Below, piece after piece: positions 1-64,000 of a stretch of DNA of 64,000 nt. The notes under the pieces are model-generated. The model did not search any database. It was given only the letters and a program-made list of their open reading frames with translations, and had not been told where the DNA came from. The stretch is from Hyunsoonleella aquatilis (GTDB lineage: Bacteria; Bacteroidota; Bacteroidia; Flavobacteriales; Flavobacteriaceae). Position 1 is the stretch's first letter. Each line of letters opens with the position of its first letter. Position numbers and translations under genes: made by a program. The stretch is from the NCBI RefSeq assembly GCF_014270105.1, contig NZ_JACNMF010000002.1, positions 558,001 to 622,000 of the forward strand, in the 5' to 3' direction.

Positions 1-478
1 TCCCAGTGAAGCAATGGAAAATCCCGAAAAGTTGGTCGTCTTTTTCACTTTCCAAAACTTCAAAAATTTCATCAAAGGATTCACGGCTGTGAAGTACTAT
101 CGGTAATCGGTATTGTTTCGCCAAGCGAATTTGATGTTTGAAGGCCTCAATTTGCATCCCCAAAGTGGATTTGTCCCAATACAAATCGATACCGATTTCG
201 CCCACGGCGTAAAACTGTCTTTGCGCCAGCATTTCTTCCACATGTTTTAGCTCTTCCATAAAATTTTCTTTAACGTGAGTGGGATGCAGTCCCATCATCA
301 AAAACACATGATCTGGAAAATCTTTTTCCAATTGCAACATGGCTTTGGTGTATGTGGAATCGATGGCAGGAATGAAAAAACGTTTCACGCCTTTATCCAT
401 GGCACGATTTATCATTTCGTGACGGTCTTCGTCAAAGGCTTCGCTGTATAAGTGGGTGTGAGTGTCGGTGATAATCAT
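1..478 (-). CDS. tatD: TatD family metal-dependent hydrolase (DNase), C-terminal part outside window
   Basis: The reverse strand from the ATG at 478 reads MIITDTHTHLYSEAF and continues without a stop to the window edge, giving about 159 residues. The HxH metal-binding pair lies in TDTHTH near the N-terminus. It is followed by the typical GEIGIDLYWD segment (metal-binding Glu), LPIVLHSRES (His) and GIFHCFTG. This order is that of the TatD amidohydrolase family, cytosolic metal-dependent 3'-5' nucleases of about 255 residues. The remaining third lies to the left of the window. The gene is separated from the TPR gene downstream on the same strand by palindromic repeats. Confidence 0.9.
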   Translation of the reverse strand, partial: MIITDTHTHLYSEAFDEDRHEMINRAMDKGVKRFFIPAIDSTYTKAMLQLEKDFPDHVFLMMGLHPTHVKENFMEELKHVEEMLAQRQFYAVGEIGIDLYWDKSTLGMQIEAFKHQIRLAKQYRLPIVLHSRESFDEIFEVLESEKDDQLFGIFHCFTG

Positions 479-531
479 TAAGCAAAAATAGGATGTTTAA
501 CACGGATTGCACGGATTTTCATGGATAAAAT

Positions 532-590
532 TAGACCTCACAGGTTTTGGCTTGGACTTCCCTCAGCCACCATATAATCTGTGAGGTCTA
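532..590. repeat. Imperfect inverted repeat between tatD and the TPR gene
   Basis: TAGACCTCACAG at 532-543 is exactly complementary to CTGTGAGGTCTA at 579-590, leaving a 35-base loop. It resembles the GACCT...AGGTC palindromes at 602 and 6434 in its ends but not its middle, so it is probably a relative in the same class of small intergenic palindromes. Confidence 0.6.
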
Positions 591-601
591 AATATCAAAA
601 A

Positions 602-632
602 GACCTACAAGGTTGGCAAAACCTTGCAGGTC
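602..632. repeat. GACCTACAAGGTT...AACCTTGCAGGTC palindromic repeat
   Basis: This 31-base near-perfect inverted repeat lies just beyond the stop codon of the TPR gene (stop at 644). It belongs to the same family as the two copies at 6434-6464 and 6486-6512. It lies downstream of the minus-strand gene and may act as a transcript end, but it has no clear T-run. Confidence 0.75.
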
Positions 633-643
633 GGGGTTAGGAT

Positions 644-1387
644 TTAATCCAATTTCTTAATTAATTTTTGTGCTTGCTTGTAGTCATCGGCATCTTCGGG
701 GATGGTTTTTAAAATTTGCAAACAGGCATCATGGTCCTCTTGTTTTAGTTTGCTTAGTGCCAAATACCAAGTGGCTTTATTTTTATAGGCTGAGGCACCT
801 GCTGAAAGCTTTCCAAATAGACTATCAGCTTCATCAAATCGATTCAATTCCAATAATGAAATACCTTTATACAATTGCAGTTCTATATTTGAAGCATCGT
901 TTCCGAGTAATTCGCTAAATGTCTCGTTTGCTTTTTCAAAATTTCCAACGTTAAATGCCTCCTCAGCGGTTTTTAAAAGCGCATCATTATCACCTCTGAC
1001 GGTCAAACTAATCGTACCATAATCATCATAGTCCGTATAACTTGGTGTGGAAAGCTGATTAAATGTGAAAAGCCCAAACACTATGGCTACGGAGGCGGCC
1101 ACCAAGTATTTCATTAAAACATAGGTTTTTGAGGAACCCGATTTGGTTTGGGTTTCCGTTTTTTCAAAATGGGTTTTTGAAATTTTATCCAAGTTTTTTT
1201 GAAAGGCTTCGGAAGCTTCTTCGTTTCCAAATCTGTGCTCTAAAAATGAAGACAGTTCCTTGTAGGTTTCAAAGGCTTCTTGAAATTCGGGGTCGGTTTC
1301 CAATCTGGATTCAAAATCGGCTTGTTCTTTCGTGGAAAGTTCCTCGGAAAGGTAGGCTTCAAACAGTATGTAATTTTGATCTTCCAT
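644..1387 (-). CDS. Membrane-anchored TPR protein, probable partner of the ECF sigma factor
   Basis: This 247-residue protein has an acidic cytoplasmic N-terminal half (about 1-90, including LSTKEQADFESRLETDPEF, a pattern common to Bacteroidota anti-sigma-like proteins). One membrane segment follows near 92-112 (YLVAASVAIVFGLFTF). The C-terminal half holds TPR-like helices (LLKTAEEAFNVGNFEKANETF and following). It starts 5 bases after the stop of the upstream sigma gene, so the two are almost certainly cotranscribed. An anti-sigma or sigma-modulating role is inferred from this pairing and topology. No zinc-binding anti-sigma motif (HxxxCxxC) is visible, so it is not a classical ZAS protein. 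Confidence 0.75.
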   Translation of the reverse strand: MEDQNYILFEAYLSEELSTKEQADFESRLETDPEFQEAFETYKELSSFLEHRFGNEEASEAFQKNLDKISKTHFEKTETQTKSGSSKTYVLMKYLVAASVAIVFGLFTFNQLSTPSYTDYDDYGTISLTVRGDNDALLKTAEEAFNVGNFEKANETFSELLGNDASNIELQLYKGISLLELNRFDEADSLFGKLSAGASAYKNKATWYLALSKLKQEDHDACLQILKTIPEDADDYKQAQKLIKKLD

Positions 1388-1392
1388 AACAA

Positions 1393-1974
1393 TTACAATT
1401 TAAGTTGGTTAAACTTTGGCGACCCTTGAACCAGTTCTGTCAATTTCCCGATGCAGAGGGATTTCTTTTTGCGGGCGTAGGCGTAGGTTACACCCAAACT
1501 CTTGGCTACTTCTTCCATAGATTTTATTTTAAAAGTAGCTTTAAGCAAATCCTTGCACGCGGTTCCGAGCTGGTTAAACATTTCCGTAAACAGTGCTTGT
1601 TTTTCACCGAAAACGGACGTTTCAAAAGCCAGTTCTTGGGCCTCGTCACCTTTAGATAACACTTCCTCATTAATTGTTACCTCTTTATTGGAAGATTTTT
1701 TTAAAACATTGAGCCATTTTCGTTTGCAGAGCAGGAAAAAATAGGCGTCGAATGGACAGGTTAATTGCAATCCTTTTTGGCTGGCTTGATTATATATGGT
1801 AATTAATGTCTCCTGGACGACGTCCTGAGCTTCATCAGCGCTTCCACTGTTCTGTTTGATGTAATTCACCACTTTGGGCACGAATTGGTCATATATAGAT
1901 TGAATGACAAAGGAATTGTTTTTCAGTAATCCGTCGATATACTTTTGGTCTTCGTGAATTTTCTTTTCGGCCAT
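1393..1974 (-). CDS. RNA polymerase ECF-type sigma factor (sigma-70 family)
   Basis: This 193-residue protein has a region 2 (QSIYDQFVPKVVNYIKQNSGSADEAQDVVQETLITIYNQA) with the usual A-x-DVVQ-E-T helix. Its region 4 contains SMEEVAKSLGVTYAYARKKKSLCIGKL, a helix-turn-helix for -35 recognition. The length is typical of ECF factors. It is the first gene of a two-gene unit with the membrane TPR protein. Three copies of an identical-spacing promoter-like motif lie just beyond it (2251, 2798, 4191), facing away, which makes the neighbouring exported genes its likely targets. That link is inference. Confidence 0.9.
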   Translation of the reverse strand: MAEKKIHEDQKYIDGLLKNNSFVIQSIYDQFVPKVVNYIKQNSGSADEAQDVVQETLITIYNQASQKGLQLTCPFDAYFFLLCKRKWLNVLKKSSNKEVTINEEVLSKGDEAQELAFETSVFGEKQALFTEMFNQLGTACKDLLKATFKIKSMEEVAKSLGVTYAYARKKKSLCIGKLTELVQGSPKFNQLKL

Positions 1975-2046
1975 GCCCGTTTTTGTATTTGCCCCTAAAA
2001 TAAAGAATTTCTTTTAACCTCGATTTTGCCTAAATGTTGTGGACTT

Positions 2047-2228
2047 GCCCGCGTTAGGGATTGAACGGCATGTTTGAAATCCTTTTTTAAAGTTGTGAGG
2101 ACTCATGTTTGTGAAGAAACGAAATTTAGGAGATTGCCACGGTCGTTCCTCCCTCGCAAAGACGCTTAAAAAAGATTGAGTAGTGAAAGCCCGACCCTCC
2201 CGATAGCTATCGGGAGTGGGGAACGCCC
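2047..2228 (+). repeat. Dispersed intergenic element A (possibly a Flavo-1-like structured RNA) carrying a palindrome
   Basis: The stretch between the sigma gene and 2339 is a 182-base element beginning CCCGCGTTAGGGATTGAACGG and ending GGGGAACGCCC; GCGTT and AACGC can close it as a stem. A second copy in the other orientation lies at 56259-56399 with the same order of blocks (CCCGCGTTA, GGATTGAA, GAGTAGTGAAAGCC, GGGGAAC). The 20-base perfect palindrome CTCCCGATAGCTATCGGGAG sits inside copy A at 2197-2216 and is absent at that point from copy B. A middle part resembles the other dispersed family (gattgccacg...cctcgc). Whether it matches the Rfam Flavo-1 motif is a guess. Confidence 0.6.
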
Positions 2229-2250
2229 AAATAAAAAAATTAAAAAAAAA

Positions 2251-2281
2251 GGGTAACAATTTTTAAAGGGGGTTGATATAA
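2251..2281 (+). promoter_or_regulatory. Candidate ECF promoter 1
   Basis: GGGTAACAA at 2251-2259, then 13 bases, then TTGATATAA at 2273-2281, 57 bases before the ATG of the 144-residue exported protein. The same two blocks with the same 13-base gap occur at 2798 and 4191. Assignment to the adjacent sigma factor is inference. Confidence 0.65.
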
Positions 2282-2338
2282 GGGTGTAACAGTCAAAAAT
2301 GACGAACAAAAATTAATTAATCTATAACATTAGAAATC

Positions 2339-2773
2339 ATGAAAAAATCAATTTTAATTATCGGAACTGTAGTGTTATCCATGTTGAACTTAAATGCTAC
2401 GAATGAAACGACCCTTAACGCTTCAAACGAAGTTGTAGAAATTACAAAAGATGCCATTGCTCAAGTTTTTGAGTGGAAAGTGGAAACGACCAAAGGCACT
2501 TACTCCGGAACTTCATTGTGCTTGGAACAAGCCAAAAGAATGATTGCATTATCAAGTTCGGGAGAAGTAATTATTGGAACTGAAATCAAAAGTTTCTTTG
2601 TATTGAAATCTGAAGTGGACGCTAAAAGAAACTATTTCTGGGAAGTGGAAACAGCCACTGGAAAAGCCAAAGGTTATGCTTCCTCTGAAGATTATGCACA
2701 CAAAATGATTGCATTGGTTGCTTCTGGTGATACAATTGTCTCTAAAATGATTATCAGTCAACCTCAACACTAA
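2339..2773 (+). CDS. Small exported protein with an internal tandem duplication
   Basis: This 144-residue protein has a signal peptide (MKKSILIIGTVVLSMLNLNA). The mature part consists of two similar units of about 50 residues. Each follows the pattern F-x-W-x-VET-x2-G-x3-G...A-x2-MIAL-x2-SG-x2-I (FEWKVETTKGTYSG... and YFWEVETATGKAKG...). I do not recognise the family. Its location next to the sigma/TPR pair and its promoter-like motif suggest a product induced by that sigma factor, perhaps an envelope-stress or sensory protein. A hairpin overlapping the next promoter follows the stop codon. Confidence 0.8.
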   Translation: MKKSILIIGTVVLSMLNLNATNETTLNASNEVVEITKDAIAQVFEWKVETTKGTYSGTSLCLEQAKRMIALSSSGEVIIGTEIKSFFVLKSEVDAKRNYFWEVETATGKAKGYASSEDYAHKMIALVASGDTIVSKMIISQPQH

Positions 2774-2797
2774 AATTTGAAATTTTCAATAAAAACA

Positions 2798-2828
2798 GGG
2801 TAACAAAAATGTTGCCCTGTTGATTTAA
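2798..2828 (+). promoter_or_regulatory. Candidate ECF promoter 2, overlapping a hairpin
   Basis: GGGTAACAA at 2798-2806, 13 bases, TTGATTTAA at 2820-2828, 30 bases before the ATG at 2859. The left block is also the 5' arm of a hairpin (CAGGGTAACA / TGTTGCCCTG, one G-T pair, AAAA loop, 2796-2819) that follows the previous gene. The same bases may therefore serve as both a transcript end and a promoter. Confidence 0.6.
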
Positions 2829-2858
2829 ACTTGAATAACAATTAAAAACCCAATTATC

Positions 2859-3827
2859 ATGAAGAATTTGAAAACAATTTTAGGAACATTTGTATTGGCA
2901 ACTTTACTTTTTACAAGTTGTGAAACTAGCGACGATAACGACATTATTTTTCGTCCGTCAGCAGAAGATTTTAACGAATTAAAAGACACTGCACTTGAAA
3001 ACCTAACGCAAAACTTTACGTTTAATGCAGACGACGGAAACATTAACCTTACGTCTGATAAAGGTGTGGAAATCTACATTAATGCGAACTGTTTAACGCT
3101 TAACGGCAATTCAGTAACTGGTGAGGTAAAGCTTGAATTTGTAGAGCTTTTTGACAAAGGCAACATGTTGGTGACCAACAAACCTACGATGGGAACTTTA
3201 CCCAATGGAGACAAAGCCCTTTTAATTTCCGGTGGGGAATTTTATGTAAATGCCACTCAAAATGGTGAGGTTTTGGAAACGACTTGCGGATTTCAGATGT
3301 CCATTCCCGCGGATTTAACAGGTGGCCCGGACAATGCTATGACCCTTTGGGAAGGTATCATTGATGCCAATGGTAACTTGGCATGGGACGAGGAAGAAGA
3401 AAATACCGGACAAGGTGGTGTATTTGCCGAGGGCGAGCAGTATTACGGTTTTTTCCAACAGTTTGGATGGTCTAACGTGGACCGTTTTTACAACGACCCA
3501 AGACCGAAAACGATCATTTTGGTGGATGTTCCAGATGGTTATGACAACACGAATAGCTCAGTGTTTATTTCTTATGATGGCGAAGATACTGGATTAGCAA
3601 ATTTGGATACTTACGATAGCAACACGGGCATGTTTAGTGAGCACTACGGACAAATCCCAATTGGATTGGAATGTCATATCATTTTTGCTACGGAAGAAGG
3701 AGACAACTGGAAATACGCCATCAAAGCCGTAACCATTGCTGAAAATGGGGTGATCACGATTACTGAAGGTGAAATGGCCATCGCCACTGAAGCACAATTA
3801 ACTGTAATTATAAACAACTTACCTTAA
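2859..3827 (+). CDS. Putative outer-surface lipoprotein of unknown function
   Basis: This 322-residue protein has a lipoprotein signal: LATLLFTSC, with the lipobox Cys near residue 21, followed by an acidic ETSDDND stretch. The mature part is beta-rich (for example VEIYINANCLTLNGNSVTGEVKLEFVELFDKGNM), suggesting an immunoglobulin-like or carboxypeptidase-regulatory-like fold. It includes VFISYDGEDTGLANLD and a carboxy-terminal region rich in short strands. I do not recognise a catalytic motif. It is preceded by candidate ECF promoter 2 and followed by a strong terminator, so it is probably a single-gene unit belonging to the sigma-factor neighbourhood. Confidence 0.8.
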   Translation: MKNLKTILGTFVLATLLFTSCETSDDNDIIFRPSAEDFNELKDTALENLTQNFTFNADDGNINLTSDKGVEIYINANCLTLNGNSVTGEVKLEFVELFDKGNMLVTNKPTMGTLPNGDKALLISGGEFYVNATQNGEVLETTCGFQMSIPADLTGGPDNAMTLWEGIIDANGNLAWDEEEENTGQGGVFAEGEQYYGFFQQFGWSNVDRFYNDPRPKTIILVDVPDGYDNTNSSVFISYDGEDTGLANLDTYDSNTGMFSEHYGQIPIGLECHIIFATEEGDNWKYAIKAVTIAENGVITITEGEMAIATEAQLTVIINNLP

Positions 3828-3876
3828 TAAAAGGACTACTTAGTTATGGTTTCCCTAGCGGTTAACCTACTCTTGA

Positions 3877-3906
3877 AGCCAGAAACATCCCCAGTTTCTG
3901 GCTTTT
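3877..3906 (+). terminator. Rho-independent terminator after the lipoprotein gene
   Basis: AGCCAGAAAC (3877-3886) pairs perfectly with GTTTCTGGCT (3894-3903) and is followed by TTTT. Confidence 0.85.
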
Positions 3907-4190
3907 CAATTTAACCCTAAGCAATCCTCCTGATTTTGCACCGAAAATTTTCAGCACAAAATCTTCCTCCCTATATAAAAGGGAGAAGCCGAAAAATGAA
4001 TCCAATTTACATCTTAAAATCGAGTTTACTCTAAAAAAATCTTCACTCTCGCTCTCCTCTCCCGATAGCTATCGGGATGGAAAGAGGAGAATGAATTCCA
4101 ATTTTCCATTAGAAAATTGGAAGAAAGAGGAGTTAAGGCCATTAAAACTCTAAATACTATTTCGAGAAAGCCATTCATTATTCAGGTGTG
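3907..4190. other. Non-coding stretch with several inverted repeats
   Basis: No convincing gene is seen here. The dispersed palindrome TCCCGATAGCTATCGGGA lies at 4060-4077, flanked by a longer outer stem (TCTCCTCT at 4053-4060 with AGAGGAGA at 4083-4090). A separate perfect hairpin CCAATTTTC/GAAAATTGG lies at 4098-4120. Confidence 0.6.
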
Positions 4191-4221
4191 GGGTAACAAA
4201 ATGAGATGCATTTTGATATAA
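4191..4221 (+). promoter_or_regulatory. Candidate ECF promoter 3
   Basis: GGGTAACAA at 4191-4199, 13 bases, TTGATATAA at 4213-4221. It continues AGGGTG exactly as promoter 1 does. It precedes the tiny membrane peptide at 4241 and the PKD/CHAT cassette that starts at 4404. Confidence 0.65.
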
Positions 4222-4240
4222 GGGTGAAAACGGTTTAGAA

Positions 4241-4327
4241 ATGAAAAAGCGAGTTTACATCACGATTTTGGTAGTATTGGTCATAGCTATTCTTATGGCT
4301 AATATCTTGATTATTCTATCGGGCTGA
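4241..4327 (+). CDS. Candidate 28-residue hydrophobic membrane peptide
   Basis: The frame from ATG 4241 to TGA 4325 encodes MKKRVYITILVVLVIAI followed by a second hydrophobic stretch (LMANILIILSG). This is a positively charged start and one membrane span. It begins 20 bases after candidate ECF promoter 3, so it would be the first reading frame of that transcript. A peptide of 33 residues with a similar core (LAVLVIAVIAINLLVI) lies at 10466, just beyond the other end of the cassette. The resemblance supports a real gene, but short hydrophobic frames arise easily by chance. Confidence 0.45.
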   Translation: MKKRVYITILVVLVIAILMANILIILSG

Positions 4328-4403
4328 AGCCATTTCTATATCATTTTGAAAATCAAAAGTTATCTCTTTTGTATATTAGAGCACGTAATAAACCCATTTC
4401 GTT

Positions 4404-6374
4404 ATGTTTTATCGACAGCTACTTATGTTTGTTTTCTTCATTCCTTTTTCGGTATTCTCGCAGAGAATCATTGAGAGGGATACCGTGACGCGCACCGCCA
4501 CTATTAAAACGGAGGTAAACGGAAATCACGTGTTTTTGACTCCTGAAACACCCGCTTTAAATCAGATTGCCGGGGCGCCGAAGGCGTTTTATTCCTTCTT
4601 TTGGGAATTAGGCGATGGTTCTTTCAGTAAAGAAAAAAATCCAAAACACGTTTATAAAAAGAAAGGTGAATATGAGGTGAGACTTTGGGCCACCAACAAT
4701 TATGATACTGGAAAACCGCCAACATCCCGTCCTAAAAAAATAAGCGTGAATTCGGTGTCCTCGACTTCAGATGAAACGGCTTCCATGGATACAGATTTTG
4801 ATTTGATTCGGAATCGGGAGCCTGTGCCTTTACAGGAAATTGTTACGGTGATACGTTACAAAAACACAAAAGATTACACCACAAAAGGCAAGCTCTATCT
4901 GTTTTATAATGAGCATAAGTTTAAAGCAGACAATTTTATGTTGAAGGACGTAAGGACATATTATGATGAAAAAGAAATCCCTGCTTCCACCTTTGCCTAT
5001 ACGGGTAAAACCAATCTGAACAATACGCTTTTGGCATCCAACGATGTTTCCATTCTAAATATGCGTGCGGTGGCTCAGGATTCAACGGAAAAAACAAATT
5101 TGCCTTTAACACTTACAGAAGCCAAGGCATATTATAAGGATTGGAGCGTTTTGGAATTTGATAATATGACACCTAACGAAGAACGTAATGTTTTTTTCAG
5201 TTTGGAAACTACCCCCGAAATGATTCGGGATACCAGTGCGATTATTTCCGTTAGAGGGGTTTATGTACCCGATTCCAATTATGATAATCACAAAGTGAAG
5301 GACATGGAAATGGAAATCGTGACTTCGCACGACCCCAACAAAATGTCTTCAAATGCCACTTTAATGAATTATCGATTTGTGCGCTTCAAAACTTTGAAAT
5401 ACAAAATCAAATTCCAGAATAATGGCGAGGGGCCGGCTCGTACCATTCGATTGGAAACGGATATCCCTGAAATGCTAGACAAGTCCACTATAACAGTGAC
5501 CGATATGTACCCCAAATGTGATATTTGCCCAAAATATGAAGTGGACTACAGTTGTTTGGACACTACATTTACGGATACACAAGCGATTTTCACCTTTAAG
5601 AATATTTACCTCCCGGGAAGCGAGCAGAAAAATGTAAAGGAATACGATTCAACAAAAGGTTTTGTAAAATATAACATCAAATTTGCTAAGGATTTCCATA
5701 AGAAAAGCACCAAAAGCCGGACGGCCATCATTTTTGATAAAAACGAACCGATTATCACCAATTATTCCACCACCCGATTTATGCCTGGGCTTTCGGTAGG
5801 TGTTAAAGCAGGTTACAATTCGTTTTCAGATTTAAAAAACTCCGAAAACTATTTTATTGGAGCTACGCTATCACCCTATAAATCCTACCGCTGGTATTGG
5901 CAAATAGAGTTAATGAACAATTTTCACAATTATGAGAACAGCGCACCCATTGTTAGCGAGCGTATCGTAGATGGCCCCCAAGGTTTTAGGTTTACGCAAC
6001 GGCGAACCACCAACAGTTCTTTTGAAAATATTGATTGGGATATCCCGCTATTATTACGATACAATGTCAATAATTATATAGGTGTCGGAGCCGGTATTCA
6101 GGGTACTTTAACTGTTAGCAATAAAACCACAAATACTATTTTGGTGGAAAACCTAGAGGGCGTGCAAGAGCCAGGGTCGGAACCACTTCCTGTAGTTGAA
6201 AGCTTTAATGAAACCAATAGCTCGAGCGATTCGTTTAACAATCTTCGAAATAGTGTTGTTTTAGATGCTACTTTGGGCTTTGCGCGAATTGGCCCGAGCG
6301 TTGGCGCCCGTTACGTTTATGATTTGGAAAACGTTTTTAACTACTGGCAGTTTTATGCGATTTGGAAGTTTTGA
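4404..6374 (+). CDS. Exported PKD-domain protein with C-terminal outer-membrane beta-barrel-like region
   Basis: This 656-residue protein has a signal peptide (MFYRQLLMFVFFIPFSVFSQ). A PKD domain lies near 55-110 (FYSFFWELGDGSFSKEKNPKHVY...GEYEVRLWATNN, with the typical W-x-FGDG-like turn). A middle region (about 290-450) has the SHDPNK start and QNNGEGPARTIRLETDIP pattern seen in conserved surface-protein repeats of Bacteroidota. The last 200 residues alternate like a beta-barrel (VGVKAGYNSFSDLKNSENYFIGATLSPYK ... YWQFYAIWKF), ending in an aromatic residue as outer-membrane proteins do. It is followed directly by the CHAT protease gene, with overlapping frames. A sensor or anchor for the protease cassette is inference. 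Confidence 0.75.
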   Translation: MFYRQLLMFVFFIPFSVFSQRIIERDTVTRTATIKTEVNGNHVFLTPETPALNQIAGAPKAFYSFFWELGDGSFSKEKNPKHVYKKKGEYEVRLWATNNYDTGKPPTSRPKKISVNSVSSTSDETASMDTDFDLIRNREPVPLQEIVTVIRYKNTKDYTTKGKLYLFYNEHKFKADNFMLKDVRTYYDEKEIPASTFAYTGKTNLNNTLLASNDVSILNMRAVAQDSTEKTNLPLTLTEAKAYYKDWSVLEFDNMTPNEERNVFFSLETTPEMIRDTSAIISVRGVYVPDSNYDNHKVKDMEMEIVTSHDPNKMSSNATLMNYRFVRFKTLKYKIKFQNNGEGPARTIRLETDIPEMLDKSTITVTDMYPKCDICPKYEVDYSCLDTTFTDTQAIFTFKNIYLPGSEQKNVKEYDSTKGFVKYNIKFAKDFHKKSTKSRTAIIFDKNEPIITNYSTTRFMPGLSVGVKAGYNSFSDLKNSENYFIGATLSPYKSYRWYWQIELMNNFHNYENSAPIVSERIVDGPQGFRFTQRRTTNSSFENIDWDIPLLLRYNVNNYIGVGAGIQGTLTVSNKTTNTILVENLEGVQEPGSEPLPVVESFNETNSSSDSFNNLRNSVVLDATLGFARIGPSVGARYVYDLENVFNYWQFYAIWKF

Positions 6375-9067
6375 AGCTAAGCTTCATTTGGCAACTCACT
6401 CGAATGAATAATCGATATTTAGAACTTGGCTTTGACCTGCAAGGTTTTGAAAACCTTGTAGGTCTGTCTTGTGGAATAGGTAATACCTACAAGGTTTTCA
6501 AAACCTTGCAGGAAGTTAAAACGCGTTTATTTCTTTCTCTTTTACTTTTAAGCTCCATAAGTTTTTCCCAAAATCTTGAGGAGCAAATTTATGTGGCAAC
6601 TGAAACTTTTATTGCAAATCCAAATAACGGATCGCTTCAACTTCTAAGTAAGAAAGAATCACAATTTAAGACTCTTGTAAATACCAAAGACGAGCAATTG
6701 GCCTTAGTGTTTTTGCAATGCCATAAAGGATATTATCTGAACCAAAATTCACGATTAAAAGAAGCTATCACTACTTATGAAGACGCCCTTAAACGCTTTA
6801 ATGCGAATGACCTTTCCGAGCTTTCTGATTTTGATATTATTGAAAGCTGTTTGAAACCCTTAGGTAACCTTTACACCAAAACAGGGGATTTTACCAATGC
6901 GGAAAGCACGATTAAACAATACATTTTTATAGCGGAAAAAAACAATAATAGTTCTCACCAAATAAGTGGCATTATCAATCTTGCTAAACTCTACCAAACG
7001 ATTGGGAAGCATGATATCGTCCTTAATTTGACTTCGGATTATACCGAACATCCAGAAATCAGTAAGGCTCAAAAGCAAAAACTCATTACAATTAGGGTTG
7101 ATAGCCAAATTGCATCGGGCTATGAAGACATTTCCATTCCCTTTGATGACAAGGAAAGTTATGCCATTGCCTTACAAAATAAAGATTATGTCTCAGCTTT
7201 AAGCTTATTTCAAAAGTTGAAGTCCAAACAATTTTCACATGAAAGTCTACCTAAACGGCAATTAGCAAAACTTTTGGTGCAGGAAGCAAAACTCTATATG
7301 CTTTTGGAACAAAACACAAAAGTTATTGAAAGTTTAGATGGAGCATTACAATTGCTACTGCCCAATTTTAATGGAAATACACTTCCCAAAAAGCAGGGTT
7401 TATATGCTGAAAACACCTTTATCGAAATTTTTGATTTGTATGCTGAAATCCATACGGAAATCACTTCATCTTTAAATTTTTACGACTTAAGCTTTCATGT
7501 TTGGAATCTGTTGCGCGACGGATGGACGTCGCAAGACACCAAAATCATAAACCAAACGGACCATAAAATCCGTAGTGAAAAATGTATCGATTTGCTGTAT
7601 CAGGCTTATATGAACGCCGAGGACAAGTCCTATATTTTAAGGGCATTTCAATATTCAGAAGATAGTCGGGCATCCACTTTAAAAGACATATTTCATAAAA
7701 AATCACGATTGCAAAAGCATCCAAACGATACTTTATTGATTGAAGAATATGAGCTTTTGAAAGAGCAAGAGCGCATGACAAGCCAATTGATACAAGAACA
7801 ATTAGGGGAAAATAGAGCATCTAAAATACACGAATTAAACAGAGGACTATCAGAAATCAGCATAGAACTGAAACGGCTGAATGAAGCCATTTCAAAACAC
7901 CTTGATGAGGACTACAAAGGGCTTTCAATAGAAGCCATTCAAGAAAAATTGTCCAAAGATAATACGGTCTTGATGACCTATTTTTATGGAAAGTATAACA
8001 TCTACCAATTTGTGGTCACACCCCATCAAATTCAAATGAATAGAATCGAACTCAATGTTAAAACGAAAGAGAGTATCACGGGGTTTGTTCACCTTTTTGA
8101 TAGCCCCAAAGCAATAAACAGCGACATTCAAAAGTTTTCGGAATACGCGTTTGAACTGTTTAAATCATTGAAGTTTGATGCTGTTTCAAATTCTAAAACT
8201 ATCATCCTCATTCCAGATGGGCTATTGAATTTTGTACCGTTTGAAACACTTCTTTCCGAAGAAACCCAAACCACATCGTTTTCTAAAATGCCCTTTGTTG
8301 TAAAAAATCAAAACATTGTATATAACTCCAGCGCATTCTTTTATATTTCTGAAAGCATTCCAACTGAAAACACCTCTCTTCTCGGCATATTTCCAGTTTT
8401 TGAAAACACAGACAGAACACTCACCTACTCCATAAACGAAGCGGAGGCTATTAAAAATGAAATGCATCCAAAACTTTTAATGCGCCAAGAAGCTTCAAAA
8501 AGTAATTTTATTATAAATGCCAAACATCATGGGGTTTTGCATTTATCCACGCATGCTAGCGCTGTCCCTGCCACAATTGATTTTTATGATAAAAACCTAT
8601 CCCTTAACGAACTTTACAGTTTGGATTTAAATCCCCAATTGGTAGTTTTAAGTGCCTGCGAAACTGGCATTGGAACACTTCGTAAAGGTGAGGGGGCAAT
8701 GAGTATTGCCCGTGGATTTCAATATGCTGGAGCAAAAAATGTACTGTTTTCACTGTGGCAAATCAATGATTTATCCACTTCAGAAATAATGTCATTCTTT
8801 TACCATCATTATGGCAATACCCAATCGCCTCATTTTTCCAATCGCCAATCGAAGTTGGACTATTTAGAAGATGAAACTATTGGGAATGTTAAAAAATCTC
8901 CATACTACTGGGGTGCTTTTGTATATTATGGTGACCTCGTAAAGCCCGGAAAGCCGTTCACCCTTTATTATATCATTGCAGGAACCCTATTTATTTCGAT
9001 TATAGTACTTTTGCTTTTGAAATACAATCGCTCTCATGGAAAAAACGCTACAGGGATTTCTTCTTGA
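6362..9067 (+). CDS. TPR-CHAT domain protein (caspase-like peptidase) with signal peptide and C-terminal membrane anchor
   Basis: The open frame gives 901 residues. TPR-like helices fill about 75-450 and a CHAT domain about 560-840. The predicted catalytic pair is His731 in HLSTHAS and Cys766 in LSACETGIG, both intact. A membrane segment lies near the end (YYIIAGTLFISIIVLLLL). An obvious signal sequence (KTRLFLSLLLLSSISFSQ) begins only at residue 53. The 52 residues before it are largely encoded by two palindromic repeats (6434-6464, 6486-6512), so the original start seems to have been displaced. Possible starts are 6362, 6404 or TTG at 6506. CHAT proteins are caspase-like peptidases. The topology here suggests a periplasmic enzyme anchored in the inner membrane. 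The last 32 bases overlap the aspartic protease gene. Confidence 0.85.
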   Translation: MEVLKLSFIWQLTRMNNRYLELGFDLQGFENLVGLSCGIGNTYKVFKTLQEVKTRLFLSLLLLSSISFSQNLEEQIYVATETFIANPNNGSLQLLSKKESQFKTLVNTKDEQLALVFLQCHKGYYLNQNSRLKEAITTYEDALKRFNANDLSELSDFDIIESCLKPLGNLYTKTGDFTNAESTIKQYIFIAEKNNNSSHQISGIINLAKLYQTIGKHDIVLNLTSDYTEHPEISKAQKQKLITIRVDSQIASGYEDISIPFDDKESYAIALQNKDYVSALSLFQKLKSKQFSHESLPKRQLAKLLVQEAKLYMLLEQNTKVIESLDGALQLLLPNFNGNTLPKKQGLYAENTFIEIFDLYAEIHTEITSSLNFYDLSFHVWNLLRDGWTSQDTKIINQTDHKIRSEKCIDLLYQAYMNAEDKSYILRAFQYSEDSRASTLKDIFHKKSRLQKHPNDTLLIEEYELLKEQERMTSQLIQEQLGENRASKIHELNRGLSEISIELKRLNEAISKHLDEDYKGLSIEAIQEKLSKDNTVLMTYFYGKYNIYQFVVTPHQIQMNRIELNVKTKESITGFVHLFDSPKAINSDIQKFSEYAFELFKSLKFDAVSNSKTIILIPDGLLNFVPFETLLSEETQTTSFSKMPFVVKNQNIVYNSSAFFYISESIPTENTSLLGIFPVFENTDRTLTYSINEAEAIKNEMHPKLLMRQEASKSNFIINAKHHGVLHLSTHASAVPATIDFYDKNLSLNELYSLDLNPQLVVLSACETGIGTLRKGEGAMSIARGFQYAGAKNVLFSLWQINDLSTSEIMSFFYHHYGNTQSPHFSNRQSKLDYLEDETIGNVKKSPYYWGAFVYYGDLVKPGKPFTLYYIIAGTLFISIIVLLLLKYNRSHGKNATGISS
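6434..6464. repeat. GACCTGCAAGGTTTTGAAAACCTTGTAGGTC-type palindrome, copy at the CHAT gene start
   Basis: A 31-base palindrome of the same family as 602-632. It reads through in frame as DLQGFENLVG in the extended CHAT open reading frame. Confidence 0.85.
6486..6512. repeat. Second CCTACAAGGTTTT...AAAACCTTGCAGG palindrome at the CHAT gene start
   Basis: A 27-base copy lies 21 bases after the previous one and ends 3 codons before the signal-peptide region. With the first copy it forms a pair of facing repeats that replaces the expected 5' end of the gene. Confidence 0.85.
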
Positions 9068-9479
9068 AAAAGGTTATACTAAAATCAAGTTGAAGCTCAC
9101 TAAAACGAATCATTTTGAAATTAAAGCGACTATAAATGGCATAAAAGGGAACTTTATTTTAGACACCGGAGCATCCAGTTCCTGCGTTGGATTTGAAGGG
9201 ATAGACACATTTAAATTGAAGGTAAAGGATTCTTCTATTTTGGCCGCCGGTGCGGGAGCAACAGATATGGAAACAAAAATGTCCAGAAAAAACAAGGTGA
9301 AGATTGGTAAGTGGAACCACGATAAAGTGGTTTTGGTGCTGTTCAACTTGGTTCATGTAAATACAGCTTTGGTCAATCACAATTCAAAACCCGTGGACGG
9401 CATTATCGGTGCTGATATTCTAAAAAAAGGGAAAGCCGTCATCGATTATGAAAAAAAATATCTATATTTAAAATTGTAA
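9036..9479 (+). CDS. Retropepsin-like aspartic protease
   Basis: This 147-residue protein contains the aspartic protease active-site motif ILDTGAS (Asp43) and the matching hydrophobic-glycine element DGIIGADIL near residue 122. This is the pattern of single-domain retroviral-type proteases that work as homodimers. No signal peptide or membrane segment is visible, so the protein is expected to be cytosolic. The start overlaps the CHAT gene by 32 bases, which points to translational coupling. Together with the CHAT peptidase and the response regulator that follows, it forms a compact proteolysis/signalling cassette. The substrate cannot be told from sequence. Confidence 0.85.
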   Translation: MEKTLQGFLLEKGYTKIKLKLTKTNHFEIKATINGIKGNFILDTGASSSCVGFEGIDTFKLKVKDSSILAAGAGATDMETKMSRKNKVKIGKWNHDKVVLVLFNLVHVNTALVNHNSKPVDGIIGADILKKGKAVIDYEKKYLYLKL

Positions 9480-9532
9480 GTCTGTAAGGGGCTTTTGAAG
9501 TAGTTAATAGCCACGTAAACTCCCTAAGTTTA

Positions 9533-10165
9533 ATGCATACATCTATAGTGATAGCTGATGACCATCCGCTAATGCTAAGAGGTCTGACCGATTTCTTAAC
9601 GTCCAAAGGCTACAATATTTTGGGCAGTGCTACAGATGGTAAAACAGCCTACAACCTTATTGTTAAGCTCAAACCCAAAATTGCTATTCTGGATATTAGA
9701 ATGCCTTATAAAACGGGTTTAGAAATTGCCGAAGAGGTGAAAAAAAATGAACTGCCCACTAAAGTCGTGCTGATTACTTTTGATAAAGAAGAGGAATTAT
9801 ATGATAAAGCACTGGAGCATGGGGTGTACGGTTATATTCTGAAAGATTTTGCTATTGAGGAAATTGAAACCTGCATCGCCCACGTGGAAAACAATCAACC
9901 CTATTTCAGTGAGGAAATAGCAACCTACTTGAACCACAGCAATCCATCAAAAAAACCAAAAGAACTTGAGCTTCTCACCAAATCCGAACTAAAAATAGTT
10001 AAGCTCATTGCCGAAAATAAAACCTCTTTGGAAATTGCAGGTGATCTTAACATTTCACCGAGAACGGTAGACAAACACCGTAGCAATATAGTGGCCAAAC
10101 TAAATTTGGATAATAAACCGACTTCCCTGTCCGTTTGGGCCAACCTTAACAAGCCTTTCCTATAA
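9533..10165 (+). CDS. LuxR/NarL-family response regulator
   Basis: This 210-residue protein has a receiver domain at 1-120 with the acidic pair ADD (9-10), phospho-acceptor Asp54 in ILDIRMP and the conserved Lys in LKDF. A LuxR-type helix-turn-helix lies at about 143-205 (LTKSELKIVKLIAENKTSLEIAGDLNISPRTVDKH). No histidine kinase lies next to it, although such regulators in this phylum are often paired with TPR kinases; here TPR-CHAT and aspartic protease genes take that place. Two near-perfect AATACGTA-N4-TACGTATT palindromes just downstream (10167, 10313) are plausible binding sites for it (inference). Confidence 0.9.
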   Translation: MHTSIVIADDHPLMLRGLTDFLTSKGYNILGSATDGKTAYNLIVKLKPKIAILDIRMPYKTGLEIAEEVKKNELPTKVVLITFDKEEELYDKALEHGVYGYILKDFAIEEIETCIAHVENNQPYFSEEIATYLNHSNPSKKPKELELLTKSELKIVKLIAENKTSLEIAGDLNISPRTVDKHRSNIVAKLNLDNKPTSLSVWANLNKPFL

Positions 10166-10166
10166 A

Positions 10167-10186
10167 AATACGTAGATATACGTATT
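10167..10186. promoter_or_regulatory. Palindromic operator-like site 1
   Basis: AATACGTA-GATA-TACGTATT, a perfect 8+8 inverted repeat directly after the response-regulator stop codon. Confidence 0.55.
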
Positions 10187-10254
10187 GTTTTTATTGAATC
10201 TAGAATGTAATTTTACCATGCTATTAATTAGTTCTTAGGGAGAATTATTAAAAA

Positions 10255-10283
10255 GCTCTAGGCTGTAACGGTCTGGGGCTTTT
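10255..10283 (+). ncRNA. Hairpin of regulatory unit 1 (terminator-like)
   Basis: GCTCTAGGC (10255-10263) pairs over all nine positions, with some G-U, with GTCTGGGGC (10271-10279) around the loop TGTAACG, flanked by AAAA and TTTT. It follows the sequence CTATTAATTAGTTCTT...GAGAATTA. The same design recurs 150 bases downstream with different, still pairing, stem bases. Confidence 0.5.
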
Positions 10284-10312
10284 GCATTTTAAAGCCTATC
10301 GTTTCCCTTGAA

Positions 10313-10332
10313 AATACGTATAAGTGCGTATT
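10313..10332. promoter_or_regulatory. Palindromic operator-like site 2
   Basis: AATACGTA-TAAG-TGCGTATT, one mismatch from perfect, 146 bases after site 1 and preceding the second hairpin unit and the small membrane peptide. Confidence 0.55.
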
Positions 10333-10403
10333 TTTTTTTAGCTGAATACACCCTAAATTTACAGTAGCTATTAATCAATTCTTTTGAGAGAGAATTACCT
10401 GAA

Positions 10404-10428
10404 GCTCTGTGCGGTAACAGCACAGAGT
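10404..10428 (+). ncRNA. Hairpin of regulatory unit 2
   Basis: GCTCTGTGC (10404-10412) pairs with GCACAGAGT (10420-10428) around loop GGTAACA. Compared with unit 1, stem positions 6 and 7 changed on both sides (A-U to G-C, G-C to U-A) while the GUAAC loop core stayed. It lies 38 bases before the ATG of the 33-residue peptide, so it could act as a leader element. Confidence 0.5.
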
Positions 10429-10465
10429 TTCTATTCATATCTTAGAAGAACCCTTACCCATCATC

Positions 10466-10567
10466 ATGAAAACGACGAATACTATCTTGGACCGATCCTT
10501 CGCAATTGGTTTGGCGGTTTTGGTTATTGCCGTCATTGCGATAAACCTACTAGTAATCTTCTATTAA
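10466..10567 (+). CDS. Candidate 33-residue single-span membrane peptide
   Basis: ATG 10466 to TAA 10565 encodes MKTTNTILDRSFAIGL and then a hydrophobic run (AVLVIAVIAINLLVIFY) that would span the membrane once. It sits between the duplicated palindrome/hairpin units and a strong terminator, which is the setting expected of a small transcribed gene. The core resembles the 28-residue peptide at 4241. A longer overlapping frame starting at 10384 has no recognisable features and is less convincing. Confidence 0.45.
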   Translation: MKTTNTILDRSFAIGLAVLVIAVIAINLLVIFY

Positions 10568-10601
10568 TCTTTTCATTTAGTTTATTTAGTTAGTTGAAAT
10601 G

Positions 10602-10636
10602 AAAAACCCCGAAACACATTGTTTCGGGGTTTTTTC
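10602..10636. terminator. Bidirectional rho-independent terminator
   Basis: CCCCGAAACA (10607-10616) pairs perfectly with TGTTTCGGGG (10620-10629). It has A5 on the left and T6 on the right, serving the plus-strand peptide gene and the minus-strand atpDC operon. Confidence 0.9.
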
Positions 10637-10654
10637 TATTGAAGTTAGTTTTTA

Positions 10655-10930
10655 TTAATCTGCCAGAACAATCACTCTATTGTCCTTCATCTCAATCGTA
10701 CCTGAATTTATCGGCAACCAAAATCCTCTATCGGATTTCTTGAATTTTGCTTCTACCTCTTCATCCAAAGTGATGTTTCCAGCAATTTTTACATTGCCCT
10801 CTTTCAATAAGGAAACAATTGGTGCGTGATCCTTTAGCATTTCAAATTCACCATTAACGCCAGGTACAGAAACAGAGTCTACTTCTCCGCTAAAAAGCGT
10901 GGCTTCAGGTGATACAATTTCTAAATACAT
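10655..10930 (-). CDS. atpC: F1F0 ATP synthase subunit epsilon
   Basis: This 91-residue protein begins MYLEIVSPEATLFSGEVDSVSVPGVNGEFEMLKDHAPIVSLL, the characteristic N-terminal beta-sandwich of the epsilon subunit. The C-terminal helical domain is absent, as is usual for the short epsilon of Bacteroidota. It belongs to the central stalk and couples rotation of the membrane rotor to catalysis in the F1 head. It lies 79 bases after atpD on the same strand. In this phylum atpD and atpC form a unit separate from the other atp genes, as here. The gap holds a CAGTATT tandem repeat. Confidence 0.95.
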   Translation of the reverse strand: MYLEIVSPEATLFSGEVDSVSVPGVNGEFEMLKDHAPIVSLLKEGNVKIAGNITLDEEVEAKFKKSDRGFWLPINSGTIEMKDNRVIVLAD

Positions 10931-10937
10931 AGTTTTT

Positions 10938-10970
10938 CAGTATTCAGTATTCAGTATTCAGTATTCAGTA
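10938..10970. repeat. Tandem heptamer repeat (CAGTATT)
   Basis: Four full copies of CAGTATT plus CAGTA occupy 10938-10970 in the atpD-atpC gap. Copy number could vary by replication slippage. It lies just before the atpC start in the transcription direction. Confidence 0.85.
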
Positions 10971-11009
10971 GCAAAACTGCTGACTGCCACTGTAAACTGC
11001 TTACTAGTT

Positions 11010-12521
<1,512 letters not shown>

Positions 12522-12578
12522 TTATGTATTTAATATTATGCGACTTAATTGAAAAAAGCCTCGTTTAGTTTTCGCGTG

Positions 12579-12586
12579 CAAAGATA
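12579..12586 (-). promoter_or_regulatory. -7 promoter element (TATCTTTG) of atpDC
   Basis: On the reverse strand this is TATCTTTG followed by C, matching the Bacteroidota consensus TAnnTTTG. Confidence 0.65.
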
Positions 12587-12631
12587 TATTTTTTAATTTA
12601 AAACTGAACCCGTTTAAAACGATTTTTTCCA

Positions 12632-12663
12632 ATAAAAAAGCACCCTCGAAACAAAGGTGCTTT
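12632..12663 (-). terminator. Rho-independent terminator after rplY
   Basis: AAAGCACC (12638-12644 region) pairs with GGTGCTTT (12656-12663). The run of A on the left becomes a T-run on the reverse strand just beyond the L25 stop codon. Confidence 0.8.
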
Positions 12664-12694
12664 ATGGTTATCGGTTAAGATAAGTTTATTCTTG

Positions 12695-13351
12695 TTACGC
12701 TTCGGCAGGTGCTTCTGAAGCTGGAGTTTCAGCTCCACCTTCTGCGGCAGCTTCTGCGCCTTCTTCGCCTTCAAGTTCTTCTTCGTCTTCGTCATCAAGA
12801 ATCGCTGTTCTTGCGGTTTTGATTTGACAAACCACTGTATTATCCGTATGAAGGAAACGGTACTTTTCGCTAGCCAAATCACCAACATACACTTTATCAC
12901 CTATTTTCATTGGCGTAATGTCTATTTCGATAAAATCTGGGAGGTTTGCAGGTAACGCTTTAATCCGAAGCTTTCTGTTGTTTCGTCTTAAAACACCTCC
13001 ATTTTTAACCCCTCTTGAATTACCTACAAGGTTAACAGGGATATCCAAAGCAATTTCCTTGTCCTCGAACAATTGATAGAAATCTACGTGAAGAATTCTA
13101 TCCGATACAGGGTGGAATTGAATGTCCTGTAATACTGCATTTAAAGTCTGCCCGTTGTCAAGCTCAATCACAACTGTATGCGCATTAGGCGTGTATACAA
13201 GTTTTGAGAAAGCCAATTCTGGTGCAGAGAAATGCACTGGCTTGTCTCCCCCGTATAATACGCAAGGAACCTGACCAGCATTACGTAAGGCTTTTGTTGC
13301 TTTTTTGCCCACGCTTTCTCTTTGAGATCCGTTGATTGTAATTGATTTCAT
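12695..13351 (-). CDS. rplY: 50S ribosomal protein L25/general stress protein Ctc
   Basis: This 218-residue protein starts with [35 protein letters not shown], the 5S-rRNA-binding L25 domain. A C-terminal TL5/Ctc beta domain follows ([28 protein letters not shown] ... [10 protein letters not shown]). It then has a low-complexity acidic/alanine tail ([17 protein letters not shown]), as in other long L25 proteins of this phylum. It binds 5S rRNA in the large subunit. It lies 44 bases after prs on the same strand, an arrangement common in Flavobacteriaceae. Confidence 0.96.
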
Positions 13352-13395
13352 TGTTATATATTAATTATTACTATTCTTTCTTAAAAATTTAGAAT

Positions 13396-14337
13396 TTACA
13401 TTACAAACTTAGAGCTGATAGATCGGTTATGGTGTACTTTGTCCATCACTTCAGCAAATAAATCCGCACAGCTCAATACTCTAATTTTATCGCTTTTTTG
13501 GGTTAACGGAATGGAATCTGTTACGATTAATTCCTCCAATTTAGATTCGGCCAATCTTTCATAGGCAGTTCCTGACAATACAGGATGCGTACAAATGGCT
13601 CTAACACTGAGCGCTCCTCTTTCCATCATTAAATCAGCAGCTTTGGTTAATGTACCCGCAGTGTCTACCATGTCATCTACCAAAACAACATTCTTACCCT
13701 TTACATCACCAATTAATTCCATATGCGAAATCACATTGGCCTTTGCGCGTTGTTTGTAGCAGATTACCACATCGCTCTCCAATGCTTTTGAATAGGCATA
13801 AGCCCTTTTCGATCCACCCATATCCGGAGATGCTACCGTTAAATTCGGCAGATTTAAACTTTTCAAATAGGGCAAAAATATAATAGAGGCATATAAATGA
13901 TCTACGGGCTTTTCAAAAAACCCTTGAATTTGATCAGCATGCAAATCCATCGTTATAATTCTCGTAGCACCGGCAGCCTCCAACATTTTGGCTACTAATT
14001 TTGCCGCAATCGGCACCCTTGGTTTGTCTTTTCTATCCTGTCTTGCCCAACCGAAATAAGGCATTACCGCAGTAATATGTCTTGCAGAAGCTCGTTTGGC
14101 TGCATCGACCATCAACAACATTTCCATTAAATTCCTTGGCTCAGGATGTGTTGACCCAATGATGAAAATTCTTGTCCCCCGGATGGATTCCTCATAAGAT
14201 GGTTGGAATTCCCCATCACTGTAGGTAGAGGTAATTACATTGCCCAAAGGTTCTCCAAATGCTTTGGCAATTTTTTCACCCAATTCCCTACTTTGAGTAC
14301 AAGCAAAAATCTTTGCTTCTGTATTTACAACGGCCAT
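13396..14337 (-). CDS. prs: Ribose-phosphate pyrophosphokinase (PRPP synthetase)
   Basis: This 313-residue protein makes PRPP from ribose 5-phosphate and ATP for nucleotide, histidine and NAD synthesis. The N-terminus has the family pattern FACTQSRELGEKIAKAFG and YSDGEFQPSYEESIRG. The ATP and Mg sites are FGWARQDRKDKPRVPI and ITMDLHADQIQGFF. The PRPP-binding loop is VVLVDDMVDTAGTL. The length matches class I enzymes. The start at 14337 follows a TAAATTTG -7 box at 14398-14391 by 53 bases. L25 follows closely downstream. Confidence 0.98.
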   Translation of the reverse strand: MAVVNTEAKIFACTQSRELGEKIAKAFGEPLGNVITSTYSDGEFQPSYEESIRGTRIFIIGSTHPEPRNLMEMLLMVDAAKRASARHITAVMPYFGWARQDRKDKPRVPIAAKLVAKMLEAAGATRIITMDLHADQIQGFFEKPVDHLYASIIFLPYLKSLNLPNLTVASPDMGGSKRAYAYSKALESDVVICYKQRAKANVISHMELIGDVKGKNVVLVDDMVDTAGTLTKAADLMMERGALSVRAICTHPVLSGTAYERLAESKLEELIVTDSIPLTQKSDKIRVLSCADLFAEVMDKVHHNRSISSKFVM

Positions 14338-14390
14338 GGTTAACGTGTTGTTTAGGCAGTGCTTAAGCCACCTTAATTTTTAACGAGGTG

Positions 14391-14398
14391 CAAATTTA
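14391..14398 (-). promoter_or_regulatory. -7 promoter element (TAAATTTG) of prs
   Basis: The reverse strand reads TAAATTTGC, matching TAnnTTTG, upstream of the prs-rplY unit. Confidence 0.6.
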
Positions 14399-14464
14399 TA
14401 CATTTATTTTAACCTGAAACCCATATTGCTTAGTATTTTTTGATTGTAATTCCAGAAAAAAAAT

Positions 14465-14472
14465 TATTTTTG
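14465..14472 (+). promoter_or_regulatory. -7 promoter element (TATTTTTG) of the tRNA-Leu locus
   Basis: TATTTTTG followed by C lies 13 bases before the first tRNA-Leu fragment. This is the distance expected for a promoter that once drove the intact tRNA directly. Confidence 0.6.
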
Positions 14473-14484
14473 CAGTCCAAAATC

Positions 14485-14524
14485 GCTCAAGTGGCAATCC
14501 CGATAGCTATCGGGAGGTAGACGC
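14485..14524 (+). pseudogene. tRNA-Leu 5' fragment 1, interrupted in the D arm by a palindrome
   Basis: GCTCAAGTGGC (14485-14495) and GGTAGACGC (14516-14524) are identical to the 5' part of the intact tRNA-Leu at 14866. Between them the short GGAATT segment is replaced by AA plus TCCCGATAGCTATCGGGA (14498-14515), the palindrome also found at 2198, 4060 and 60948. The rest of the tRNA is missing. Confidence 0.8.
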
Positions 14525-14530
14525 ACAAAT

Positions 14531-14579
14531 GCTCAAGTGGCGGAATTGGTAGACCTGTCTGCCGACAGGCAGGCGCGCT
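14531..14579 (+). pseudogene. tRNA-Leu 5' fragment 2, interrupted in the D arm by a second palindrome family
   Basis: 14531-14554 matches the first 24 bases of the intact tRNA-Leu exactly. A 19-base CTGTCTGCCGACAGGCAGG insert (14555-14573) follows. CGCGCT (14574-14579) then resumes the tRNA, and homology ends there. The insert is a variant of the perfect palindrome CCTGCCTGCCGGCAGGCAGG at 56261-56280. Confidence 0.8.
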
Positions 14580-14602
14580 TAGCAAGATATGTTCTTAAAA
14601 TT

Positions 14603-14863
14603 ATGTTTTATATTTATGCAATTGCCAGCGTTGAAAAGAACTATATTTATGTGGGGTTGACAAAAAATGTGGATGATCGAGTTCTTAGGCATAATATGGG
14701 AAGAGAAAGAACGACTAGAGCTTATCGCCCATTCGAATTGATCTTCGAAGAATCTGTAGATGGTTCAAGAAGTGAAGCTCGAAAAAGAGAAAAATATTGG
14801 AAATCTGGAGTTGGAAAAGAACAGCTCAGAAAGATTAGAGATAAACACAGACTATCAAGTTAA
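14603..14863 (+). CDS. Small GIY-YIG nuclease-domain protein lodged between tRNA-Leu copies
   Basis: The 86-residue protein starts MFYIYAIASVEKNYIYVGLTKNVDDRVLRHN. The paired YIYAI...YVGLT strands are the GIY-YIG signature, Arg26-His30 helps form the active site, and the basic helix SRSEARKREKYWKSGVGKE follows. The ATG at 14603 is preferred; the frame stays open upstream to 14537, but that part is tRNA fragment and palindrome. It has the single-domain length of the UPF0213/YhbQ-like group. The gene is bounded by direct repeats of the tRNA-Leu 5' end, with the intact tRNA 2 bases after its stop, which suggests a mobile or tRNA-targeting element. Function is inferred from the domain only. Confidence 0.85.
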   Translation: MFYIYAIASVEKNYIYVGLTKNVDDRVLRHNMGRERTTRAYRPFELIFEESVDGSRSEARKREKYWKSGVGKEQLRKIRDKHRLSS

Positions 14864-14865
14864 AT

Positions 14866-14947
14866 GCTCAAGTGGCGGAATTGGTAGACGCGCTGGATTC
14901 AAAATCCAGTTCCTTCGGGAGTGTGGGTTCGATTCCCACCTTGAGTA
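14866..14947 (+). tRNA. tRNA-Leu (anticodon CAA)
   Basis: The 82-base gene folds completely. The acceptor GCTCAAG pairs with CTTGAGT (terminal G-U), followed by discriminator A. The anticodon stem CTGGA/TCCAG encloses loop TTCAAAA with anticodon CAA. There is a class II variable arm (TTCCTTCGGGAGT), and the T arm is GTGGG-TTCGATT-CCCAC. CCA is not encoded. Transcription must now pass through two tRNA fragments and the GIY-YIG gene, or start inside that region. Confidence 0.97.
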
Positions 14948-14953
14948 CTTCAC

Positions 14954-14991
14954 GGGACAAATCAGATTTTTTTTTGATTTGTCCCTTTTTT
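14954..14991 (+). terminator. Rho-independent terminator after tRNA-Leu
   Basis: GGGACAAATCA pairs perfectly with TGATTTGTCCC around a T-rich loop and is followed by TTTTTT. Confidence 0.9.
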
Positions 14992-15069
14992 ATTTCCCTT
15001 GAATCCCTTGTTAACACTGAAAATATTTAAACCTATCGGGTTGGCATCATCATTTGAATATGATTAAAA

Positions 15070-16446
15070 TCAAATATTCAAAAACACCAAACTGACCACA
15101 GTGCCTTCTCCTTCTTTACTTTTAACTAAAAGTTTCCCCTTATGAAGGAGTATAATTTGCTTACATAAGCTCAGCCCTATCCCACTACCTGTTTTTTTAG
15201 TAGTAAAAAATGGAACAAAAATACTTTCCATAATCTCTTCGGGAATACCCTTTCCGTTGTCTATTATTTTTAAAACTACCTGACCTTCAATATTTTTAAG
15301 TGCTTTAATACTAATGCTTGGATTTTCAACTTCTTTACAAGCTTCAACAGCATTTAATATCAGATTAATAAGCACTTGTTCTATTAAATAAGTGTCTATT
15401 TCTATCTCCAAGGATGTGTTTTCATTCTCAAATAGAAGTGCGATATTTTTTCCTTCTAGAGAAGGCTCCATCAGGGTTTTTATATTTCCGAAAAGACTGT
15501 CAACTTTTATTTTACTTAAGTTTAATTTGGTAATTTTATTTAAACTTCGGTAGGTTTTAGCAAATTTTAATAAGCCTTCACTGCGTTTTTTGATGCTTTC
15601 TATACCCACATCTAAATCTTCTATATCAAGGGGGTGTTCATCTGGGTCTTGTTGGGATAGTTCTACTTTAGATTGTAATGTTTCGGCTAATGAGGAAATG
15701 GGTGCAATGGAATTCATGATTTCATGTGTCATCACACTCAACAACTTTTTCCAAGCTTCAGATTCATTTTTATTTAAAGTATCATCAATATTTTGTAATG
15801 CTATAAGTTTAAAAGTATTGGATTCTATTTCAAAAATCGAATTTGAAATAAGCAAATTGGTGTTTTCATTAGCTATGGACACCGTAATATTTTCGCTATC
15901 GGAATATTTTTTTGAAAAGATGGCTTCATAAAGCGTGGCATTCCGGTTTTTTACAAATCCTATATTTTTTAATGAAGGAATGTTAATCAATTTTTTAAAC
16001 GCTTCATTCACCCACAAAACATCGCCCGACTTGACATTGTAAGCTATAATGCCCGTTTCTACCATCTCCAATATTTTTTGAAGGTAAAGATGTTGTGCCT
16101 CTTTTTCTTTGTTGATTTCCAGTACCGTTTTATTGACTTCGTTGAAACCTTTATGGAGTTCTTGAATATCTTCTCTAGAAGATGTTTCGTTGAACCAACG
16201 TGAAAAATCCCTGTACTTTACCGATTCAAAAAACTCGTCCATTTCCTGAAACCGCTTAAAAACAAATCTGTAAAGGTTTACAAAACTAAAAACCGCGATA
16301 ATCAATAAAACACCAGCTATTAGTGCCCTGTAGGAGACTAAGGTTTCTGAATCCAATAAACCTATAAAAAACGCGAAACCAATGAGCGACAATAATAAAA
16401 CAAGAACTCTTATTGCAAGCGCTAATTTGTATTTTTTATAAGCCAT
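15070..16446 (-). CDS. Membrane sensor histidine kinase (NtrB-like)
   Basis: This 458-residue protein has two membrane spans close to the N-terminus ([18 protein letters not shown] and [18 protein letters not shown]) with almost no periplasmic loop. A PAS-like segment lies near 110-220 ([26 protein letters not shown]). The phospho-acceptor motif is [14 protein letters not shown], where HEIMNSI replaces the usual HELRNPL. The ATPase domain has [23 protein letters not shown] and [12 protein letters not shown]. It probably senses from the membrane or cytoplasm. It overlaps the upstream sigma-54 regulator gene by 11 bases, so the two form a coupled pair. The divergent ABC exporter operon is the likely target. 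Confidence 0.92.
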
Positions 16447-17785
16447 ACTTATTGAGTCTTCTGTACAAGGCCGTTCGGGTAATGCCTAACTCTTTCGCTG
16501 AATGCGATATGTTGCCATTATTCTTTTCAAGGACTTTTAAAATGGCATTTTTCTCTATGGTTTCTAGTTTTAAATCGCCTGCTTCTATTTTGTTTTCTTG
16601 CTTTTCAATAGGCGAAAACACAAGGTCCTCGGCATAGAGTGTTGAGCCTTCGGCCATAATAACCGCTCTCTCTAAGGCATATTGTAGTTCGCGCACATTG
16701 CCCGGAAAGTGATAACTTTTCAACTTTTCAATAAAACTAGTATCTAATTGAAAACTCGATTTTAAATACTTTTCGGCATAAAGTTCTACAAAATGTTTTG
16801 CCAATAACACCACATCCTTACCACGATGTCTTAAAGGAGGCATAACGATTTCAACCGTGTTGATGCGGTAGATTAAATCTTTTCTGAAGTTAGCTTCGTC
16901 GGCTAAAAAATCAATACCAACATTGGTAGCACAAATCAACCTGATATCAATTGGAATTGCTTTGTTAGAGCCTAAAGGTGTTACCTGCCTATTTTGAATT
17001 ACCGTTAACAATCGTGCTTGCTGTTGTAAATTGATGTTGCCTATTTCATCTAAAAAAAGCGTGCCACCGTTAGCAGTTTCAAATCGGCCTTTTCTATCTT
17101 CCCTAGCATCGGTAAAGGCCCCTTTTTTATATCCAAAAAGTTCACTTTCAAATAGCGATTCGGTCAAAGCACCAATATCAACTTTTACAAAGGGTTTGTT
17201 TTTTCGCAGTGAATTTTCATGAATGGCTTTGGCTATTAGGTCTTTACCAGTTCCGTTTTCGCCTAAAATCAAAATATTAGCATCGGTGGGCGCTATTTTT
17301 TTAATCTTAAAAAAGACATCCTCCATCACCTTGCTTTCCCCTAAAATTTCGGTTTTACTGCGAAGTGCGATGTCCTTTTTAGATTTTTTTGACGACTTTT
17401 TCTTATCCAAAATTTCGCCAATGGCTTCTATGAGTTTATCATTTTTCCAAGGCTTTACGATAAAATCCGAAGCACCTTCTTTTAAAGACCTAATGGCCAA
17501 ATCTAAATCGCCATAAGCCGTAATAAGAATTACCGATGCTTCCTTATTAATACTCCTTATTTTATTAAGCCAATAAATACCTTCATTCCCAGTGTTTATT
17601 AGTCCATTAAAATTCATATCAAGAATGATAATATCAAATTTGTTCTTTTGGATTAAGGACACAATATTAACGGGGTTCTTCTCAACTACTACTTCTTTTG
17701 CTTTCGATTTAAGCAATAATCGCATGGCAGTTAGCACATCGGCATCGTCATCTACAACTAATATGTTCGCATTTTTTAACAGCAT
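16436..17785 (-). CDS. Sigma-54-dependent response regulator (NtrC/AtoC type)
   Basis: This 449-residue protein has a receiver domain (VVDDDADV; Asp in IIILDMNFNG). The AAA+ domain has Walker A GENGTGKD, Walker B GGTLFLDEIGN and arginine-finger region LRHRGKDV. The C-terminus is a Fis-type helix-turn-helix ([27 protein letters not shown]). The loop that contacts sigma-54 is GAFTDA rather than the canonical GAFTGA. It is transcribed with the kinase that follows. Paired 19-base GTGT-N11-ACAC sites 21 bases apart lie in the divergent gap to the exporter operon (17856-17895) and again at 25591-25631; these are the probable targets. Confidence 0.95.
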   Translation of the reverse strand: MLLKNANILVVDDDADVLTAMRLLLKSKAKEVVVEKNPVNIVSLIQKNKFDIIILDMNFNGLINTGNEGIYWLNKIRSINKEASVILITAYGDLDLAIRSLKEGASDFIVKPWKNDKLIEAIGEILDKKKSSKKSKKDIALRSKTEILGESKVMEDVFFKIKKIAPTDANILILGENGTGKDLIAKAIHENSLRKNKPFVKVDIGALTESLFESELFGYKKGAFTDAREDRKGRFETANGGTLFLDEIGNINLQQQARLLTVIQNRQVTPLGSNKAIPIDIRLICATNVGIDFLADEANFRKDLIYRINTVEIVMPPLRHRGKDVVLLAKHFVELYAEKYLKSSFQLDTSFIEKLKSYHFPGNVRELQYALERAVIMAEGSTLYAEDLVFSPIEKQENKIEAGDLKLETIEKNAILKVLEKNNGNISHSAKELGITRTALYRRLNKYGL

Positions 17786-17855
17786 TACTACAATATTACG
17801 ATAATAATGAGCGCTTGAAAAATAATTGAACTACAAAAAAAGAGTGGGTTAAAAT

Positions 17856-17895
17856 GTGTGTTACTACCGAACGCAAGTGTATCATTTTCGAACAC
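17856..17895. promoter_or_regulatory. Tandem upstream activating sites for the NtrC-type regulator (exporter operon 1)
   Basis: GTGTGTTACTACCGAACGC (17856-17874) and GTGTATCATTTTCGAACAC (17877-17895) are spaced 21 bases start to start, two helical turns. They share GTGT...CGAAC-C. The same layout is found before the second unit at 25591. Confidence 0.6.
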
Positions 17896-17944
17896 ATATG
17901 AATCGCCTAAAAACGTAATCAATTGATTTTTAGCACATTGAAAT

Positions 17945-17961
17945 TTGGCACGATAATACCT
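17945..17961 (+). promoter_or_regulatory. Candidate sigma-54 promoter (-24/-12) of exporter operon 1
   Basis: TTGGCACGATAATACCT matches the YTGGCACGRNNNTTGCW consensus except at the TG of the -12 box (AC here). It ends 27 bases before the ATG at 17989 and begins 49 bases after the second activating site. Confidence 0.5.
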
Positions 17962-17988
17962 AAATATTCAGTGTAAAATAAAGTATAG

Positions 17989-19239
17989 ATGGATATTCCT
18001 TTAGAGAAAAAACGATTTAGCAAGAAGAAAATTCAATTGGCAGTTGGCGTATTGCTATTTATCACTTTAATCATTTTTGTGATGGCTTCAACGGGCGGTA
18101 AATCTAAGTTGAATGTAGATTTAGAGCGTATTACCGTTAGTGAAATTCAGGAAGGTGTTTTTCAGGAAAACATTCCTGTTTCTGGTACTGTATTACCTAT
18201 AACTACAATTTACTTAGATGCGCTTGAGGGTGGACGTGTAGACGAAATTTTTGTTGAAGACGGTGCCATTATGAAACAGGGCGAGCCTATTTTGCGTCTT
18301 TCTAATACAGATTTAGAGTTGAGACTGGTAAATCAGGAAACCTCGGTGTATAATTTATTAACGCAAATGCAGATATCGCAAAATGCGGCCAGCCAGAACA
18401 CAATTAACAGACTGAACCGAATGACCGATATTGAAAATGCCTTGGTTGAAGCCGATAGGATTTATCACCTCAATAAAACGCTTTATGAAGAAAAGGCCAT
18501 TGGAAAACAAGAGTTTATTCAATCTGAAAACAATTTTAATTATCAAAAACAGCGTATGAAATTGGCTCGTGAGGTTATAAAGCAAGATTCTATTTCGGTG
18601 AAGCAGGAAGCCCTTCAAAAAAGAAATTCCTTAGAGCGCACCCAAAGCGCTTTACAGTTGATGCGCAAAAAAGTAGGTGATTTGGTGGTTAGAGCCCCCG
18701 TTGACGGTCAGTTAACTTCCCTTGATGCTGAGATTGGAGAATCTAAAAATCAAGGACAGCGCTTGGGGCAAATTGATGTTTTAAGCGGTTTTAAAGTAAG
18801 GGCCGATGTAGACGAACATTATATTTCTAGAATTTACACGGGGCAACAAGGTGTGTTTTCGTTTAACGGACAAGAACACAAACTCACCATTAAAAAAGTA
18901 TTTACCCAAGTGACTGATGGTAGATTTCAGGTAGATATGGTGTTTGATGAAAAAGTTGAGGGCATCCGAAGAGGGCAATCTCTTCAAATTAGATTAGCTT
19001 TAAGTGATGAAAAGCAAGCGGTTTTAATTCCGAAAGGTGGATTTTTTCAAAGAACGGGTGGTAATTGGGTATTTAAACTAAATGACGATGGCTCATTGGC
19101 CTATAAAGTAGATATTCAACTGGGTACGAAAAACACCGAGTATTATGAGGTGCTCGATGGACTTCAACCGGGCGATAAGGTCATTACATCCAGCTATGAC
19201 AATTTTGGAGATAAAGAAGAATTAGTATTAAAAGAATAA
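17989..19239 (+). CDS. Periplasmic adaptor (HlyD/MacA-like membrane fusion protein)
   Basis: This 416-residue protein has an N-terminal membrane anchor (IQLAVGVLLFITLIIFVMA). A biotinyl-lipoyl-like half-motif follows (PVSGTVLPITTIYLDALEGGRVDEIFVEDGAIMKQGEPILRL), then a long alpha-helical hairpin (about 110-225). The returning lipoyl half is LVVRAPVDGQLTSLDAEIGESKNQGQRLGQI, and beta-barrel domains follow. It would link inner-membrane MacB-like permeases to the TolC-like protein coded downstream. It is the first gene of the operon behind the tandem activating sites, and a dispersed repeat separates it from the ATPase gene. Confidence 0.92.
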   Translation: MDIPLEKKRFSKKKIQLAVGVLLFITLIIFVMASTGGKSKLNVDLERITVSEIQEGVFQENIPVSGTVLPITTIYLDALEGGRVDEIFVEDGAIMKQGEPILRLSNTDLELRLVNQETSVYNLLTQMQISQNAASQNTINRLNRMTDIENALVEADRIYHLNKTLYEEKAIGKQEFIQSENNFNYQKQRMKLAREVIKQDSISVKQEALQKRNSLERTQSALQLMRKKVGDLVVRAPVDGQLTSLDAEIGESKNQGQRLGQIDVLSGFKVRADVDEHYISRIYTGQQGVFSFNGQEHKLTIKKVFTQVTDGRFQVDMVFDEKVEGIRRGQSLQIRLALSDEKQAVLIPKGGFFQRTGGNWVFKLNDDGSLAYKVDIQLGTKNTEYYEVLDGLQPGDKVITSSYDNFGDKEELVLKE

Positions 19240-19250
19240 AACAATTTAAC

Positions 19251-19315
19251 GTCATTACGAGGACGAAGGACGAAGTAATCTGGTAGATTGCCACGTCGTA
19301 CCTCCTCGCAATGAC
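19251..19315. repeat. Dispersed GTCATTACGAGG...CCTCGCAATGAC inverted-repeat element
   Basis: This 65-base element has inverted ends (GTCATTACGAGG / CCTCGCAATGAC) and the inner words gacgaagtaatct and agattgccacgtcgtacctc. It lies inside the exporter operon between the adaptor and ATPase genes. Related ends occur at 57144 and 60761, and part of it at 2130-2160. Confidence 0.8.
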
Positions 19316-19340
19316 AACAAAAAAGAATAAAATATAAATC

Positions 19341-20018
19341 ATGATAAAAATTACAGATTTAGAGAAATATTACAAAACCGAAGAGTTACAAACCATAGCC
19401 TTAAACAAGTTGTCTTTTGATGTTAAAAAAGGTGAATTTGTTGCCGTAATGGGACCATCGGGCTGTGGAAAATCAACACTCCTTAATATCCTTGGAATGC
19501 TAGACGATGCCGATGGCGGTAGCTTTATGTTTAACGGTGAAGAGGTAATCAATTACAACGAGCGTAAGCGTGCCGACCTTCGCAAGCACAATATCGGTTT
19601 TGTATTCCAAAGTTTTAATTTAATAGACCAACTCTCTGTTTTTGAAAATGTAGAATTACCCTTAATCTATACGGGAGTAAAAAAATCGGAGCGTAAAGAA
19701 CGTGTGCATAAGGTGTTGGAGAAAATGCAGATTATGCACCGTAGAAAACACTTTCCGCAACAGTTATCAGGTGGTCAGCAACAACGTGTAGCCGTAGCCA
19801 GAGCGGTAGTTAATAATCCCAAATTGATATTGGCTGATGAGCCCACAGGAAACCTAGATAGCTCTAACGGTAATGAGGTTATGGAGCTTTTAACCGAGCT
19901 AAATGCCCAAGGCACCACCATTATTATGGTAACGCATAGTGAGCATGATGCAAAGTTTACACATCGCATAATACGCTTGTTAGACGGTCAAAAAGTGGCT
20001 GAAAATAGTCTAATTTAA
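19341..20018 (+). CDS. ABC transporter ATP-binding protein (LolD/MacB-like)
   Basis: This 225-residue protein has Walker A GPSGCGKST, the Q-loop VFQSFNLIDQLSVFENV, signature LSGGQQQR, Walker [13 protein letters not shown] and switch His VTHSEHD. The size and sequence type are those of stand-alone ATPases of the LolCDE/MacB/FtsE group, which serve permeases with large periplasmic domains. It starts 8 bases before the first permease gene and is expected to power the two permeases that follow. Confidence 0.95.
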   Translation: MIKITDLEKYYKTEELQTIALNKLSFDVKKGEFVAVMGPSGCGKSTLLNILGMLDDADGGSFMFNGEEVINYNERKRADLRKHNIGFVFQSFNLIDQLSVFENVELPLIYTGVKKSERKERVHKVLEKMQIMHRRKHFPQQLSGGQQQRVAVARAVVNNPKLILADEPTGNLDSSNGNEVMELLTELNAQGTTIIMVTHSEHDAKFTHRIIRLLDGQKVAENSLI

Positions 20019-20026
20019 AAGAAACC

Positions 20027-22462
20027 ATGATAAGCAACTACTTAAAAATCGCACTAAGAAATTTTAAAAAGGAAACTTTTTTTACAACCATAAATATGGT
20101 TGGATTAGTATTGGGGTTTTCGGCCTGTATTTTAATACTTGGTTATTTAAATTTTGAAACCTCTTATGAGAACCATATAGAAAAAGCAGATAGTGTATAC
20201 CGGGTAGTAACCATTCGCCATAATAATAAAGACCTTGTTTACGAGGGAGCAAAAGGACCCAATAGACTAGCCCAAGTAGCTCCAGAGGAAATTCCAGGTA
20301 TAAACTATGCATCAAGAACATATCGTGAAAAGTGCTTAATAAGAACAGATGATAAAAAAATTGCCAACCAAAGTGTATTTTGGGTAGATAAGGATTTTTT
20401 AAAGATTTTTAAAGGGCTACTTATAGAAGGAAACCCAGATACTGCTTTAGACTCGCCTTTAAAAATGGTTATTTCCGAATCTAAAGCTAGGGCATTATTC
20501 GGAAATAAAAACCCCATTGGAGAACGTGTTAAAGTAAATGAGGGCATGCCCTTTGTAATTACTGGAATTGTAAAAGACGCTCCAAAGAATACGCATTTAA
20601 AATATGACTATTTAAATAGCCTGCAAACTTTTGTTCATTATGGTTGGATGGAAGAAGAAGGTAATTGGAACAATAACTATGACTATAATTATGTATCCTT
20701 AGATGCATCAGCAAATCCGCAAAGTGTAACGAATTCATTAAACCAATTAGCTAAAAAATATGTAAACCCTGAAGAAAATGGAGGAAGACGTCTAGCATTT
20801 AAATTACAACCTATTAAAGACATACACTTAACATCAAATTACGCAGATGAGTTTGAAATTAATGGCAGTCTCAGCCACATTTACATTATTCTGGGAATAG
20901 GCATTGCCATTCTGGTTATTGTCTTTATAAACTTTATAAACCTGAACATCTCTCTTATTCTAAATAGAGTTAAAAATATTGGTATAAGAAAAACAATTGG
21001 AGCTTCAAAAAATCAGCTCAGAATGCAATACTTAACAGAAATATTTTTGTTGAATCTTTTGGCGTTGGTATTATCCATATTCATTACTGTTGCCTGCCAC
21101 CCCTTTTTAGAACAATTGTTTCAAGTAACGTTGTCTTTCAGTTTTATTTACATCGCTCAGTTTTGGTTATACGCTATGCTGTTTTTTGTGTTTTGTATCG
21201 TTTGTATTGGGTTTTATCCTTCAGTAATACTAGCTTCTTTTAACCCTATTACGGCTATTAAAGGAAAAATAGTCAATGGTCAATCCAATAACAATCGTGT
21301 TAAAAGGATACTACTATCTATTCAATTTTCTGCTTCTATCTTTCTAACAATTGGCGCGGTTATAGTATATCAACAAATTAATTTCATGCTGAATTCAGAT
21401 TTAGGGATTGATACAGAACAAGTCCTTGTAATGCAAGGGCCAACGACTTTAAATGTTACCTGGAATGATGAAGAACAAGTTGCTAACAAAAAAAGGAGGT
21501 TTAAACGTTTTAAGGAGGAGCTTCTTAAAATGCCTTCTGTACGTAATGTAGCATCATGTTTAAATGTTCCTGGGGAAGAAACAATGGGGCACTTTAATGA
21601 AATTACTGTTGAGTCTACTGGAGAAAATATACAAGGAGAAATAAAAAGAAGAGCAATAGATGAGAACTTTTTTAGTGTCTATAATGCCAAATTTTTGGCT
21701 GGTAAAAATTTTGAACCAGAAATTGGCAGACCAAAAAGAGAACTTATAATAAACGAAAAAACAAGTAAACTATTAGGTTTTAAACATCCTGAAAATGCCA
21801 TTAATCAAATTATAAAAAGAAGAAATCGTACATGGAAAATAATTGGTGTAGTAGCAGATTTTCATGTTAAGTCATTATCAGAACCTATAGCGCCAGTATG
21901 CTTTATAAATAGACACCCATTTGAGTTTGGATACTACCTAGCAAAATTGAATACTAAAGATATTAGTAAGTCACTTGATATGATTGAATCCAAGTGGAAA
22001 TCTATTTATCCAGAAGACCCATTTGTAACCTATTTTTCAGATACTTACTTTAACAAACAATACGCCAAATACCAACAGTTTGGTAGCATTTTTAATGCAT
22101 TAACGCTATTGGCAATTATCATTGCTAATTTGGGACTTATTGCCATGGTATCGCTAACCGTAACTGAAAAATTAAAAGAAATAGCCGTAAGGAGAATTCT
22201 TGGCGCCAATAGCAAAACCGTTTTCGCATTAATATCTAAGAATTTTTTAATTCTTATTGCTATTGCTTCATTTATAGCAGTGCCTTTGGCGTGGTATTTA
22301 CTAAAAATATGGCTCAACAATTTTGCCTATCAAATAGAACTAAAAAGTATAAGCTTTTTAGCTCCAGTTGTTGTAATACTCTTAATATCCACAGGTAACA
22401 TGATGTATTTCGTATTAAAAATTTTAAGGTATAACCCAGCAACAATTTTACGGGAAGAATAA
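20027..22462 (+). CDS. MacB/FtsX-type ABC transporter permease 1
   Basis: This 811-residue protein begins MISNYLKIALRNFKKETFFTTINMVGLVLGFSACILILGYL, the standard start of the Bacteroidota FtsX-like permease family. It holds two repeats, each with a large periplasmic MacB-PCD domain followed by an FtsX domain (three membrane spans near 290-400 and again near 690-800), plus the coupling motif LKEIAVRRILGA. It forms the inner-membrane part of a tripartite exporter together with the adaptor. The substrate is unknown; relatives export peptides, lipoproteins or toxic compounds. Confidence 0.93.
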   Translation: MISNYLKIALRNFKKETFFTTINMVGLVLGFSACILILGYLNFETSYENHIEKADSVYRVVTIRHNNKDLVYEGAKGPNRLAQVAPEEIPGINYASRTYREKCLIRTDDKKIANQSVFWVDKDFLKIFKGLLIEGNPDTALDSPLKMVISESKARALFGNKNPIGERVKVNEGMPFVITGIVKDAPKNTHLKYDYLNSLQTFVHYGWMEEEGNWNNNYDYNYVSLDASANPQSVTNSLNQLAKKYVNPEENGGRRLAFKLQPIKDIHLTSNYADEFEINGSLSHIYIILGIGIAILVIVFINFINLNISLILNRVKNIGIRKTIGASKNQLRMQYLTEIFLLNLLALVLSIFITVACHPFLEQLFQVTLSFSFIYIAQFWLYAMLFFVFCIVCIGFYPSVILASFNPITAIKGKIVNGQSNNNRVKRILLSIQFSASIFLTIGAVIVYQQINFMLNSDLGIDTEQVLVMQGPTTLNVTWNDEEQVANKKRRFKRFKEELLKMPSVRNVASCLNVPGEETMGHFNEITVESTGENIQGEIKRRAIDENFFSVYNAKFLAGKNFEPEIGRPKRELIINEKTSKLLGFKHPENAINQIIKRRNRTWKIIGVVADFHVKSLSEPIAPVCFINRHPFEFGYYLAKLNTKDISKSLDMIESKWKSIYPEDPFVTYFSDTYFNKQYAKYQQFGSIFNALTLLAIIIANLGLIAMVSLTVTEKLKEIAVRRILGANSKTVFALISKNFLILIAIASFIAVPLAWYLLKIWLNNFAYQIELKSISFLAPVVVILLISTGNMMYFVLKILRYNPATILREE

Positions 22463-22507
22463 ACTATTAACCCTTGCTGAATCCATTTCGGTTAAATATA
22501 TAAAACT

Positions 22508-24925
22508 ATGATTCGTAATTATTTTAAAATCGCACTTAGGGTTTTTGCCAAAGAGAAAGCTAATTATTCCATCAATATTATTGGCTTAGCGCTTGGCATA
22601 GCAGTTTTATTATTCATTCTTATATATGTTCAAGACGAATATAGCGTAGACTCCTACCATTCTAAAGCAGACAGAATCTATAGGGTTTACGAAAAAGACA
22701 ATACCAAGAAAAACGATGCGCAATACCAAAGTTTAATATCCCATCAGGTTGCTGGAGCTCTAAAATCTGAATTTCTTGAAATCGAGGAAACGGCAAATCT
22801 TATCTTCTTAGGGACTAATTCTTTAAAATATGGGGACAACCTGTTTGATGAAAAAAATTATACGGCAACCTCCCCAAGCATTTTTAAGATATGGGACTTT
22901 GAAGTAGTTGAAGGCAATTTAAATAGAGAAATTAACGGCAGTGCTTTATTAGTATTAACCGAGACATGTGCTAAAAAGTTATTTGGGAATGAATCTGCAG
23001 TAGGAAAATATGTGTATTCTTTTAGACGATTTGAATCTATAGAAGTTATGGCAGTCATTAAAGATATGCCTAAGAACTCATCATATCAGTTTAGTTCACT
23101 ATATGTTTCCAATTATGACCATTGGGGAAGTCTAAACTTTTTTAACGCGCGTTGGCTAAAGGATTGGGACGATAGGATTGTCATGACTTGGTTGCTATTA
23201 AAAGAAGGTGCCAATACAGCATCCATAATGAAAAAGAAGGAAGCCTTCCTCCAAAAACATTATAAAGAAGGCATTAGAGATAAGCATGATTTTTACTTGC
23301 AGAATATAAAAGACTTTCATTTTCAATCAAAACACATCAATTATGAAGATTGGGGGCCTCCAATTACATTGCCATTTAACAATAAAACTTATGTTAATGT
23401 TATACTATTGGTTGGGATATTAATTATAATTATTTCCGGGCTTAACTATATAAACCTCTCTTCCGTACAAGCCATTAAAAGAAGTAAAGAAGCGGGTGTT
23501 AGAACAGCAATTGGTGCATCCAGAAAACAATTAATCCAGCAGTTGTATGCCGAAGCTTTTATTACTACACTACTGGCATACCTATTGGCCATTACAATTA
23601 TAATACTCAGTTTAAACCAGTTCAATAGTTTTGTTGATAAAGCTTTTACCCTTAAAACAATTTTTAGCATATGGCCTTATCACGCTATCATATTTGTTAC
23701 AGTATGGCTTGCCTCATCTATCATTCCGTCAATTCATTTTGCAACATCGGGTAATTTAATGTTAATGAAAAAAGCCTTTGTTTTTAAAGGGCAAAAGTTA
23801 AGGAAAGGGTTTTTAGCCTTTCAATACTGTATTTCATTAATGCTTATTATTGGTACTATTGTTTTGTTGAAACAATTACGTTACGTACAGTCTAAAGACA
23901 TAGGTTTTAACAAAGACAAATTAATGACTTTAGAGGTTGCCAGAGGCCCGGTAAGGAGCCACTTTAAGACCATATCCCAAACATTAACCGCCAACTCAAA
24001 TATTTCTGAAGTTTCAGCTTCGTCTAGCGTACCGTTCGACCCATGGTCTTTAAATACAGTTGGAATTACCAAAAATTTAGGCCAAGACCCTCAAGATATA
24101 TTTCATTTTGGGGTTGATGAAAACTGGTTAAGCACATATGGTATCACGCTTGTTGAGGGTAGAAATTTTTCTGGTAATGTAGACGTCGATGTTGATGATA
24201 TTATCATTAACGAAAAAGCCGTTACAGCATTTAACCTTACAGATAATCCCATTGGAAAAACCGTTTACTTAACTGGCAGAGATACCATAAAGGTTAATGT
24301 TATTGGCGTAGTAAAAGACATCCATTTCCAATCATTATACGATGAAATAAAGCCCATGGTACTTACCTGTTGGAGTAATCCGTTTTGGAGAATAGGCAAC
24401 CTAACCGTTAAATATTCTGGAAACCCTGCAGTAGCTTTAAAACAACTAGAAGCCATTCAAAAAGAATACGAACCCGAAAGACCAGCTAACATCTTTTTTA
24501 TGGATAAAGAAGCTGAACGTTTTTATAAAGCCGATAACAAACGGAGCCGTTTATTGTTACTAGCTACCATAGTCTCCATATTAGTTGCTTTGTTTGGGCT
24601 TTTTGGTATTATAAATTTTACGGCAGAGATATTGGCTAAAGAAATAAGCATTAGAAAAGTGCTTGGAGCAAAATATGCTGATATCGTAAAACTGCTCATT
24701 AAAGATTACGTTATCATATTATTGGGGGTTTTCGTTATAGCCATGCCCATTGCGTATGCTGTACTAAACAAATGGCTTAACAACTTTACTTATAGAATAG
24801 ATTTAACCCCAAATATTTTTATAACCGCTTTAGTATTAATTCTTATAGCATCCTCAATAACAATACTCTTTAAGATTTTAAAGCTGTTGCGTTTAAACCC
24901 AATAGTAAAGTTAAAAGAAGAGTAA
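22508..24925 (+). CDS. MacB/FtsX-type ABC transporter permease 2
   Basis: This 805-residue protein is a paralogue of the preceding gene with the same layout. It starts MIRNYFKIALRVFAKEKANYSINIIGLALGIAVLLFIL. The first FtsX unit has RSKEAGVRTAIGASRKQLIQQL and the last has LAKEISIRKVLGA. Two large periplasmic domains lie between the membrane segments. It may pair with permease 1 as a heterodimer driven by the ATPase at 19341. A broken third permease start follows at 24949. Confidence 0.93.
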   Translation: MIRNYFKIALRVFAKEKANYSINIIGLALGIAVLLFILIYVQDEYSVDSYHSKADRIYRVYEKDNTKKNDAQYQSLISHQVAGALKSEFLEIEETANLIFLGTNSLKYGDNLFDEKNYTATSPSIFKIWDFEVVEGNLNREINGSALLVLTETCAKKLFGNESAVGKYVYSFRRFESIEVMAVIKDMPKNSSYQFSSLYVSNYDHWGSLNFFNARWLKDWDDRIVMTWLLLKEGANTASIMKKKEAFLQKHYKEGIRDKHDFYLQNIKDFHFQSKHINYEDWGPPITLPFNNKTYVNVILLVGILIIIISGLNYINLSSVQAIKRSKEAGVRTAIGASRKQLIQQLYAEAFITTLLAYLLAITIIILSLNQFNSFVDKAFTLKTIFSIWPYHAIIFVTVWLASSIIPSIHFATSGNLMLMKKAFVFKGQKLRKGFLAFQYCISLMLIIGTIVLLKQLRYVQSKDIGFNKDKLMTLEVARGPVRSHFKTISQTLTANSNISEVSASSSVPFDPWSLNTVGITKNLGQDPQDIFHFGVDENWLSTYGITLVEGRNFSGNVDVDVDDIIINEKAVTAFNLTDNPIGKTVYLTGRDTIKVNVIGVVKDIHFQSLYDEIKPMVLTCWSNPFWRIGNLTVKYSGNPAVALKQLEAIQKEYEPERPANIFFMDKEAERFYKADNKRSRLLLLATIVSILVALFGLFGIINFTAEILAKEISIRKVLGAKYADIVKLLIKDYVIILLGVFVIAMPIAYAVLNKWLNNFTYRIDLTPNIFITALVLILIASSITILFKILKLLRLNPIVKLKEE

Positions 24926-24948
24926 TTTTTTATTAAAAACCATTAAAA

Positions 24949-25023
24949 ATGATACGCAACTATTTAATAACATCATTTCGAAACCTAATTAAAATAAACG
25001 AGATAAAATATGAACATAGATGA
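24949..25023 (+). pseudogene. Remnant of a third FtsX-type permease gene (N-terminus only)
   Basis: ATG 24949 begins MIRNYLITSFRNLIKINEIK and stops after 24 codons at 25021. MIRNYL-x-S-FRN is the standard start of this permease family and is very close to the start of permease 2. The remaining 800 codons are missing. The start of the next small gene overlaps the remnant. Confidence 0.7.
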
Positions 25024-25474
25024 CACCTTAGAATTATTAAGCACCTTATTATCCAAAACGGATAAAAAATCTGAAAAACGAATTTATAATGGCTTCATCA
25101 GAATATTGTCTTCTTTAAAAAAGAAAGACTTAACTGAAAACCAATTGCAATTAATTCAAGAAAAGCTTTCTTCATTAAAACTAAAAGAGGCTAAGGGAAA
25201 CAGAAAAAAATACTACGAAAAGAAATTTTCTGAATTTAGAGCATTTCTGAAAAACGAATTTTCTTTCACTACTGAAAAGTACTATACAGAAAAGGGAATG
25301 GTTTATGGAATAATTTTCGGCCCGGTAATAGGCTTGTCAATTGGAGTAGTATTTGATACTGCCTTGGGAACAAGTATGGGATTGACAATTGGAACAGGGA
25401 TTGGGATGGTACTTGGAATGATATATGGTGCAAGTAAAGATGCTGAGGCCAAAAAACTTGGAAGAATTATTTAA
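25010..25474 (+). CDS. Hypothetical protein with helical N-terminus and glycine-rich membrane C-terminus
   Basis: This 154-residue protein has about 95 charged, helical residues (TDKKSEKRIYNGFIRILSSLKKKD...). These are followed by two glycine-spaced hydrophobic segments (GIIFGPVIGLSIGVVF and GLTIGTGIGMVLGMIYG) resembling glycine-zipper membrane hairpins. I do not recognise the family. It lies where a third permease gene appears to have been lost, between the two exporter transcription units. It may be a separate insertion rather than part of the exporter. Confidence 0.65.
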   Translation: MNIDDTLELLSTLLSKTDKKSEKRIYNGFIRILSSLKKKDLTENQLQLIQEKLSSLKLKEAKGNRKKYYEKKFSEFRAFLKNEFSFTTEKYYTEKGMVYGIIFGPVIGLSIGVVFDTALGTSMGLTIGTGIGMVLGMIYGASKDAEAKKLGRII

Positions 25475-25590
25475 ATGAATATTCGAAAAGTTAATACTTA
25501 AACCCCACTACTTTTCATAAATAACACTTAACAATCCTAAATAGTCTATGAATATTTTAAAGTTTGTAGCTCTACACTATAAAGCTCAAA

Positions 25591-25631
25591 GTGTTATGAT
25601 ATAGAACACTATTGTATCGATTTCGATACAC
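25591..25631. promoter_or_regulatory. Tandem upstream activating sites for the NtrC-type regulator (exporter unit 2)
   Basis: GTGTTATGATATAGAACAC (25591-25609) and TGTATCGATTTCGATACAC (25613-25631) lie about 21 bases apart. The first is the arms of a perfect AGTGTT/AACACT inverted repeat and the second contains a perfect 18-base palindrome. Both fit TGT-N11/12-ACA as at 17856-17895. Confidence 0.6.
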
Positions 25632-25683
25632 CTTAAATTAATGGAATCATTGTAATTTGCTTGTTTTTAAAGGGTTACAGAAA

Positions 25684-25699
25684 CGGCACAGTATTCACT
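25684..25699 (+). promoter_or_regulatory. Possible -24/-12 promoter of exporter unit 2
   Basis: CGGCAC-AGTAT-TCACT has the -24 GGCAC core but a poor -12 box. It lies 53 bases beyond the activating sites, almost the same distance as in unit 1 (51 bases to the corresponding GGCAC). Confidence 0.3.
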
Positions 25700-25754
25700 A
25701 TGTTACTGTTATAGTATTTAATAAAAAAATCAATCATTATAAAACGAGCAGAAC

Positions 25755-26429
25755 ATGATATTAGAAATAAAAAAACTTTTTAAATGGGTAAACTCAGGAG
25801 GAAATAGGGTCTTCTTATTAAATGACATTGATTTAACTGTAAATGAAGGCGAATTTATATCCATCATGGGGCCATCAGGTTCTGGAAAAACAACATTATT
25901 GAACGTTATCGGCATGCTTGATGATTTTAAGGAAGGAGAGTACACTTTTTTAGAAGAGCCTGTTCATAATTTAAAAGAGAAGCACCGCGCTAACCTTTAT
26001 AAAGAGTACATCGGTTTTGTATTTCAATCCTATCATTTAATTGACGAATTAACAGTGTACGAAAACATAGAAACGCCCTTGTTATACAAAAAACACAGTA
26101 GAGCAGAACGAAAAGCTATGGTAGCCGATATGCTGGATAGATTCAATATTGTGGGAAAAAAAGATTTATTTCCATCGCAGCTAAGTGGCGGACAACAACA
26201 ATTAGTTGGCATAGCAAGAGCTTTGGTGTCTAGCCCAAAATTAATTTTGGCTGATGAACCTACGGGTAACCTAAATTCAGCTCAAGGAGAAGAAATTATG
26301 CAACTATTTAAAAAATTGAATGAAGAAGGGGTCACTATTATTCAAGTCACACATTCTGAAAGCAATGCCGCTTATGGTTCAAGAACCATTCATTTAAAAG
26401 ATGGGATGGTTGTAAACGCAACATTATGA
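25755..26429 (+). CDS. ABC transporter ATP-binding protein without an adjacent permease
   Basis: This 224-residue protein has Walker [11 protein letters not shown]-loop [17 protein letters not shown], signature LSGGQQQL, Walker [13 protein letters not shown] and switch His VTHSES. It is close to the ATPase at 19341 but the signature ends in Leu instead of Arg. No complete permease follows; the next gene is the TolC-like protein, overlapping by 4 bases (ATGA). It probably serves permease 1 or 2, or is left from a lost third permease (remnant at 24949). Confidence 0.92.
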
Positions 26430-27862
26430 GAAAAAAAAATATTGTTCTTTTTTGTTTATTTAGTTTAAGTATTGCGGTCGGGTTTGCACAGATAGATTCG
26501 GCCGCAAATTTAACTTTGGACAATTGCATTACCATTGCCATAAAAAACAATCTGGACGTAAAAAGCTCAAAACTAGACACAAAATCCTCAAAACTTAACT
26601 TTAAACAATCTCTAAATCAGCTTTTACCAAACTTAAATGGCAATTACAATATTGGGGTTAACAATGGAAGAAGTATTGACCCGTTTACGAATACCTATAG
26701 TAATAGTGAATTTACCTTCTCTAATTTTGGGATGAATTTGAATCTAACCCTTTTTAACGGTTTTAATGCGCTTAATAGAATTAAACGGGATAAATTTAAC
26801 CTGAGGGCTGCCGAAATGGAGCAAGAAGAAACTATTCAGAACTTAATCATTGATGTTACTGTAGCATATATTAGAATTCTAAATAGCCGGGATATGCTCG
26901 CTCTTATAGAAGCCAGAATGGAGGTAACCGAAAGGCAATTAGAGCGTTTGGAAGATAATTACAATGAAGGTGTAGGCAATCCAGCGAATTACACCAATAT
27001 GCAAGGACAGTACGCATCTGATAAAGTTGCCCTGTTAAACGCACAAAACACTTTGGAAGCTGCAATAATAAGCTTTTCAAGGTTATTAAATCTTGAAGTT
27101 GAAACGGAAGCACAAATTCAATATTTATCAGGATTGTTTGAGCCACAAGTTTATGGGCTTTCAGTGAGCCAAGTCTATCAAGATGCCCTAGAAAATTTAG
27201 CCACTTTTAAAGCCAGACAATATAGAATTGACGCCGCTAAGAGCAATATTAAAGTAGCTAGATCTAATTACTATCCCCAGATATCGGTGTTTAGCAGACT
27301 AAATACCAATTACTCCAGTTTGGCCGAAACGTTTACGGAAACAGGCACAAGTACCGTAGAAACAGGAAATTTTGTAACCATTGATAATCAAGACTACCCT
27401 GTCTTGCAAAACAAAACCCAATTTACGGGCAATAAAATCAGTTACGAAGACCAATTTGAGAATAACTTAAGTACCGTAGTCGGGTTGTCTGTACAGATAC
27501 CATTGTTTAATAGATTTCAGGCGAGAAATAATGTGAAATTGCAAAAAATCCAATTGGAAGATTCTAAAATCCAATTGGAAAGCACAAAATTAAGTTTCAA
27601 ACAAGCTATTGAACAAGCCTATATTTCCATGGAAACTGCCTATAGCGTTTACAATACCCTTACGGAACAGGTAAAAGCTTATGAGGAATCCTTCCGCATC
27701 AACGAAGTAAGGTTTAATAACGATGTCTCAAATATTGTAGACTATATTATCAGTAAAAATAATGTAGACAGTGCTAAACTCAATTTAAACCAGGCGAAGT
27801 ACGAATATGTGTTGCGGGTAAAGATTCTTGATTATTACAGGGGAGAAATGAGTCTTAACTAA
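26426..27862 (+). CDS. TolC-family outer-membrane efflux protein
   Basis: This 478-residue protein has a signal peptide (NIVLFCLFSLSIAVGFAQ). Two TolC-type repeats follow, each with long coiled helices, for example LDNCITIAIKNNLDVKSSKLD near the start and FKQAIEQAYISMETAYSVYNTLTEQVKAYEESFRINEVRFNNDVSNIVDYI near the end. It is the outer-membrane channel of the tripartite exporter whose adaptor, ATPase and permeases are coded from 17989. It is coupled to the second ATPase gene by a 4-base overlap and ends before a strong terminator. Confidence 0.93.
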   Translation: MRKKNIVLFCLFSLSIAVGFAQIDSAANLTLDNCITIAIKNNLDVKSSKLDTKSSKLNFKQSLNQLLPNLNGNYNIGVNNGRSIDPFTNTYSNSEFTFSNFGMNLNLTLFNGFNALNRIKRDKFNLRAAEMEQEETIQNLIIDVTVAYIRILNSRDMLALIEARMEVTERQLERLEDNYNEGVGNPANYTNMQGQYASDKVALLNAQNTLEAAIISFSRLLNLEVETEAQIQYLSGLFEPQVYGLSVSQVYQDALENLATFKARQYRIDAAKSNIKVARSNYYPQISVFSRLNTNYSSLAETFTETGTSTVETGNFVTIDNQDYPVLQNKTQFTGNKISYEDQFENNLSTVVGLSVQIPLFNRFQARNNVKLQKIQLEDSKIQLESTKLSFKQAIEQAYISMETAYSVYNTLTEQVKAYEESFRINEVRFNNDVSNIVDYIISKNNVDSAKLNLNQAKYEYVLRVKILDYYRGEMSLN

Positions 27863-28021
27863 AAACAGATTGAAATCTTTGACTATCAGGTGCGACATTT
27901 TTTTCTGGACGCCCAATTTTAGAATCCTTAAACACTTCTTTTCAGTTAACGCGAGTTCGAAGTAAGGAATGTAGCTATATTAATCGCTTTCAAATAAAGT
28001 CAAGGCTGTTACCTTGAGCCC

Positions 28022-28053
28022 AAAACCTGTTAATTCACTGTAACAGGTTTTTT
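28022..28053 (+). terminator. Rho-independent terminator after the TolC gene region
   Basis: AAAACCTGTTA (28022-28032) pairs perfectly with TAACAGGTTTT (28041-28051), followed by more T. The 160 bases between the TolC stop and this hairpin hold no gene that I can see. Confidence 0.85.
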
Positions 28054-28094
28054 ATTTGTACTTTTCTCGTATAATTCACCTTGATTTTGTCCAT

Positions 28095-29003
28095 ATGAAA
28101 ACTAAACTAGCCATTACTATTGCCATCTTTATAGCTATCTCTTGCAAATCAGAAAAGAAAACGGCGCTTCAAAATACTGATTCAGAAATATGGATGCCAA
28201 TTTTTAACGGCAAAGACCTCTCTGATTGGACCATAAAATTTACTGGGGAAGACCTCAACGTCAATTACAAAAATACTTTTGTGGTTGAGGACAGCATGCT
28301 TCGAATAAAGTATGACGACTATAAAACTTTCAACAATAAATTCGCGCATATCTATTACAACACACCCTATTCCTATTACAAATTGAGGTTTGACTATAGG
28401 TTCACCGGAGAGCAAACCGAGGGTGGTGCCCATTGGAATGTTCGCAACAGTGGCGTCATGTTACATTCCCAGTCTGCAAAAAGTAATGCCTTTGATCAAA
28501 ACTTTCCCGTTTCAGTAGAACTGCAACTTCTTGGAGGCTTAAATGACAAAAAACAAAGACCCACTGGAAACGTTTGTACACCTGGTACGGCAGTGGTTAT
28601 GAGCGATACCATCAACTACGAACACTGCATCAGATCAAACTCCAAAACCTATTTTGGCAACAATTGGGTACATGCCGAAGCGCTAGTTTTGGGTGGTGAA
28701 TCCATGGCTTTTCTAATAGAAAACGATACCGTTTTAAAATTTACACGCCCTCAAATTGGATCATTCGAAGCGAACGGGCATTACAACGGAGAGCATTGGA
28801 AAGATTGGGGCATAAACCCCACAGATTGGAAAGACCAAACGGGCAAAATCGTTACGGAAGGCTATATTGCGCTTCAAGCGGAAAGCCATCCCATCGATTT
28901 CAAAAATATCGAATTGCTCGATTTATGCGGTTGCATGGACCAAAAGGCAAAAAACTATAAATCTTACTATGTAAAACACAAACCCGAATCGTGTGAGTAT
29001 TAG
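28095..29003 (+). CDS. DUF1080 lipoprotein (3-keto-disaccharide hydrolase-like)
   Basis: 302 residues from the preferred ATG at 28095, which gives a lipoprotein signal (MKTKLAITIAIFIAISC). The frame is open to 28056 but without signal character. The body has the DUF1080 pattern: WMPIFNGKDLSDWTIKF at the start, then FAHIYYNTPYSYYKLRFDYRF, then EGYIALQAESHPIDFKNIELL near the end. This jelly-roll fold is shared with glycoside hydrolase and concanavalin-like domains. The C-terminus carries a short CGCMDQKAKNY tail with three Cys. It is probably a surface or periplasmic enzyme or glycan-binding protein. Confidence 0.88.
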   Translation: MKTKLAITIAIFIAISCKSEKKTALQNTDSEIWMPIFNGKDLSDWTIKFTGEDLNVNYKNTFVVEDSMLRIKYDDYKTFNNKFAHIYYNTPYSYYKLRFDYRFTGEQTEGGAHWNVRNSGVMLHSQSAKSNAFDQNFPVSVELQLLGGLNDKKQRPTGNVCTPGTAVVMSDTINYEHCIRSNSKTYFGNNWVHAEALVLGGESMAFLIENDTVLKFTRPQIGSFEANGHYNGEHWKDWGINPTDWKDQTGKIVTEGYIALQAESHPIDFKNIELLDLCGCMDQKAKNYKSYYVKHKPESCEY

Positions 29004-29038
29004 AGCGTTTTAAACCCCTCCCGTTCTTTAGTTTTATT

Positions 29039-29046
29039 TACCTTTG
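29039..29046 (+). promoter_or_regulatory. -7 promoter element (TACCTTTG) of yicC-gmk-nadD
   Basis: TACCTTTG followed by C matches TAnnTTTG, 21 bases before the ATG at 29068. Confidence 0.65.
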
Positions 29047-29067
29047 CATATCTAAAAACAGACGTTT

Positions 29068-29925
29068 ATGATTTACTCGATGACAGGTTATGGAAAATCT
29101 GTTTTGCAACTGCCCACCAAAAAAATTACGATTGAAATCAAATCCCTCAATAGCAAGAATTTAGATTTAAATGCCCGAATGCCTTCTATTTATCGGGAAA
29201 AGGAATTAGCGATAAGAAAACTGCTTGCAGACAAATTGGTAAGGGGAAAAGTTGATTTTTCCATTTACGTGGAAGCTACTGCGGAGGATACCTCTACACA
29301 ATTGAACACCCCTGTGGTAAAACAATATATGGATCAGTTGAAGGATATCGTTGAAGGCGATGAACTGGAATTGATGCGAATGGCTGTTAAATTTCCAGAT
29401 GCTTTAAATACGGTTAGAGAGGAAATTGATGAAGATGAATGGAAGGCCATACAAACTGAAATCAATAATGCCACAAAGGATTTGATAGACCACAGGCTGG
29501 ATGAGGGAAAGGTCCTTGAGACCGATTTTAAAGAAAGGATTATTGCAATTCGCGCCTTATTGGAAAAAGTCATTGAAATAGATCCCGAGCGTGTGGAGGC
29601 CGTGCGGGAACGTTTATTAAAAGGCGTTGAGGAACTTAGGGAAAAATACGATGAAAATAGATTTGAGCAGGAGTTGGTCTATTACATTGAAAAGTTTGAT
29701 ATCACCGAAGAAAAAGTGCGTTTGGAAAACCATTTAAACTATTTTACAGAATCCATTAATTCTGAAGATTCCAACGGAAAAAAATTAGGATTTATTGGTC
29801 AAGAAATCGGTAGGGAAATCAACACCATTGGCTCAAAAAGTAATTATGCCCCCATGCAACAATTGGTGGTCCAAATGAAAGATGAACTTGAAAAAATTAA
29901 GGAACAGTTATTGAATGTACTGTAA
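29068..29925 (+). CDS. YicC/YloC family endoribonuclease
   Basis: This 285-residue protein starts MIYSMTGYGKSVLQLPTKKITIEIKSLNSKNLDLNARMP, the hallmark N-terminus of the YicC family. It ends with the DUF1732-type segment KKLGFIGQEIGREINTIGSKSNYAPMQQLVVQMKDELEKIKEQLLNV. Members are cytosolic proteins that influence RNA turnover. It is followed by gmk after 31 bases and then nadD, a conserved order in this phylum. Confidence 0.95.
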   Translation: MIYSMTGYGKSVLQLPTKKITIEIKSLNSKNLDLNARMPSIYREKELAIRKLLADKLVRGKVDFSIYVEATAEDTSTQLNTPVVKQYMDQLKDIVEGDELELMRMAVKFPDALNTVREEIDEDEWKAIQTEINNATKDLIDHRLDEGKVLETDFKERIIAIRALLEKVIEIDPERVEAVRERLLKGVEELREKYDENRFEQELVYYIEKFDITEEKVRLENHLNYFTESINSEDSNGKKLGFIGQEIGREINTIGSKSNYAPMQQLVVQMKDELEKIKEQLLNVL

Positions 29926-29956
29926 TTTAGTTGACAGTCGCAGTTAGCAGTATTTT

Positions 29957-30547
29957 ATGAGTGAAAAAGAAATCAAAAAACAAGGCAAACTCATCGTATT
30001 TTCAGCACCATCCGGTTCTGGAAAAACTACTATCGTAAGGCATTTATTGAATATTGAAGATTTGAACTTGGAGTTTTCAATTTCGGCCACTTCGAGAAAA
30101 AAACGTGGCAATGAAGAAGATGGAAAAGACTATTATTTTCTGTCAACAAAAGAATTCAAAAACAAAATAAAAAGTGGTGAGTTTTTGGAATGGGAAGAAG
30201 TGTACCGCGATAACTTTTACGGCACGTTAAAAACTGAAGTGGAACGGATTTGGGCCAAAGGCAAAAATGTGATTTTCGACATTGACGTTTCTGGAGGTCT
30301 TCGCATTAAACGTAAGTTTCCCCAAGAAACCCTTGCCATTTTTGTGAAGCCACCAAGCATTGACGAACTTAAAATTCGCCTAAAAAAACGTAAGACCGAA
30401 AGCGAGGATAAAATCAATATGCGGGTGGCCAAAGCGTCTGCCGAATTGGCCACTGCTCCATTGTTCGATACCATCATTATTAACGACGATTTGGACAGAG
30501 CCCTGGAAGATGCCGAGAAACAAGTGCGAGATTTCATTATAGAATAA
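29957..30547 (+). CDS. gmk: Guanylate kinase
   Basis: This 196-residue protein phosphorylates GMP to GDP. The P-loop is [17 protein letters not shown]. The GMP-binding segment has EFSISATSRKKRGNEEDGKDYYFLS and EFLEWEEVYRDNFYGT. The VIFDIDVSGGLRIK motif is the Bacteroidota form of the Walker-B-like stretch, and the lid contains RLKKRKTESEDKINMRVAKA. It stands 5 bases before nadD, so the genes are cotranscribed. Confidence 0.98.
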   Translation: MSEKEIKKQGKLIVFSAPSGSGKTTIVRHLLNIEDLNLEFSISATSRKKRGNEEDGKDYYFLSTKEFKNKIKSGEFLEWEEVYRDNFYGTLKTEVERIWAKGKNVIFDIDVSGGLRIKRKFPQETLAIFVKPPSIDELKIRLKKRKTESEDKINMRVAKASAELATAPLFDTIIINDDLDRALEDAEKQVRDFIIE

Positions 30548-30552
30548 GTTTT

Positions 30553-31131
30553 ATGAAAGTTGGGCTCTATTTCGGTTCATTTAACCCCATCCATATTGGT
30601 CATTTGGTAATTGCCAATCATTTTGCGGAATATAGCGATTTGGATCAGGTTTGGTTTGTGGTGACGCCCCATAATCCTTTTAAAAAGAAAAGTTCGCTAT
30701 TGGACAATTATCAGCGCTTGGAAATGGTATATCGAGCCACTGAGGATTACACAAAACTCAAGCCTTGTGATATTGAATTTGGCTTACCTCAACCGAATTA
30801 CACCGTTAATACGCTAGCGCATCTGCAGGAAAAATATCCCGATATGGAATTTGCCCTAATTATGGGAAGCGACAATCTAAAGAGTTTCCATAAATGGAAA
30901 AATTATGAGGTGATTTTGGAAAACCACCACATTTATGTCTATCCAAGAATTTATAAGGACGACGATGGTACTCAATTTGACGACCACGAAAAAATCCATG
31001 TCATCCATGCCCCAATCATGGAACTGTCTTCTACCTTTATTAGAAAATCAATAAAATCGGGGAAAAACGTACATCCAATGTTGCCACAAAAAGTATGGCA
31101 GTATTTGGACGAGATGAATTTTTACAAATAG
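30553..31131 (+). CDS. nadD: Nicotinate-nucleotide adenylyltransferase
   Basis: This 192-residue protein transfers AMP from ATP to nicotinate mononucleotide in NAD synthesis. The nucleotidyltransferase motifs are GLYFGSFNPIHIGHL (with GxFxPxHxGH) at the N-terminus and SSTFIRKSIKSGKNV (SxTxxR) near the C-terminus. ALIMGSDNLKSFHKWKNYE lies between them. It is the last gene of the yicC-gmk-nadD unit. Confidence 0.97.
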   Translation: MKVGLYFGSFNPIHIGHLVIANHFAEYSDLDQVWFVVTPHNPFKKKSSLLDNYQRLEMVYRATEDYTKLKPCDIEFGLPQPNYTVNTLAHLQEKYPDMEFALIMGSDNLKSFHKWKNYEVILENHHIYVYPRIYKDDDGTQFDDHEKIHVIHAPIMELSSTFIRKSIKSGKNVHPMLPQKVWQYLDEMNFYK

Positions 31132-31233
31132 CAATTTTTGGCTCTTACTAAATAAATTTCTGATTTTTTATGACAGAAGTCAGATTTTATTTCAAAAATT
31201 CATTATTTTAGAGACTTACGACATAATCCTTCG

Positions 31234-34200
31234 ATGAAGAATAAAAAAACCAACTTGTATGTTGTTGGTATTGGTGCTTCAGCTGGCGGTTTGGATGCTA
31301 TACAAACCCTTTTTGATCACGTCCCCGACAACACTGGTATGGCGTTTATAATAATTCAGCATCTCTCACCTGATTTTAAAAGCTTAATGCCAGAATTGCT
31401 AAGTAAGCACACTAGCATGCCGATTTACACTGCTGAGGACAAGCAGGTAATTAAACCCAACTCTATTTACTTAAATCAGAGAAACAAAAACCTCCACATT
31501 AAGAGGGATAAACTCTATTTATTAGACAAAGGGCCCAAACACAATTTAAATTTGCCCATTGACATCTTTTTCCACACTTTGGGAGAAGAGTACAAGGAAC
31601 GCGCCATTGGGGTGATACTTTCCGGAACTGGATCGGACGGCTCCAGGGGTATAAAAACCATAAAGGAAGGTGGTGGTACCATTATAGTGCAGGAACCAGT
31701 ATCTGCCCAGTTTGACGGCATGCCTAATTCGGCTATTTTGACCAACATGGTGGATTATGTTTTGGATACCAAAAAGATTGCCGAGTTTTTTCATAAACAA
31801 CCCCTTAATAGGCAATTGATTACGGAGGACTTCCATGAGGACAAATCCAACGAGTCCATTGTTAACGATATCCTTACCATTGTTTATAAATACTCAGGAA
31901 TAGATTTTAGGGAATATAAAAAGAATACACTTTTAAGGCGACTTCAAAAGCGTATGAACATCAATAATATTGAGCATCTTTTTGATTATGCTACTTTTTT
32001 ATCCAGTAACAAAGATGAAAAAAAGGCTTTGAAGGAAGATTTCCTGATTGGGGTAACCCGTTTTTTTAGAGATACTGAGGCCTTTGAAAAGCTGAAAAAT
32101 GAGGTCATCCCCAAAGTCTGTAAATCCAAAGAAGAGCAGGAAACCATACGCGTTTGGATTGCGGGATGTTCTACTGGCGAGGAAGTATATTCTATTGCCA
32201 TCCTGTTGGATGATTATATAAATACTCACAAGCTCAATATAGATTTTAAAATTTTTGCTACCGATATTGATGCAAAAGCATTGCCTATTGCAGGAACGGG
32301 CACTTACCCTATCAATATTGTCAACGAAATTGAAAAACCGTATTTAGACCACTATTTCGTAAAAACGGGGGATCGAATTCAAATTATTAAAAGGGTACGG
32401 GAAAAAATAGTGTTCTCCAATCATAACTTAATAAAGGATCCTCCATTTATTCGGATGGATCTCATTTCATGTAGAAACCTTTTGATCTATCTGGACAATG
32501 GAATCCAAAAGAAAGTGATGCAGAACTTTCAGTTTGCCTTAAATAAGCACGCCTACCTGTTCTTAGGAAATAGTGAATCCTTGGGCGAAAGCATAAAATA
32601 CTTTAAGCCTGTTGATGTAAAATGGAAGATTTTCCAAAATATTTCAGACGTAAAGCAGATACCGTCACAAAGTAACGCCAGGGAGCGCATCAATACATTA
32701 AGTTATAAAACACCTACTTCGCCTGTATTCACGCCAAAGTATGCGGCCATCAGGGAAAACCCCGATTCGGTTTTTCATAAATACCTAAGTAAAAAGTTCA
32801 GCCCTTCATCGATTTTTATAGATGATAATTTTAATATCCTATTTATTAACGGGGACGCCGGTAAAAAACTTTCGTTTGGCGAAGGGGTATTTCAAAGTAA
32901 TCTGTTGAAATCGGTAACACCTGAAATTGCCGCTACTATAAGAACGGGCATCAGAAGGCTAAATTCCGAAGAGAAAGATGTGATAGTAAAGGGTGTGGCG
33001 TATCAAAAAGACAAATCGAGTTTAAAATTTGACCTTACATTTCATAAACCTGAGGACACCGACAATTTTCAGGATTGCTACCTCATTGAATTTAGCGAAG
33101 ATAAAGATGTAAAGGAAAACGATCCGTTGATTATCAAAAATATCGCCATTGACGAGCTCTCCAATCAGCGTATGGAAGACCTTGAGAACGAGCTTAAAGT
33201 AGTACGGACAGAGCTTCAAAATGCTATTGAGGAGCTGGAAACAAGCAACGAGGAACTGCAATCCTCCAATGAGGAACTGATGGCGTCAAACGAGGAATTA
33301 CAGAGTACGAACGAGGAATTGCAATCGGTAAACGAAGAGCTTTACACCGTTAATTCCGAAATGCAGGAAAAAAACAAGGAACTAACCAATTTGAGCAACG
33401 ATGTTACCAATCTTTTGGATAATACCGAAATTGCCACCTTGTTTTTGGATACCGATTTGCGCATCAGGAAATTCACCCCCGCCCTAAAAGATGTATTTAA
33501 CCTCCAGGAAAGTGACCTCGGGCGGACCATATCCAGCTTTACATCAAATTTTGATGAGGACATTCGGGCATCAATCATTGAAGACTCCAAATTGGTGTTG
33601 GAGAAGTTAATTACCGTAGAAAAACAGGTTCAGGATAGAGACCACAATTTCTATTTAAAACGCATTAGCCCATTTATTACAGCAAATAAAGCGATAAATG
33701 GCGTGGTAATCACTTTTGATAACATCAACAAGCTAAAAGATGCTGAAAAAGATCTGGCCCAGAAAGACAATGAGTACCATAAACTATTTGAACACCTAAA
33801 TGAAGGTTTTATTCATGCCAAAATCATAACCGATAAAACTGGCGAACCCGTTGATTGGGAATATATTGATGTAAACCCGGCCTACGAAAAAATTACGGGT
33901 TTGAAAGCCGATGAAATAATTGGCAGGCGAATCTCGGAATTTTTACCAAACTTAAAGGATGACCCCAACAATTGGATAAAAAGCTATGGAGAAACGGCCT
34001 TGACAGGAAAAGACCAAACCATTGAGGGCTATGTAGAACCATTGGGCAAATATTTTTATGTCAATACGTTCTGCCCCAGGAAGGGAGAATTTGCAGGCAC
34101 CATTTCAGATTTTACCGACCTTAAGAAGAACCAAGAAGACCTTAAAAGAAGTAAGGATGAACTGCAACGAGTTCAGGAAATCACCAAAGTTGGAAGCTGG

Positions 34201-35670
34201 TATTTGGATTTAGATACCAACCAAGTTAGATGGACCAAACAACTGTATGACATCTACAATTCCGATTCTTCACTGCCTCCACCGCCCTACACCGAACATA
34301 TGAAACTATTTGATGAAGAAAGTTGGAACAGGCTTTCCGAAGCGGTCGAAAAAACACGTACCACTGGAGAACCATATGACTTGGAACTCAAAATGATAAA
34401 GGAAAATGGTGATTTTGGTTGGCTTTTAGCGCATGGTGAAGCTGTACGAAATAAAGAAGGAGACATCATTGCTCTAAGAGGTGCAGCACAGGAAATTACC
34501 CAACAAAAGCTTAACGAAGAAGAGCTTATCAATGCAAAGAAAATTGCCGAGGCGGCCAACATTCATAAAAACTACTTTTTGGCCAACATGAGCCATGAAA
34601 TCCGAACCCCTATGAACGGCGTCCTAGGCTTTTCTGAACTGCTCAAAAACGACAATTTATCTAAAAAAGACAGATTGAAATATCTGGAAATTATAGACAA
34701 TAATTCCAAACAACTGCTTAACCTGATTGACGATATCATCGATGTTTCAAAAATAGAATCGAATGAAATTAAGATGGTCTACAAGGAATGTCACATTGCT
34801 AATTTGATCAACAATCTGGAAATCACATACAATCAATTAAAATTGGTCAAGCAGAAAAGCCATATTACCTTTAAGTCCTTTGTACCTGAAGAACATAATG
34901 ATTTGGTGATTGTTACCGATGCACAACGTTTACAGCAAGTCATTTCCAATCTGTTGAACAACGCCCTAAAGTTCTCGGATGTGGGCGAAATATCATTTGG
35001 GTTTGATGTGGAAAACGACTATCTGAAATTCTTTGTAAAAGATGAGGGCATCGGCATTCATAAAAGCAAGCAGGTCGAAATATTTGAGCGCTTCAAACAG
35101 ATAAATTATGAAAACAATGCTAAATACGGTGGCACTGGCCTTGGACTAGCCATTTGCAAAGGCATAATCACTATTTTGGGCGGATATATCGAAGTATCCT
35201 CTGAGCTGGGAAAAGGCACACAATTTGAATTTACCATACCATTAAAGTTGACCCAACTAAAAAAGGAGAGTAGGCAACCCGAAACGACGAATAGGGTAAG
35301 CTTTTTGAAGGATAGGACTATTTTAATTGCCGAGGACGACTCGCTAATTCAATTGTTGTTCAAGGTAGTTTTGAAAAATACTGGAGCCAATATTCTCTTT
35401 GCAAACACAGGAAAAATGGCTGTAAACACTTATAAAAGTAACCCAGATGTAGACGTCATTCTATTGGACATCCGAATGCCCGAAATGAACGGTATCGACG
35501 CCATGGAACAGATCCTGAAAATCAATCCCGATGCCAAAATCATTATGCAAACGGCCTATGCCATGCCAGACGAACGGGAAAAATGCTTCAATAAAGGCTG
35601 TGTGGGCTTCCTTTCAAAGCCTGTGATTAAAGAAGAACTTTTTGAGACTTTGGATAAATGGATAGACTGA
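31234..35670 (+). CDS. CheB-CheR-PAS-histidine kinase-receiver hybrid
   Basis: This 1478-residue protein has, in order: a CheB methylesterase domain (about 1-195: [42 protein letters not shown]); a CheR methyltransferase (about 210-470: [40 protein letters not shown]); a coiled-coil linker (about 645-720) full of SNEELQ-type repeats; two to three PAS domains; a histidine kinase with His1121 in [10 protein letters not shown] and ATPase motif GGTGLGLAI; and a C-terminal receiver with Asp1412 in [11 protein letters not shown]. No chemoreceptors lie nearby. Such hybrids act in non-chemotactic signalling; the target is unknown. It stands alone. Confidence 0.95.
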
Positions 35671-36141
35671 AAAAAGCTGCTGTTATCTTTTGAGTTTTAA
35701 AGAGGTTATTCGCTCAATCCTATGTTTAGCGTTTTTGTCCTTTTTAAATCCACTCTTTACCTAATTATTACTATTTCAATTTGTTATGAACTGTACCCCG
35801 CTTTTCATAGGTATTATATTCATTTTAAGTTTATCACTTTTACCCCTTTATAGGTCGAAATTCGTGTTTTAACGAAAAATTAAGAAAAAGAATGGAATTG
35901 TCTTAAAATGCCATTATTTTAGAAAGCTATTAACATTTTAAAATACTTCATTTTAGGTAATAGGAGAATATATAAAATCGGTATTTTAAGATTAAATATT
36001 CTTTCCCCCAAATCCTTATTTGCTAATAGTCATTCACCTACACTGGTATATTGCAATTGTAGATGCGTAATCATGCCTTAATGTTTTAAAGTTAGTGCTA
36101 AGCATAAAACCAATTATGGTAAACCTAAAAATATCAGTATT
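35671..36141. other. 471-base AT-rich intergenic stretch
   Basis: I see no convincing reading frame, RNA or repeat here. It separates the CheB-CheR hybrid gene from the tail-collar gene group and should contain the promoter of the latter. Confidence 0.5.
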
Positions 36142-36720
36142 ATGATAAATAAATTATCCCGACGGCTGTTTTTACGCAATACGGCCATGGCGACTACCGG
36201 TATGGCCATTGTTTCTGCTTCCTCAGGGTTACATGCCCTATCGAATGCAGAAAGCCCTTTCGAAGGTTACAACCCTTATACCGAGTGTAAGACAGACCTC
36301 CGCACTTCTTTTTTAACTGAAAAATCTATTTCGGTGGAAGGCACTCTCTATAATTCGAGTGGAAACTTACCAATTTCGAATGCAAAAATTGAAGTTTGGC
36401 ATCTATCACCTGGCTCTACTAAATATAGACATCGTGGTAAAATGTACACAGATAGTAACGGGCGCTATAAGTTTATCAGTGATTGGCCTAATCGCGAACC
36501 GGGTAAACTACACCGTATTTATTTTAAAGTATCTAAAAAAGAAACTGAATTTTTTACAGAACTCCTCTTTAATAATTTTGGAGCTCATATTTCATCTAAA
36601 CATTGGGAAAGCCAAAATGTTTTAGGGGAAACCAAGCTATTTCCTAAAATGAATACAGGATTAAATACATCTAAAATAGAATTCAATTTATCACTAAATA
36701 CTAACCAACTAAAATTTTAA
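36142..36720 (+). CDS. Exported intradiol-dioxygenase-like protein, probably non-catalytic
   Basis: This 192-residue protein has a twin-arginine-type signal (SRRLFLRNTAMATTGMAIVSASSG). The mature part follows the beta-sandwich core of intradiol ring-cleavage dioxygenases: VEGTLYNSSGNLPISNAKIEVWHL, then YRHRGKMYTDSNGRYKFISDWP, then LHRIYFKVS. In active enzymes the last motif is P-H-I-H-F with two iron-binding His. Here the matching positions are Arg and Tyr, so iron chemistry is unlikely. It starts the group with the two collar-domain proteins, 3 bases before the first. Confidence 0.75.
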   Translation: MINKLSRRLFLRNTAMATTGMAIVSASSGLHALSNAESPFEGYNPYTECKTDLRTSFLTEKSISVEGTLYNSSGNLPISNAKIEVWHLSPGSTKYRHRGKMYTDSNGRYKFISDWPNREPGKLHRIYFKVSKKETEFFTELLFNNFGAHISSKHWESQNVLGETKLFPKMNTGLNTSKIEFNLSLNTNQLKF

Positions 36721-36723
36721 ATT

Positions 36724-37257
36724 ATGGAACCATTTATAGGGCAAATTATTATGTTTGGAGGCAACTTTGCCCCAAGAGGTTGGGCATTTTGCGATGGCAC
36801 ATTATTACCAATAAGCCAAAATACCGCTTTGTTTTCTATTCTAGGTACGATTTATGGGGGTGACGGAAGAACAACCTTTGGACTACCTGATTTAAGAGGG
36901 CGCGTTGCTGTGCATGCAGGTAATGGTCCTGGCTTAACAGATAGACGTCTTGGGCAAAAAGGCGGCTCAGAAACCAATACGCTAACCAGCAGCAATTTGC
37001 CTGCAATACCACTTAAGGTAAGTTCTGCTGATGCCACTCAAAGCACAGCAACCAATGGCGCTAGTATTGCAACACCAGGAAAATTGGATGGTAGGTCGTT
37101 TGATCCTTCCAATGGATTTAATACGGCTACACCAGATGTAACACTTAACAGTGCGTCTGTTCAAGGAGGTTCAAGTACACCTATAAATAATATGCAACCA
37201 TTTCAAGTAGTTAATTACATTATTGCTTTGACAGGAATTTTTCCTTCCAGGAGTTAA
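36724..37257 (+). CDS. Phage tail collar domain protein (MdpB-like), copy 1
   Basis: This 177-residue protein starts MEPFIGQIIMFGGNFAPRGWAFCDG, the tail-collar domain of microcystin-dependent (MdpB-like) proteins. FSILGTIYGGDGRTTFGLPDLRGRVAVHAG and a C-terminal NMQPFQVVNYIIALTGIFPSR follow. There is no signal peptide. No other phage genes (terminase, capsid, tail tube) lie nearby, so this is not a prophage. Such proteins occur as stand-alone chromosomal genes in many bacteria; their role is unknown. Confidence 0.9.
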   Translation: MEPFIGQIIMFGGNFAPRGWAFCDGTLLPISQNTALFSILGTIYGGDGRTTFGLPDLRGRVAVHAGNGPGLTDRRLGQKGGSETNTLTSSNLPAIPLKVSSADATQSTATNGASIATPGKLDGRSFDPSNGFNTATPDVTLNSASVQGGSSTPINNMQPFQVVNYIIALTGIFPSRS

Positions 37258-37317
37258 TAAGACAGTCCATAATAAAAACTATAGAACACAACTTTTTAAC
37301 CAAACAAGAAAAACACC

Positions 37318-37851
37318 ATGGAACCATTTATAGGACAAATTATAATGTTTGGAGGCAACTTTGCGCCAAGGGGTTGGGCGCTTTGCGATGGCCAGTTATT
37401 GGCTATCTCTAGCAATCAGGCTTTGTTTTCAATTTTAGGCACAACCTACGGAGGTGATGGAAGAACAACCTTCGCGCTACCTGATTTAAGAGGACGCGTT
37501 GCCGTGCATGATGGAGCTGGCCCGGGCCTATCTCCCAAAACCCTTGGGCAAAAAGGTGGCTCAGAAACCAATACACTAAACAATAGCAACTTACCTGCAA
37601 TACCACTTAAGGTAAGTTCTGCTGATGCCACGCAAAGCGCAGCAACCAATGGCGCAAGTATTGCAACACCAGGAAAATTGGATGGCAGGTCGTTTGATCC
37701 TTCCAACGGATTTAATACAGCAACACCAGATATAACGCTTAATAGCGCTTCTGTTCAAGGAGGTTCAAGTGTGCCTGTAAACAACATGCAACCATATCAA
37801 GTTGTTAATTATATTATTGCTTTACAAGGTGTTTTTCCTTCGAGGAGCTAA
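37318..37851 (+). CDS. Phage tail collar domain protein (MdpB-like), copy 2
   Basis: This 177-residue protein is nearly identical to the preceding gene product and of the same length. Differences cluster around 20-35 (ALCDGQLLAISSNQ) and 65-80 (DGAGPGLSPKTLGQ). The long stretch from QKGGSETNTL to NSASVQGGSS is almost unchanged. This points to a recent tandem duplication or gene conversion. Its last 4 bases overlap the end of the convergent methyltransferase gene. Confidence 0.9.
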   Translation: MEPFIGQIIMFGGNFAPRGWALCDGQLLAISSNQALFSILGTTYGGDGRTTFALPDLRGRVAVHDGAGPGLSPKTLGQKGGSETNTLNNSNLPAIPLKVSSADATQSAATNGASIATPGKLDGRSFDPSNGFNTATPDITLNSASVQGGSSVPVNNMQPYQVVNYIIALQGVFPSRS

Positions 37852-38858
37852 ATAGCTGTTAAACAATACCACTTTGGAATACCCTTGGTGGTATAGGCTA
37901 AAACATAAAACTGTCCCTTTACATTATATAGGGAAGTTACGCAAAATGGATTACTAATCAATGATTGGCTTTTTTTCAAACATTGATTGTCAAATATCTT
38001 GATTTCAGCATAGATGCAGATATCAGGAGTGTCAATAAAATTACTTGGCACATCAATTAGAACAGAAGTATATTCAAATTCTTTTTGATTTTGAATGTCC
38101 TTTGAAATACTAAAAAGTAGTTGCTTGTCTCTTGATAAAAAAGGAGGTTCAAGTTCCAAAACGTTCTTATAAATATCGAAATAAGGTTCTTTTGAATAAA
38201 AAGAATGCTCTGTGTATATATCTATGGATTCAGGTATAAAAACACCATTATCTATTAGTTGTGGCGCCAAATTTTGAGTGATTCTTACTTGGGGCTCTTT
38301 GGTTAGGGCTTTATCCATGGTTTCGCTTAGCACGATATGTAGAGGCAGTTCTGGAGGGTGTGCATAATGTATGGCATCTTCAAGGCGTATTGATCTAAAA
38401 AACGCTTTTGCACCTAAAGCATTTATTAAAGCTGAAACTGAATTAATGGAAGTCTCATTAATATCTAATAAGGTTATGGATACTTGCTCTGGTTTAAACA
38501 AGCAAAGCATTGGCATAATAATAGGCGCTGCAGGACCGCAACCGGCATAAACAAGTTCTATTTTTTCGTTTGGAAAACGATTAAAAGATTCAAGCAATGC
38601 TTGATATGCTGATTTGATAAATCGAACCGTTCGAAGGGGATCCTTAAGACAATCTAAAGCATGTTGTGATGATAGCGCAATGCCACCATCTAAATGCGTG
38701 GGGGCTGTATCGCCATAAGAATTTGAGTTTATCACAGATTCTAATAGCTCTTGGTATAACGAGGCCAAAGCATTTGCATTGGCTACCTCCTCTTTTTCTG
38801 TAACCGAGTTAAGAAGTACCTGGGTAATAGGTTTAAAAGAAGAATAAGTTGCTAACAT
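37848..38858 (-). CDS. PRMT-like SAM-dependent methyltransferase
   Basis: 336 residues from ATG 38858. The frame is open to 38975, but that extension is hydrophobic and would abut the next promoter. The Rossmann core has SAM motif I as IELVYAGCGPAAPIIMP, acidic motif II as ITLLDINE, and then LSETMDKALTKE, which has the two Glu at the spacing of the protein arginine methyltransferase double-E loop (SE-x-M-...-E). A beta-rich C-terminal part follows, but the THW motif is not seen. Convergent with the collar genes, it may modify one of them or the dioxygenase-like protein (speculative). Confidence 0.7.
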   Translation of the reverse strand: MLATYSSFKPITQVLLNSVTEKEEVANANALASLYQELLESVINSNSYGDTAPTHLDGGIALSSQHALDCLKDPLRTVRFIKSAYQALLESFNRFPNEKIELVYAGCGPAAPIIMPMLCLFKPEQVSITLLDINETSINSVSALINALGAKAFFRSIRLEDAIHYAHPPELPLHIVLSETMDKALTKEPQVRITQNLAPQLIDNGVFIPESIDIYTEHSFYSKEPYFDIYKNVLELEPPFLSRDKQLLFSISKDIQNQKEFEYTSVLIDVPSNFIDTPDICIYAEIKIFDNQCLKKSQSLISNPFCVTSLYNVKGQFYVLAYTTKGIPKWYCLTAI

Positions 38859-38976
38859 TCTGAAGATTTGAAATGAATACGATAAAAACCGAATAACTAA
38901 ATTAATGTTTCTTTTAAAAACAGAAGCAAAACCATAAAAGCTAAATATTTGACCATAATATAAATAAACTATCAAA

Positions 38977-41900
38977 ATGAAAAATTTCTACACATTATTA
39001 ACCATCTTAGTAGTAGCTCTTTTGCCTTTAAGTACTATTTACGCCCAAGGCACTGAAGATTTTGAATCCGAAACGATAGGGGCAACTACATTTACTGAAA
39101 ATGGTCAGGCATTTACTATTACAAATGGGCCTGGAGAAACCTCTTATGATATTGAGTCTGTTTCTGGAGCAGGTTGGAATGGAACCTCAGCCGATGATCA
39201 GTTTATTGATAATTCAGATGGCGGACCAACTCAAAATGATGGAACTTCATTTACTATTACAACAACGGATGGGGCAGATATAAGCATAAAAAGTCTTTAT
39301 ATATTTATTTCTACCAGATCATTACAAAACCCCAGTACTACACTCACCATTACTGGTAAAAAAAATGGGGGGACAGTATATACCATAATAAAAAATTCCG
39401 GGTTTTCAGATGTGCAGACCCTGACTCCAAATAATGGATATACGTTTATCGATTTTTCTACTGAAGGGGGTGCTGATAATTCAGGTACGGAGGTAGATGA
39501 GCTCATATTTTCTGCAACAGGAAATGGAGACTATATTGCTTTGGATAATTTGGAATTCGGTTTTGAGACCGCGGAAACGGATCCGGCAGAAGTACTATCA
39601 ATAGCTGTTGTTGGTGCGCCAGTAAGTACAGCTACTTCTGTAGACTTCCTAGTGACTTTTAGCGAGGATGCCTTAAATGTTACGGCGGATGATTTTGTAT
39701 TGGATGCTGTTGGAACCTCAGGAACAATAAGCGGTATTAGCGGTTCAGGCGCTAGCTATACAGTAACGGTGAGTTCAATATCCGGAGAGGGCACCATAAG
39801 CATAGACCTTGGAACCAATGACATTACCGATCTTTTGGCCAATGGCCCATCTCCCGCTTTTACTGCTGGTGAAACACATACAGTATCCCGATGTTTTCAA
39901 GAAACCTTTGAAAACTTTACGGCAGGCGATTTTGCATTCACAAGTAATGGTGTAGGCTTTACCACTGGTACGGCTAATTTTGATGTGCAAAACCTCGGCA
40001 ATTCTGGAGCAGGTAGCTCAGACCAATTCTTATCGAACGATGCTGATACGGGAACTGGCAAAATATATTCCATAACAACACCGGGTACCGAACTTTTCAA
40101 TGTAGAGGGTGTGGAAGTTTATCTATCTTCATTAGCCAATGCCGCAATGCCTACCAATGACGGTTCCATTATTTTACGAGGAAAGTTGTCTGGCTCTACC
40201 TTATACACCATTACCAAAAACTCAGGTTTTCCAACTAGTGCTGCAGTAAACCAAGGGTTTACGCTCATTGATTTTGAAACTGCTGGAACTTCCGATCATA
40301 GTCTAACCAACATCGATGAATTGGAAATAGAGATAGGAGGCGCTTTTGTATTTATTGGCTTGGACAACTTTGAACATTGTGAGGAAGTATCCTCAGTAGC
40401 ACCTCCTATTGTACAATCTATTAAATTGGTGGGTAATCCACTAGCTGATGCAGCATCGGTTGATTTTGAAGTCATCTTCAATGAAGATGCCGTAAATGTA
40501 AGTGTCGATGATTTTTTCCTTACCACAACAGGAACAGCAGTAGGAACCATTGCCTCTATTTCAGGCTCCGGAAACTCCTATGTGATTACTGTAAATGCAA
40601 TTTCAGGAGAAGGCAGTATTCGTCTAGACCTTAACCCAGGCACAAACATAGAAGACACAGATGGCAACTCGCCACCGGATCCGTTTACTATGGGACAAGT
40701 ACACCTAGTTACTGATTGTAATGTGGAGACTTTTGAATCCTTAAATGAAGGCGAATTTTCTTGGACTACAGATATTCATCCATTTAGCACGGGGTCTGCA
40801 AACTTAAGTGGCGTTAAGTTTACTGGCGCTGGAGGCGGAGGATCAGATCGTTTTTTAGATAATGGTAATGACCAAGGAACAGGTAAAGTCTATTCTATAG
40901 CAATTACCGACACCAATGTCATGTTTATGAATTCTATGGAGTTCTTTGTTTCTTCCATTGCAAATGGAACAATGCCAACTGACGATGGTAGCTTGACCAT
41001 AGTTGGTAAATTGGACGGCGGAGTCGAGTTCACCGTAGTGAAGTCTTCCGGGTTCCCTACTTCTTTTGGAGCAACACAAGGCTTTTTTACATTGGATTTC
41101 GCGACAGAAGGCGGTACAGATAATACGGCCATAATAGTTGATGAACTGGAGATTACCTTAGGAGGTTCATTTCAGTATATAGCCATTGACAACTTTAAAT
41201 TTTGTGATGTATGCGATCAACCGGTTGCAGATGACCCTGCAGATGTCTTTATCTGTGGAGGTAGCTATACCTTGCCCCCATTAACCAATGGAAATTATTA
41301 TACCGGCCCAGGCGGTACAGGAACACTTTTAAATGCGGGTGAAGTTATTACCACTGATACGACCTTATATGTTTTTGCAGCTGCCACAGCTCCCTGTACA
41401 GATGTAGACAACGAATTCACAGTTACTGTTGAAGATAAGGAAGACCCTATGATTACCTGCCCCTCAGATATTGTAGTGAATAGCGCCCCTGGAGAATGTG
41501 GTGCTTTGGTTACTTTTACCGATCCCACAGTGACGGATAATTGCGGGACTCTCCCAGAATTTATTATCAATGGAGGTTTTGAAACTGGAGACTTTAGTGG
41601 TTGGACCGTCATGAATTCTGGATCTGGAAATTATGCTTTAAACGATGGAACTTTTGATCCAGGAGGACCTGGAATTGCTTTGCCTCCTTTAGCAGGAAGT
41701 TTTGATATAGTTTCTAACCAAGGTGGCCCGGGCCTTCATTTGGTTTCTCAGCTCATTATGGTACCTACAGGTATAACTCAGGCGAATATCAGTTGGTTGG
41801 ACAGGATAAGAAATTATGCTAGCACCGGTTTTTCTGATCCAAATCAAGAGTTCCGAGTGATGCTCTTAGATGCAGCCATGACACCAATTCAGGAGATATT

Positions 41901-44877
41901 CTCCACAAATCCTGGCGACCCAAACACTCAATTGGGGCCAAATGCAAGAAATTTTGACGTTACTGCATTGTTGCAGTCTCTTGAAGGAACACAGGTCTAT
42001 TTGAGCCTTGAGGAACAGGACGATCAGGGCTTCTTTAATGTTTCTTTAGACAATATCAGTTTTGTTATTAATTCTGGAGGCGGCGCTGTAACAGTAAACC
42101 AAACCGCAGGCCTTCCAAGCGGAAGCATCTTTCCGTTGGGAACAACAACCAATACATTTGTAGCCACTGATGCATCTGGAAATACGGCCACATGTAGTTT
42201 TGACGTCATCGTAAATGATAACATTAACCCTACAATTACTTGTCCTGCAGATATTGTTGTGGATGCCGATCCTGGAACATGTGGTGCTACTGGGATTTAT
42301 TTAGGAGTCCCAGAGGTAACGGATAATTGTGAGGCAACAGGAAACGCCATAGATTTTGATGGCTTGGACCATGGATTGACTATTCCAGATATTACCCCGG
42401 ATTTATTAGCAACTGGAATGTTTACCATAAGCGGTTGGATTTATCCGCGCTTAGAGAATCAAGATTTCCCCGATATTCAAGAAATTAAAGATTTGTTCAA
42501 ATTAAACACTTGGCTACATCTTGCCATTACTTTTGATGGTGCAGCGGTGAAAGGCTATCTTGACGGTAAACTTATCGCCACGACACCTGCTACCGCAGCC
42601 GAAATTCTTGGGCTTATTGCGGCTAATCAAGATCTTGACATTGGAACCCTAATTGGACCATTTATCCCTGTTTCTTTAGGCGGTAAATTGGACGAAGTCC
42701 GCATTTGGAATGTTGCTCGAACACAAGCAGAGCTTCAGGCCAATATGTGTAAGGAAATTTCAGCGCAACCAGGATTGATTGCACTGTACCATTTTAATCA
42801 AGGTGTTGCCGGAGGAGATAATACAGGATTAACTACAGTTATCGATGATTCTGGAAACGGTTACGATTTAACCTTGCATAATTTCGCTTTAATGGGGCCA
42901 ACATCTAATTGGGTTGAAGGAAAAACATTTACTGGTGTTACCATAACCAATGATGCGCCCGCTCTTTATGTCCCTGTAGTTTATGATGTGGAGGGTGTAC
43001 CCATTACTTGGACTGGAACAAACACGGCGGTTTACCCCATAGGAGAAACCATGGTAACATGGACGGCAACAGACGCCTCTGGAAACACAGCCACTTGTAT
43101 GCAAAAAGTAACCGTTGGAAGCGGTCCAGCCACTTGGTCTGGAGCTATTGATTCTGATTGGACCAGCTCGGGCAACTGGGTAGGCGGAGTATCACCTGGA
43201 TTATCATTGTCATCTGATGTGACTATACCTAATGGTGCGCCAAATTATCCTGTTTTATCCTTAGGACAGGATTTGACCATAAATGATTGTGCATCCCTAA
43301 CCGTTGAAAGTGCCGCCTCGTTAACTGTTAATCCCAACGTTGTGGTTACTAATTTAGGTACCGTTACAAATGATGGTGATTTTACATTTGAATCAGACAA
43401 TACAGGGTCTGCCTATATAGGCTCAGGAAGTGGTGCGTTTAATGGCGATTTTACCGCTGAACGTTTTATTCCGGCCAACAGGGCATTTAGATTATTAAGT
43501 ACTTCAGTAACTACAAGTGATTTTATATCAAACAACTGGCAACAGGGTACACATATTACAGGATCTACCACTGGAGCTAATGGTTTTGATGCCACGGTAA
43601 CAGGTAATCCATCAATGTTCACCTTTGATAACCTAGGACAAACTTGGGATCCTATCCCTAATACTGATGCTACAAATTTAATCAATGGTACGCCATATCG
43701 TTTATTGGTAAGAGGGGATAGAACTGTGGATATAGACACGAATGACCCACCACCAACGCCAACAACACTAGTTGCCAAAGGCTCATTGGATGCAGAAAAC
43801 GTTGCTCCTGGAGCAATGGCTTTAAATCCAAATGCTGGACTGTTCAGTTTTGTTGGCAATCCTTTCCAAGCGCAAATGGATATGGCAACAACGTTAGGTT
43901 TCCCTGCCACTAATACAAATTTGAATCCAATATTTTATTGGGTTTACGATCCAAACTTAGGAATAAGAGGTGCTTATTCTACTGTTGTATTGCCTTCTAA
44001 TACGTCAACGGCTGGTTCCGTTGCTGACAAATATTTGCAAGCAGGCCAGGCTTGTTTTGTACAGACCGTGGCTGATGGTGCCAGTTCAATTACTTTTACG
44101 CAGAACAACAAATACACCTCCTCTCCAGAGACCAATGTATTTAAGAGTGGCTCTAGTAAAGCTACAGCAAGCACTGGACAGCTAAGCTTAAACTTATTCG
44201 AGGCTAGTGCGTTTGCAAATAATGATACCGCGGCAGATGGAATTTTAATCTTCTTTGATGACAACGGCAATAATGCAGTAGATTTTCTGGATGCGCCAAA
44301 GTTCCCGAACTTGGACGAGACCTTTGGAACTTACACAGATGGCACCTTCCTTTCTGTAGAAAACAGAGCAACACCTACGGAGTTTGATGAAATACAATTG
44401 CAAATTTATCAATATCGCAGTACTAACTATGTTATGGTCGTGAACGCGACCGACTTGCAGGGAGGTATCCCGTACCTGTTAGATACCTTTACTGGCATAT
44501 CCACCGAGGTTCCGCAAAATGGAACGATAGCCTATACCTTCAATGTAAATGCTAATAATGCCGGATCCGTTTCAGCAAACAGATTTAAAATTGTATTTTC
44601 GGCGACGACCTTGTCAACCGAAAATGGAGAGCTTTCTAAATTATTGTTATACCCCAACCCGGCTAGCGAAGGCTTTGTTAACTTAAGTATTCCACAGGGC
44701 ATGGATGATTTGGAACTAACAATATACAACACCCTAGGCGCAGAGCTATTACACATGAAAAACTTCATGTCGAACAAGGTGACCATTGCCACTAGTTTTG
44801 CCAAACAACAAGGTGTTTACTTTGTAAAACTGGCCTCAAACGGCAATACCATAACGAAAAAATTAATAATAGAATAA
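38977..44877 (+). CDS. Giant T9SS surface protein with nested HYR, CBM-like and LamG domains
   Basis: This 1966-residue protein has a signal peptide (1-23). Three similar modules of about 200 residues follow, starting near 29, 305 and 581 (FE-x5-G-x-F...ALDNLEF). The first two are each followed by a calx-beta/Ig-like unit (SIAVVGAPVSTATSVDFLVTF). Two HYR domains (near 827 and 1086) are each interrupted after the P-x-VTDNC strand: the first by an NGGFETGDFSGW-type binding domain (862-1035), the second by a LamG domain (1123-1311). A region WSGAIDSDWTSSGNW (1386 on) follows. A type A T9SS sorting domain starts near 1890 (LLLYPNPASEGFVNLSI...TKKLIIE). It would be exported, cleaved and anchored on the cell surface; adhesion or glycan binding is likely. 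Confidence 0.92.
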   Translation: MKNFYTLLTILVVALLPLSTIYAQGTEDFESETIGATTFTENGQAFTITNGPGETSYDIESVSGAGWNGTSADDQFIDNSDGGPTQNDGTSFTITTTDGADISIKSLYIFISTRSLQNPSTTLTITGKKNGGTVYTIIKNSGFSDVQTLTPNNGYTFIDFSTEGGADNSGTEVDELIFSATGNGDYIALDNLEFGFETAETDPAEVLSIAVVGAPVSTATSVDFLVTFSEDALNVTADDFVLDAVGTSGTISGISGSGASYTVTVSSISGEGTISIDLGTNDITDLLANGPSPAFTAGETHTVSRCFQETFENFTAGDFAFTSNGVGFTTGTANFDVQNLGNSGAGSSDQFLSNDADTGTGKIYSITTPGTELFNVEGVEVYLSSLANAAMPTNDGSIILRGKLSGSTLYTITKNSGFPTSAAVNQGFTLIDFETAGTSDHSLTNIDELEIEIGGAFVFIGLDNFEHCEEVSSVAPPIVQSIKLVGNPLADAASVDFEVIFNEDAVNVSVDDFFLTTTGTAVGTIASISGSGNSYVITVNAISGEGSIRLDLNPGTNIEDTDGNSPPDPFTMGQVHLVTDCNVETFESLNEGEFSWTTDIHPFSTGSANLSGVKFTGAGGGGSDRFLDNGNDQGTGKVYSIAITDTNVMFMNSMEFFVSSIANGTMPTDDGSLTIVGKLDGGVEFTVVKSSGFPTSFGATQGFFTLDFATEGGTDNTAIIVDELEITLGGSFQYIAIDNFKFCDVCDQPVADDPADVFICGGSYTLPPLTNGNYYTGPGGTGTLLNAGEVITTDTTLYVFAAATAPCTDVDNEFTVTVEDKEDPMITCPSDIVVNSAPGECGALVTFTDPTVTDNCGTLPEFIINGGFETGDFSGWTVMNSGSGNYALNDGTFDPGGPGIALPPLAGSFDIVSNQGGPGLHLVSQLIMVPTGITQANISWLDRIRNYASTGFSDPNQEFRVMLLDAAMTPIQEIFSTNPGDPNTQLGPNARNFDVTALLQSLEGTQVYLSLEEQDDQGFFNVSLDNISFVINSGGGAVTVNQTAGLPSGSIFPLGTTTNTFVATDASGNTATCSFDVIVNDNINPTITCPADIVVDADPGTCGATGIYLGVPEVTDNCEATGNAIDFDGLDHGLTIPDITPDLLATGMFTISGWIYPRLENQDFPDIQEIKDLFKLNTWLHLAITFDGAAVKGYLDGKLIATTPATAAEILGLIAANQDLDIGTLIGPFIPVSLGGKLDEVRIWNVARTQAELQANMCKEISAQPGLIALYHFNQGVAGGDNTGLTTVIDDSGNGYDLTLHNFALMGPTSNWVEGKTFTGVTITNDAPALYVPVVYDVEGVPITWTGTNTAVYPIGETMVTWTATDASGNTATCMQKVTVGSGPATWSGAIDSDWTSSGNWVGGVSPGLSLSSDVTIPNGAPNYPVLSLGQDLTINDCASLTVESAASLTVNPNVVVTNLGTVTNDGDFTFESDNTGSAYIGSGSGAFNGDFTAERFIPANRAFRLLSTSVTTSDFISNNWQQGTHITGSTTGANGFDATVTGNPSMFTFDNLGQTWDPIPNTDATNLINGTPYRLLVRGDRTVDIDTNDPPPTPTTLVAKGSLDAENVAPGAMALNPNAGLFSFVGNPFQAQMDMATTLGFPATNTNLNPIFYWVYDPNLGIRGAYSTVVLPSNTSTAGSVADKYLQAGQACFVQTVADGASSITFTQNNKYTSSPETNVFKSGSSKATASTGQLSLNLFEASAFANNDTAADGILIFFDDNGNNAVDFLDAPKFPNLDETFGTYTDGTFLSVENRATPTEFDEIQLQIYQYRSTNYVMVVNATDLQGGIPYLLDTFTGISTEVPQNGTIAYTFNVNANNAGSVSANRFKIVFSATTLSTENGELSKLLLYPNPASEGFVNLSIPQGMDDLELTIYNTLGAELLHMKNFMSNKVTIATSFAKQQGVYFVKLASNGNTITKKLIIE

Positions 44878-44886
44878 CCATTAAAA

Positions 44887-45093
44887 ATGAACACCATGAA
44901 AAACACAAAAAAAATGTTCTCGAAAACAACTATTGCGTTTATCGCTTTGGCTTTAATAGCCACAACAAACTTGATGGCACAGCCAGGTTTTAATGACAAT
45001 GTTAAAGACGTACCTTTGGATGGCGGGCTAGTTGCTTTGTTAATTGGAGCTGCCGCCTTTGGCGTTAAAAAATTACGTGATAGCAGAAAATGA
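44887..45093 (+). CDS. PID-CTERM mini-protein, copy 1 (exosortase substrate)
   Basis: This 68-residue protein has a signal peptide (TTIAFIALALIATTNLMAQ), a short linker PGFNDNVKD and the sorting tail VPLDGGLVALLIGAAAFGVKKLRDSRK. The P-[IL]-D-GG motif, hydrophobic helix and basic end are the tripartite signal recognised by exosortases in Bacteroidota. It is almost identical to the copy at 49619. Its stop codon overlaps an ATG that begins a broken exosortase frame at 45090. Only about ten residues would remain between the two processing signals, so the mature product is a very short peptide. Confidence 0.88.
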   Translation: MNTMKNTKKMFSKTTIAFIALALIATTNLMAQPGFNDNVKDVPLDGGLVALLIGAAAFGVKKLRDSRK

Positions 45094-45180
45094 TAGACTT
45101 CAGGAAGTTAAAAAATGACATTCCATGAACAAATAAGGCTTTTCCCTCGAAAAGCCTTATTGTTTTATAAACTCTGTCTA
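45090..45180 (+). pseudogene. Truncated 5' end of an exosortase gene
   Basis: ATG 45090 encodes MIDFRKLKNDIP and then TGA. The first 36 bases are identical to the start of the intact exosortase at 49825, and similarity continues with scattered changes (AATAAGGCTTTT...AAAAGCCTTATTGTTTT) to about 45180, then ends. It is the leftover of a duplicated exosortase gene. Confidence 0.85.
45132..45166 (+). terminator. Terminator-like hairpin after PID-CTERM copy 1
   Basis: AATAAGGCTTTT (45132-45143) and AAAAGCCTTATT (45150-45161) form a perfect 12-pair stem with loop CCCTCG, followed by GTTTT. Confidence 0.75.
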
Positions 45181-45574
45181 GTTTTACAAGGGGTACATTC
45201 ACATTAAAGACCCACTCAGATCTCATTGATAAACAATTATACTTGAAGTTCTTTCCTGTTTGCCTTCGCGCTAATTTCAGAAAACACATCGCCTTCCGTT
45301 TTTTTATACAACTAGTTTTTACTACTTCTCAATTCGATCAAATTTTGTAAGAACGGTTCATAATGGTTTTCTTACCTCTTATCGAAAAAAATTACTCATC
45401 CCCAAAAATTTGTTCAAATTTAGACTTCCTACTGGTTTAATACTTTATTGATGTATTATTCAGTAACTCAACCAAAGCTACACTAAATAATCCCTTCGTT
45501 TTTATACATATAGGTTTTTAGAATTTATCCTACACTGTTTTTGGTTAATGAGCTATTAATAAAAACAACCAATT
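45181..45574. other. Intergenic stretch between the two duplicated units
   Basis: I see no gene in these 394 bases. The left end borders the exosortase remnant and the right end should carry the promoter of the second giant surface protein. Confidence 0.5.
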
Positions 45575-48500
45575 ATGAAAGAAATTCTACTCTCACTTAG
45601 GCGCAAGTGTCTCGGTGTCACAAACAAAAACTCAAAATGTTTTAACCTAAAATTTTTAATCCCAGTATTGCTATTTGCATTCTGTATGTTATCAACGATG
45701 GAAGTGCAAGCCTCCCACTTTAGAGGGGGTACCCTCTCATGGTCTCAAGCTGGGGGAAACAGCATTACTTTTACTTCTAATACGCAATGGAGAAGGTCTT
45801 TTTGGGGTGCTCCTACAGTAGGACAGACACTTAATTTGGGATCAATGAATTTTGGCGATGGCCAAACTATTACTCTAACTGCAACAGTAACCGGTGTGGA
45901 TGCGGTAAATGATATTTTGTTCATGTCATGGGTTTATACTAAAACCTATGCCACCGCCGGTAATTATGAGGTATCAGCATATAATAGTTGCTGTCGAACA
46001 AGTGACCTTGAAGATGGTAATAATGACCAAGGTTATTCTTTAAAAGCCACAGTAAATGTGGGCGGTACCTTTAATAATCCTCCAGTAGCTAGTTTACCAC
46101 AGGTAGTAAATCTGCCGATTGGCGTTTCAAACGCTACGTTTTCAATCCCAGCAGTCGACCCCGAAGGGGATGCCATTTCTTACAGATTGGCCACGGGCGC
46201 AGAATCTGGACTAGTTACCATACAACCTGCTGGGTCTTCATTGAGTTCTGACGGGGTGTTTACCATGGATACTTCCGCACGTACAGAAGGACAAACTTTT
46301 TCTGTGGTATTTATGGTAGAGGATGCAGAGTCAAAAGTTCCCGTAGACATCAAGTTGGTAATGGTGGGCGCTTCATCCCCACCTGTTTTTGTTGCGCCAA
46401 CCCCAGCAGAAGCAACTGTTTTTTCTGTAACACCACCAGGAAATACGGTGAGTTTTACAGTAGCTGCTACGGATCCAGATGCTGGTCAAAGCACTACACT
46501 GAATTCTATTGCCTTGCCTGTCGGGGCAACTATGACTCCTGTATTACCAGTAACAAGTGCAGTAGATGGTACTGCGACTTCCGTATTTAGCTGGACACCG
46601 TCAGCCGCCCAGGCAGGCCAAGTTGTTCTTATCAATTTTGTGGCACAGGACGACACGGGAATACAAGCTACGAGAAGTATATCAATTAATGTTCTCTGTG
46701 CCTTGGAAGCAACCATATCCAATGCCACAGACCCAAGTGCTCCAGGAGCTGATGATGGATCAATTTCAGTCAATATTCAGAATGAATCAGGTCCAGGAAA
46801 TCTTCTTTATTCTTGGCAAGGCCCAGATGGGTTTACTTCATCATCAAAAGATATATCTGATTTAGCACCAGGTACTTATAACCTCATTGTAAATGATACG
46901 GATACTGGATGTTTAGCAACTGTTTCTCATACTTTAGCTACACCTAGTCAAGGGCCAACCATTGTCTGTCCCTCAGACATCCTTGTAGATAATGATCCTG
47001 GAATATGTGGTGCGACGGGTGTTAACTTAGGAATTCCAATGGTAACGGCTGGCCCTCCAGCATTAGGAAATGCCATAGATTTTGACGGCTTGGACCATGG
47101 CTTGACCATACCCGATTTTACTTCTGATTTATTAGCCACTGGAACAGCAACTATAAGTGCTTGGATTTATCCAAGACTAGCAAACGATGACTTCCCGGAT
47201 ATTGATGTGATTCAAAACACTTTTAAATTAAACACTTGGCAACATCTAGCCATAACTTTTGATGGTGCTACGGTTAAGGTTTACCATAATGGCCTTCTTA
47301 TTGCTTCAACACCGGCTTCTGCAACCGATATACTTGGCCTGATTTCCACTGATAACTTAGGACAAACAATTGCTGATCATATCCCTGTTTCTCTTGGCGG
47401 TAAATTGGACGAAGTTCGCGTTTGGAGCATTGCCCGTACGCAAGAAGAGATTCAAGCAGATATGAATAAGGAAATTTCAGCCCAATCTGGATTGATTGCA
47501 CTATACCATTTTAATCAGGGCATTGCTGGGGGTGATAATACTGGACTAACTACAGTTATTGATGATTCTGGCAATGGTTACGATATGACATTGCACAATT
47601 TTAACTTAAACGGCCCAACTTCCAATTGGGTTGAGGGAAAAACGTTTTATGGAGTTACCTTAACTAACGATGCTCCTACTGACTATGCTCCTATGGTTTA
47701 CGACCTAGGAGATATCAGTATAACTTGGACCGGAACAAATAAGGCAGTATATCCTTTAGGTGAAACTATCGTTACTTGGACCGCCGAAGATTGCTTTGGA
47801 AACTCCGTAAGCTGTACGCAATCGGTTTTTGTTGATTTAAACGAAATAACTGGAGTAGTTTGGACTGGAGCAATCAATACCGACTGGACAAACACCGGAA
47901 ACTGGCTAGGTGGTTTTGACCCGGGTCTTTCACTATCAGCAACCATAGCAACCATCCCAACCGGAGCACCAAACTATCCTGTTTTAACAACGGGACAAGA
48001 CTTAACGATTAATGAATGTTCTCAGGTAATTATTGATAATGGAGCATCCGTAGATTTTAATCCCAATGTCGTTTTAATCAATAATGGAGTAGTCGATAAT
48101 AGTGGTGAACTTACAATGCAATCGGATCCAAGTGGTTCGGCCTATATTGGCCCAAGCTCCGGAACATTTATTGGAGACGCTACTATTGAACGATTTATCC
48201 CACCAAACAGGGCGTTTAGATTATTAAGTAGTCCGGTTACAACTACAGATTTTATATCGAATAACTGGCAACAGAACACCCATATTACGGGTTCTACAGT
48301 AGGAGCCAACGGTTTTGATGCTACTGTAACTGGAAACCCATCTATGTTTACCTTTGATAACCTTGGGCAAGCTTGGAACCCCATTCCAAATACCGATGCC
48401 ACCAATTTAGTAAATGGGATACCCCATCGTTTAATGGTAAGAGGCGACAGGACTGTTGATATAGGTACAAACGATCCACCACCAACACCAACAACTTTAG

Positions 48501-49609
48501 TCGCCAAAGGGTCATTGGATGCTGAGAACAGTGCTCCTGGACCATTGGCATTAAATCCAAATGCAGGACTGTTCAACTTTGTTGGCAACCCGTTCCAAGC
48601 TCAAATGGACATGGAATCTACTTTGGGCAATGCACTTACAAATACCAATTTGAACCCAGCATTCTATTGGGTATATGATCCTAACCTGGGAATAAGAGGA
48701 GCTTATTCTACCGTTGTTTTGGCTACAAATACTTCTACTGCCGGTTCGGCAGCCGACAAATATTTGCAGGCTGGCCAGGCATGCTTTGTCCAGACAATAG
48801 CTAACGGTGCAAGTTCTATTACGTTTACCCAGGACAATAAACATGTATCGACTCCCGAAACCAATGTGTTTAAGAGCGGTTCAGGCAAGTCCAAGTCTAG
48901 TAATAATAGTCAACTAAGCTTGAATCTATATGAGTCTATGGATTTTGCGAACAATGATTCCGCAACGGATGGAATTCTGGTCTTCTTTGACGACAATGGA
49001 AATAATGGGGTTGATCTCCGCGACGCGCCAAAATTTACTAATTTAGATGAAACCTTTGGGACTTATACCGATGGAACTTTCCTCGCGGTTGAGACTAGAT
49101 CTACACCAAGCGAGCTTGACGAAATCCAATTGCAAATTGATCAATACAGGAGTACCAGCTATGTTATTGTTGCGAATGCCACAGGTCTAAAGGGTAGCAC
49201 ACCGTATTTATTGGATACCTCAACCAATGAATTTACTGAGGTTCCTCAGAGCGGAGAGGTAGCATATGCTTTCAACGTAAATCCTAACGACACCGAATCA
49301 GTTTCAGAAAATAGATTTAAAATTGTATTCGCAGCAACCTCATTGTCAACGGAAGATCAGGAACTGTCCAAATTGCTTTTATATCCAAATCCGGCTAGCG
49401 AGGGCTTTGTTAATTTGAGCATTCCGCAAGGCATGGACGATCTGGAAATGACGGTTTACAATACACTTGGCGCCCGAATATTGCACATACAAGACTTTAA
49501 CTCGAAAAAGGTAACTATTGCCACTAGTTTTGCCAAACAACAAGGTGTTTACTTTGTAAAACTGGCTTCAAAAGGCAATACCATAACGAAAAAATTAATA
49601 ATAGAATAA
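45575..49609 (+). CDS. Second giant T9SS surface protein with LamG nested in an HYR domain
   Basis: This 1344-residue protein has a signal peptide ending near 47 (FLIPVLLFAFCMLSTMEVQA). It begins SHFRGGTLSWSQAGG, a module found at the start of many Bacteroidota surface proteins. Cadherin-like repeats follow (about 170-370), then an SprB-type repeat (about 375-460). An HYR domain starts near 463 and is interrupted by LamG (498-689). The region WTGAINTDWTNTGNW comes next, and a T9SS sorting domain starts near 1267. From the LamG domain to the end it closely matches the 1966-residue protein, so the two share a duplicated C-terminal two-thirds but have unrelated N-termini. Confidence 0.92.
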   Translation: MKEILLSLRRKCLGVTNKNSKCFNLKFLIPVLLFAFCMLSTMEVQASHFRGGTLSWSQAGGNSITFTSNTQWRRSFWGAPTVGQTLNLGSMNFGDGQTITLTATVTGVDAVNDILFMSWVYTKTYATAGNYEVSAYNSCCRTSDLEDGNNDQGYSLKATVNVGGTFNNPPVASLPQVVNLPIGVSNATFSIPAVDPEGDAISYRLATGAESGLVTIQPAGSSLSSDGVFTMDTSARTEGQTFSVVFMVEDAESKVPVDIKLVMVGASSPPVFVAPTPAEATVFSVTPPGNTVSFTVAATDPDAGQSTTLNSIALPVGATMTPVLPVTSAVDGTATSVFSWTPSAAQAGQVVLINFVAQDDTGIQATRSISINVLCALEATISNATDPSAPGADDGSISVNIQNESGPGNLLYSWQGPDGFTSSSKDISDLAPGTYNLIVNDTDTGCLATVSHTLATPSQGPTIVCPSDILVDNDPGICGATGVNLGIPMVTAGPPALGNAIDFDGLDHGLTIPDFTSDLLATGTATISAWIYPRLANDDFPDIDVIQNTFKLNTWQHLAITFDGATVKVYHNGLLIASTPASATDILGLISTDNLGQTIADHIPVSLGGKLDEVRVWSIARTQEEIQADMNKEISAQSGLIALYHFNQGIAGGDNTGLTTVIDDSGNGYDMTLHNFNLNGPTSNWVEGKTFYGVTLTNDAPTDYAPMVYDLGDISITWTGTNKAVYPLGETIVTWTAEDCFGNSVSCTQSVFVDLNEITGVVWTGAINTDWTNTGNWLGGFDPGLSLSATIATIPTGAPNYPVLTTGQDLTINECSQVIIDNGASVDFNPNVVLINNGVVDNSGELTMQSDPSGSAYIGPSSGTFIGDATIERFIPPNRAFRLLSSPVTTTDFISNNWQQNTHITGSTVGANGFDATVTGNPSMFTFDNLGQAWNPIPNTDATNLVNGIPHRLMVRGDRTVDIGTNDPPPTPTTLVAKGSLDAENSAPGPLALNPNAGLFNFVGNPFQAQMDMESTLGNALTNTNLNPAFYWVYDPNLGIRGAYSTVVLATNTSTAGSAADKYLQAGQACFVQTIANGASSITFTQDNKHVSTPETNVFKSGSGKSKSSNNSQLSLNLYESMDFANNDSATDGILVFFDDNGNNGVDLRDAPKFTNLDETFGTYTDGTFLAVETRSTPSELDEIQLQIDQYRSTSYVIVANATGLKGSTPYLLDTSTNEFTEVPQSGEVAYAFNVNPNDTESVSENRFKIVFAATSLSTEDQELSKLLLYPNPASEGFVNLSIPQGMDDLEMTVYNTLGARILHIQDFNSKKVTIATSFAKQQGVYFVKLASKGNTITKKLIIE

Positions 49610-49618
49610 CAATTAAAA

Positions 49619-49828
49619 ATGAACACCATGAAAAACACAAAAAAAATGATCTCAAAAACAACAGTTGCAATGTTCGTAATTTTTGCTTTATTTGCAACAA
49701 CCAATTTGATGGCACAGCCAGGTTTTAATGACAATGTTAAAGACGTACCTTTAGATGGCGGGCTAGTTGCTTTATTAATTGGAGCGGCCGCCTTTGGCGT
49801 TAAAAAATTACGCGATAGCAGAAAATGA
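49619..49828 (+). CDS. PID-CTERM mini-protein, copy 2 (exosortase substrate)
   Basis: This 69-residue protein has the same design as copy 1: a signal peptide, linker PGFNDNVKD and tail VPLDGGLVALLIGAAAFGVKKLRDSRK. The mature region and tail are identical in sequence to copy 1, and only the signal peptide differs (VAMFVIFALFATTNLMAQ). It lies 9 bases after the giant surface protein and overlaps the exosortase gene by 4 bases (ATGA), so substrate and enzyme are translationally coupled. Confidence 0.9.
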   Translation: MNTMKNTKKMISKTTVAMFVIFALFATTNLMAQPGFNDNVKDVPLDGGLVALLIGAAAFGVKKLRDSRK

Positions 49829-50421
49829 TAGACTTCAGGAAGTTAAAAAATGACATTCCATTACCAATAAGGCTTTTTTTAGGAAAAGCCTTATTGTTTT
49901 TTATAGTCTGGAAAGTTATTTACAGCTTTTTCCTGTATGATTCAAAAGTTTTAGACCATCCCCTTACCGCCCATGTTGGAAAGGCTTCGGCCAAATTCCT
50001 GAACAATTTTACTTCAATGTCAGGCTTTGTGGCCATAAATGAGTTGTCTACAAAAATATTAGACGGAGAATATGTAACGTATCAGGCCTCGTCTATTTAC
50101 CATTATGAAAAAAGAGTTTTAAATATTGCCGACGCCTGTAACGGACTTGAGCTAATGGTACTCTATATTGGCTTTATTATTTGTATGCCATCAGGCATCT
50201 GGCGCAAAATTCGCTACATAATTATTGGTCTTATTTTAATTGATATAATTAATATTCTGCGGTGTGCCGGATTGATTTATCTCGGAGAATACTACGACGC
50301 CTATTTTGATTTCGCACATCACTATTTGTTTAAAATAACGGTTTATGCAACTACGTTTGTGATGTGGATTGTATTTGCCCGTAAAATCCGCATAAAAAAT
50401 GAACCTGTACCAGTCAGATAA
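49825..50421 (+). CDS. Exosortase (archaeosortase/exosortase family, XrtX-like)
   Basis: This 198-residue, multi-span inner-membrane protein carries the three catalytic positions of the exosortase family. These are Cys in NIADACNGLELMVLYIGF, Arg in INILRCAGLIYLG and His in YFDFAHHYLFK, each in or next to a membrane segment. It would cleave and transfer PID-CTERM proteins such as the two 68-69-residue products beside it. XrtX is the name I associate with PID-CTERM systems; the exact subtype is less sure than the family. The first codons contain a terminator-like hairpin (49866-49895). The next gene overlaps by 23 bases. Confidence 0.88.
   Translation: MIDFRKLKNDIPLPIRLFLGKALLFFIVWKVIYSFFLYDSKVLDHPLTAHVGKASAKFLNNFTSMSGFVAINELSTKILDGEYVTYQASSIYHYEKRVLNIADACNGLELMVLYIGFIICMPSGIWRKIRYIIIGLILIDIINILRCAGLIYLGEYYDAYFDFAHHYLFKITVYATTFVMWIVFARKIRIKNEPVPVR
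49866..49904 (+). promoter_or_regulatory. Terminator-like hairpin inside the start of the exosortase gene (possible attenuator)
   Basis: AATAAGGCTTTT (49866-49877) and AAAAGCCTTATT (49884-49895) form a perfect stem with loop TTTAGG, followed by GTTTTTTAT. It lies at codons 14-26 of the exosortase. It would end most transcripts just after the PID-CTERM gene and limit enzyme synthesis relative to substrate. Confidence 0.55.
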
Positions 50422-50806
50422 AGTTCGCTTTATTTCAGGACTTATTATAATTCTCATTATATATACTTTGCATTATGTGTACCTGGCTGAAAATCCAGAT
50501 ATGATTTCGGTGCCAAAATACATCCTTCACCTAGCGAGGTTTGCGGTTACTATGGCTGTTTATTTCGTGGGCACTTTTCATCTGGGAAAGTTAAAAGACA
50601 CCTGGATGTCCACCATTTGGCATATGGTTCATATTTCGGGTCTATGCATCATTGCAGGCCTAGGAGGGTTTAATTGGCTGATCTCTGATATTTCTATTTA
50701 CCTGAAGGATTTCACTAATTCTGTTCAAGAAATATTAATTTCTCCTGTTTTATACATTGCCATGGGTATCCTCAATAGGACATTGAATAAAAAGACTTCT
50801 GACTAA
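50399..50806 (+). CDS. Exosortase-associated membrane protein
   Basis: This 135-residue protein has four predicted membrane spans (VRFISGLIIILIIYTLHYVYL, YILHLARFAVTMAVYFVGTF, TIWHMVHISGLCIIAGLGGF and ILISPVLYIAMGIL). It overlaps the exosortase gene by 23 bases, the arrangement seen for the small membrane proteins that accompany exosortases in Flavobacteriia. It is probably part of the sorting enzyme complex. It faces the FG-GAP lipoprotein gene, with 7 bases between the two stops. Confidence 0.8.
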   Translation: MNLYQSDKVRFISGLIIILIIYTLHYVYLAENPDMISVPKYILHLARFAVTMAVYFVGTFHLGKLKDTWMSTIWHMVHISGLCIIAGLGGFNWLISDISIYLKDFTNSVQEILISPVLYIAMGILNRTLNKKTSD

Positions 50807-50813
50807 CTTGGAA

Positions 50814-53800
50814 TTATTGGTTTATTCTTAAAAACCTAAGCTCTTCTCCGGCAACTAGCAAAACTAAATATTGTTTTCCTCCTATAGTTATTTTTGAAGT
50901 TTGCTTGACTTCAGCATTGGAAATTGAAGAATGCAATACTTCAAACGACCCTTGTTCCTCAGATGCCTTTAGAATAAAACCCTTTGAGCCATCATAACGG
51001 ATGGTTTCAACCTCAGCGTCATACAATGTACCAATACCTAAAACTTCAAGTATTCCGTCACCGTTTGCATCCAAAAATTCAAAATCCAGTACTGGCCCAA
51101 ATTGTGATACATTGGGCAGTCGTTGAAATTCTAAACCTGCTTTTCCCTTATTCATAATAAAATAGGAGCTAAAAGTACTGGCACTTAAATGCAAGGCCCC
51201 ATCGATAGCATCCTGTCCATAAATTTCGGAGATACTGGAATTGGCAAAGCCCTTATAAGTTGCTATTTTATCCTTCAAAAATGGTGTTTGTTCAGTGGAA
51301 CATTCCTTACCCCTAATGGGAAACAAATTGCCGTTATAGGCCTTGGTCAGCGCAAAATCATAACTATTGTTGTCATCAAAATAATTGGCGTAAATATGTA
51401 GGGGTGAATCTTCAGTGGGATGGAATTTATTGTTTTCTCCAATATTGCCTACAAAATAATCATCATCGCCATCGGCATCAAAATCTATCGCTTTGATACA
51501 TTGAAACCAACCTGTCTTGTTATCCGAGCGCAACTCTTTTTTAGAATAAAGTCCATTTTCGTTTTCAAAAAGGGTTAAGGACATCCATTCTCCAACAACT
51601 ATTAAATCGGCATCTCCATCCATATCATAATCCGAAAACATGGCGTCATTTACCATTCCAATATGTTTTAGGCCTTTAGCCTTTTTGTCCGTAACATTTA
51701 TAAAGGTTCCGTTTTTGTTTTCCAACAAAAATGAATCTGGAGCCTGAGGGTATTTCGCTGGTACCACCCGACCGCCGACAAACACATCCAAATCACCGTC
51801 CTTATCAAAATCAACGGTGGCGATAGCTTTGGTAACATTTAACAGTCTTGGAAGACGGCCTCTTGAAAAAATACCGTGGCCATTATTAAGGTACAATCGG
51901 TCTTGAAGCAATTTGTTATTTTCTGTTAGACTATAATTTCCCGAAGCCACGTACAAATCCAAATCTCCATCGTTGTCGCAGTCAAAAAACTTTGCATTGT
52001 TATCATTATAGATTTTATCCTTTTGGAAGACGGGCTGATTTGTTAAGGAAAATATTCCCGAAGATTCTTGAAGATAAAGTTGGGCAGGAAACCCCGAGGT
52101 GTTTCCAACAAAAATATCATCCAAACCATCGTTATTTACGTCGGCCACAGCTAACGCATTGTCAATTGTGGACTGCTTTTGAGGTAATAATACCTGCATG
52201 TTGAAATCGTTAAACTTAACTTTTTCATGTTTATATTTAATACCAAAATCAGATGACGGTATTTCTTCAAAACCAGGTGATTTTTGACTCATTGGTACAT
52301 TTGTTTCTTGAGGATTGTTGTAAGATATTTGAAGATGTTGGTTTGCCCGAATATCTTTTATCAACTCAACTTTACCATCAGGCCAAACCACCTTTAGACT
52401 ATCTGCCTTATTATTCTCACCCAATCCAAAATTCAAATCATACGTCACGGATGATTGGTAGCCTCTTGCAGGATTTACTGTTTTCGTCTGTTGCAAACTC
52501 TCAGCAAATAAAAACCCTCTTGTTCCAATGGCTTTTTTATTCTGTTTGGGTCCAACAAAACTTAATTTTAGGTAGTTCGCTTTGCTATTATTTCTATAAA
52601 CATAGGCCTTATCCAATTGGTTGTTTAACACCAAATCCAAATCGCCATCATTATCAAAATCCGCATATGCCACGCCATTTGAATTGATATTTGCATCAAT
52701 GCCGAAATTCTTTGATACATCCTTAAAAGTGTAATCTCGATTATTCAAAAACATGTAATTTGACAATTTTGACGAAGGAATCAATTGCATTGCCAACTCT
52801 AAATTTTTCTTTTCATCATGCCGAGATAGGTTTTTGCGCATTTCATGTCTAAAATCCTGATTGGCAATATCCTTTTCGATACCATTGGACACAAACAGAT
52901 CGTTAAATCCATCATTGTCAAAATCGGCCAAAAGCGCGGCCCAACTCCAATCCGTTTTTGAAATATGAGCGAACTGGCCTATTTCACTAAACGTACCATC
53001 ACCATTATTCAACTGCAACATATTGGACATGTATTGGTAGTGCCAGCCCCGGTTTACCATTCGGTTAAACTTGGACGTACTCATTGTGGCCATATTCTCC
53101 TTGCCACGTTTTCGATCGGCCGCCAGCATATCCAAAACCACCAAATCTGGTAATAAATCGTTATTAATATCAGCAAAATCAGACCCCATACTATTGTTGG
53201 AAATATGCTTGAAACGCGCTAGGATTTCATCTGTAAAAGTGCCATCCTGATTATTGATAAATAGAAAATCAGGCTCCAGAAAATCATTGGCCACGTAGAT
53301 ATCCGGCCAACCATCATTGTTAAAATCCCCAACGGATGCACTGAGTCCCCAAGCTTTCTTTTGAATGCCCGCTTCTTTAGAAACATCTACATATTTGCCA
53401 TTGTCATTTCTAAACAAACGATCCAAATCGTCTTTGGTGAATCGGGTTTGTAGCTGAGGATCAAGTAAGGTTTGTAATTTAGATTCCAAACTGTGGTTGA
53501 GCAAATACATGTCCAGGTCGCCATCCTTATCGTAGTCAAAAAAATAGGCTTGGGTGGAAAATCCATTTTCCTTAAGTCCATAGGCAATTGCCTGTTCTTT
53601 AAATGTATTATTTTTTTGATTGACGAACAGCTTATTTTGTCGCGCCTTTCTGTTTTGAATGGATGCAGATTTACAAACATAAATATCCAGCCAGCCGTCA
53701 TTATTTATATCTACAATAGTTACGCCAGTTGACCAACCTTCCTTATCTTCAACTCCGGCGGAATCAGTAATATCCTCAAAAACAAAATTGCCCCTATTTA

Positions 53801-54107
53801 AATATAATTTATTTGATTTTTGATTTGAAGTAAAATAAATATCCTCAAGTCCGTCATTATTGAAATCACCAACCCCGACACCTCCGCCATTATAAATGTA
53901 GCTGTAATTCAAGAAATTGAACTCTGACGTTTCTTCGACTTTATTTTCAAAATGAATATTGGAATGACTTGCTGGAATGTTAGTGAATCGGATATCCTTT
54001 CCGTCATCGTAGGGCTTTTTGACCTCATCTGAACAGCCAAAAACACACCATAGGACGAAAACACTTAATCCTATTTTAAAAGCACAAAAACCTCTTCTAA
54101 AATCCAT
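50814..54107 (-). CDS. FG-GAP/VCBS-repeat lipoprotein with ASPIC/UnbV domains (CRTAC1-like)
   Basis: 1097 residues from the ATG at 54107, preferred because it gives a lipoprotein signal (IGLSVFVLWCVFGC). The frame is open to 54143. Many calcium-binding FG-GAP loops follow (VGDFNNDGLEDIYF, DINNDGWLDIYV, DFDNDGDLDLVL, DYDMDGDADLIV), suggesting two seven-bladed propellers. An ASPIC/UnbV-type segment lies between them (GTRGFLFAESLQQTKTVNPARGYQSS ... ADSLKVVWPDGKVELI). Such proteins are outer-surface lipoproteins of Bacteroidota, often near glycan-uptake systems; none is seen here. It is convergent with the exosortase unit. Confidence 0.93.
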   Translation of the reverse strand: MDFRRGFCAFKIGLSVFVLWCVFGCSDEVKKPYDDGKDIRFTNIPASHSNIHFENKVEETSEFNFLNYSYIYNGGGVGVGDFNNDGLEDIYFTSNQKSNKLYLNRGNFVFEDITDSAGVEDKEGWSTGVTIVDINNDGWLDIYVCKSASIQNRKARQNKLFVNQKNNTFKEQAIAYGLKENGFSTQAYFFDYDKDGDLDMYLLNHSLESKLQTLLDPQLQTRFTKDDLDRLFRNDNGKYVDVSKEAGIQKKAWGLSASVGDFNNDGWPDIYVANDFLEPDFLFINNQDGTFTDEILARFKHISNNSMGSDFADINNDLLPDLVVLDMLAADRKRGKENMATMSTSKFNRMVNRGWHYQYMSNMLQLNNGDGTFSEIGQFAHISKTDWSWAALLADFDNDGFNDLFVSNGIEKDIANQDFRHEMRKNLSRHDEKKNLELAMQLIPSSKLSNYMFLNNRDYTFKDVSKNFGIDANINSNGVAYADFDNDGDLDLVLNNQLDKAYVYRNNSKANYLKLSFVGPKQNKKAIGTRGFLFAESLQQTKTVNPARGYQSSVTYDLNFGLGENNKADSLKVVWPDGKVELIKDIRANQHLQISYNNPQETNVPMSQKSPGFEEIPSSDFGIKYKHEKVKFNDFNMQVLLPQKQSTIDNALAVADVNNDGLDDIFVGNTSGFPAQLYLQESSGIFSLTNQPVFQKDKIYNDNNAKFFDCDNDGDLDLYVASGNYSLTENNKLLQDRLYLNNGHGIFSRGRLPRLLNVTKAIATVDFDKDGDLDVFVGGRVVPAKYPQAPDSFLLENKNGTFINVTDKKAKGLKHIGMVNDAMFSDYDMDGDADLIVVGEWMSLTLFENENGLYSKKELRSDNKTGWFQCIKAIDFDADGDDDYFVGNIGENNKFHPTEDSPLHIYANYFDDNNSYDFALTKAYNGNLFPIRGKECSTEQTPFLKDKIATYKGFANSSISEIYGQDAIDGALHLSASTFSSYFIMNKGKAGLEFQRLPNVSQFGPVLDFEFLDANGDGILEVLGIGTLYDAEVETIRYDGSKGFILKASEEQGSFEVLHSSISNAEVKQTSKITIGGKQYLVLLVAGEELRFLRINQ

Positions 54108-54432
54108 TAAACCAAGATAGGGAATTCTGTTGGAATCGCTCAAACAAGCATTCTAGCTTCACACAGTAGTACAAGGGAGCCCGCTACCAATTTTATTTTG
54201 CATGCGGTGAGCGACTCCCCAAAATCTTTTTAGGTAGCTCACCCGCGTTGGAATATTCCAAGAGACAAGAGGATATCATTGACATATGGCTCTCAAGCGT
54301 GCTGAACTTAGCGACTTAGTTAACGAATTTAAGATGGGATTGGAATAAATTGAAAATATCTTATTAAATTAAAAACTTTAACAGAATTATGGGTCCGACA
54401 AAGGCTCTTTCTATTAACTAAAATTATTGAGC

Positions 54433-54900
54433 ATGAAATACTTTTACCTTTTATTTTTAGCATTTTGGTTTTTTTTGGGTTGTGACGAAATCAATAAAAA
54501 AATTGACAATACCCAAGATTTTAAAGCCGTTGAGCAATTGGTGCAAGGGGTTTTTGACGACGTGTGGAGTAATCAGGATGAAACTCAAATTTCGAAATAT
54601 CATACTGAGGATTTTGTTCTTTTGGAACATGGTGAAGTTTGGACAAATGACAGCATTGTCAATTGGTGCCAAAGATACCAGCAAAATGACCCTGGCTTTA
54701 CACGCATTAATACTTTTGATTTTTTAAAATCCAAAAGGGAAGGTAACCGAATATGGATGGCCTATCACAATTATGCCACCCTCAAAAAAGACACTCTAAT
54801 CCTAAAAGTACAATGGCTGGAAAGTTTGGTAGCCGTTAAACAAGACAGTATCTGGAAATTGGAAATGTTACATTCAACCCGGTTGCCAGGAGAATATTAA
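54433..54900 (+). CDS. SnoaL/NTF2-like lipoprotein
   Basis: 155 residues from ATG 54433. It has a lipoprotein signal (FYLLFLAFWFFLGC) and an NTF2-like cone fold pattern: VEQLVQGVFDDVWSNQDETQISKYHTEDFVLLEHGEVW, later GNRIWMAYHNYATLKKDTLILKVQWLESLVAVKQDSIWKLEMLHST. This is the composition of nuclear-transport-factor-2-like domains used in many small enzymes and binding proteins. No catalytic residues can be assigned. Its stop codon overlaps the stop of the small minus-strand gene by 2 bases. Confidence 0.8.
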   Translation: MKYFYLLFLAFWFFLGCDEINKKIDNTQDFKAVEQLVQGVFDDVWSNQDETQISKYHTEDFVLLEHGEVWTNDSIVNWCQRYQQNDPGFTRINTFDFLKSKREGNRIWMAYHNYATLKKDTLILKVQWLESLVAVKQDSIWKLEMLHSTRLPGEY

Positions 54901-55061
54901 GCCACTTTCTTAATCAAATCGTAGCATGGGCATTTTTTACAGCGTTTATTTTCGCCCTTTTTAAACTTTTTACAGCAACTGCTTTTCACTTTTTCAGGAA
55001 GGCCAACACCTAACTTTCTAAGTTTTTTAATTGCTTTCTTTTGTTTCTTTTTTTTGCCCAC
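54897..55061 (-). CDS. Small Cys-rich basic protein (zinc-ribbon-like)
   Basis: The reverse strand encodes 54 residues from GTG 55061: a very basic start (GKKKKQKKAIKKLRKLGVGLP) and the Cys cluster SSCCKKFKKGENKRCKKCPCYDL with CC-x10-C-x2-C-x-C spacing. This suggests a metal-binding knot. It ends on a TAA that overlaps the stop of the convergent lipoprotein gene. An in-frame TAA lies just upstream, so GTG is the only usual start. An inverted repeat (TTTTTGCCCACAGA with TCTGTGGGCAAAAA) encloses the start codon and could control translation. Confidence 0.6.
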   Translation of the reverse strand: MGKKKKQKKAIKKLRKLGVGLPEKVKSSCCKKFKKGENKRCKKCPCYDLIKKVA

Positions 55062-55134
55062 AGAAATCGGTTACTAAATCTGTGGGCAAAAATAGCTTAT
55101 TTTTATTAAATCTAAATAAGATTAAATGTTAAAA

Positions 55135-55653
55135 TTATTCTGGATTGTCAATTGCAGCCGTTGTAACGGTTAAGTTTTCAATATCTCTATCAAACAAATA
55201 CAAACCACCCTTGTCATCCCCAATCATATTAATCTTATCTAAAATAGTTCGTGCAACGGCTTCTTCCTCTATCTGCTCAGCTACATACCATTGTAAAAAG
55301 TTATGGGTAGCATAATCCTTTTCCTGAAGTGAAATATGAACCAATTCATTAATACTTTGAGACACAAATACCTCATGCTCAAACAGTTTTTCAAACATCT
55401 CCTTAAACGATTTGAAGGTTACATTAGGCGCCTTCAGTTGCGAGATTTTAGCGTGCCCGCCTCGCTCGTTAACAAACTTTACCAATTTCAACATGTGTTC
55501 GCGTTCTTCATCGCTTTGCGCATACATAAAATTTGCAACACCTTCTAGCCCCTTAACCTCAGCCCAACAGGCCATGGCTAAATAGATTTGAGAGGACTCT
55601 GCCTCTACCCTTATTTGATTATTTAAAGCTTCTTCTATAGTTTTTGATAACAT
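55135..55653 (-). CDS. Ferritin (non-haem iron storage)
   Basis: This 172-residue protein starts MLSKTIEEALNNQIRVEAESSQIYLAMACWAEVKGLEGVANFMYAQSDEEREHMLKLVKFVNERGG, the bacterial ferritin four-helix pattern. The ferroxidase ligands are visible: Glu in RVEAE, and EExxH in DEEREHM, with QIEEEAVARTILDK further on. It oxidises Fe(II) and stores iron as a mineral inside a 24-subunit cytosolic shell. It has no signal peptide and appears to be a single-gene unit. Confidence 0.96.
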   Translation of the reverse strand: MLSKTIEEALNNQIRVEAESSQIYLAMACWAEVKGLEGVANFMYAQSDEEREHMLKLVKFVNERGGHAKISQLKAPNVTFKSFKEMFEKLFEHEVFVSQSINELVHISLQEKDYATHNFLQWYVAEQIEEEAVARTILDKINMIGDDKGGLYLFDRDIENLTVTTAAIDNPE

Positions 55654-55711
55654 AATTTTCTGTTTTTTGTAAAGTTAAAAATTTCCATTGGCTCTATTAA
55701 ATACAATCCAT

Positions 55712-55745
55712 AAAAAAAGGTTATCCATTGATTAGAATAACCTTT
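55712..55745 (-). terminator. Terminator after the cupredoxin-like gene
   Basis: AAAGGTTAT (55716-55724) pairs with ATAACCTTT (55737-55745). The A-run at 55712-55718 becomes a T-run on the reverse strand. Confidence 0.7.
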
Positions 55746-55832
55746 CTTGGATTCCCATTTTCATGAGAATGACAATTTCAAAGGAAACCCCAAGACTTTG
55801 TCTCGGGGAACCATCTTGCAATTAATCAAACT

Positions 55833-56219
55833 TTACTGAACCGTAAGCGTATATTGTGGAGTTGGGTTTAGCGGACAGAAATAAACATACTCCCCCTTTG
55901 TTAATTTAGTGACCTTCGATGTTTCCACTTCACCATCTTTCACCACGCTTGTTACATAAGCCGTCGCTATATGGTTTTCAGGCTTGCTGGCATCCTTCCC
56001 TTTTGGCACTAAAACCAAACCTACGTCTTTCCCAACATGGTTGTTCGATACTGAAAAGATGTATGTCCCTTCCGAAACCGTTACCGATTTTTGGGTAAAC
56101 TCTCCCGCTGTTTGCTCCAACGCAATGGTTTTCACGTTGTCTTTCATCATTTTGTCTTGTGCATTTCCGTTTAACGCAAAACCTAATGTTACTACTAAAA
56201 TTGCTACTACTTTTTTCAT
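55833..56219 (-). CDS. Periplasmic cupredoxin-like protein
   Basis: This 128-residue protein has a signal peptide (MKKVVAILVVTLGFALNGNAQ) and a cupredoxin-like beta-barrel. TYIFSVSNNHVGKDVGLVLVP supplies a possible first ligand His, and GEYVYFCPLNPTPQYTLTV has the Cys of the usual C-x(2-4)-H-x(2-4)-M copper loop, but the second His is not evident. Copper binding is therefore uncertain. It lies downstream of the AhpD-like gene in the same direction, with a repeat element between them. Confidence 0.75.
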   Translation of the reverse strand: MKKVVAILVVTLGFALNGNAQDKMMKDNVKTIALEQTAGEFTQKSVTVSEGTYIFSVSNNHVGKDVGLVLVPKGKDASKPENHIATAYVTSVVKDGEVETSKVTKLTKGEYVYFCPLNPTPQYTLTVQ

Positions 56220-56258
56220 TGTTTTCTAATTTTAAATTTTTGATTATTATTTTTTGAT

Positions 56259-56399
56259 CGCCTGCCTGCCGGCAGGCAGGTTCCCCTCGATGATGAATTC
56301 GTTCGATAAAGAACCCTTCGTCCTCGGCTCGGGGCAGGCTTTCACTACTCGCTCTCTGCGAGGAGCTCAAACAGACCATTCAATCCTTAACGCGGGAAC
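56259..56399 (-). repeat. Dispersed intergenic element B with a CCTGCCTGCCGGCAGGCAGG palindrome
   Basis: On the reverse strand the element reads CCCGCGTTAAGGATTGAATGG, then GAGTAGTGAAAGCC, then GGGGAAC, in the order of element A at 2047-2228. Between GGGGAAC and its closing CG it carries the perfect 20-base palindrome at 56261-56280, which is missing in A. It fills the gap between the AhpD-like and cupredoxin-like genes. Confidence 0.6.
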
Positions 56400-56419
56400 C
56401 CCTGATTGTTTTTTTATTA

Positions 56420-56968
56420 TTAAACTAATTGGCCTTCCAAAGGTTGTGCTACTGGAAAATCTACAGGTATTTGTGTAGTACTATGTATATAATTGCTAAT
56501 CGTTTTATCACCTACTAAAGAAATCACGTCAATCAAATTTCCTTTGGTATATCCAGCGTTAAAGAAGTTTTCCAAAACATCTGCCTCTGTTCTACCCCTA
56601 TTTTCGGTAACGTTTTTAGCTAATCGTGCTAACGCATCTAGTTTAATGTTAAAAGATGCTTCACCAGCTCTTAGCTCTAAAATTTGGGCGTCGGTAAATC
56701 CATTCATTTTTCCAATTGCCGTGTGGGCAGATAAACAGTAAACACAGTTGTTTACTTGACTAACGGCTAAGTTTACTACTTCTCTTTCTTTGGCCGATAA
56801 TGACGTTTTAGCGTTTGAAAAATTTAAATAGTTTTCTAAAGCAGTGTCGCTGTAGGCATACGTAGCATATAAATTAGGCACAAAACCTAAGGCTTTGGTT
56901 AAATTATCAAAAATTGCTTGATTGTTTTCACTTACTTGATCTCTTGTTGGTACATTAAATGTGCTCAT
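56420..56968 (-). CDS. AhpD-like/carboxymuconolactone decarboxylase family protein
   Basis: This 182-residue protein has the redox motif NNCVYCLSAHTAIGK (CxxC with following His), the hallmark of AhpD-like peroxidase-related proteins. The helical segments around it fit (SAKEREVVNLAVSQ before, FTDAQILELRAGEASFNIKLDALARLAKNV after). It probably acts in cytosolic thiol-peroxide chemistry. The AraC-type regulator coded upstream in the same direction is its likely controller. A 457-base gap with a possible tiny gene and a repeat lies between the two. Confidence 0.9.
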   Translation of the reverse strand: MSTFNVPTRDQVSENNQAIFDNLTKALGFVPNLYATYAYSDTALENYLNFSNAKTSLSAKEREVVNLAVSQVNNCVYCLSAHTAIGKMNGFTDAQILELRAGEASFNIKLDALARLAKNVTENRGRTEADVLENFFNAGYTKGNLIDVISLVGDKTISNYIHSTTQIPVDFPVAQPLEGQLV

Positions 56969-57143
56969 CGTTCTAAATTTTAAATTGTTATTGTTTTATT
57001 TTACTGTTTGTATTTGTTGGTACAAAGGTGCAATCGTTTTAAAGGTTACACCATGTAATTTATTCCTTTTGGGTTGTCAATTTTTCCCTTATTAATTAAA
57101 AATGAATTCATCAGCGCATGGCGCTTATGTATCCTTTAAGATT

Positions 57144-57168
57144 GTCATTCTGGCGAATGCGGGAATCT
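57144..57168. repeat. Fragment of the dispersed GTCATTC...GAATCT repeat
   Basis: GTCATTCTGGCGAATGCGGGAATCT is one end of the common GTCATT-type element (compare 19251 and 60761). Its right edge coincides with the stop codon of the candidate small gene at 57167, so the insertion may have cut that gene. Confidence 0.65.
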
Positions 57169-57334
57169 AAGCAACAGAACCTTTTGTTATATAAGGCATT
57201 TCGGCATCACAATAGAAATCGTGAATGTGCTTTTGCTCACAGTGTGTTTTTGGTGAAATTGTATTTACAATGCTTTTTCTTTTTCCTCTAAATATTTCAA
57301 TCAAATTGAAAATGGATACATGTTTTAAATTCAT
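57167..57334 (-). CDS. Candidate 55-residue His/Cys-containing protein
   Basis: The reverse strand from ATG 57334 encodes MNLKHVSIFNLIEIFRGKRK and continues to a C-terminal region with HCEQKHIHDFYCDAE, where His, Cys and acidic residues could bind metal. CATCTTTG, close to the TAnnTTTG -7 box, lies 27 bases upstream (57368-57361). The frame ends exactly where a dispersed repeat begins, so it may be truncated. I do not recognise a family. The rest of the 457-base gap (56969-57425) shows no other gene. Confidence 0.35.
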   Translation of the reverse strand: MNLKHVSIFNLIEIFRGKRKSIVNTISPKTHCEQKHIHDFYCDAEMPYITKGSVA

Positions 57335-57425
57335 GACTTTGTTGTTTTAATTATACACTGCAAAGATGAATTAAAAGGAAGAGCGATAAAATGGAGAGAT
57401 TGCCCTAGGTGTTGTCAATTTTTCC

Positions 57426-58268
57426 CTAGGAAGCCTTTCTAAGCTGTTTTTTGAAGTCTGAAGGTGATAAAGTAGTATGCTTCTTAAATAATCGACTTAA
57501 ATGTGAGGCATCATCAAAACCGATATCATAAGCTATTTCCTTGGCGGTTTTATCCGTATAAATCAATAACCGTTTAGCTTCAAGAATAATGCGTTCGTGA
57601 ATGATTTGTAGCGGACTGGTATTTAATTTAGCAAAAGTATTAGATAACGTTTTAGGCGATTTAAAAAGTTTATCGGCGTAAAAGGACACGCTGTGTTCAG
57701 TTTTAAAAAATGATTCCACCAGCATATTGAATTCGCGTAATAAATCGATTTTTGTGTTTTTGGTAGTCTCAACGAAACCTTCTTTGGCTTTAAGTAAACG
57801 GGTACTGATGATGATAAAACGCGCCATCAGCATCCTTAGCATTTCGGCTTGAATGGTATCTTCAGTTTCCAATTCGTCCAAAAATACCTCGTGTAAAATA
57901 TTCAACTTTTTAAGTTCTCTTTCATTTAACTCAATAATTGGAATATGAGCATTTCCAAAGAACAACAACCCGGCACAACTTACTTCCTGATCGTGATCCT
58001 TAATACAATAAAACTCTCTGTTGAATTGGTACACCACTAAATTTTCTCCTGAAATAAATTCGAAAAACTGAACGATTGTTACCGTTAAAATGCTGTTAGG
58101 CTCAATAGTATATGGGATACTATCCACAATAATTTCAGCTTTTGAATTTGTGGTGCGAATAAATGTGTATAAATCTGGTTGTTTTGCTGTTTTATAGGAT
58201 TTGAGTAACTCCTCATCACCTATTTTAAGAATAGCATTGGTAGAAAACTCTTTGAATGTGTTTTGCAT
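57426..58268 (-). CDS. AraC-family transcriptional regulator
   Basis: This 280-residue protein has an N-terminal effector domain (about 1-170, including VYQFNREFYCIKDHDQEVSCAGLLFFGN, cupin-like). A C-terminal pair of helix-turn-helices follows: FYADKLFKSPKTLSNTF, then AKEIAYDIGFDDASHLSRLFKKHTTLSPSDFKKQL, the AraC signature. It lies upstream of the AhpD-like gene in the same direction and probably regulates that gene. Confidence 0.93.
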   Translation of the reverse strand: MQNTFKEFSTNAILKIGDEELLKSYKTAKQPDLYTFIRTTNSKAEIIVDSIPYTIEPNSILTVTIVQFFEFISGENLVVYQFNREFYCIKDHDQEVSCAGLLFFGNAHIPIIELNERELKKLNILHEVFLDELETEDTIQAEMLRMLMARFIIISTRLLKAKEGFVETTKNTKIDLLREFNMLVESFFKTEHSVSFYADKLFKSPKTLSNTFAKLNTSPLQIIHERIILEAKRLLIYTDKTAKEIAYDIGFDDASHLSRLFKKHTTLSPSDFKKQLRKAS

Positions 58269-58302
58269 AGGAGTTTAGTCTCAGCTCATTTCAAAACATT
58301 AC

Positions 58303-58668
58303 TTAAGAGGAAAAATAATTTTTTAACATAAATTCTGCAGAAGCATATTTACCACGAATATCCCTGACAGTTTTCAATGCTTTCTGCGATTTCTGTTTTT
58401 CATTATAGAGGGCAATTCCTCCCACGAAAAGGCTTAACAAAACAGTTATAATTCCCGTTTTTGTTTCAATTTCTTCAATTTCTAAATCAGGGATATCCTT
58501 CACAAAGTTTAAAACAAAACCATCGTCGATATTTTTCAGTAAGAATGACTTGATTTCACGATTATATTGGGCAAATTGTTCAATCTCTGTCATTTCAGCG
58601 TTGGATTTAACCAAGCGTTCCGCCTGAGCCTGAATATCAACAATTTGTCTAATAATATTCCTATTCAT
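58303..58668 (-). CDS. Hypothetical protein with one membrane segment
   Basis: This 121-residue protein has a helical N-terminal half (IRQIVDIQAQAERLVKSNAEMTEIEQFAQYNREIKSFLL), one hydrophobic segment (TGIITVLLSLFVGGIALYN) and a basic C-terminal tail. I do not recognise the family. The gene starts 1 base after the metG stop codon on the same strand, so it is probably cotranscribed with metG. Confidence 0.7.
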   Translation of the reverse strand: MNRNIIRQIVDIQAQAERLVKSNAEMTEIEQFAQYNREIKSFLLKNIDDGFVLNFVKDIPDLEIEEIETKTGIITVLLSLFVGGIALYNEKQKSQKALKTVRDIRGKYASAEFMLKNYFSS

Positions 58669-58669
58669 A

Positions 58670-60742
58670 TCAACTTATCCGTAACCCATTTGAAACCTCA
58701 TTGGTTGCATCAGGATTCACAAACACCAATTTACCTTCTGGCGTTTCGGTCATTAAAATCATTCCTTGACTTTCTACACCTCGTAATGCTCTTGGCGCAA
58801 GATTTACTAACACAGTCACACGCTTTCCAATAACTTCTTCCGCAGAAAAGCTTTCAGCGATACCCGAAACAATAGTTCTGGTGTCAATTCCTGTATCTAC
58901 TTTCAGTTTTAATAACTTTTTAGTTTTTGGCATTTTTTCGGCTTCTAAAATGGTGCCTACGCGAATGTCAAGCTTGGTAAAATCTTCAAAAGTAATCGTG
59001 TCTTTTTGTGGCTCAACTTTTTTATTTGAGGCCTCATTTGCTTTTTTGCTGGCCTCCAATTTGTCCAATTGCTTTTGAATGGTGGCGTCTTCAATTTTGG
59101 AAAATAACAATTCGGCTTTTCCTATTTGATGGCCTGCTGGAAGCAATACTTCTTTGTTTGGGATATCGTTCCATGTGGATTCCGCATCAAGTGCGGAATG
59201 ACAAAGGATATTTTTTAGTTTTTCTGAAGTAAACGGTAAAAATGGTTCGCTTAAAGTGGCTAATGCAGAAGCGATTTGCAGTGCAACGTACATAATGGTT
59301 TTAGTACGCGCTTCGTCTTCTTTAATCACTTTCCAAGGTTCGGCATCAGCTAAATATTTATTCCCCAAACGGGCTAAATTCATCAATTCCTGTCCAGCCT
59401 CCCTAAAACGGTAACGTTCAATGGAACTTGCAATCACATCGGGATAAGCTTTTACAGTTACCAAAGTTTCGGCATCAACTGATGTTAATTCCGAAGGTTC
59501 GGGAACAATTCCATCATAATATTTATTGGTCAACACCACCACGCGATTGATGAAGTTTCCAAAAATTGCGACCAGCTCGTTATTGTTTCGCGCTTGAAAA
59601 TCTTTCCAGGTAAAATCGTTATCCTTGGTTTCGGGAGCATTCGCATTTAAGGCATATCGCAGTACGTCCTGTTGCCCCGGGAATTCCTCCAAATATTCCG
59701 GCAACCAAACTGCCCAATTCTTGGAAGTAGATAGTTTATTCCCTTCTAAATTCAAAAACTCATTGGCTGGTACATTTTCAGGTAAAATATAACTGCCTTC
59801 TGCCCTCAACATGGCTGGGAAAATAATGCAATGAAATACAATATTGTCCTTGCCGATAAAGTGCACCAATTTGGTGTCTTTGTCTTTCCAATACGGCTCC
59901 CAGTCTTTTCCCTCTCTTTCTGCCCATTCCTTCGTTGAAGAAATGTATCCGATAGGCGCGTCAAACCACACATAAAGAACTTTTCCTTCGCCTCCTTCTG
60001 CTGGCACTGGAATGCCCCAGTCTAAATCGCGCGTTACAGCCCTTGGACGCAAACCATCATCAATCCAAGATTTACATTGGCCATAAACGTTGGGTTTCCA
60101 ATCTTTTTTATGGCCTTCTAAAATCCATTCCTTTAAAAAGGATTCATGTTTGTCCAGAGGCAAAAACCAGTGTTTGGTTTGTTTTAAGGTTGGTGTGTTT
60201 CCTGTAATTGCTGACTTCGGATTAATTAAATCCGTAGCATTATGACTGGTCCCGCAATTTTCGCACTGGTCACCATAACTTTCTTCAAATCCACATTTTG
60301 GACAAGTACCCACCACAAATCTATCTGCCAAAAATTGGTTGGCTTCCTCGTCATATAATTGTTCGGTGGTTTCTTCAACAAACTCTCCTTTTTCGTCCAA
60401 GGTTTTGAAAAACTCAGATGCCGTATTATGGTGAATCTTTGCCGATGTACGCGAATAATTATCATAAGTAATCCCAAAATCTTCAAACGATTTCTTTATA
60501 ATCGCATGATATTTATCTACAATATCTTGAGGAGATACACCTTCATTTTTTGCCTTAATAGTAATTGGCACGCCATGTTCATCGCTTCCTCCAATAAACG
60601 CCACTTCATTTCCTGTTAGGCGCAGGTATCGCGCATAAATATCTGCTGGCACGTACACCCCCGCTAAATGCCCTATATGAATTGGGCCGTTAGTGTAAGG
60701 TAAGGCTGTGGTAATGGTGTATCGTTTTGGTTTGTTCATCAA
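58670..60742 (-). CDS. metG: Methionyl-tRNA synthetase
   Basis: This 690-residue cytosolic enzyme charges tRNA-Met. The class I motif is PIHIGHLAG near residue 20. The zinc knot is [20 protein letters not shown], and the KMSKS loop appears as [10 protein letters not shown]-terminal EMAP-II/Trbp111-like tRNA-binding domain begins near [32 protein letters not shown]. Between the anticodon-binding domain and this part lies [15 protein letters not shown], coded by a dispersed palindromic repeat (59179-59199) that has entered the gene in frame. The insertion is in a linker and probably harmless. Confidence 0.98.
59179..59199. repeat. ATTCCGCA-TCAAG-TGCGGAAT palindrome inside metG
   Basis: This perfect 8+8 inverted repeat with flanking GG and GAC is of the GTCATTCCGC...GCGGAATCC type common between genes. 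Here it is translated as part of the metG linker. Confidence 0.85.
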
Positions 60743-60760
60743 TATAAAATTAAGTTAGAT

Positions 60761-60845
60761 GTCATTGCGAAGGAGGAACGACTGTGACAATCTCATTAAA
60801 TCAGAATCTGCATTTTACAGATTCCCACACTTCGCTCGGAATGAC
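60761..60845. repeat. Dispersed GTCATTGCGA...TCGGAATGAC element upstream of metG
   Basis: This 85-base element has related inverted ends (GTCATTGCGA and TCGGAATGAC) and inner AGGAGGAACGACTGTGACAATCT. It lies between the divergent metG and LD-carboxypeptidase genes. Confidence 0.75.
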
Positions 60846-60947
60846 GCCCTTTTTGAAGCCGTAAAAGTACACATTTTAGGGGGTACTGGAAAAAAATTGT
60901 AGCAATCTAAAACTACGAAGTGATGAGATCCAGCCATGTCGGGATTA

Positions 60948-60965
60948 TCCCGATAGCTATCGGGA
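60948..60965. repeat. TCCCGATAGCTATCGGGA palindrome
   Basis: An exact 18-base copy of the palindrome also found at 2198-2215, 4060-4077 and 14498-14515. It lies 73 bases before the LD-carboxypeptidase start. Confidence 0.9.
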
Positions 60966-61038
60966 CAACTTACAACTTCAGCTTTGCTCTTCGAGCTTGC
61001 TGAAGTTGAGTTTCACTAAAAAAATGTACATTTACACT

Positions 61039-62052
61039 ATGCAGAAAAACCTACTTATTGCAGCCCTATATTGTGTTTCCTTTATCTTTGGAATCCAGAC
61101 ACTAAATTCTCAAACCGTAACCGTTGAAACTCATATCTTGAAACGACCACCTTATTTAAAAGCAGGCGACACTGTTGCCATTGTAGCACCTTCTGGCATC
61201 CTGAAACACCGCGAGCGTGAAGTTGAACAAGCTAAAGCACTTTTAAAGCGTTGGGGGTTGCATTCCGTAGTTGGGACGCATGTGTTTAACCAAGCAAACC
61301 ATTTTGCAGGAACGGATGACGAACGTTGCGAAGACCTTCAAAAAGCTCTAGACGACCCAAAAATTAGTGCCATTTGGTGTGCACGAGGGGGCTATGGGAC
61401 AGTTAGGATTTTGGATAAATTGGACTTTACAACATTCAAAAAGCATCCTAAATGGGTCATCGGTTACTCAGATATTACGGCCTTGCATAATGCCATTCAC
61501 AATGCAGGGGTTGAAAGCCTGCATGCCTTAATGTGTGTGAGCCTTACCAAAGATGAATTGGAAATTGAAGCCAGTATTTCAACCTTTCAAAATGCCTTAT
61601 TTGGAAAACCCTTGAACTATACATTGGAGGGGACATCCTATAATAAAATTGGCGAGGCTTCCGGGCAATTGGTTGGGGGCAATTTAACTATGTTGCATAC
61701 CATGTTGGGCTCAGAAACCAGTATTGATGTTTCGGACAAAATCTTATTTATTGAAGAAATCGGGGAGTATAAATACCATATCGACCGTATGTTGCAAAGT
61801 TTAAAACGTGCTGGTTATTTCGATAGCTGCAAAGGTGTGATTGTTGGGGATATGACCAAACTCCGAAAAAATACCACACTTTGGGGCACCTCTGTAGAGC
61901 AATTGGTTTTAGATGCCTTGTCTGATTATGATTTCCCAATTGCGTTTAATATGCCTGCGGGGCACGAAAAGGACAATCGGGCCTTAATATTAGGCAGAAC
62001 GATTCAACTAGAAGTCGAGAAAACTAAATCCACTATCAATTTTTCAGAATAA
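61039..62052 (+). CDS. LD-carboxypeptidase (peptidase S66 family)
   Basis: 337 residues from ATG 61039, which gives a clean signal peptide (MQKNLLIAALYCVSFIFGIQTLNSQ). The frame is open to 60997. S66 motifs follow in order: LKAGDTVAIVAPSG, WCARGGYGTVRILDKLDF, VIGYSDITALHNAI (nucleophile Ser), ILFIEEIGEYKYHIDRML (Glu), and FNMPAGHEKDNRALILG (His). The family cleaves the L-Lys/DAP to D-Ala bond of tetrapeptides in murein turnover. Bacterial members are often cytosolic; the signal peptide here suggests a periplasmic site. Confidence 0.94.
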   Translation: MQKNLLIAALYCVSFIFGIQTLNSQTVTVETHILKRPPYLKAGDTVAIVAPSGILKHREREVEQAKALLKRWGLHSVVGTHVFNQANHFAGTDDERCEDLQKALDDPKISAIWCARGGYGTVRILDKLDFTTFKKHPKWVIGYSDITALHNAIHNAGVESLHALMCVSLTKDELEIEASISTFQNALFGKPLNYTLEGTSYNKIGEASGQLVGGNLTMLHTMLGSETSIDVSDKILFIEEIGEYKYHIDRMLQSLKRAGYFDSCKGVIVGDMTKLRKNTTLWGTSVEQLVLDALSDYDFPIAFNMPAGHEKDNRALILGRTIQLEVEKTKSTINFSE

Positions 62053-62285
62053 ATTAATACTTCAGGAGATTTCCGTAGGAATTGATTTATGAAACCCCCT
62101 AAAACATTGGGGCTGACATCCCAAATAACACCTTTACATCCTTCCGTTTAACGTTTAATTTTGCTCTTTGCAGATAGACAAGTTAGTTCATCGTAAAATA
62201 CCGTGCAATCGCCTAATATATTTAAGATTACATAGTACAAGCGATAAATTTGTACCTAAGTATTAATAATCTTAAAAACACCCCA

Positions 62286-62528
62286 ATGATGAAAAAATTA
62301 CAATTATTAGTCGTAGCGATGTTGCTTTTATTTTCAGTAGATATGAGAGCTGACGATGTTATCGTGAATTCAGATTTAAATCTTTACAACCCAGACGTAC
62401 GCAAGTGTTTGCTAGAAGCTTCTAAAAAAGAAGGCTGGGAATTAAAGTCAGTTTACATGAATGCCAAAGACCAATTAGTAATGGTTTTTGATAAAGACAA
62501 TAGTACTAAAGTTTACAAAACGAAATAA
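62286..62528 (+). CDS. Small exported protein of unknown function
   Basis: 80 residues from the double ATG at 62286. It has a signal peptide (KKLQLLVVAMLLLFSVDMRADD) and a short mature domain with NPDVRKCLLEASKKEGWELKSVYMNAKDQLVMVFDKDNS. I do not recognise the family. It stands alone, followed closely by a strong terminator. Confidence 0.75.
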   Translation: MMKKLQLLVVAMLLLFSVDMRADDVIVNSDLNLYNPDVRKCLLEASKKEGWELKSVYMNAKDQLVMVFDKDNSTKVYKTK

Positions 62529-62552
62529 GTATTATCAACAAATCTCAAAAAG

Positions 62553-62586
62553 CCAACTAAGCACTGTGTTTAGTTGGTTTTTTTTT
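62553..62586 (+). terminator. Rho-independent terminator
   Basis: CCAACTAA (62553-62560) pairs with TTAGTTGG (62570-62577), followed by a run of ten T. Confidence 0.9.
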
Positions 62587-62610
62587 GCCAATTTTAATTT
62601 AGAATTGGCA

Positions 62611-63063
62611 TTAAACTCCAAACTGAGTGAGGTGATGGTCCAAATGTTTATAAAACATATTGTTCCACTCCTTTTTGGTCAATTTCCCAAAGGAATGGGA
62701 TTCCCGTCCATCAAAATGGTCTTCACCTAAACTTTGGGTTTTCTTCAAATAGTCTATTAATCGCTTTTTTTCAGCTTCAAAATTTCTGGCATCAACGATT
62801 AAAAACTGAGGTGCGGTACGGCTATTTTTTTTGTACGGCTTCTCACCAACAACGGTGTTTTTCACGAACAATTTCAGCATAAACTTAGTAAAACCATTTG
62901 GCTTTTTGTGTTTATCCTCATAAGCCATTTCGTAAGTAACATTAAGGTGTGCCAGCATTTGATCGGCACTCATTTTGCCCCATTCAGGGCGTGTGGTAGG
63001 TCCTAGTTTGTTGACACGATCTATAACCTCATTGGTGATCTCAGGCTTAAAAATGTTTTTCAT
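62611..63063 (-). CDS. DUF1569 (DinB-like) protein
   Basis: 150 residues from ATG 63063 (MKNIF, the usual start of the family); an ATG four codons upstream is also possible. The pattern is that of the DUF1569 branch of DinB-like four-helix proteins: GPTTRPEWGKMSADQMLAHLNVTYEM with a conserved His, then HFDGRESHSFGKLTKKEWNNMFYKHLDHHLTQFG, where HLDHH supplies the other metal ligands. It is probably a cytosolic metal-binding protein; the reaction is unknown. It is divergent from the HEAT-repeat gene. Confidence 0.88.
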   Translation of the reverse strand: MKNIFKPEITNEVIDRVNKLGPTTRPEWGKMSADQMLAHLNVTYEMAYEDKHKKPNGFTKFMLKLFVKNTVVGEKPYKKNSRTAPQFLIVDARNFEAEKKRLIDYLKKTQSLGEDHFDGRESHSFGKLTKKEWNNMFYKHLDHHLTQFGV

Positions 63064-63130
63064 GGGTTGATGCATTTCAAAAGTGCGTGCAATTTATTTA
63101 TTTTATCTTTATGATGAAAGCATTTTAAAA

Positions 63131-63892
63131 ATGGGTTTTTATGATTTATCAAAAGAAGAACGAGGCCAACTAGTTGAAAAAATTAACCGGAATATTCTGA
63201 ATGATTTAAGCTCTGGAACCACTGAAAGCATTCTCACCTACTTTTCAGATGAAGACACTTACATTCGTAAAAATGGGTATCTGGCTATCGGGAAACTCTT
63301 TTATGCAAAACCTGAACTACAAAACCAACTACTTTCGGCTTTAGAAAACTTGCTCTACCATGATAACGAAAAAGTGCGACAAACCGTTGTAAACGCTTTT
63401 GGGGAAATAGGGAAGTTCCATTTCGAAAAAGTCCAACATGTTTTTGATTCTGCTTTGTTTGATGAACACCACTCCGTTAGAAATGCAGTTATCGGTTCTG
63501 TCAAAAAAATGGGCGAGAAAAACCCAGCACCTGTTTTGGCCTGGGCAAAGACCTATTTAAAACACCCCAATAAAGAAATCCGCCGTGAAATTTGCCATGG
63601 TATTGAACTACGTGGGCGCACCCATCCGCAGGATATTTTACCGCTTCTAAAGGAACTAGAATTTGATGACACCCGAAGAGTTTTGGATACGCTTATCCAT
63701 GTTATTGGGCAAATCTCTTATAAGAACGGCTGTTTAAAAACCGTTATTGAACATCTCAATACATGGGAAAACAAAGCCCTCGTTCAAAAAGCTTTAGATG
63801 AAATCGTAGATGTACATGAGCGGTATAAAAAATTTGCGGTGCTAAGTCAGGAGAAGGCTATTGTTTTTATTGACGCGAATTACAAACCTTAA
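63131..63892 (+). CDS. HEAT-repeat protein
   Basis: 253 residues from ATG 63131; the frame is open to 63083. It is all-helical, with repeated HEAT-type pairs: ESILTYFSDEDTYIRKNGYLAIGKLFYA, then NLLYHDNEKVRQTVVNAFGEIGKF, then HHSVRNAVIGSVKKMGEKN, then HPNKEIRREICHGIELRGR. Each has the buried D-x2-VR-x3-A pattern. It resembles the DNA alkylation repair and phycocyanobilin-lyase superfamilies, but no catalytic residue can be assigned. It is probably a binding scaffold. Confidence 0.85.
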   Translation: MGFYDLSKEERGQLVEKINRNILNDLSSGTTESILTYFSDEDTYIRKNGYLAIGKLFYAKPELQNQLLSALENLLYHDNEKVRQTVVNAFGEIGKFHFEKVQHVFDSALFDEHHSVRNAVIGSVKKMGEKNPAPVLAWAKTYLKHPNKEIRREICHGIELRGRTHPQDILPLLKELEFDDTRRVLDTLIHVIGQISYKNGCLKTVIEHLNTWENKALVQKALDEIVDVHERYKKFAVLSQEKAIVFIDANYKP

Positions 63893-63936
63893 ATCATACC
63901 GTCCTTCTTAGAGCGCGAAACAATCAAAAAAGGAGA

Positions 63937-64000
63937 TCAATTCAGTTTTTGTAACTGCCTTTTAAGTTCCTCGGGGGTTATCTCCTTAAAATTAAAATCT
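63937..64000 (-). CDS. C-terminal end of an unidentified gene, cut by the window edge
   Basis: The reverse strand reads DFNFKEITPEELKRQLQKLN and then TGA at 63939-63937. This is an amphipathic C-terminal helix. The family cannot be told from 20 residues. Confidence 0.5.
   Translation of the reverse strand, partial: DFNFKEITPEELKRQLQKLN

Follow-up and report, generated by a model that had tools for sequence, protein, structure and literature searches.

Among the described systems, the closest to the locus reported here is SegB of phages T4/T6 (PMC13096335), a homing endonuclease of the GIY-YIG type whose free-standing gene lies in the phage tRNA region. That source states that SegB cuts inside tRNA genes with a preference for RAWTSGAAC, that tandem amplification of tRNA together with segB requires SegB activity and depends on recombination genes, and that low efficiency in cutting their own allele is typical of free-standing GIY-YIG enzymes (PMC13096335). 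In our analysis, the reverse complement of the SegB motif, GTTCSAWTY, fits the tRNA T-arm, and the corresponding stretch in the tRNA of the window (the whole 64,000-nucleotide stretch of Hyunsoonleella aquatilis DNA that was analyzed) is GTTCGATTC. The family of the window's nuclease shares with SegB a GIY-YIG gene that lies outside an intron and adjoins tRNA genes, as well as tandem units of tRNA and nuclease; the motif of SegB fits the T-arm, and the inserts of loci with a displaced 3′ tRNA end (3′-type loci) cluster at the same arm. In contrast, SegB is phage-borne, whereas the window family is found in bacterial chromosomes of at least two phyla and at 18 tRNA isotypes, is represented in the window by a protein of 86 aa, and has no cleavage data. 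It also differs in splitting and regenerating the tRNA, with a displaced end that is interrupted by a hairpin.

Replacement of a gene end by an inserted element is found elsewhere. In the Allomyces mitochondrial ORF360 element, an endonuclease gene located in atp6 brings a replacement gene end. This element resembles the present one in that an endonuclease gene sits in a host gene whose function is kept by the replacement end, but it concerns a protein gene in a fungal mitochondrion and its new end is foreign; to our knowledge, it has no link to tRNA families. Integrative islands attach in tRNA genes that are regenerated by an element-borne end, and a tRNA target regenerated by a carried end is what they share with the window's element. 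The insert in the window, however, is only a few hundred bp long and has one small nuclease gene and no integrase, and a further contrast with the islands is that in 110 of 176 loci the gene precedes the tRNA, so that it is a 5′ end that is duplicated wherever such a locus has a fragment. REP/RAYT systems, Rickettsia palindromic elements and mitochondrial double-hairpin elements are short dispersed hairpins that also occur inside RNA genes. The window family differs from them in having no HUH transposase and in carrying its hairpins in a displaced tRNA end beside a GIY-YIG gene.

We propose, at a probability of roughly two in three, that the locus is a chromosomal, free-standing, SegB-like GIY-YIG homing element that invades tRNA genes, in which cutting and transfer are inferred from sequence comparison and computational analysis. 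The arrangement would then be a variant of free-standing homing elements; the stronger reading, in which the hairpin system is of a new kind, is less likely.

An interrupted and regenerated tRNA-Leu(CAA) gene

Direct reading of the + strand of the window, which comes from a genome of 3.93 Mb in 21 contigs, gave the order promoter-like TATTTTTG, tRNA-Leu 5′ fragment 1, tRNA-Leu 5′ fragment 2, GIY-YIG gene and intact tRNA-Leu(CAA). The promoter-like TATTTTTG (14465 to 14472, + strand) contains TANNTTTG, which we take to be the −7 motif of Bacteroidetes; it is read as the native tRNA-Leu promoter left upstream of both fragments, and the same motif precedes the tRNA in congeners with an empty site. 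Fragment 1 (14485 to 14526, + strand) is composed of GCTCAAGTGGC, AA, TCCCGATAGCTATCGGGA and then GGTAGACGCAC. Its palindrome TCCCGATAGCTATCGGGA (14498 to 14515, no strand assigned) replaces the D-loop letters GGAATT of the tRNA and is a dispersed repeat. Fragment 2 (14531 to 14579, + strand), which we read as the displaced end of the present insertion, starts with 23 nt identical to the intact tRNA, continues with the 20-mer palindrome CCTGTCTGCCGACAGGCAGG in the D-arm (14554 to 14573, no strand assigned) and ends with CGCGCT. A search with the intact tRNA recovered fragment 2 with 24 identical nt (E = 1.2e-5), and the identical 20-mer was present at the same site in 7 of 11 related loci among the matches listed.

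Behind the fragments lies a free-standing small GIY-YIG endonuclease gene of 86 aa (ATG at 14603 to stop at 14863, + strand; PF01541, E = 2.5e-15), followed by the intact, regenerated tRNA-Leu(CAA) (14866 to 14948, + strand), which was detected by ARAGORN and matched Rfam RF00005 with 61.9 bits over 14866 to 14947. Over 82 nt, this tRNA shows 100% identity with that of congener G006, in which the site is empty. Direct reading, PF01541 and ARAGORN thus bear out an earlier note on this DNA, which had described successive tRNA-Leu 5′ ends, two of them broken by palindromes, followed by a GIY-YIG gene and an intact tRNA. The palindrome that it reported in the second copy is also present, but the 19-mer given there misses the first C of the 20-mer.

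No group I or other intron family was matched by Rfam at E ≤ 1 within positions 13500 to 15500. Since the tRNA-Leu lies outside the insert and is complete, the criterion for a group I intron, an interrupted functional tRNA that is spliced, is not met; the locus does meet that for a homing endonuclease gene located outside a self-splicing intron or intein. No integrase gene, the mark of a tRNA-integrating genomic island, was found in the stretch from fragment 1 to the tRNA-Leu(CAA), where the GIY-YIG gene is the sole frame with a family match; an 80-aa frame at 14760 to 15002 overlaps both the GIY-YIG gene and the tRNA. Likewise, the hallmark of REP/RAYT systems, a Y1/HUH transposase flanked by REPs, was not met, the gene of the insert being a PF01541 member.

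Occupied, empty and scarred sites in congeners

All 12 congeneric genomes (Hyunsoonleella, G000 to G011, with the window genome as G000) have the tRNA-Leu(CAA) locus. Nine of the loci are empty, with the tRNA directly behind the old promoter; two are occupied (the window and G011); and one, in G009, is a scar without the gene. Present and absent alleles thus occur at one site among close relatives, as required of a homing element. Alignment of G004 (empty) with G011 (occupied) revealed nearly identical left flanks and an identical right-hand tRNA, and because the two match on both sides, the insert can be defined as the displaced end, the gene and the new end. At the level of sequence, the comparison shows an insert at a tRNA that is plain in most congeners, an intact regenerated tRNA and a nuclease gene placed behind the old tRNA promoter.

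These results come from the alignment of tRNA-Leu(CAA) loci with and without the GIY-YIG gene that the earlier note had called for, and the contrast between empty and occupied sites fits its view of an element that targets a tRNA and brings a replacement end. The note had also held that palindromes at this position without a tRNA duplication would refute that view; none was seen in the 12 congeneric genomes. What needed revision is the role of the palindromes. The insert does bring a new 5′ end, but this end is not carried by the palindromes, which are hairpins dispersed in the genome and located here in the displaced fragment.

In G009, a 5′ fragment whose first site holds an insert and whose second holds a 6-bp hairpin stands immediately before the intact tRNA, and no nuclease gene is present; it looks like a locus from which the element was lost, with the scar left behind. 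Fragment 1 of the window has no nuclease gene directly behind it and so fits a gene-less scar of the kind seen in G009. Repeated insertion at one site, as previously suggested for the window, is accordingly best read with fragment 1 as the scar of an earlier invasion; fragment 2 fits a second one, the order of the two being inferred.

We also considered the possibility that the intact tRNA had been altered to resist cutting. This was rejected both for the window, whose tRNA does not differ from the one at the empty site of G006, and for G011, whose tRNA is identical to that of G004. In the occupied allele, the displaced end is interrupted, yet the intact tRNA equals that of an empty site.

Linkage of the nuclease family to tRNA genes

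A contig search with the window protein yielded 55 relatives. With a profile (A1) built from 31 proteins, matches at E ≤ 1e-18 were found in 70 of the 395 Bacteroidota genomes searched, and matches at E ≤ 1e-15 in 167 of 379 genomes belonging to the phylum of a Peregrinibacteria genome, presumably Patescibacteria/CPR. In total, 215 loci were collected, comprising the 55 relatives, 60 loci from profile searches and 100 further ones; one of them (L147) is the window itself, and another (L180) repeats L136. The sampling is biased in that the profile was built mostly from tRNA-linked rows, closer matches were taken first, and the loci are not phylogenetically independent.

A tRNA gene was found within 200 bp of the GIY-YIG gene, always on the strand of the gene, in 176 of the 215 loci. 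The earlier note had stated that its reading would fall if the neighbors of GIY-YIG genes varied at random, and they do not. The linked share by set was 51/55, 27/30, 27/30, 44/60 and 27/40, being lower in the more distant sets (the last two). By distance, tRNAs occurred in 174 of 416 flanks at 0 to 200 bp, 29 of 412 at 200 to 400 bp, 4 of 406 at 400 to 600 bp and 2 of 402 at 600 to 800 bp, and the 0- to 200-bp flanks contained 187 tRNAs on the strand of the gene and 0 on the opposite strand. The linked tRNAs represent 37 anticodons and 18 isotypes, with Leu the commonest (74/176). Hence tRNA-Leu, previously named as the target, holds for the window, but the relatives are not confined to it. 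Replacement of the 5′ end is likewise correct here without being general: the gene precedes the tRNA in 110 loci; in the other 66 it follows the tRNA, and the fragment is a 3′ end. With these corrections, the interpretation given in the earlier note is supported, while cutting by the nuclease remains unproven.

For the 39 relatives without a tRNA within 200 bp, an Rfam search for a second RNA target returned one tmRNA and a few distant or partial tRNAs, none of them general. At the tmRNA locus (L302, 341 to 1240), a GIY-YIG gene of the window's family lies about 240 bp downstream of the tmRNA gene with a tandemly repeated segment between them; the tmRNA is perhaps the target there. A search for a mobile vehicle gave one weak match in phages, none in plasmids and one weak match in viral contigs, leaving the vehicle between genomes unidentified. 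In the literature, no GIY-YIG genes in palindrome-bearing split bacterial tRNA genes were found among the matches listed; subscription journals and preprints were mostly not covered, so that absence is unproven.

The nuclease protein

Y5, Y16, R26, H30 and E50, presumably the catalytic residues, are invariant in 31 of 31 rows of A1. Together with the PF01541 match, they satisfy what is expected of a homing-family nuclease domain with an intact active site. In all 11 pairs of Leu-linked genes, dN was lower than dS (ratio, about 0.04 to 0.37); by these estimates, the Leu-linked nuclease genes are under purifying selection. The predicted structure is confident (pLDDT, 94.9) and GIY-YIG-like. Its nearest solved folds in Foldseek were UPF0213 (1zg2), Slx1 (7cq2) and the catalytic domain of I-TevI (1ln0), all at E > 0.001. 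The fold is what these proteins share with the window protein; a difference is that neither a partner protein nor a DNA-binding extension was seen for the latter. To judge by no more than the title of structure 6sei, Slx1 acts on branched DNA.

A tree was built from 165 proteins including that of the window, with L147, L180 and matches that contained stops or were shorter than 60 aa left out; L137 and L141 were left out of the phylum counts. The tree required 54 isotype changes, versus 94.3 ± 1.9 with shuffled labels and 91.3 ± 2.1 with labels shuffled within phylum (100 shuffles each), and for CPR alone the numbers were 35 versus 43.5 ± 1.5. Since isotype changes are fewer than in the shuffles, nuclease lineage and tRNA target travel together, and inheritance in place adds to this association. 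The nearest relative across phyla shared the isotype for 65 of 163 proteins; shuffles also reached 65 (mean, 18.2), probably because a few hub proteins serve as the nearest neighbor, and this figure is given no weight here.

Displaced tRNA ends and their insertion sites

By split alignment at a score of 14, a piece of the same tRNA was detected beyond the gene in 137 of 175 loci, versus 3 of 175 when each tRNA was tried on windows of another isotype; one of the 176 linked loci had no usable window. At a score of 12, 26 of the 175 tRNA-linked loci showed no fragment. An insertion of at least 10 nt was present in 86 of the 137 fragments (median, 20.5 nt). In a first hairpin score, a stem of at least 6 occurred in 57 of these 86 inserts, and 42 of 86 beat all 20 shuffles. 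This score was weak for imperfect and double hairpins, and other rules were used in later filters. A second filter found a hairpin in 107 of 149 fragments versus 10 of 148 control windows; it still missed some hairpins, 42 of the 149 fragments having failed. A third filter, for which 7 of the 176 loci were skipped owing to short flanks, found hairpins in 115 of 169 fragment sides; the corresponding numbers were 13 of 169 for the far flanks and 49 of 169 for those beyond the tRNA, where the hairpins are probably terminators in part, although this is a guess.

In many loci, the hairpin interrupts the D-arm, the anticodon arm or the T-arm of the displaced end. Judged by eye, the inserts look precise and lack a target duplication; they include CCTGCCTGCCGGCAGGCAGG and its variants, which occur in both phyla and at several isotypes, as well as longer inserts of the form CCCGCCC...GGGCGGG and, at Ser and Pro tRNAs, double hairpins. 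Fragment and hairpin are alike in several genera. At two tRNA-Glu loci of different bacteria (L137 and L143), an identical 38-nt hairpin was noticed at slightly different D-arm positions.

The insertion sites are clustered. Among 3′-type fragments, the insert splits the T-arm GTTCRA in 16 of 28, versus 4.5 expected (0 of 100,000 draws). Among 5′-type fragments, it falls at tRNA positions 20 to 24 in 31 of 57, versus 8.7 expected, and in 23 of 42 versus 6.7 expected when Leu(CAA) was excluded. L180 was left out of this analysis, whose figures overstate certainty given the non-independence of related loci. Within one family of Leu-linked proteins, insertions of the 5′ type and of the 3′ type both occur, so the insertion site is not fixed by the protein alone.

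Tandem head-to-tail units, each a hairpin-interrupted fragment plus a gene, stand beside one intact tRNA at six loci (L153, L154, L166, L171, L338 and L343), with a period of 450 bp at L154. At least two GIY-YIG matches were present in 37 of the 215 loci, some of which may be broken single genes. At Leu(CAA) loci, TANNTTTG occurs within 30 nt 5′ of the first fragment in 21 of the 30 loci that have a fragment and 5′ of the intact tRNA in 4 of 34. Because the promoter stays 5′ of the displaced end and is rarely found before the intact tRNA, gene and tRNA are probably cotranscribed.

Dispersed palindromes

In the window genome, the 18-mer TCCCGATAGCTATCGGGA occurs at 117 places at ≤1 mismatch, and the 20-mer kind (CCTGTCTGCCGACAGGCAGG) at 12 places on the + strand at ≤1 mismatch; reversed-letter controls gave 0 in both cases. 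The palindromes are not private to tRNA genes but dispersed repeats, and the feature beyond chance is the arrangement. One candidate rule for their placement, a preference for the loops of other hairpins, was rejected, since flank complementarity in 27 contexts did not exceed that of shuffled pairing (p = 0.43). When up to 4 mismatches were allowed, the 20-mer was present on the fragment side of 57 of 169 loci, as opposed to 1 of 169 for the far flanks and 3 of 169 for those beyond the tRNA. Across the 395 Bacteroidota genomes, 42 carry both the dispersed 20-mer and the nuclease, 32 the palindrome only, 28 the nuclease only and 293 neither (odds ratio, 13.7; kinship was uncorrected, and the copy at the nuclease locus was counted). 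Within the genus, the link is weak: 20-mer copies number 17, 10, 8, 1, 0 and 1 in the genomes for which the loci examined include a tRNA-linked GIY-YIG gene (G000, G011, G002, G005, G007 and G009, respectively) versus 16, 0, 0, 2, 0 and 1 in those without (G004, G001, G003, G006, G008 and G010).

Proposed mechanism and alternatives

Under the homing reading, the nuclease would cut or nick an unoccupied tRNA gene within the conserved DNA of its D-arm or T-arm, and repair from an occupied copy would insert the unit. Cutting at these arms is proposed because the SegB motif matches the T-arm, where 3′-type inserts cluster. A hairpin at or near the cut site may mark and disable the site in the displaced end, protecting that end against cleavage or against recombination with the good copy. 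In the window, an earlier invasion would have left fragment 1 as its scar, whereas fragment 2, the gene and the intact tRNA would represent a re-invasion. Self-protection is left unexplained if the site lies wholly within the tRNA, because the intact tRNA on the gene side is the same as the tRNA of empty congeners. An extended form of this mechanism, which we regard as unlikely, makes the hairpins obligatory: each would enter the displaced end where it is cut, and the dispersed palindromes of Bacteroidota/Patescibacteria genomes would be seeded by these enzymes, their missing mobilizers.

The hairpins themselves may instead be the real mobile unit. RAYT transposases mobilize REPs, and small GIY-YIG nucleases might mobilize palindromes in a similar manner, the tRNA-linked copies being autonomous and the scattered ones nonautonomous. 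Recurrence of the same 20-mer in tRNA fragments across isotypes and phyla, its enrichment on the fragment side, its co-occurrence with the nuclease and the precise look of the inserts, without target duplication to the eye, all speak for such mobilization. The co-occurrence, however, is uncorrected for kinship and includes the copy at the nuclease locus, the link weakens within the genus, many fragments bear quite different hairpins, double ones included, and the dispersed palindromes have no preference for hairpin loops. We consider it improbable. A passive origin, in which palindromes accumulate fortuitously in pseudo-tRNA fragments and the neighboring gene has no relation to them, could appeal to the abundance of palindromes in the window genome and to the freedom of pseudo-tRNAs to decay. 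It is scarcely credible, being contradicted by the distance and strand controls, by matched versus mismatched tRNAs and by hairpins in fragments versus control windows, and the clustering of insertion sites speaks against chance.

It is also conceivable that the gene has been domesticated by the host and uses the tRNA promoter, with fragment and hairpin serving as a regulatory leader or tail of its mRNA. Retention of the old promoter upstream, purifying selection and the similarity of fragment and hairpin in several genera are compatible with this idea, but the gene is patchily distributed, with the site occupied in 2 of 12 congeners and profile matches at E ≤ 1e-18 in 70 of the 395 Bacteroidota genomes; moreover, G009 retains a scar that has no gene, and units pile up in tandem. 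The fragment lies now before and now behind the gene (tRNA downstream in 110 loci, upstream in 66), so no single leader or tail role can apply; domestication appears very improbable.

If the homing reading is true, many small GIY-YIG genes listed as generic nucleases are selfish elements that target essential tRNA genes, and regeneration of the tRNA keeps them tolerable to the host. The specificity of the nucleases would be readable from sequence and testable because insertion footprints have been left in 18 tRNA isotypes. The elements would tie bacterial chromosomes to the phage SegB system through target motif and tandem amplification, their hairpins would provide a direct test of what moves the palindromes scattered in these genomes, and they would explain partial tRNA copies that are missed by tRNA finders, as in the window.

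Other GIY-YIG loci in the genus

The window genome has 11 GIY-YIG matches, 8 of them in small frames. Three of the 8 adjoin tRNAs: that at the tRNA-Leu of the window, one at tRNA-Pro(GGG) and one between two tRNA-Val genes. The tRNA-Pro(GGG) locus repeats the layout of the window, with a 5′ fragment in which a palindrome takes the place of the anticodon arm, then the gene and the intact tRNA. Five small GIY-YIG genes away from tRNAs (L001, L002, L003, L004 and L007) seem by eye, without a count, to lie among repeats, some with repeats on both sides; this suggests a more general association of GIY-YIG genes with repeats. Genus-wide, a tRNA lies within 200 bp of 12 of 48 small GIY-YIG loci (8 of the window genome and 40 from congeners), so most GIY-YIG genes of the genus are not of the tRNA-linked type. 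The 40 congener regions are only part of the small GIY-YIG matches in congeners, and the Leu-linked locus of G011 lies outside them.

Several individual loci of the genus deserve description. In the window genome, a copy of TCCCGATAGCTATCGGGA stands immediately 5′ of another tRNA-Leu-like gene (L019, about 1501 to 1560). At the tRNA-Val locus (L008, 1260 to 1930; G000:C16, near 514400), the D-loop of a degenerate tRNA-Val is interrupted by CCTGCC...GGCAGG arms with a complete tRNA-Val(GAC) between them, so that one tRNA lies inside the hairpin of another; this nested pair is adjoined by a GIY-YIG gene and by tRNA-Val(TAC). In congeners, a GIY-YIG gene of another kind lies 3′ of tRNA-Asn(GTT) at L336, L339, L343 and L331, and a palindrome in the 3′ fragment replaces the 5′ half of the anticodon arm. 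At tRNA-Pro(TGG) loci of congeners (L326, L332, L335 and L338), the displaced copy is nearly a whole tRNA, so a tRNA-like shape may persist; its T-arm is replaced by other hairpins, and at L326, L335 and L338 the D-loop is likewise replaced by a hairpin.
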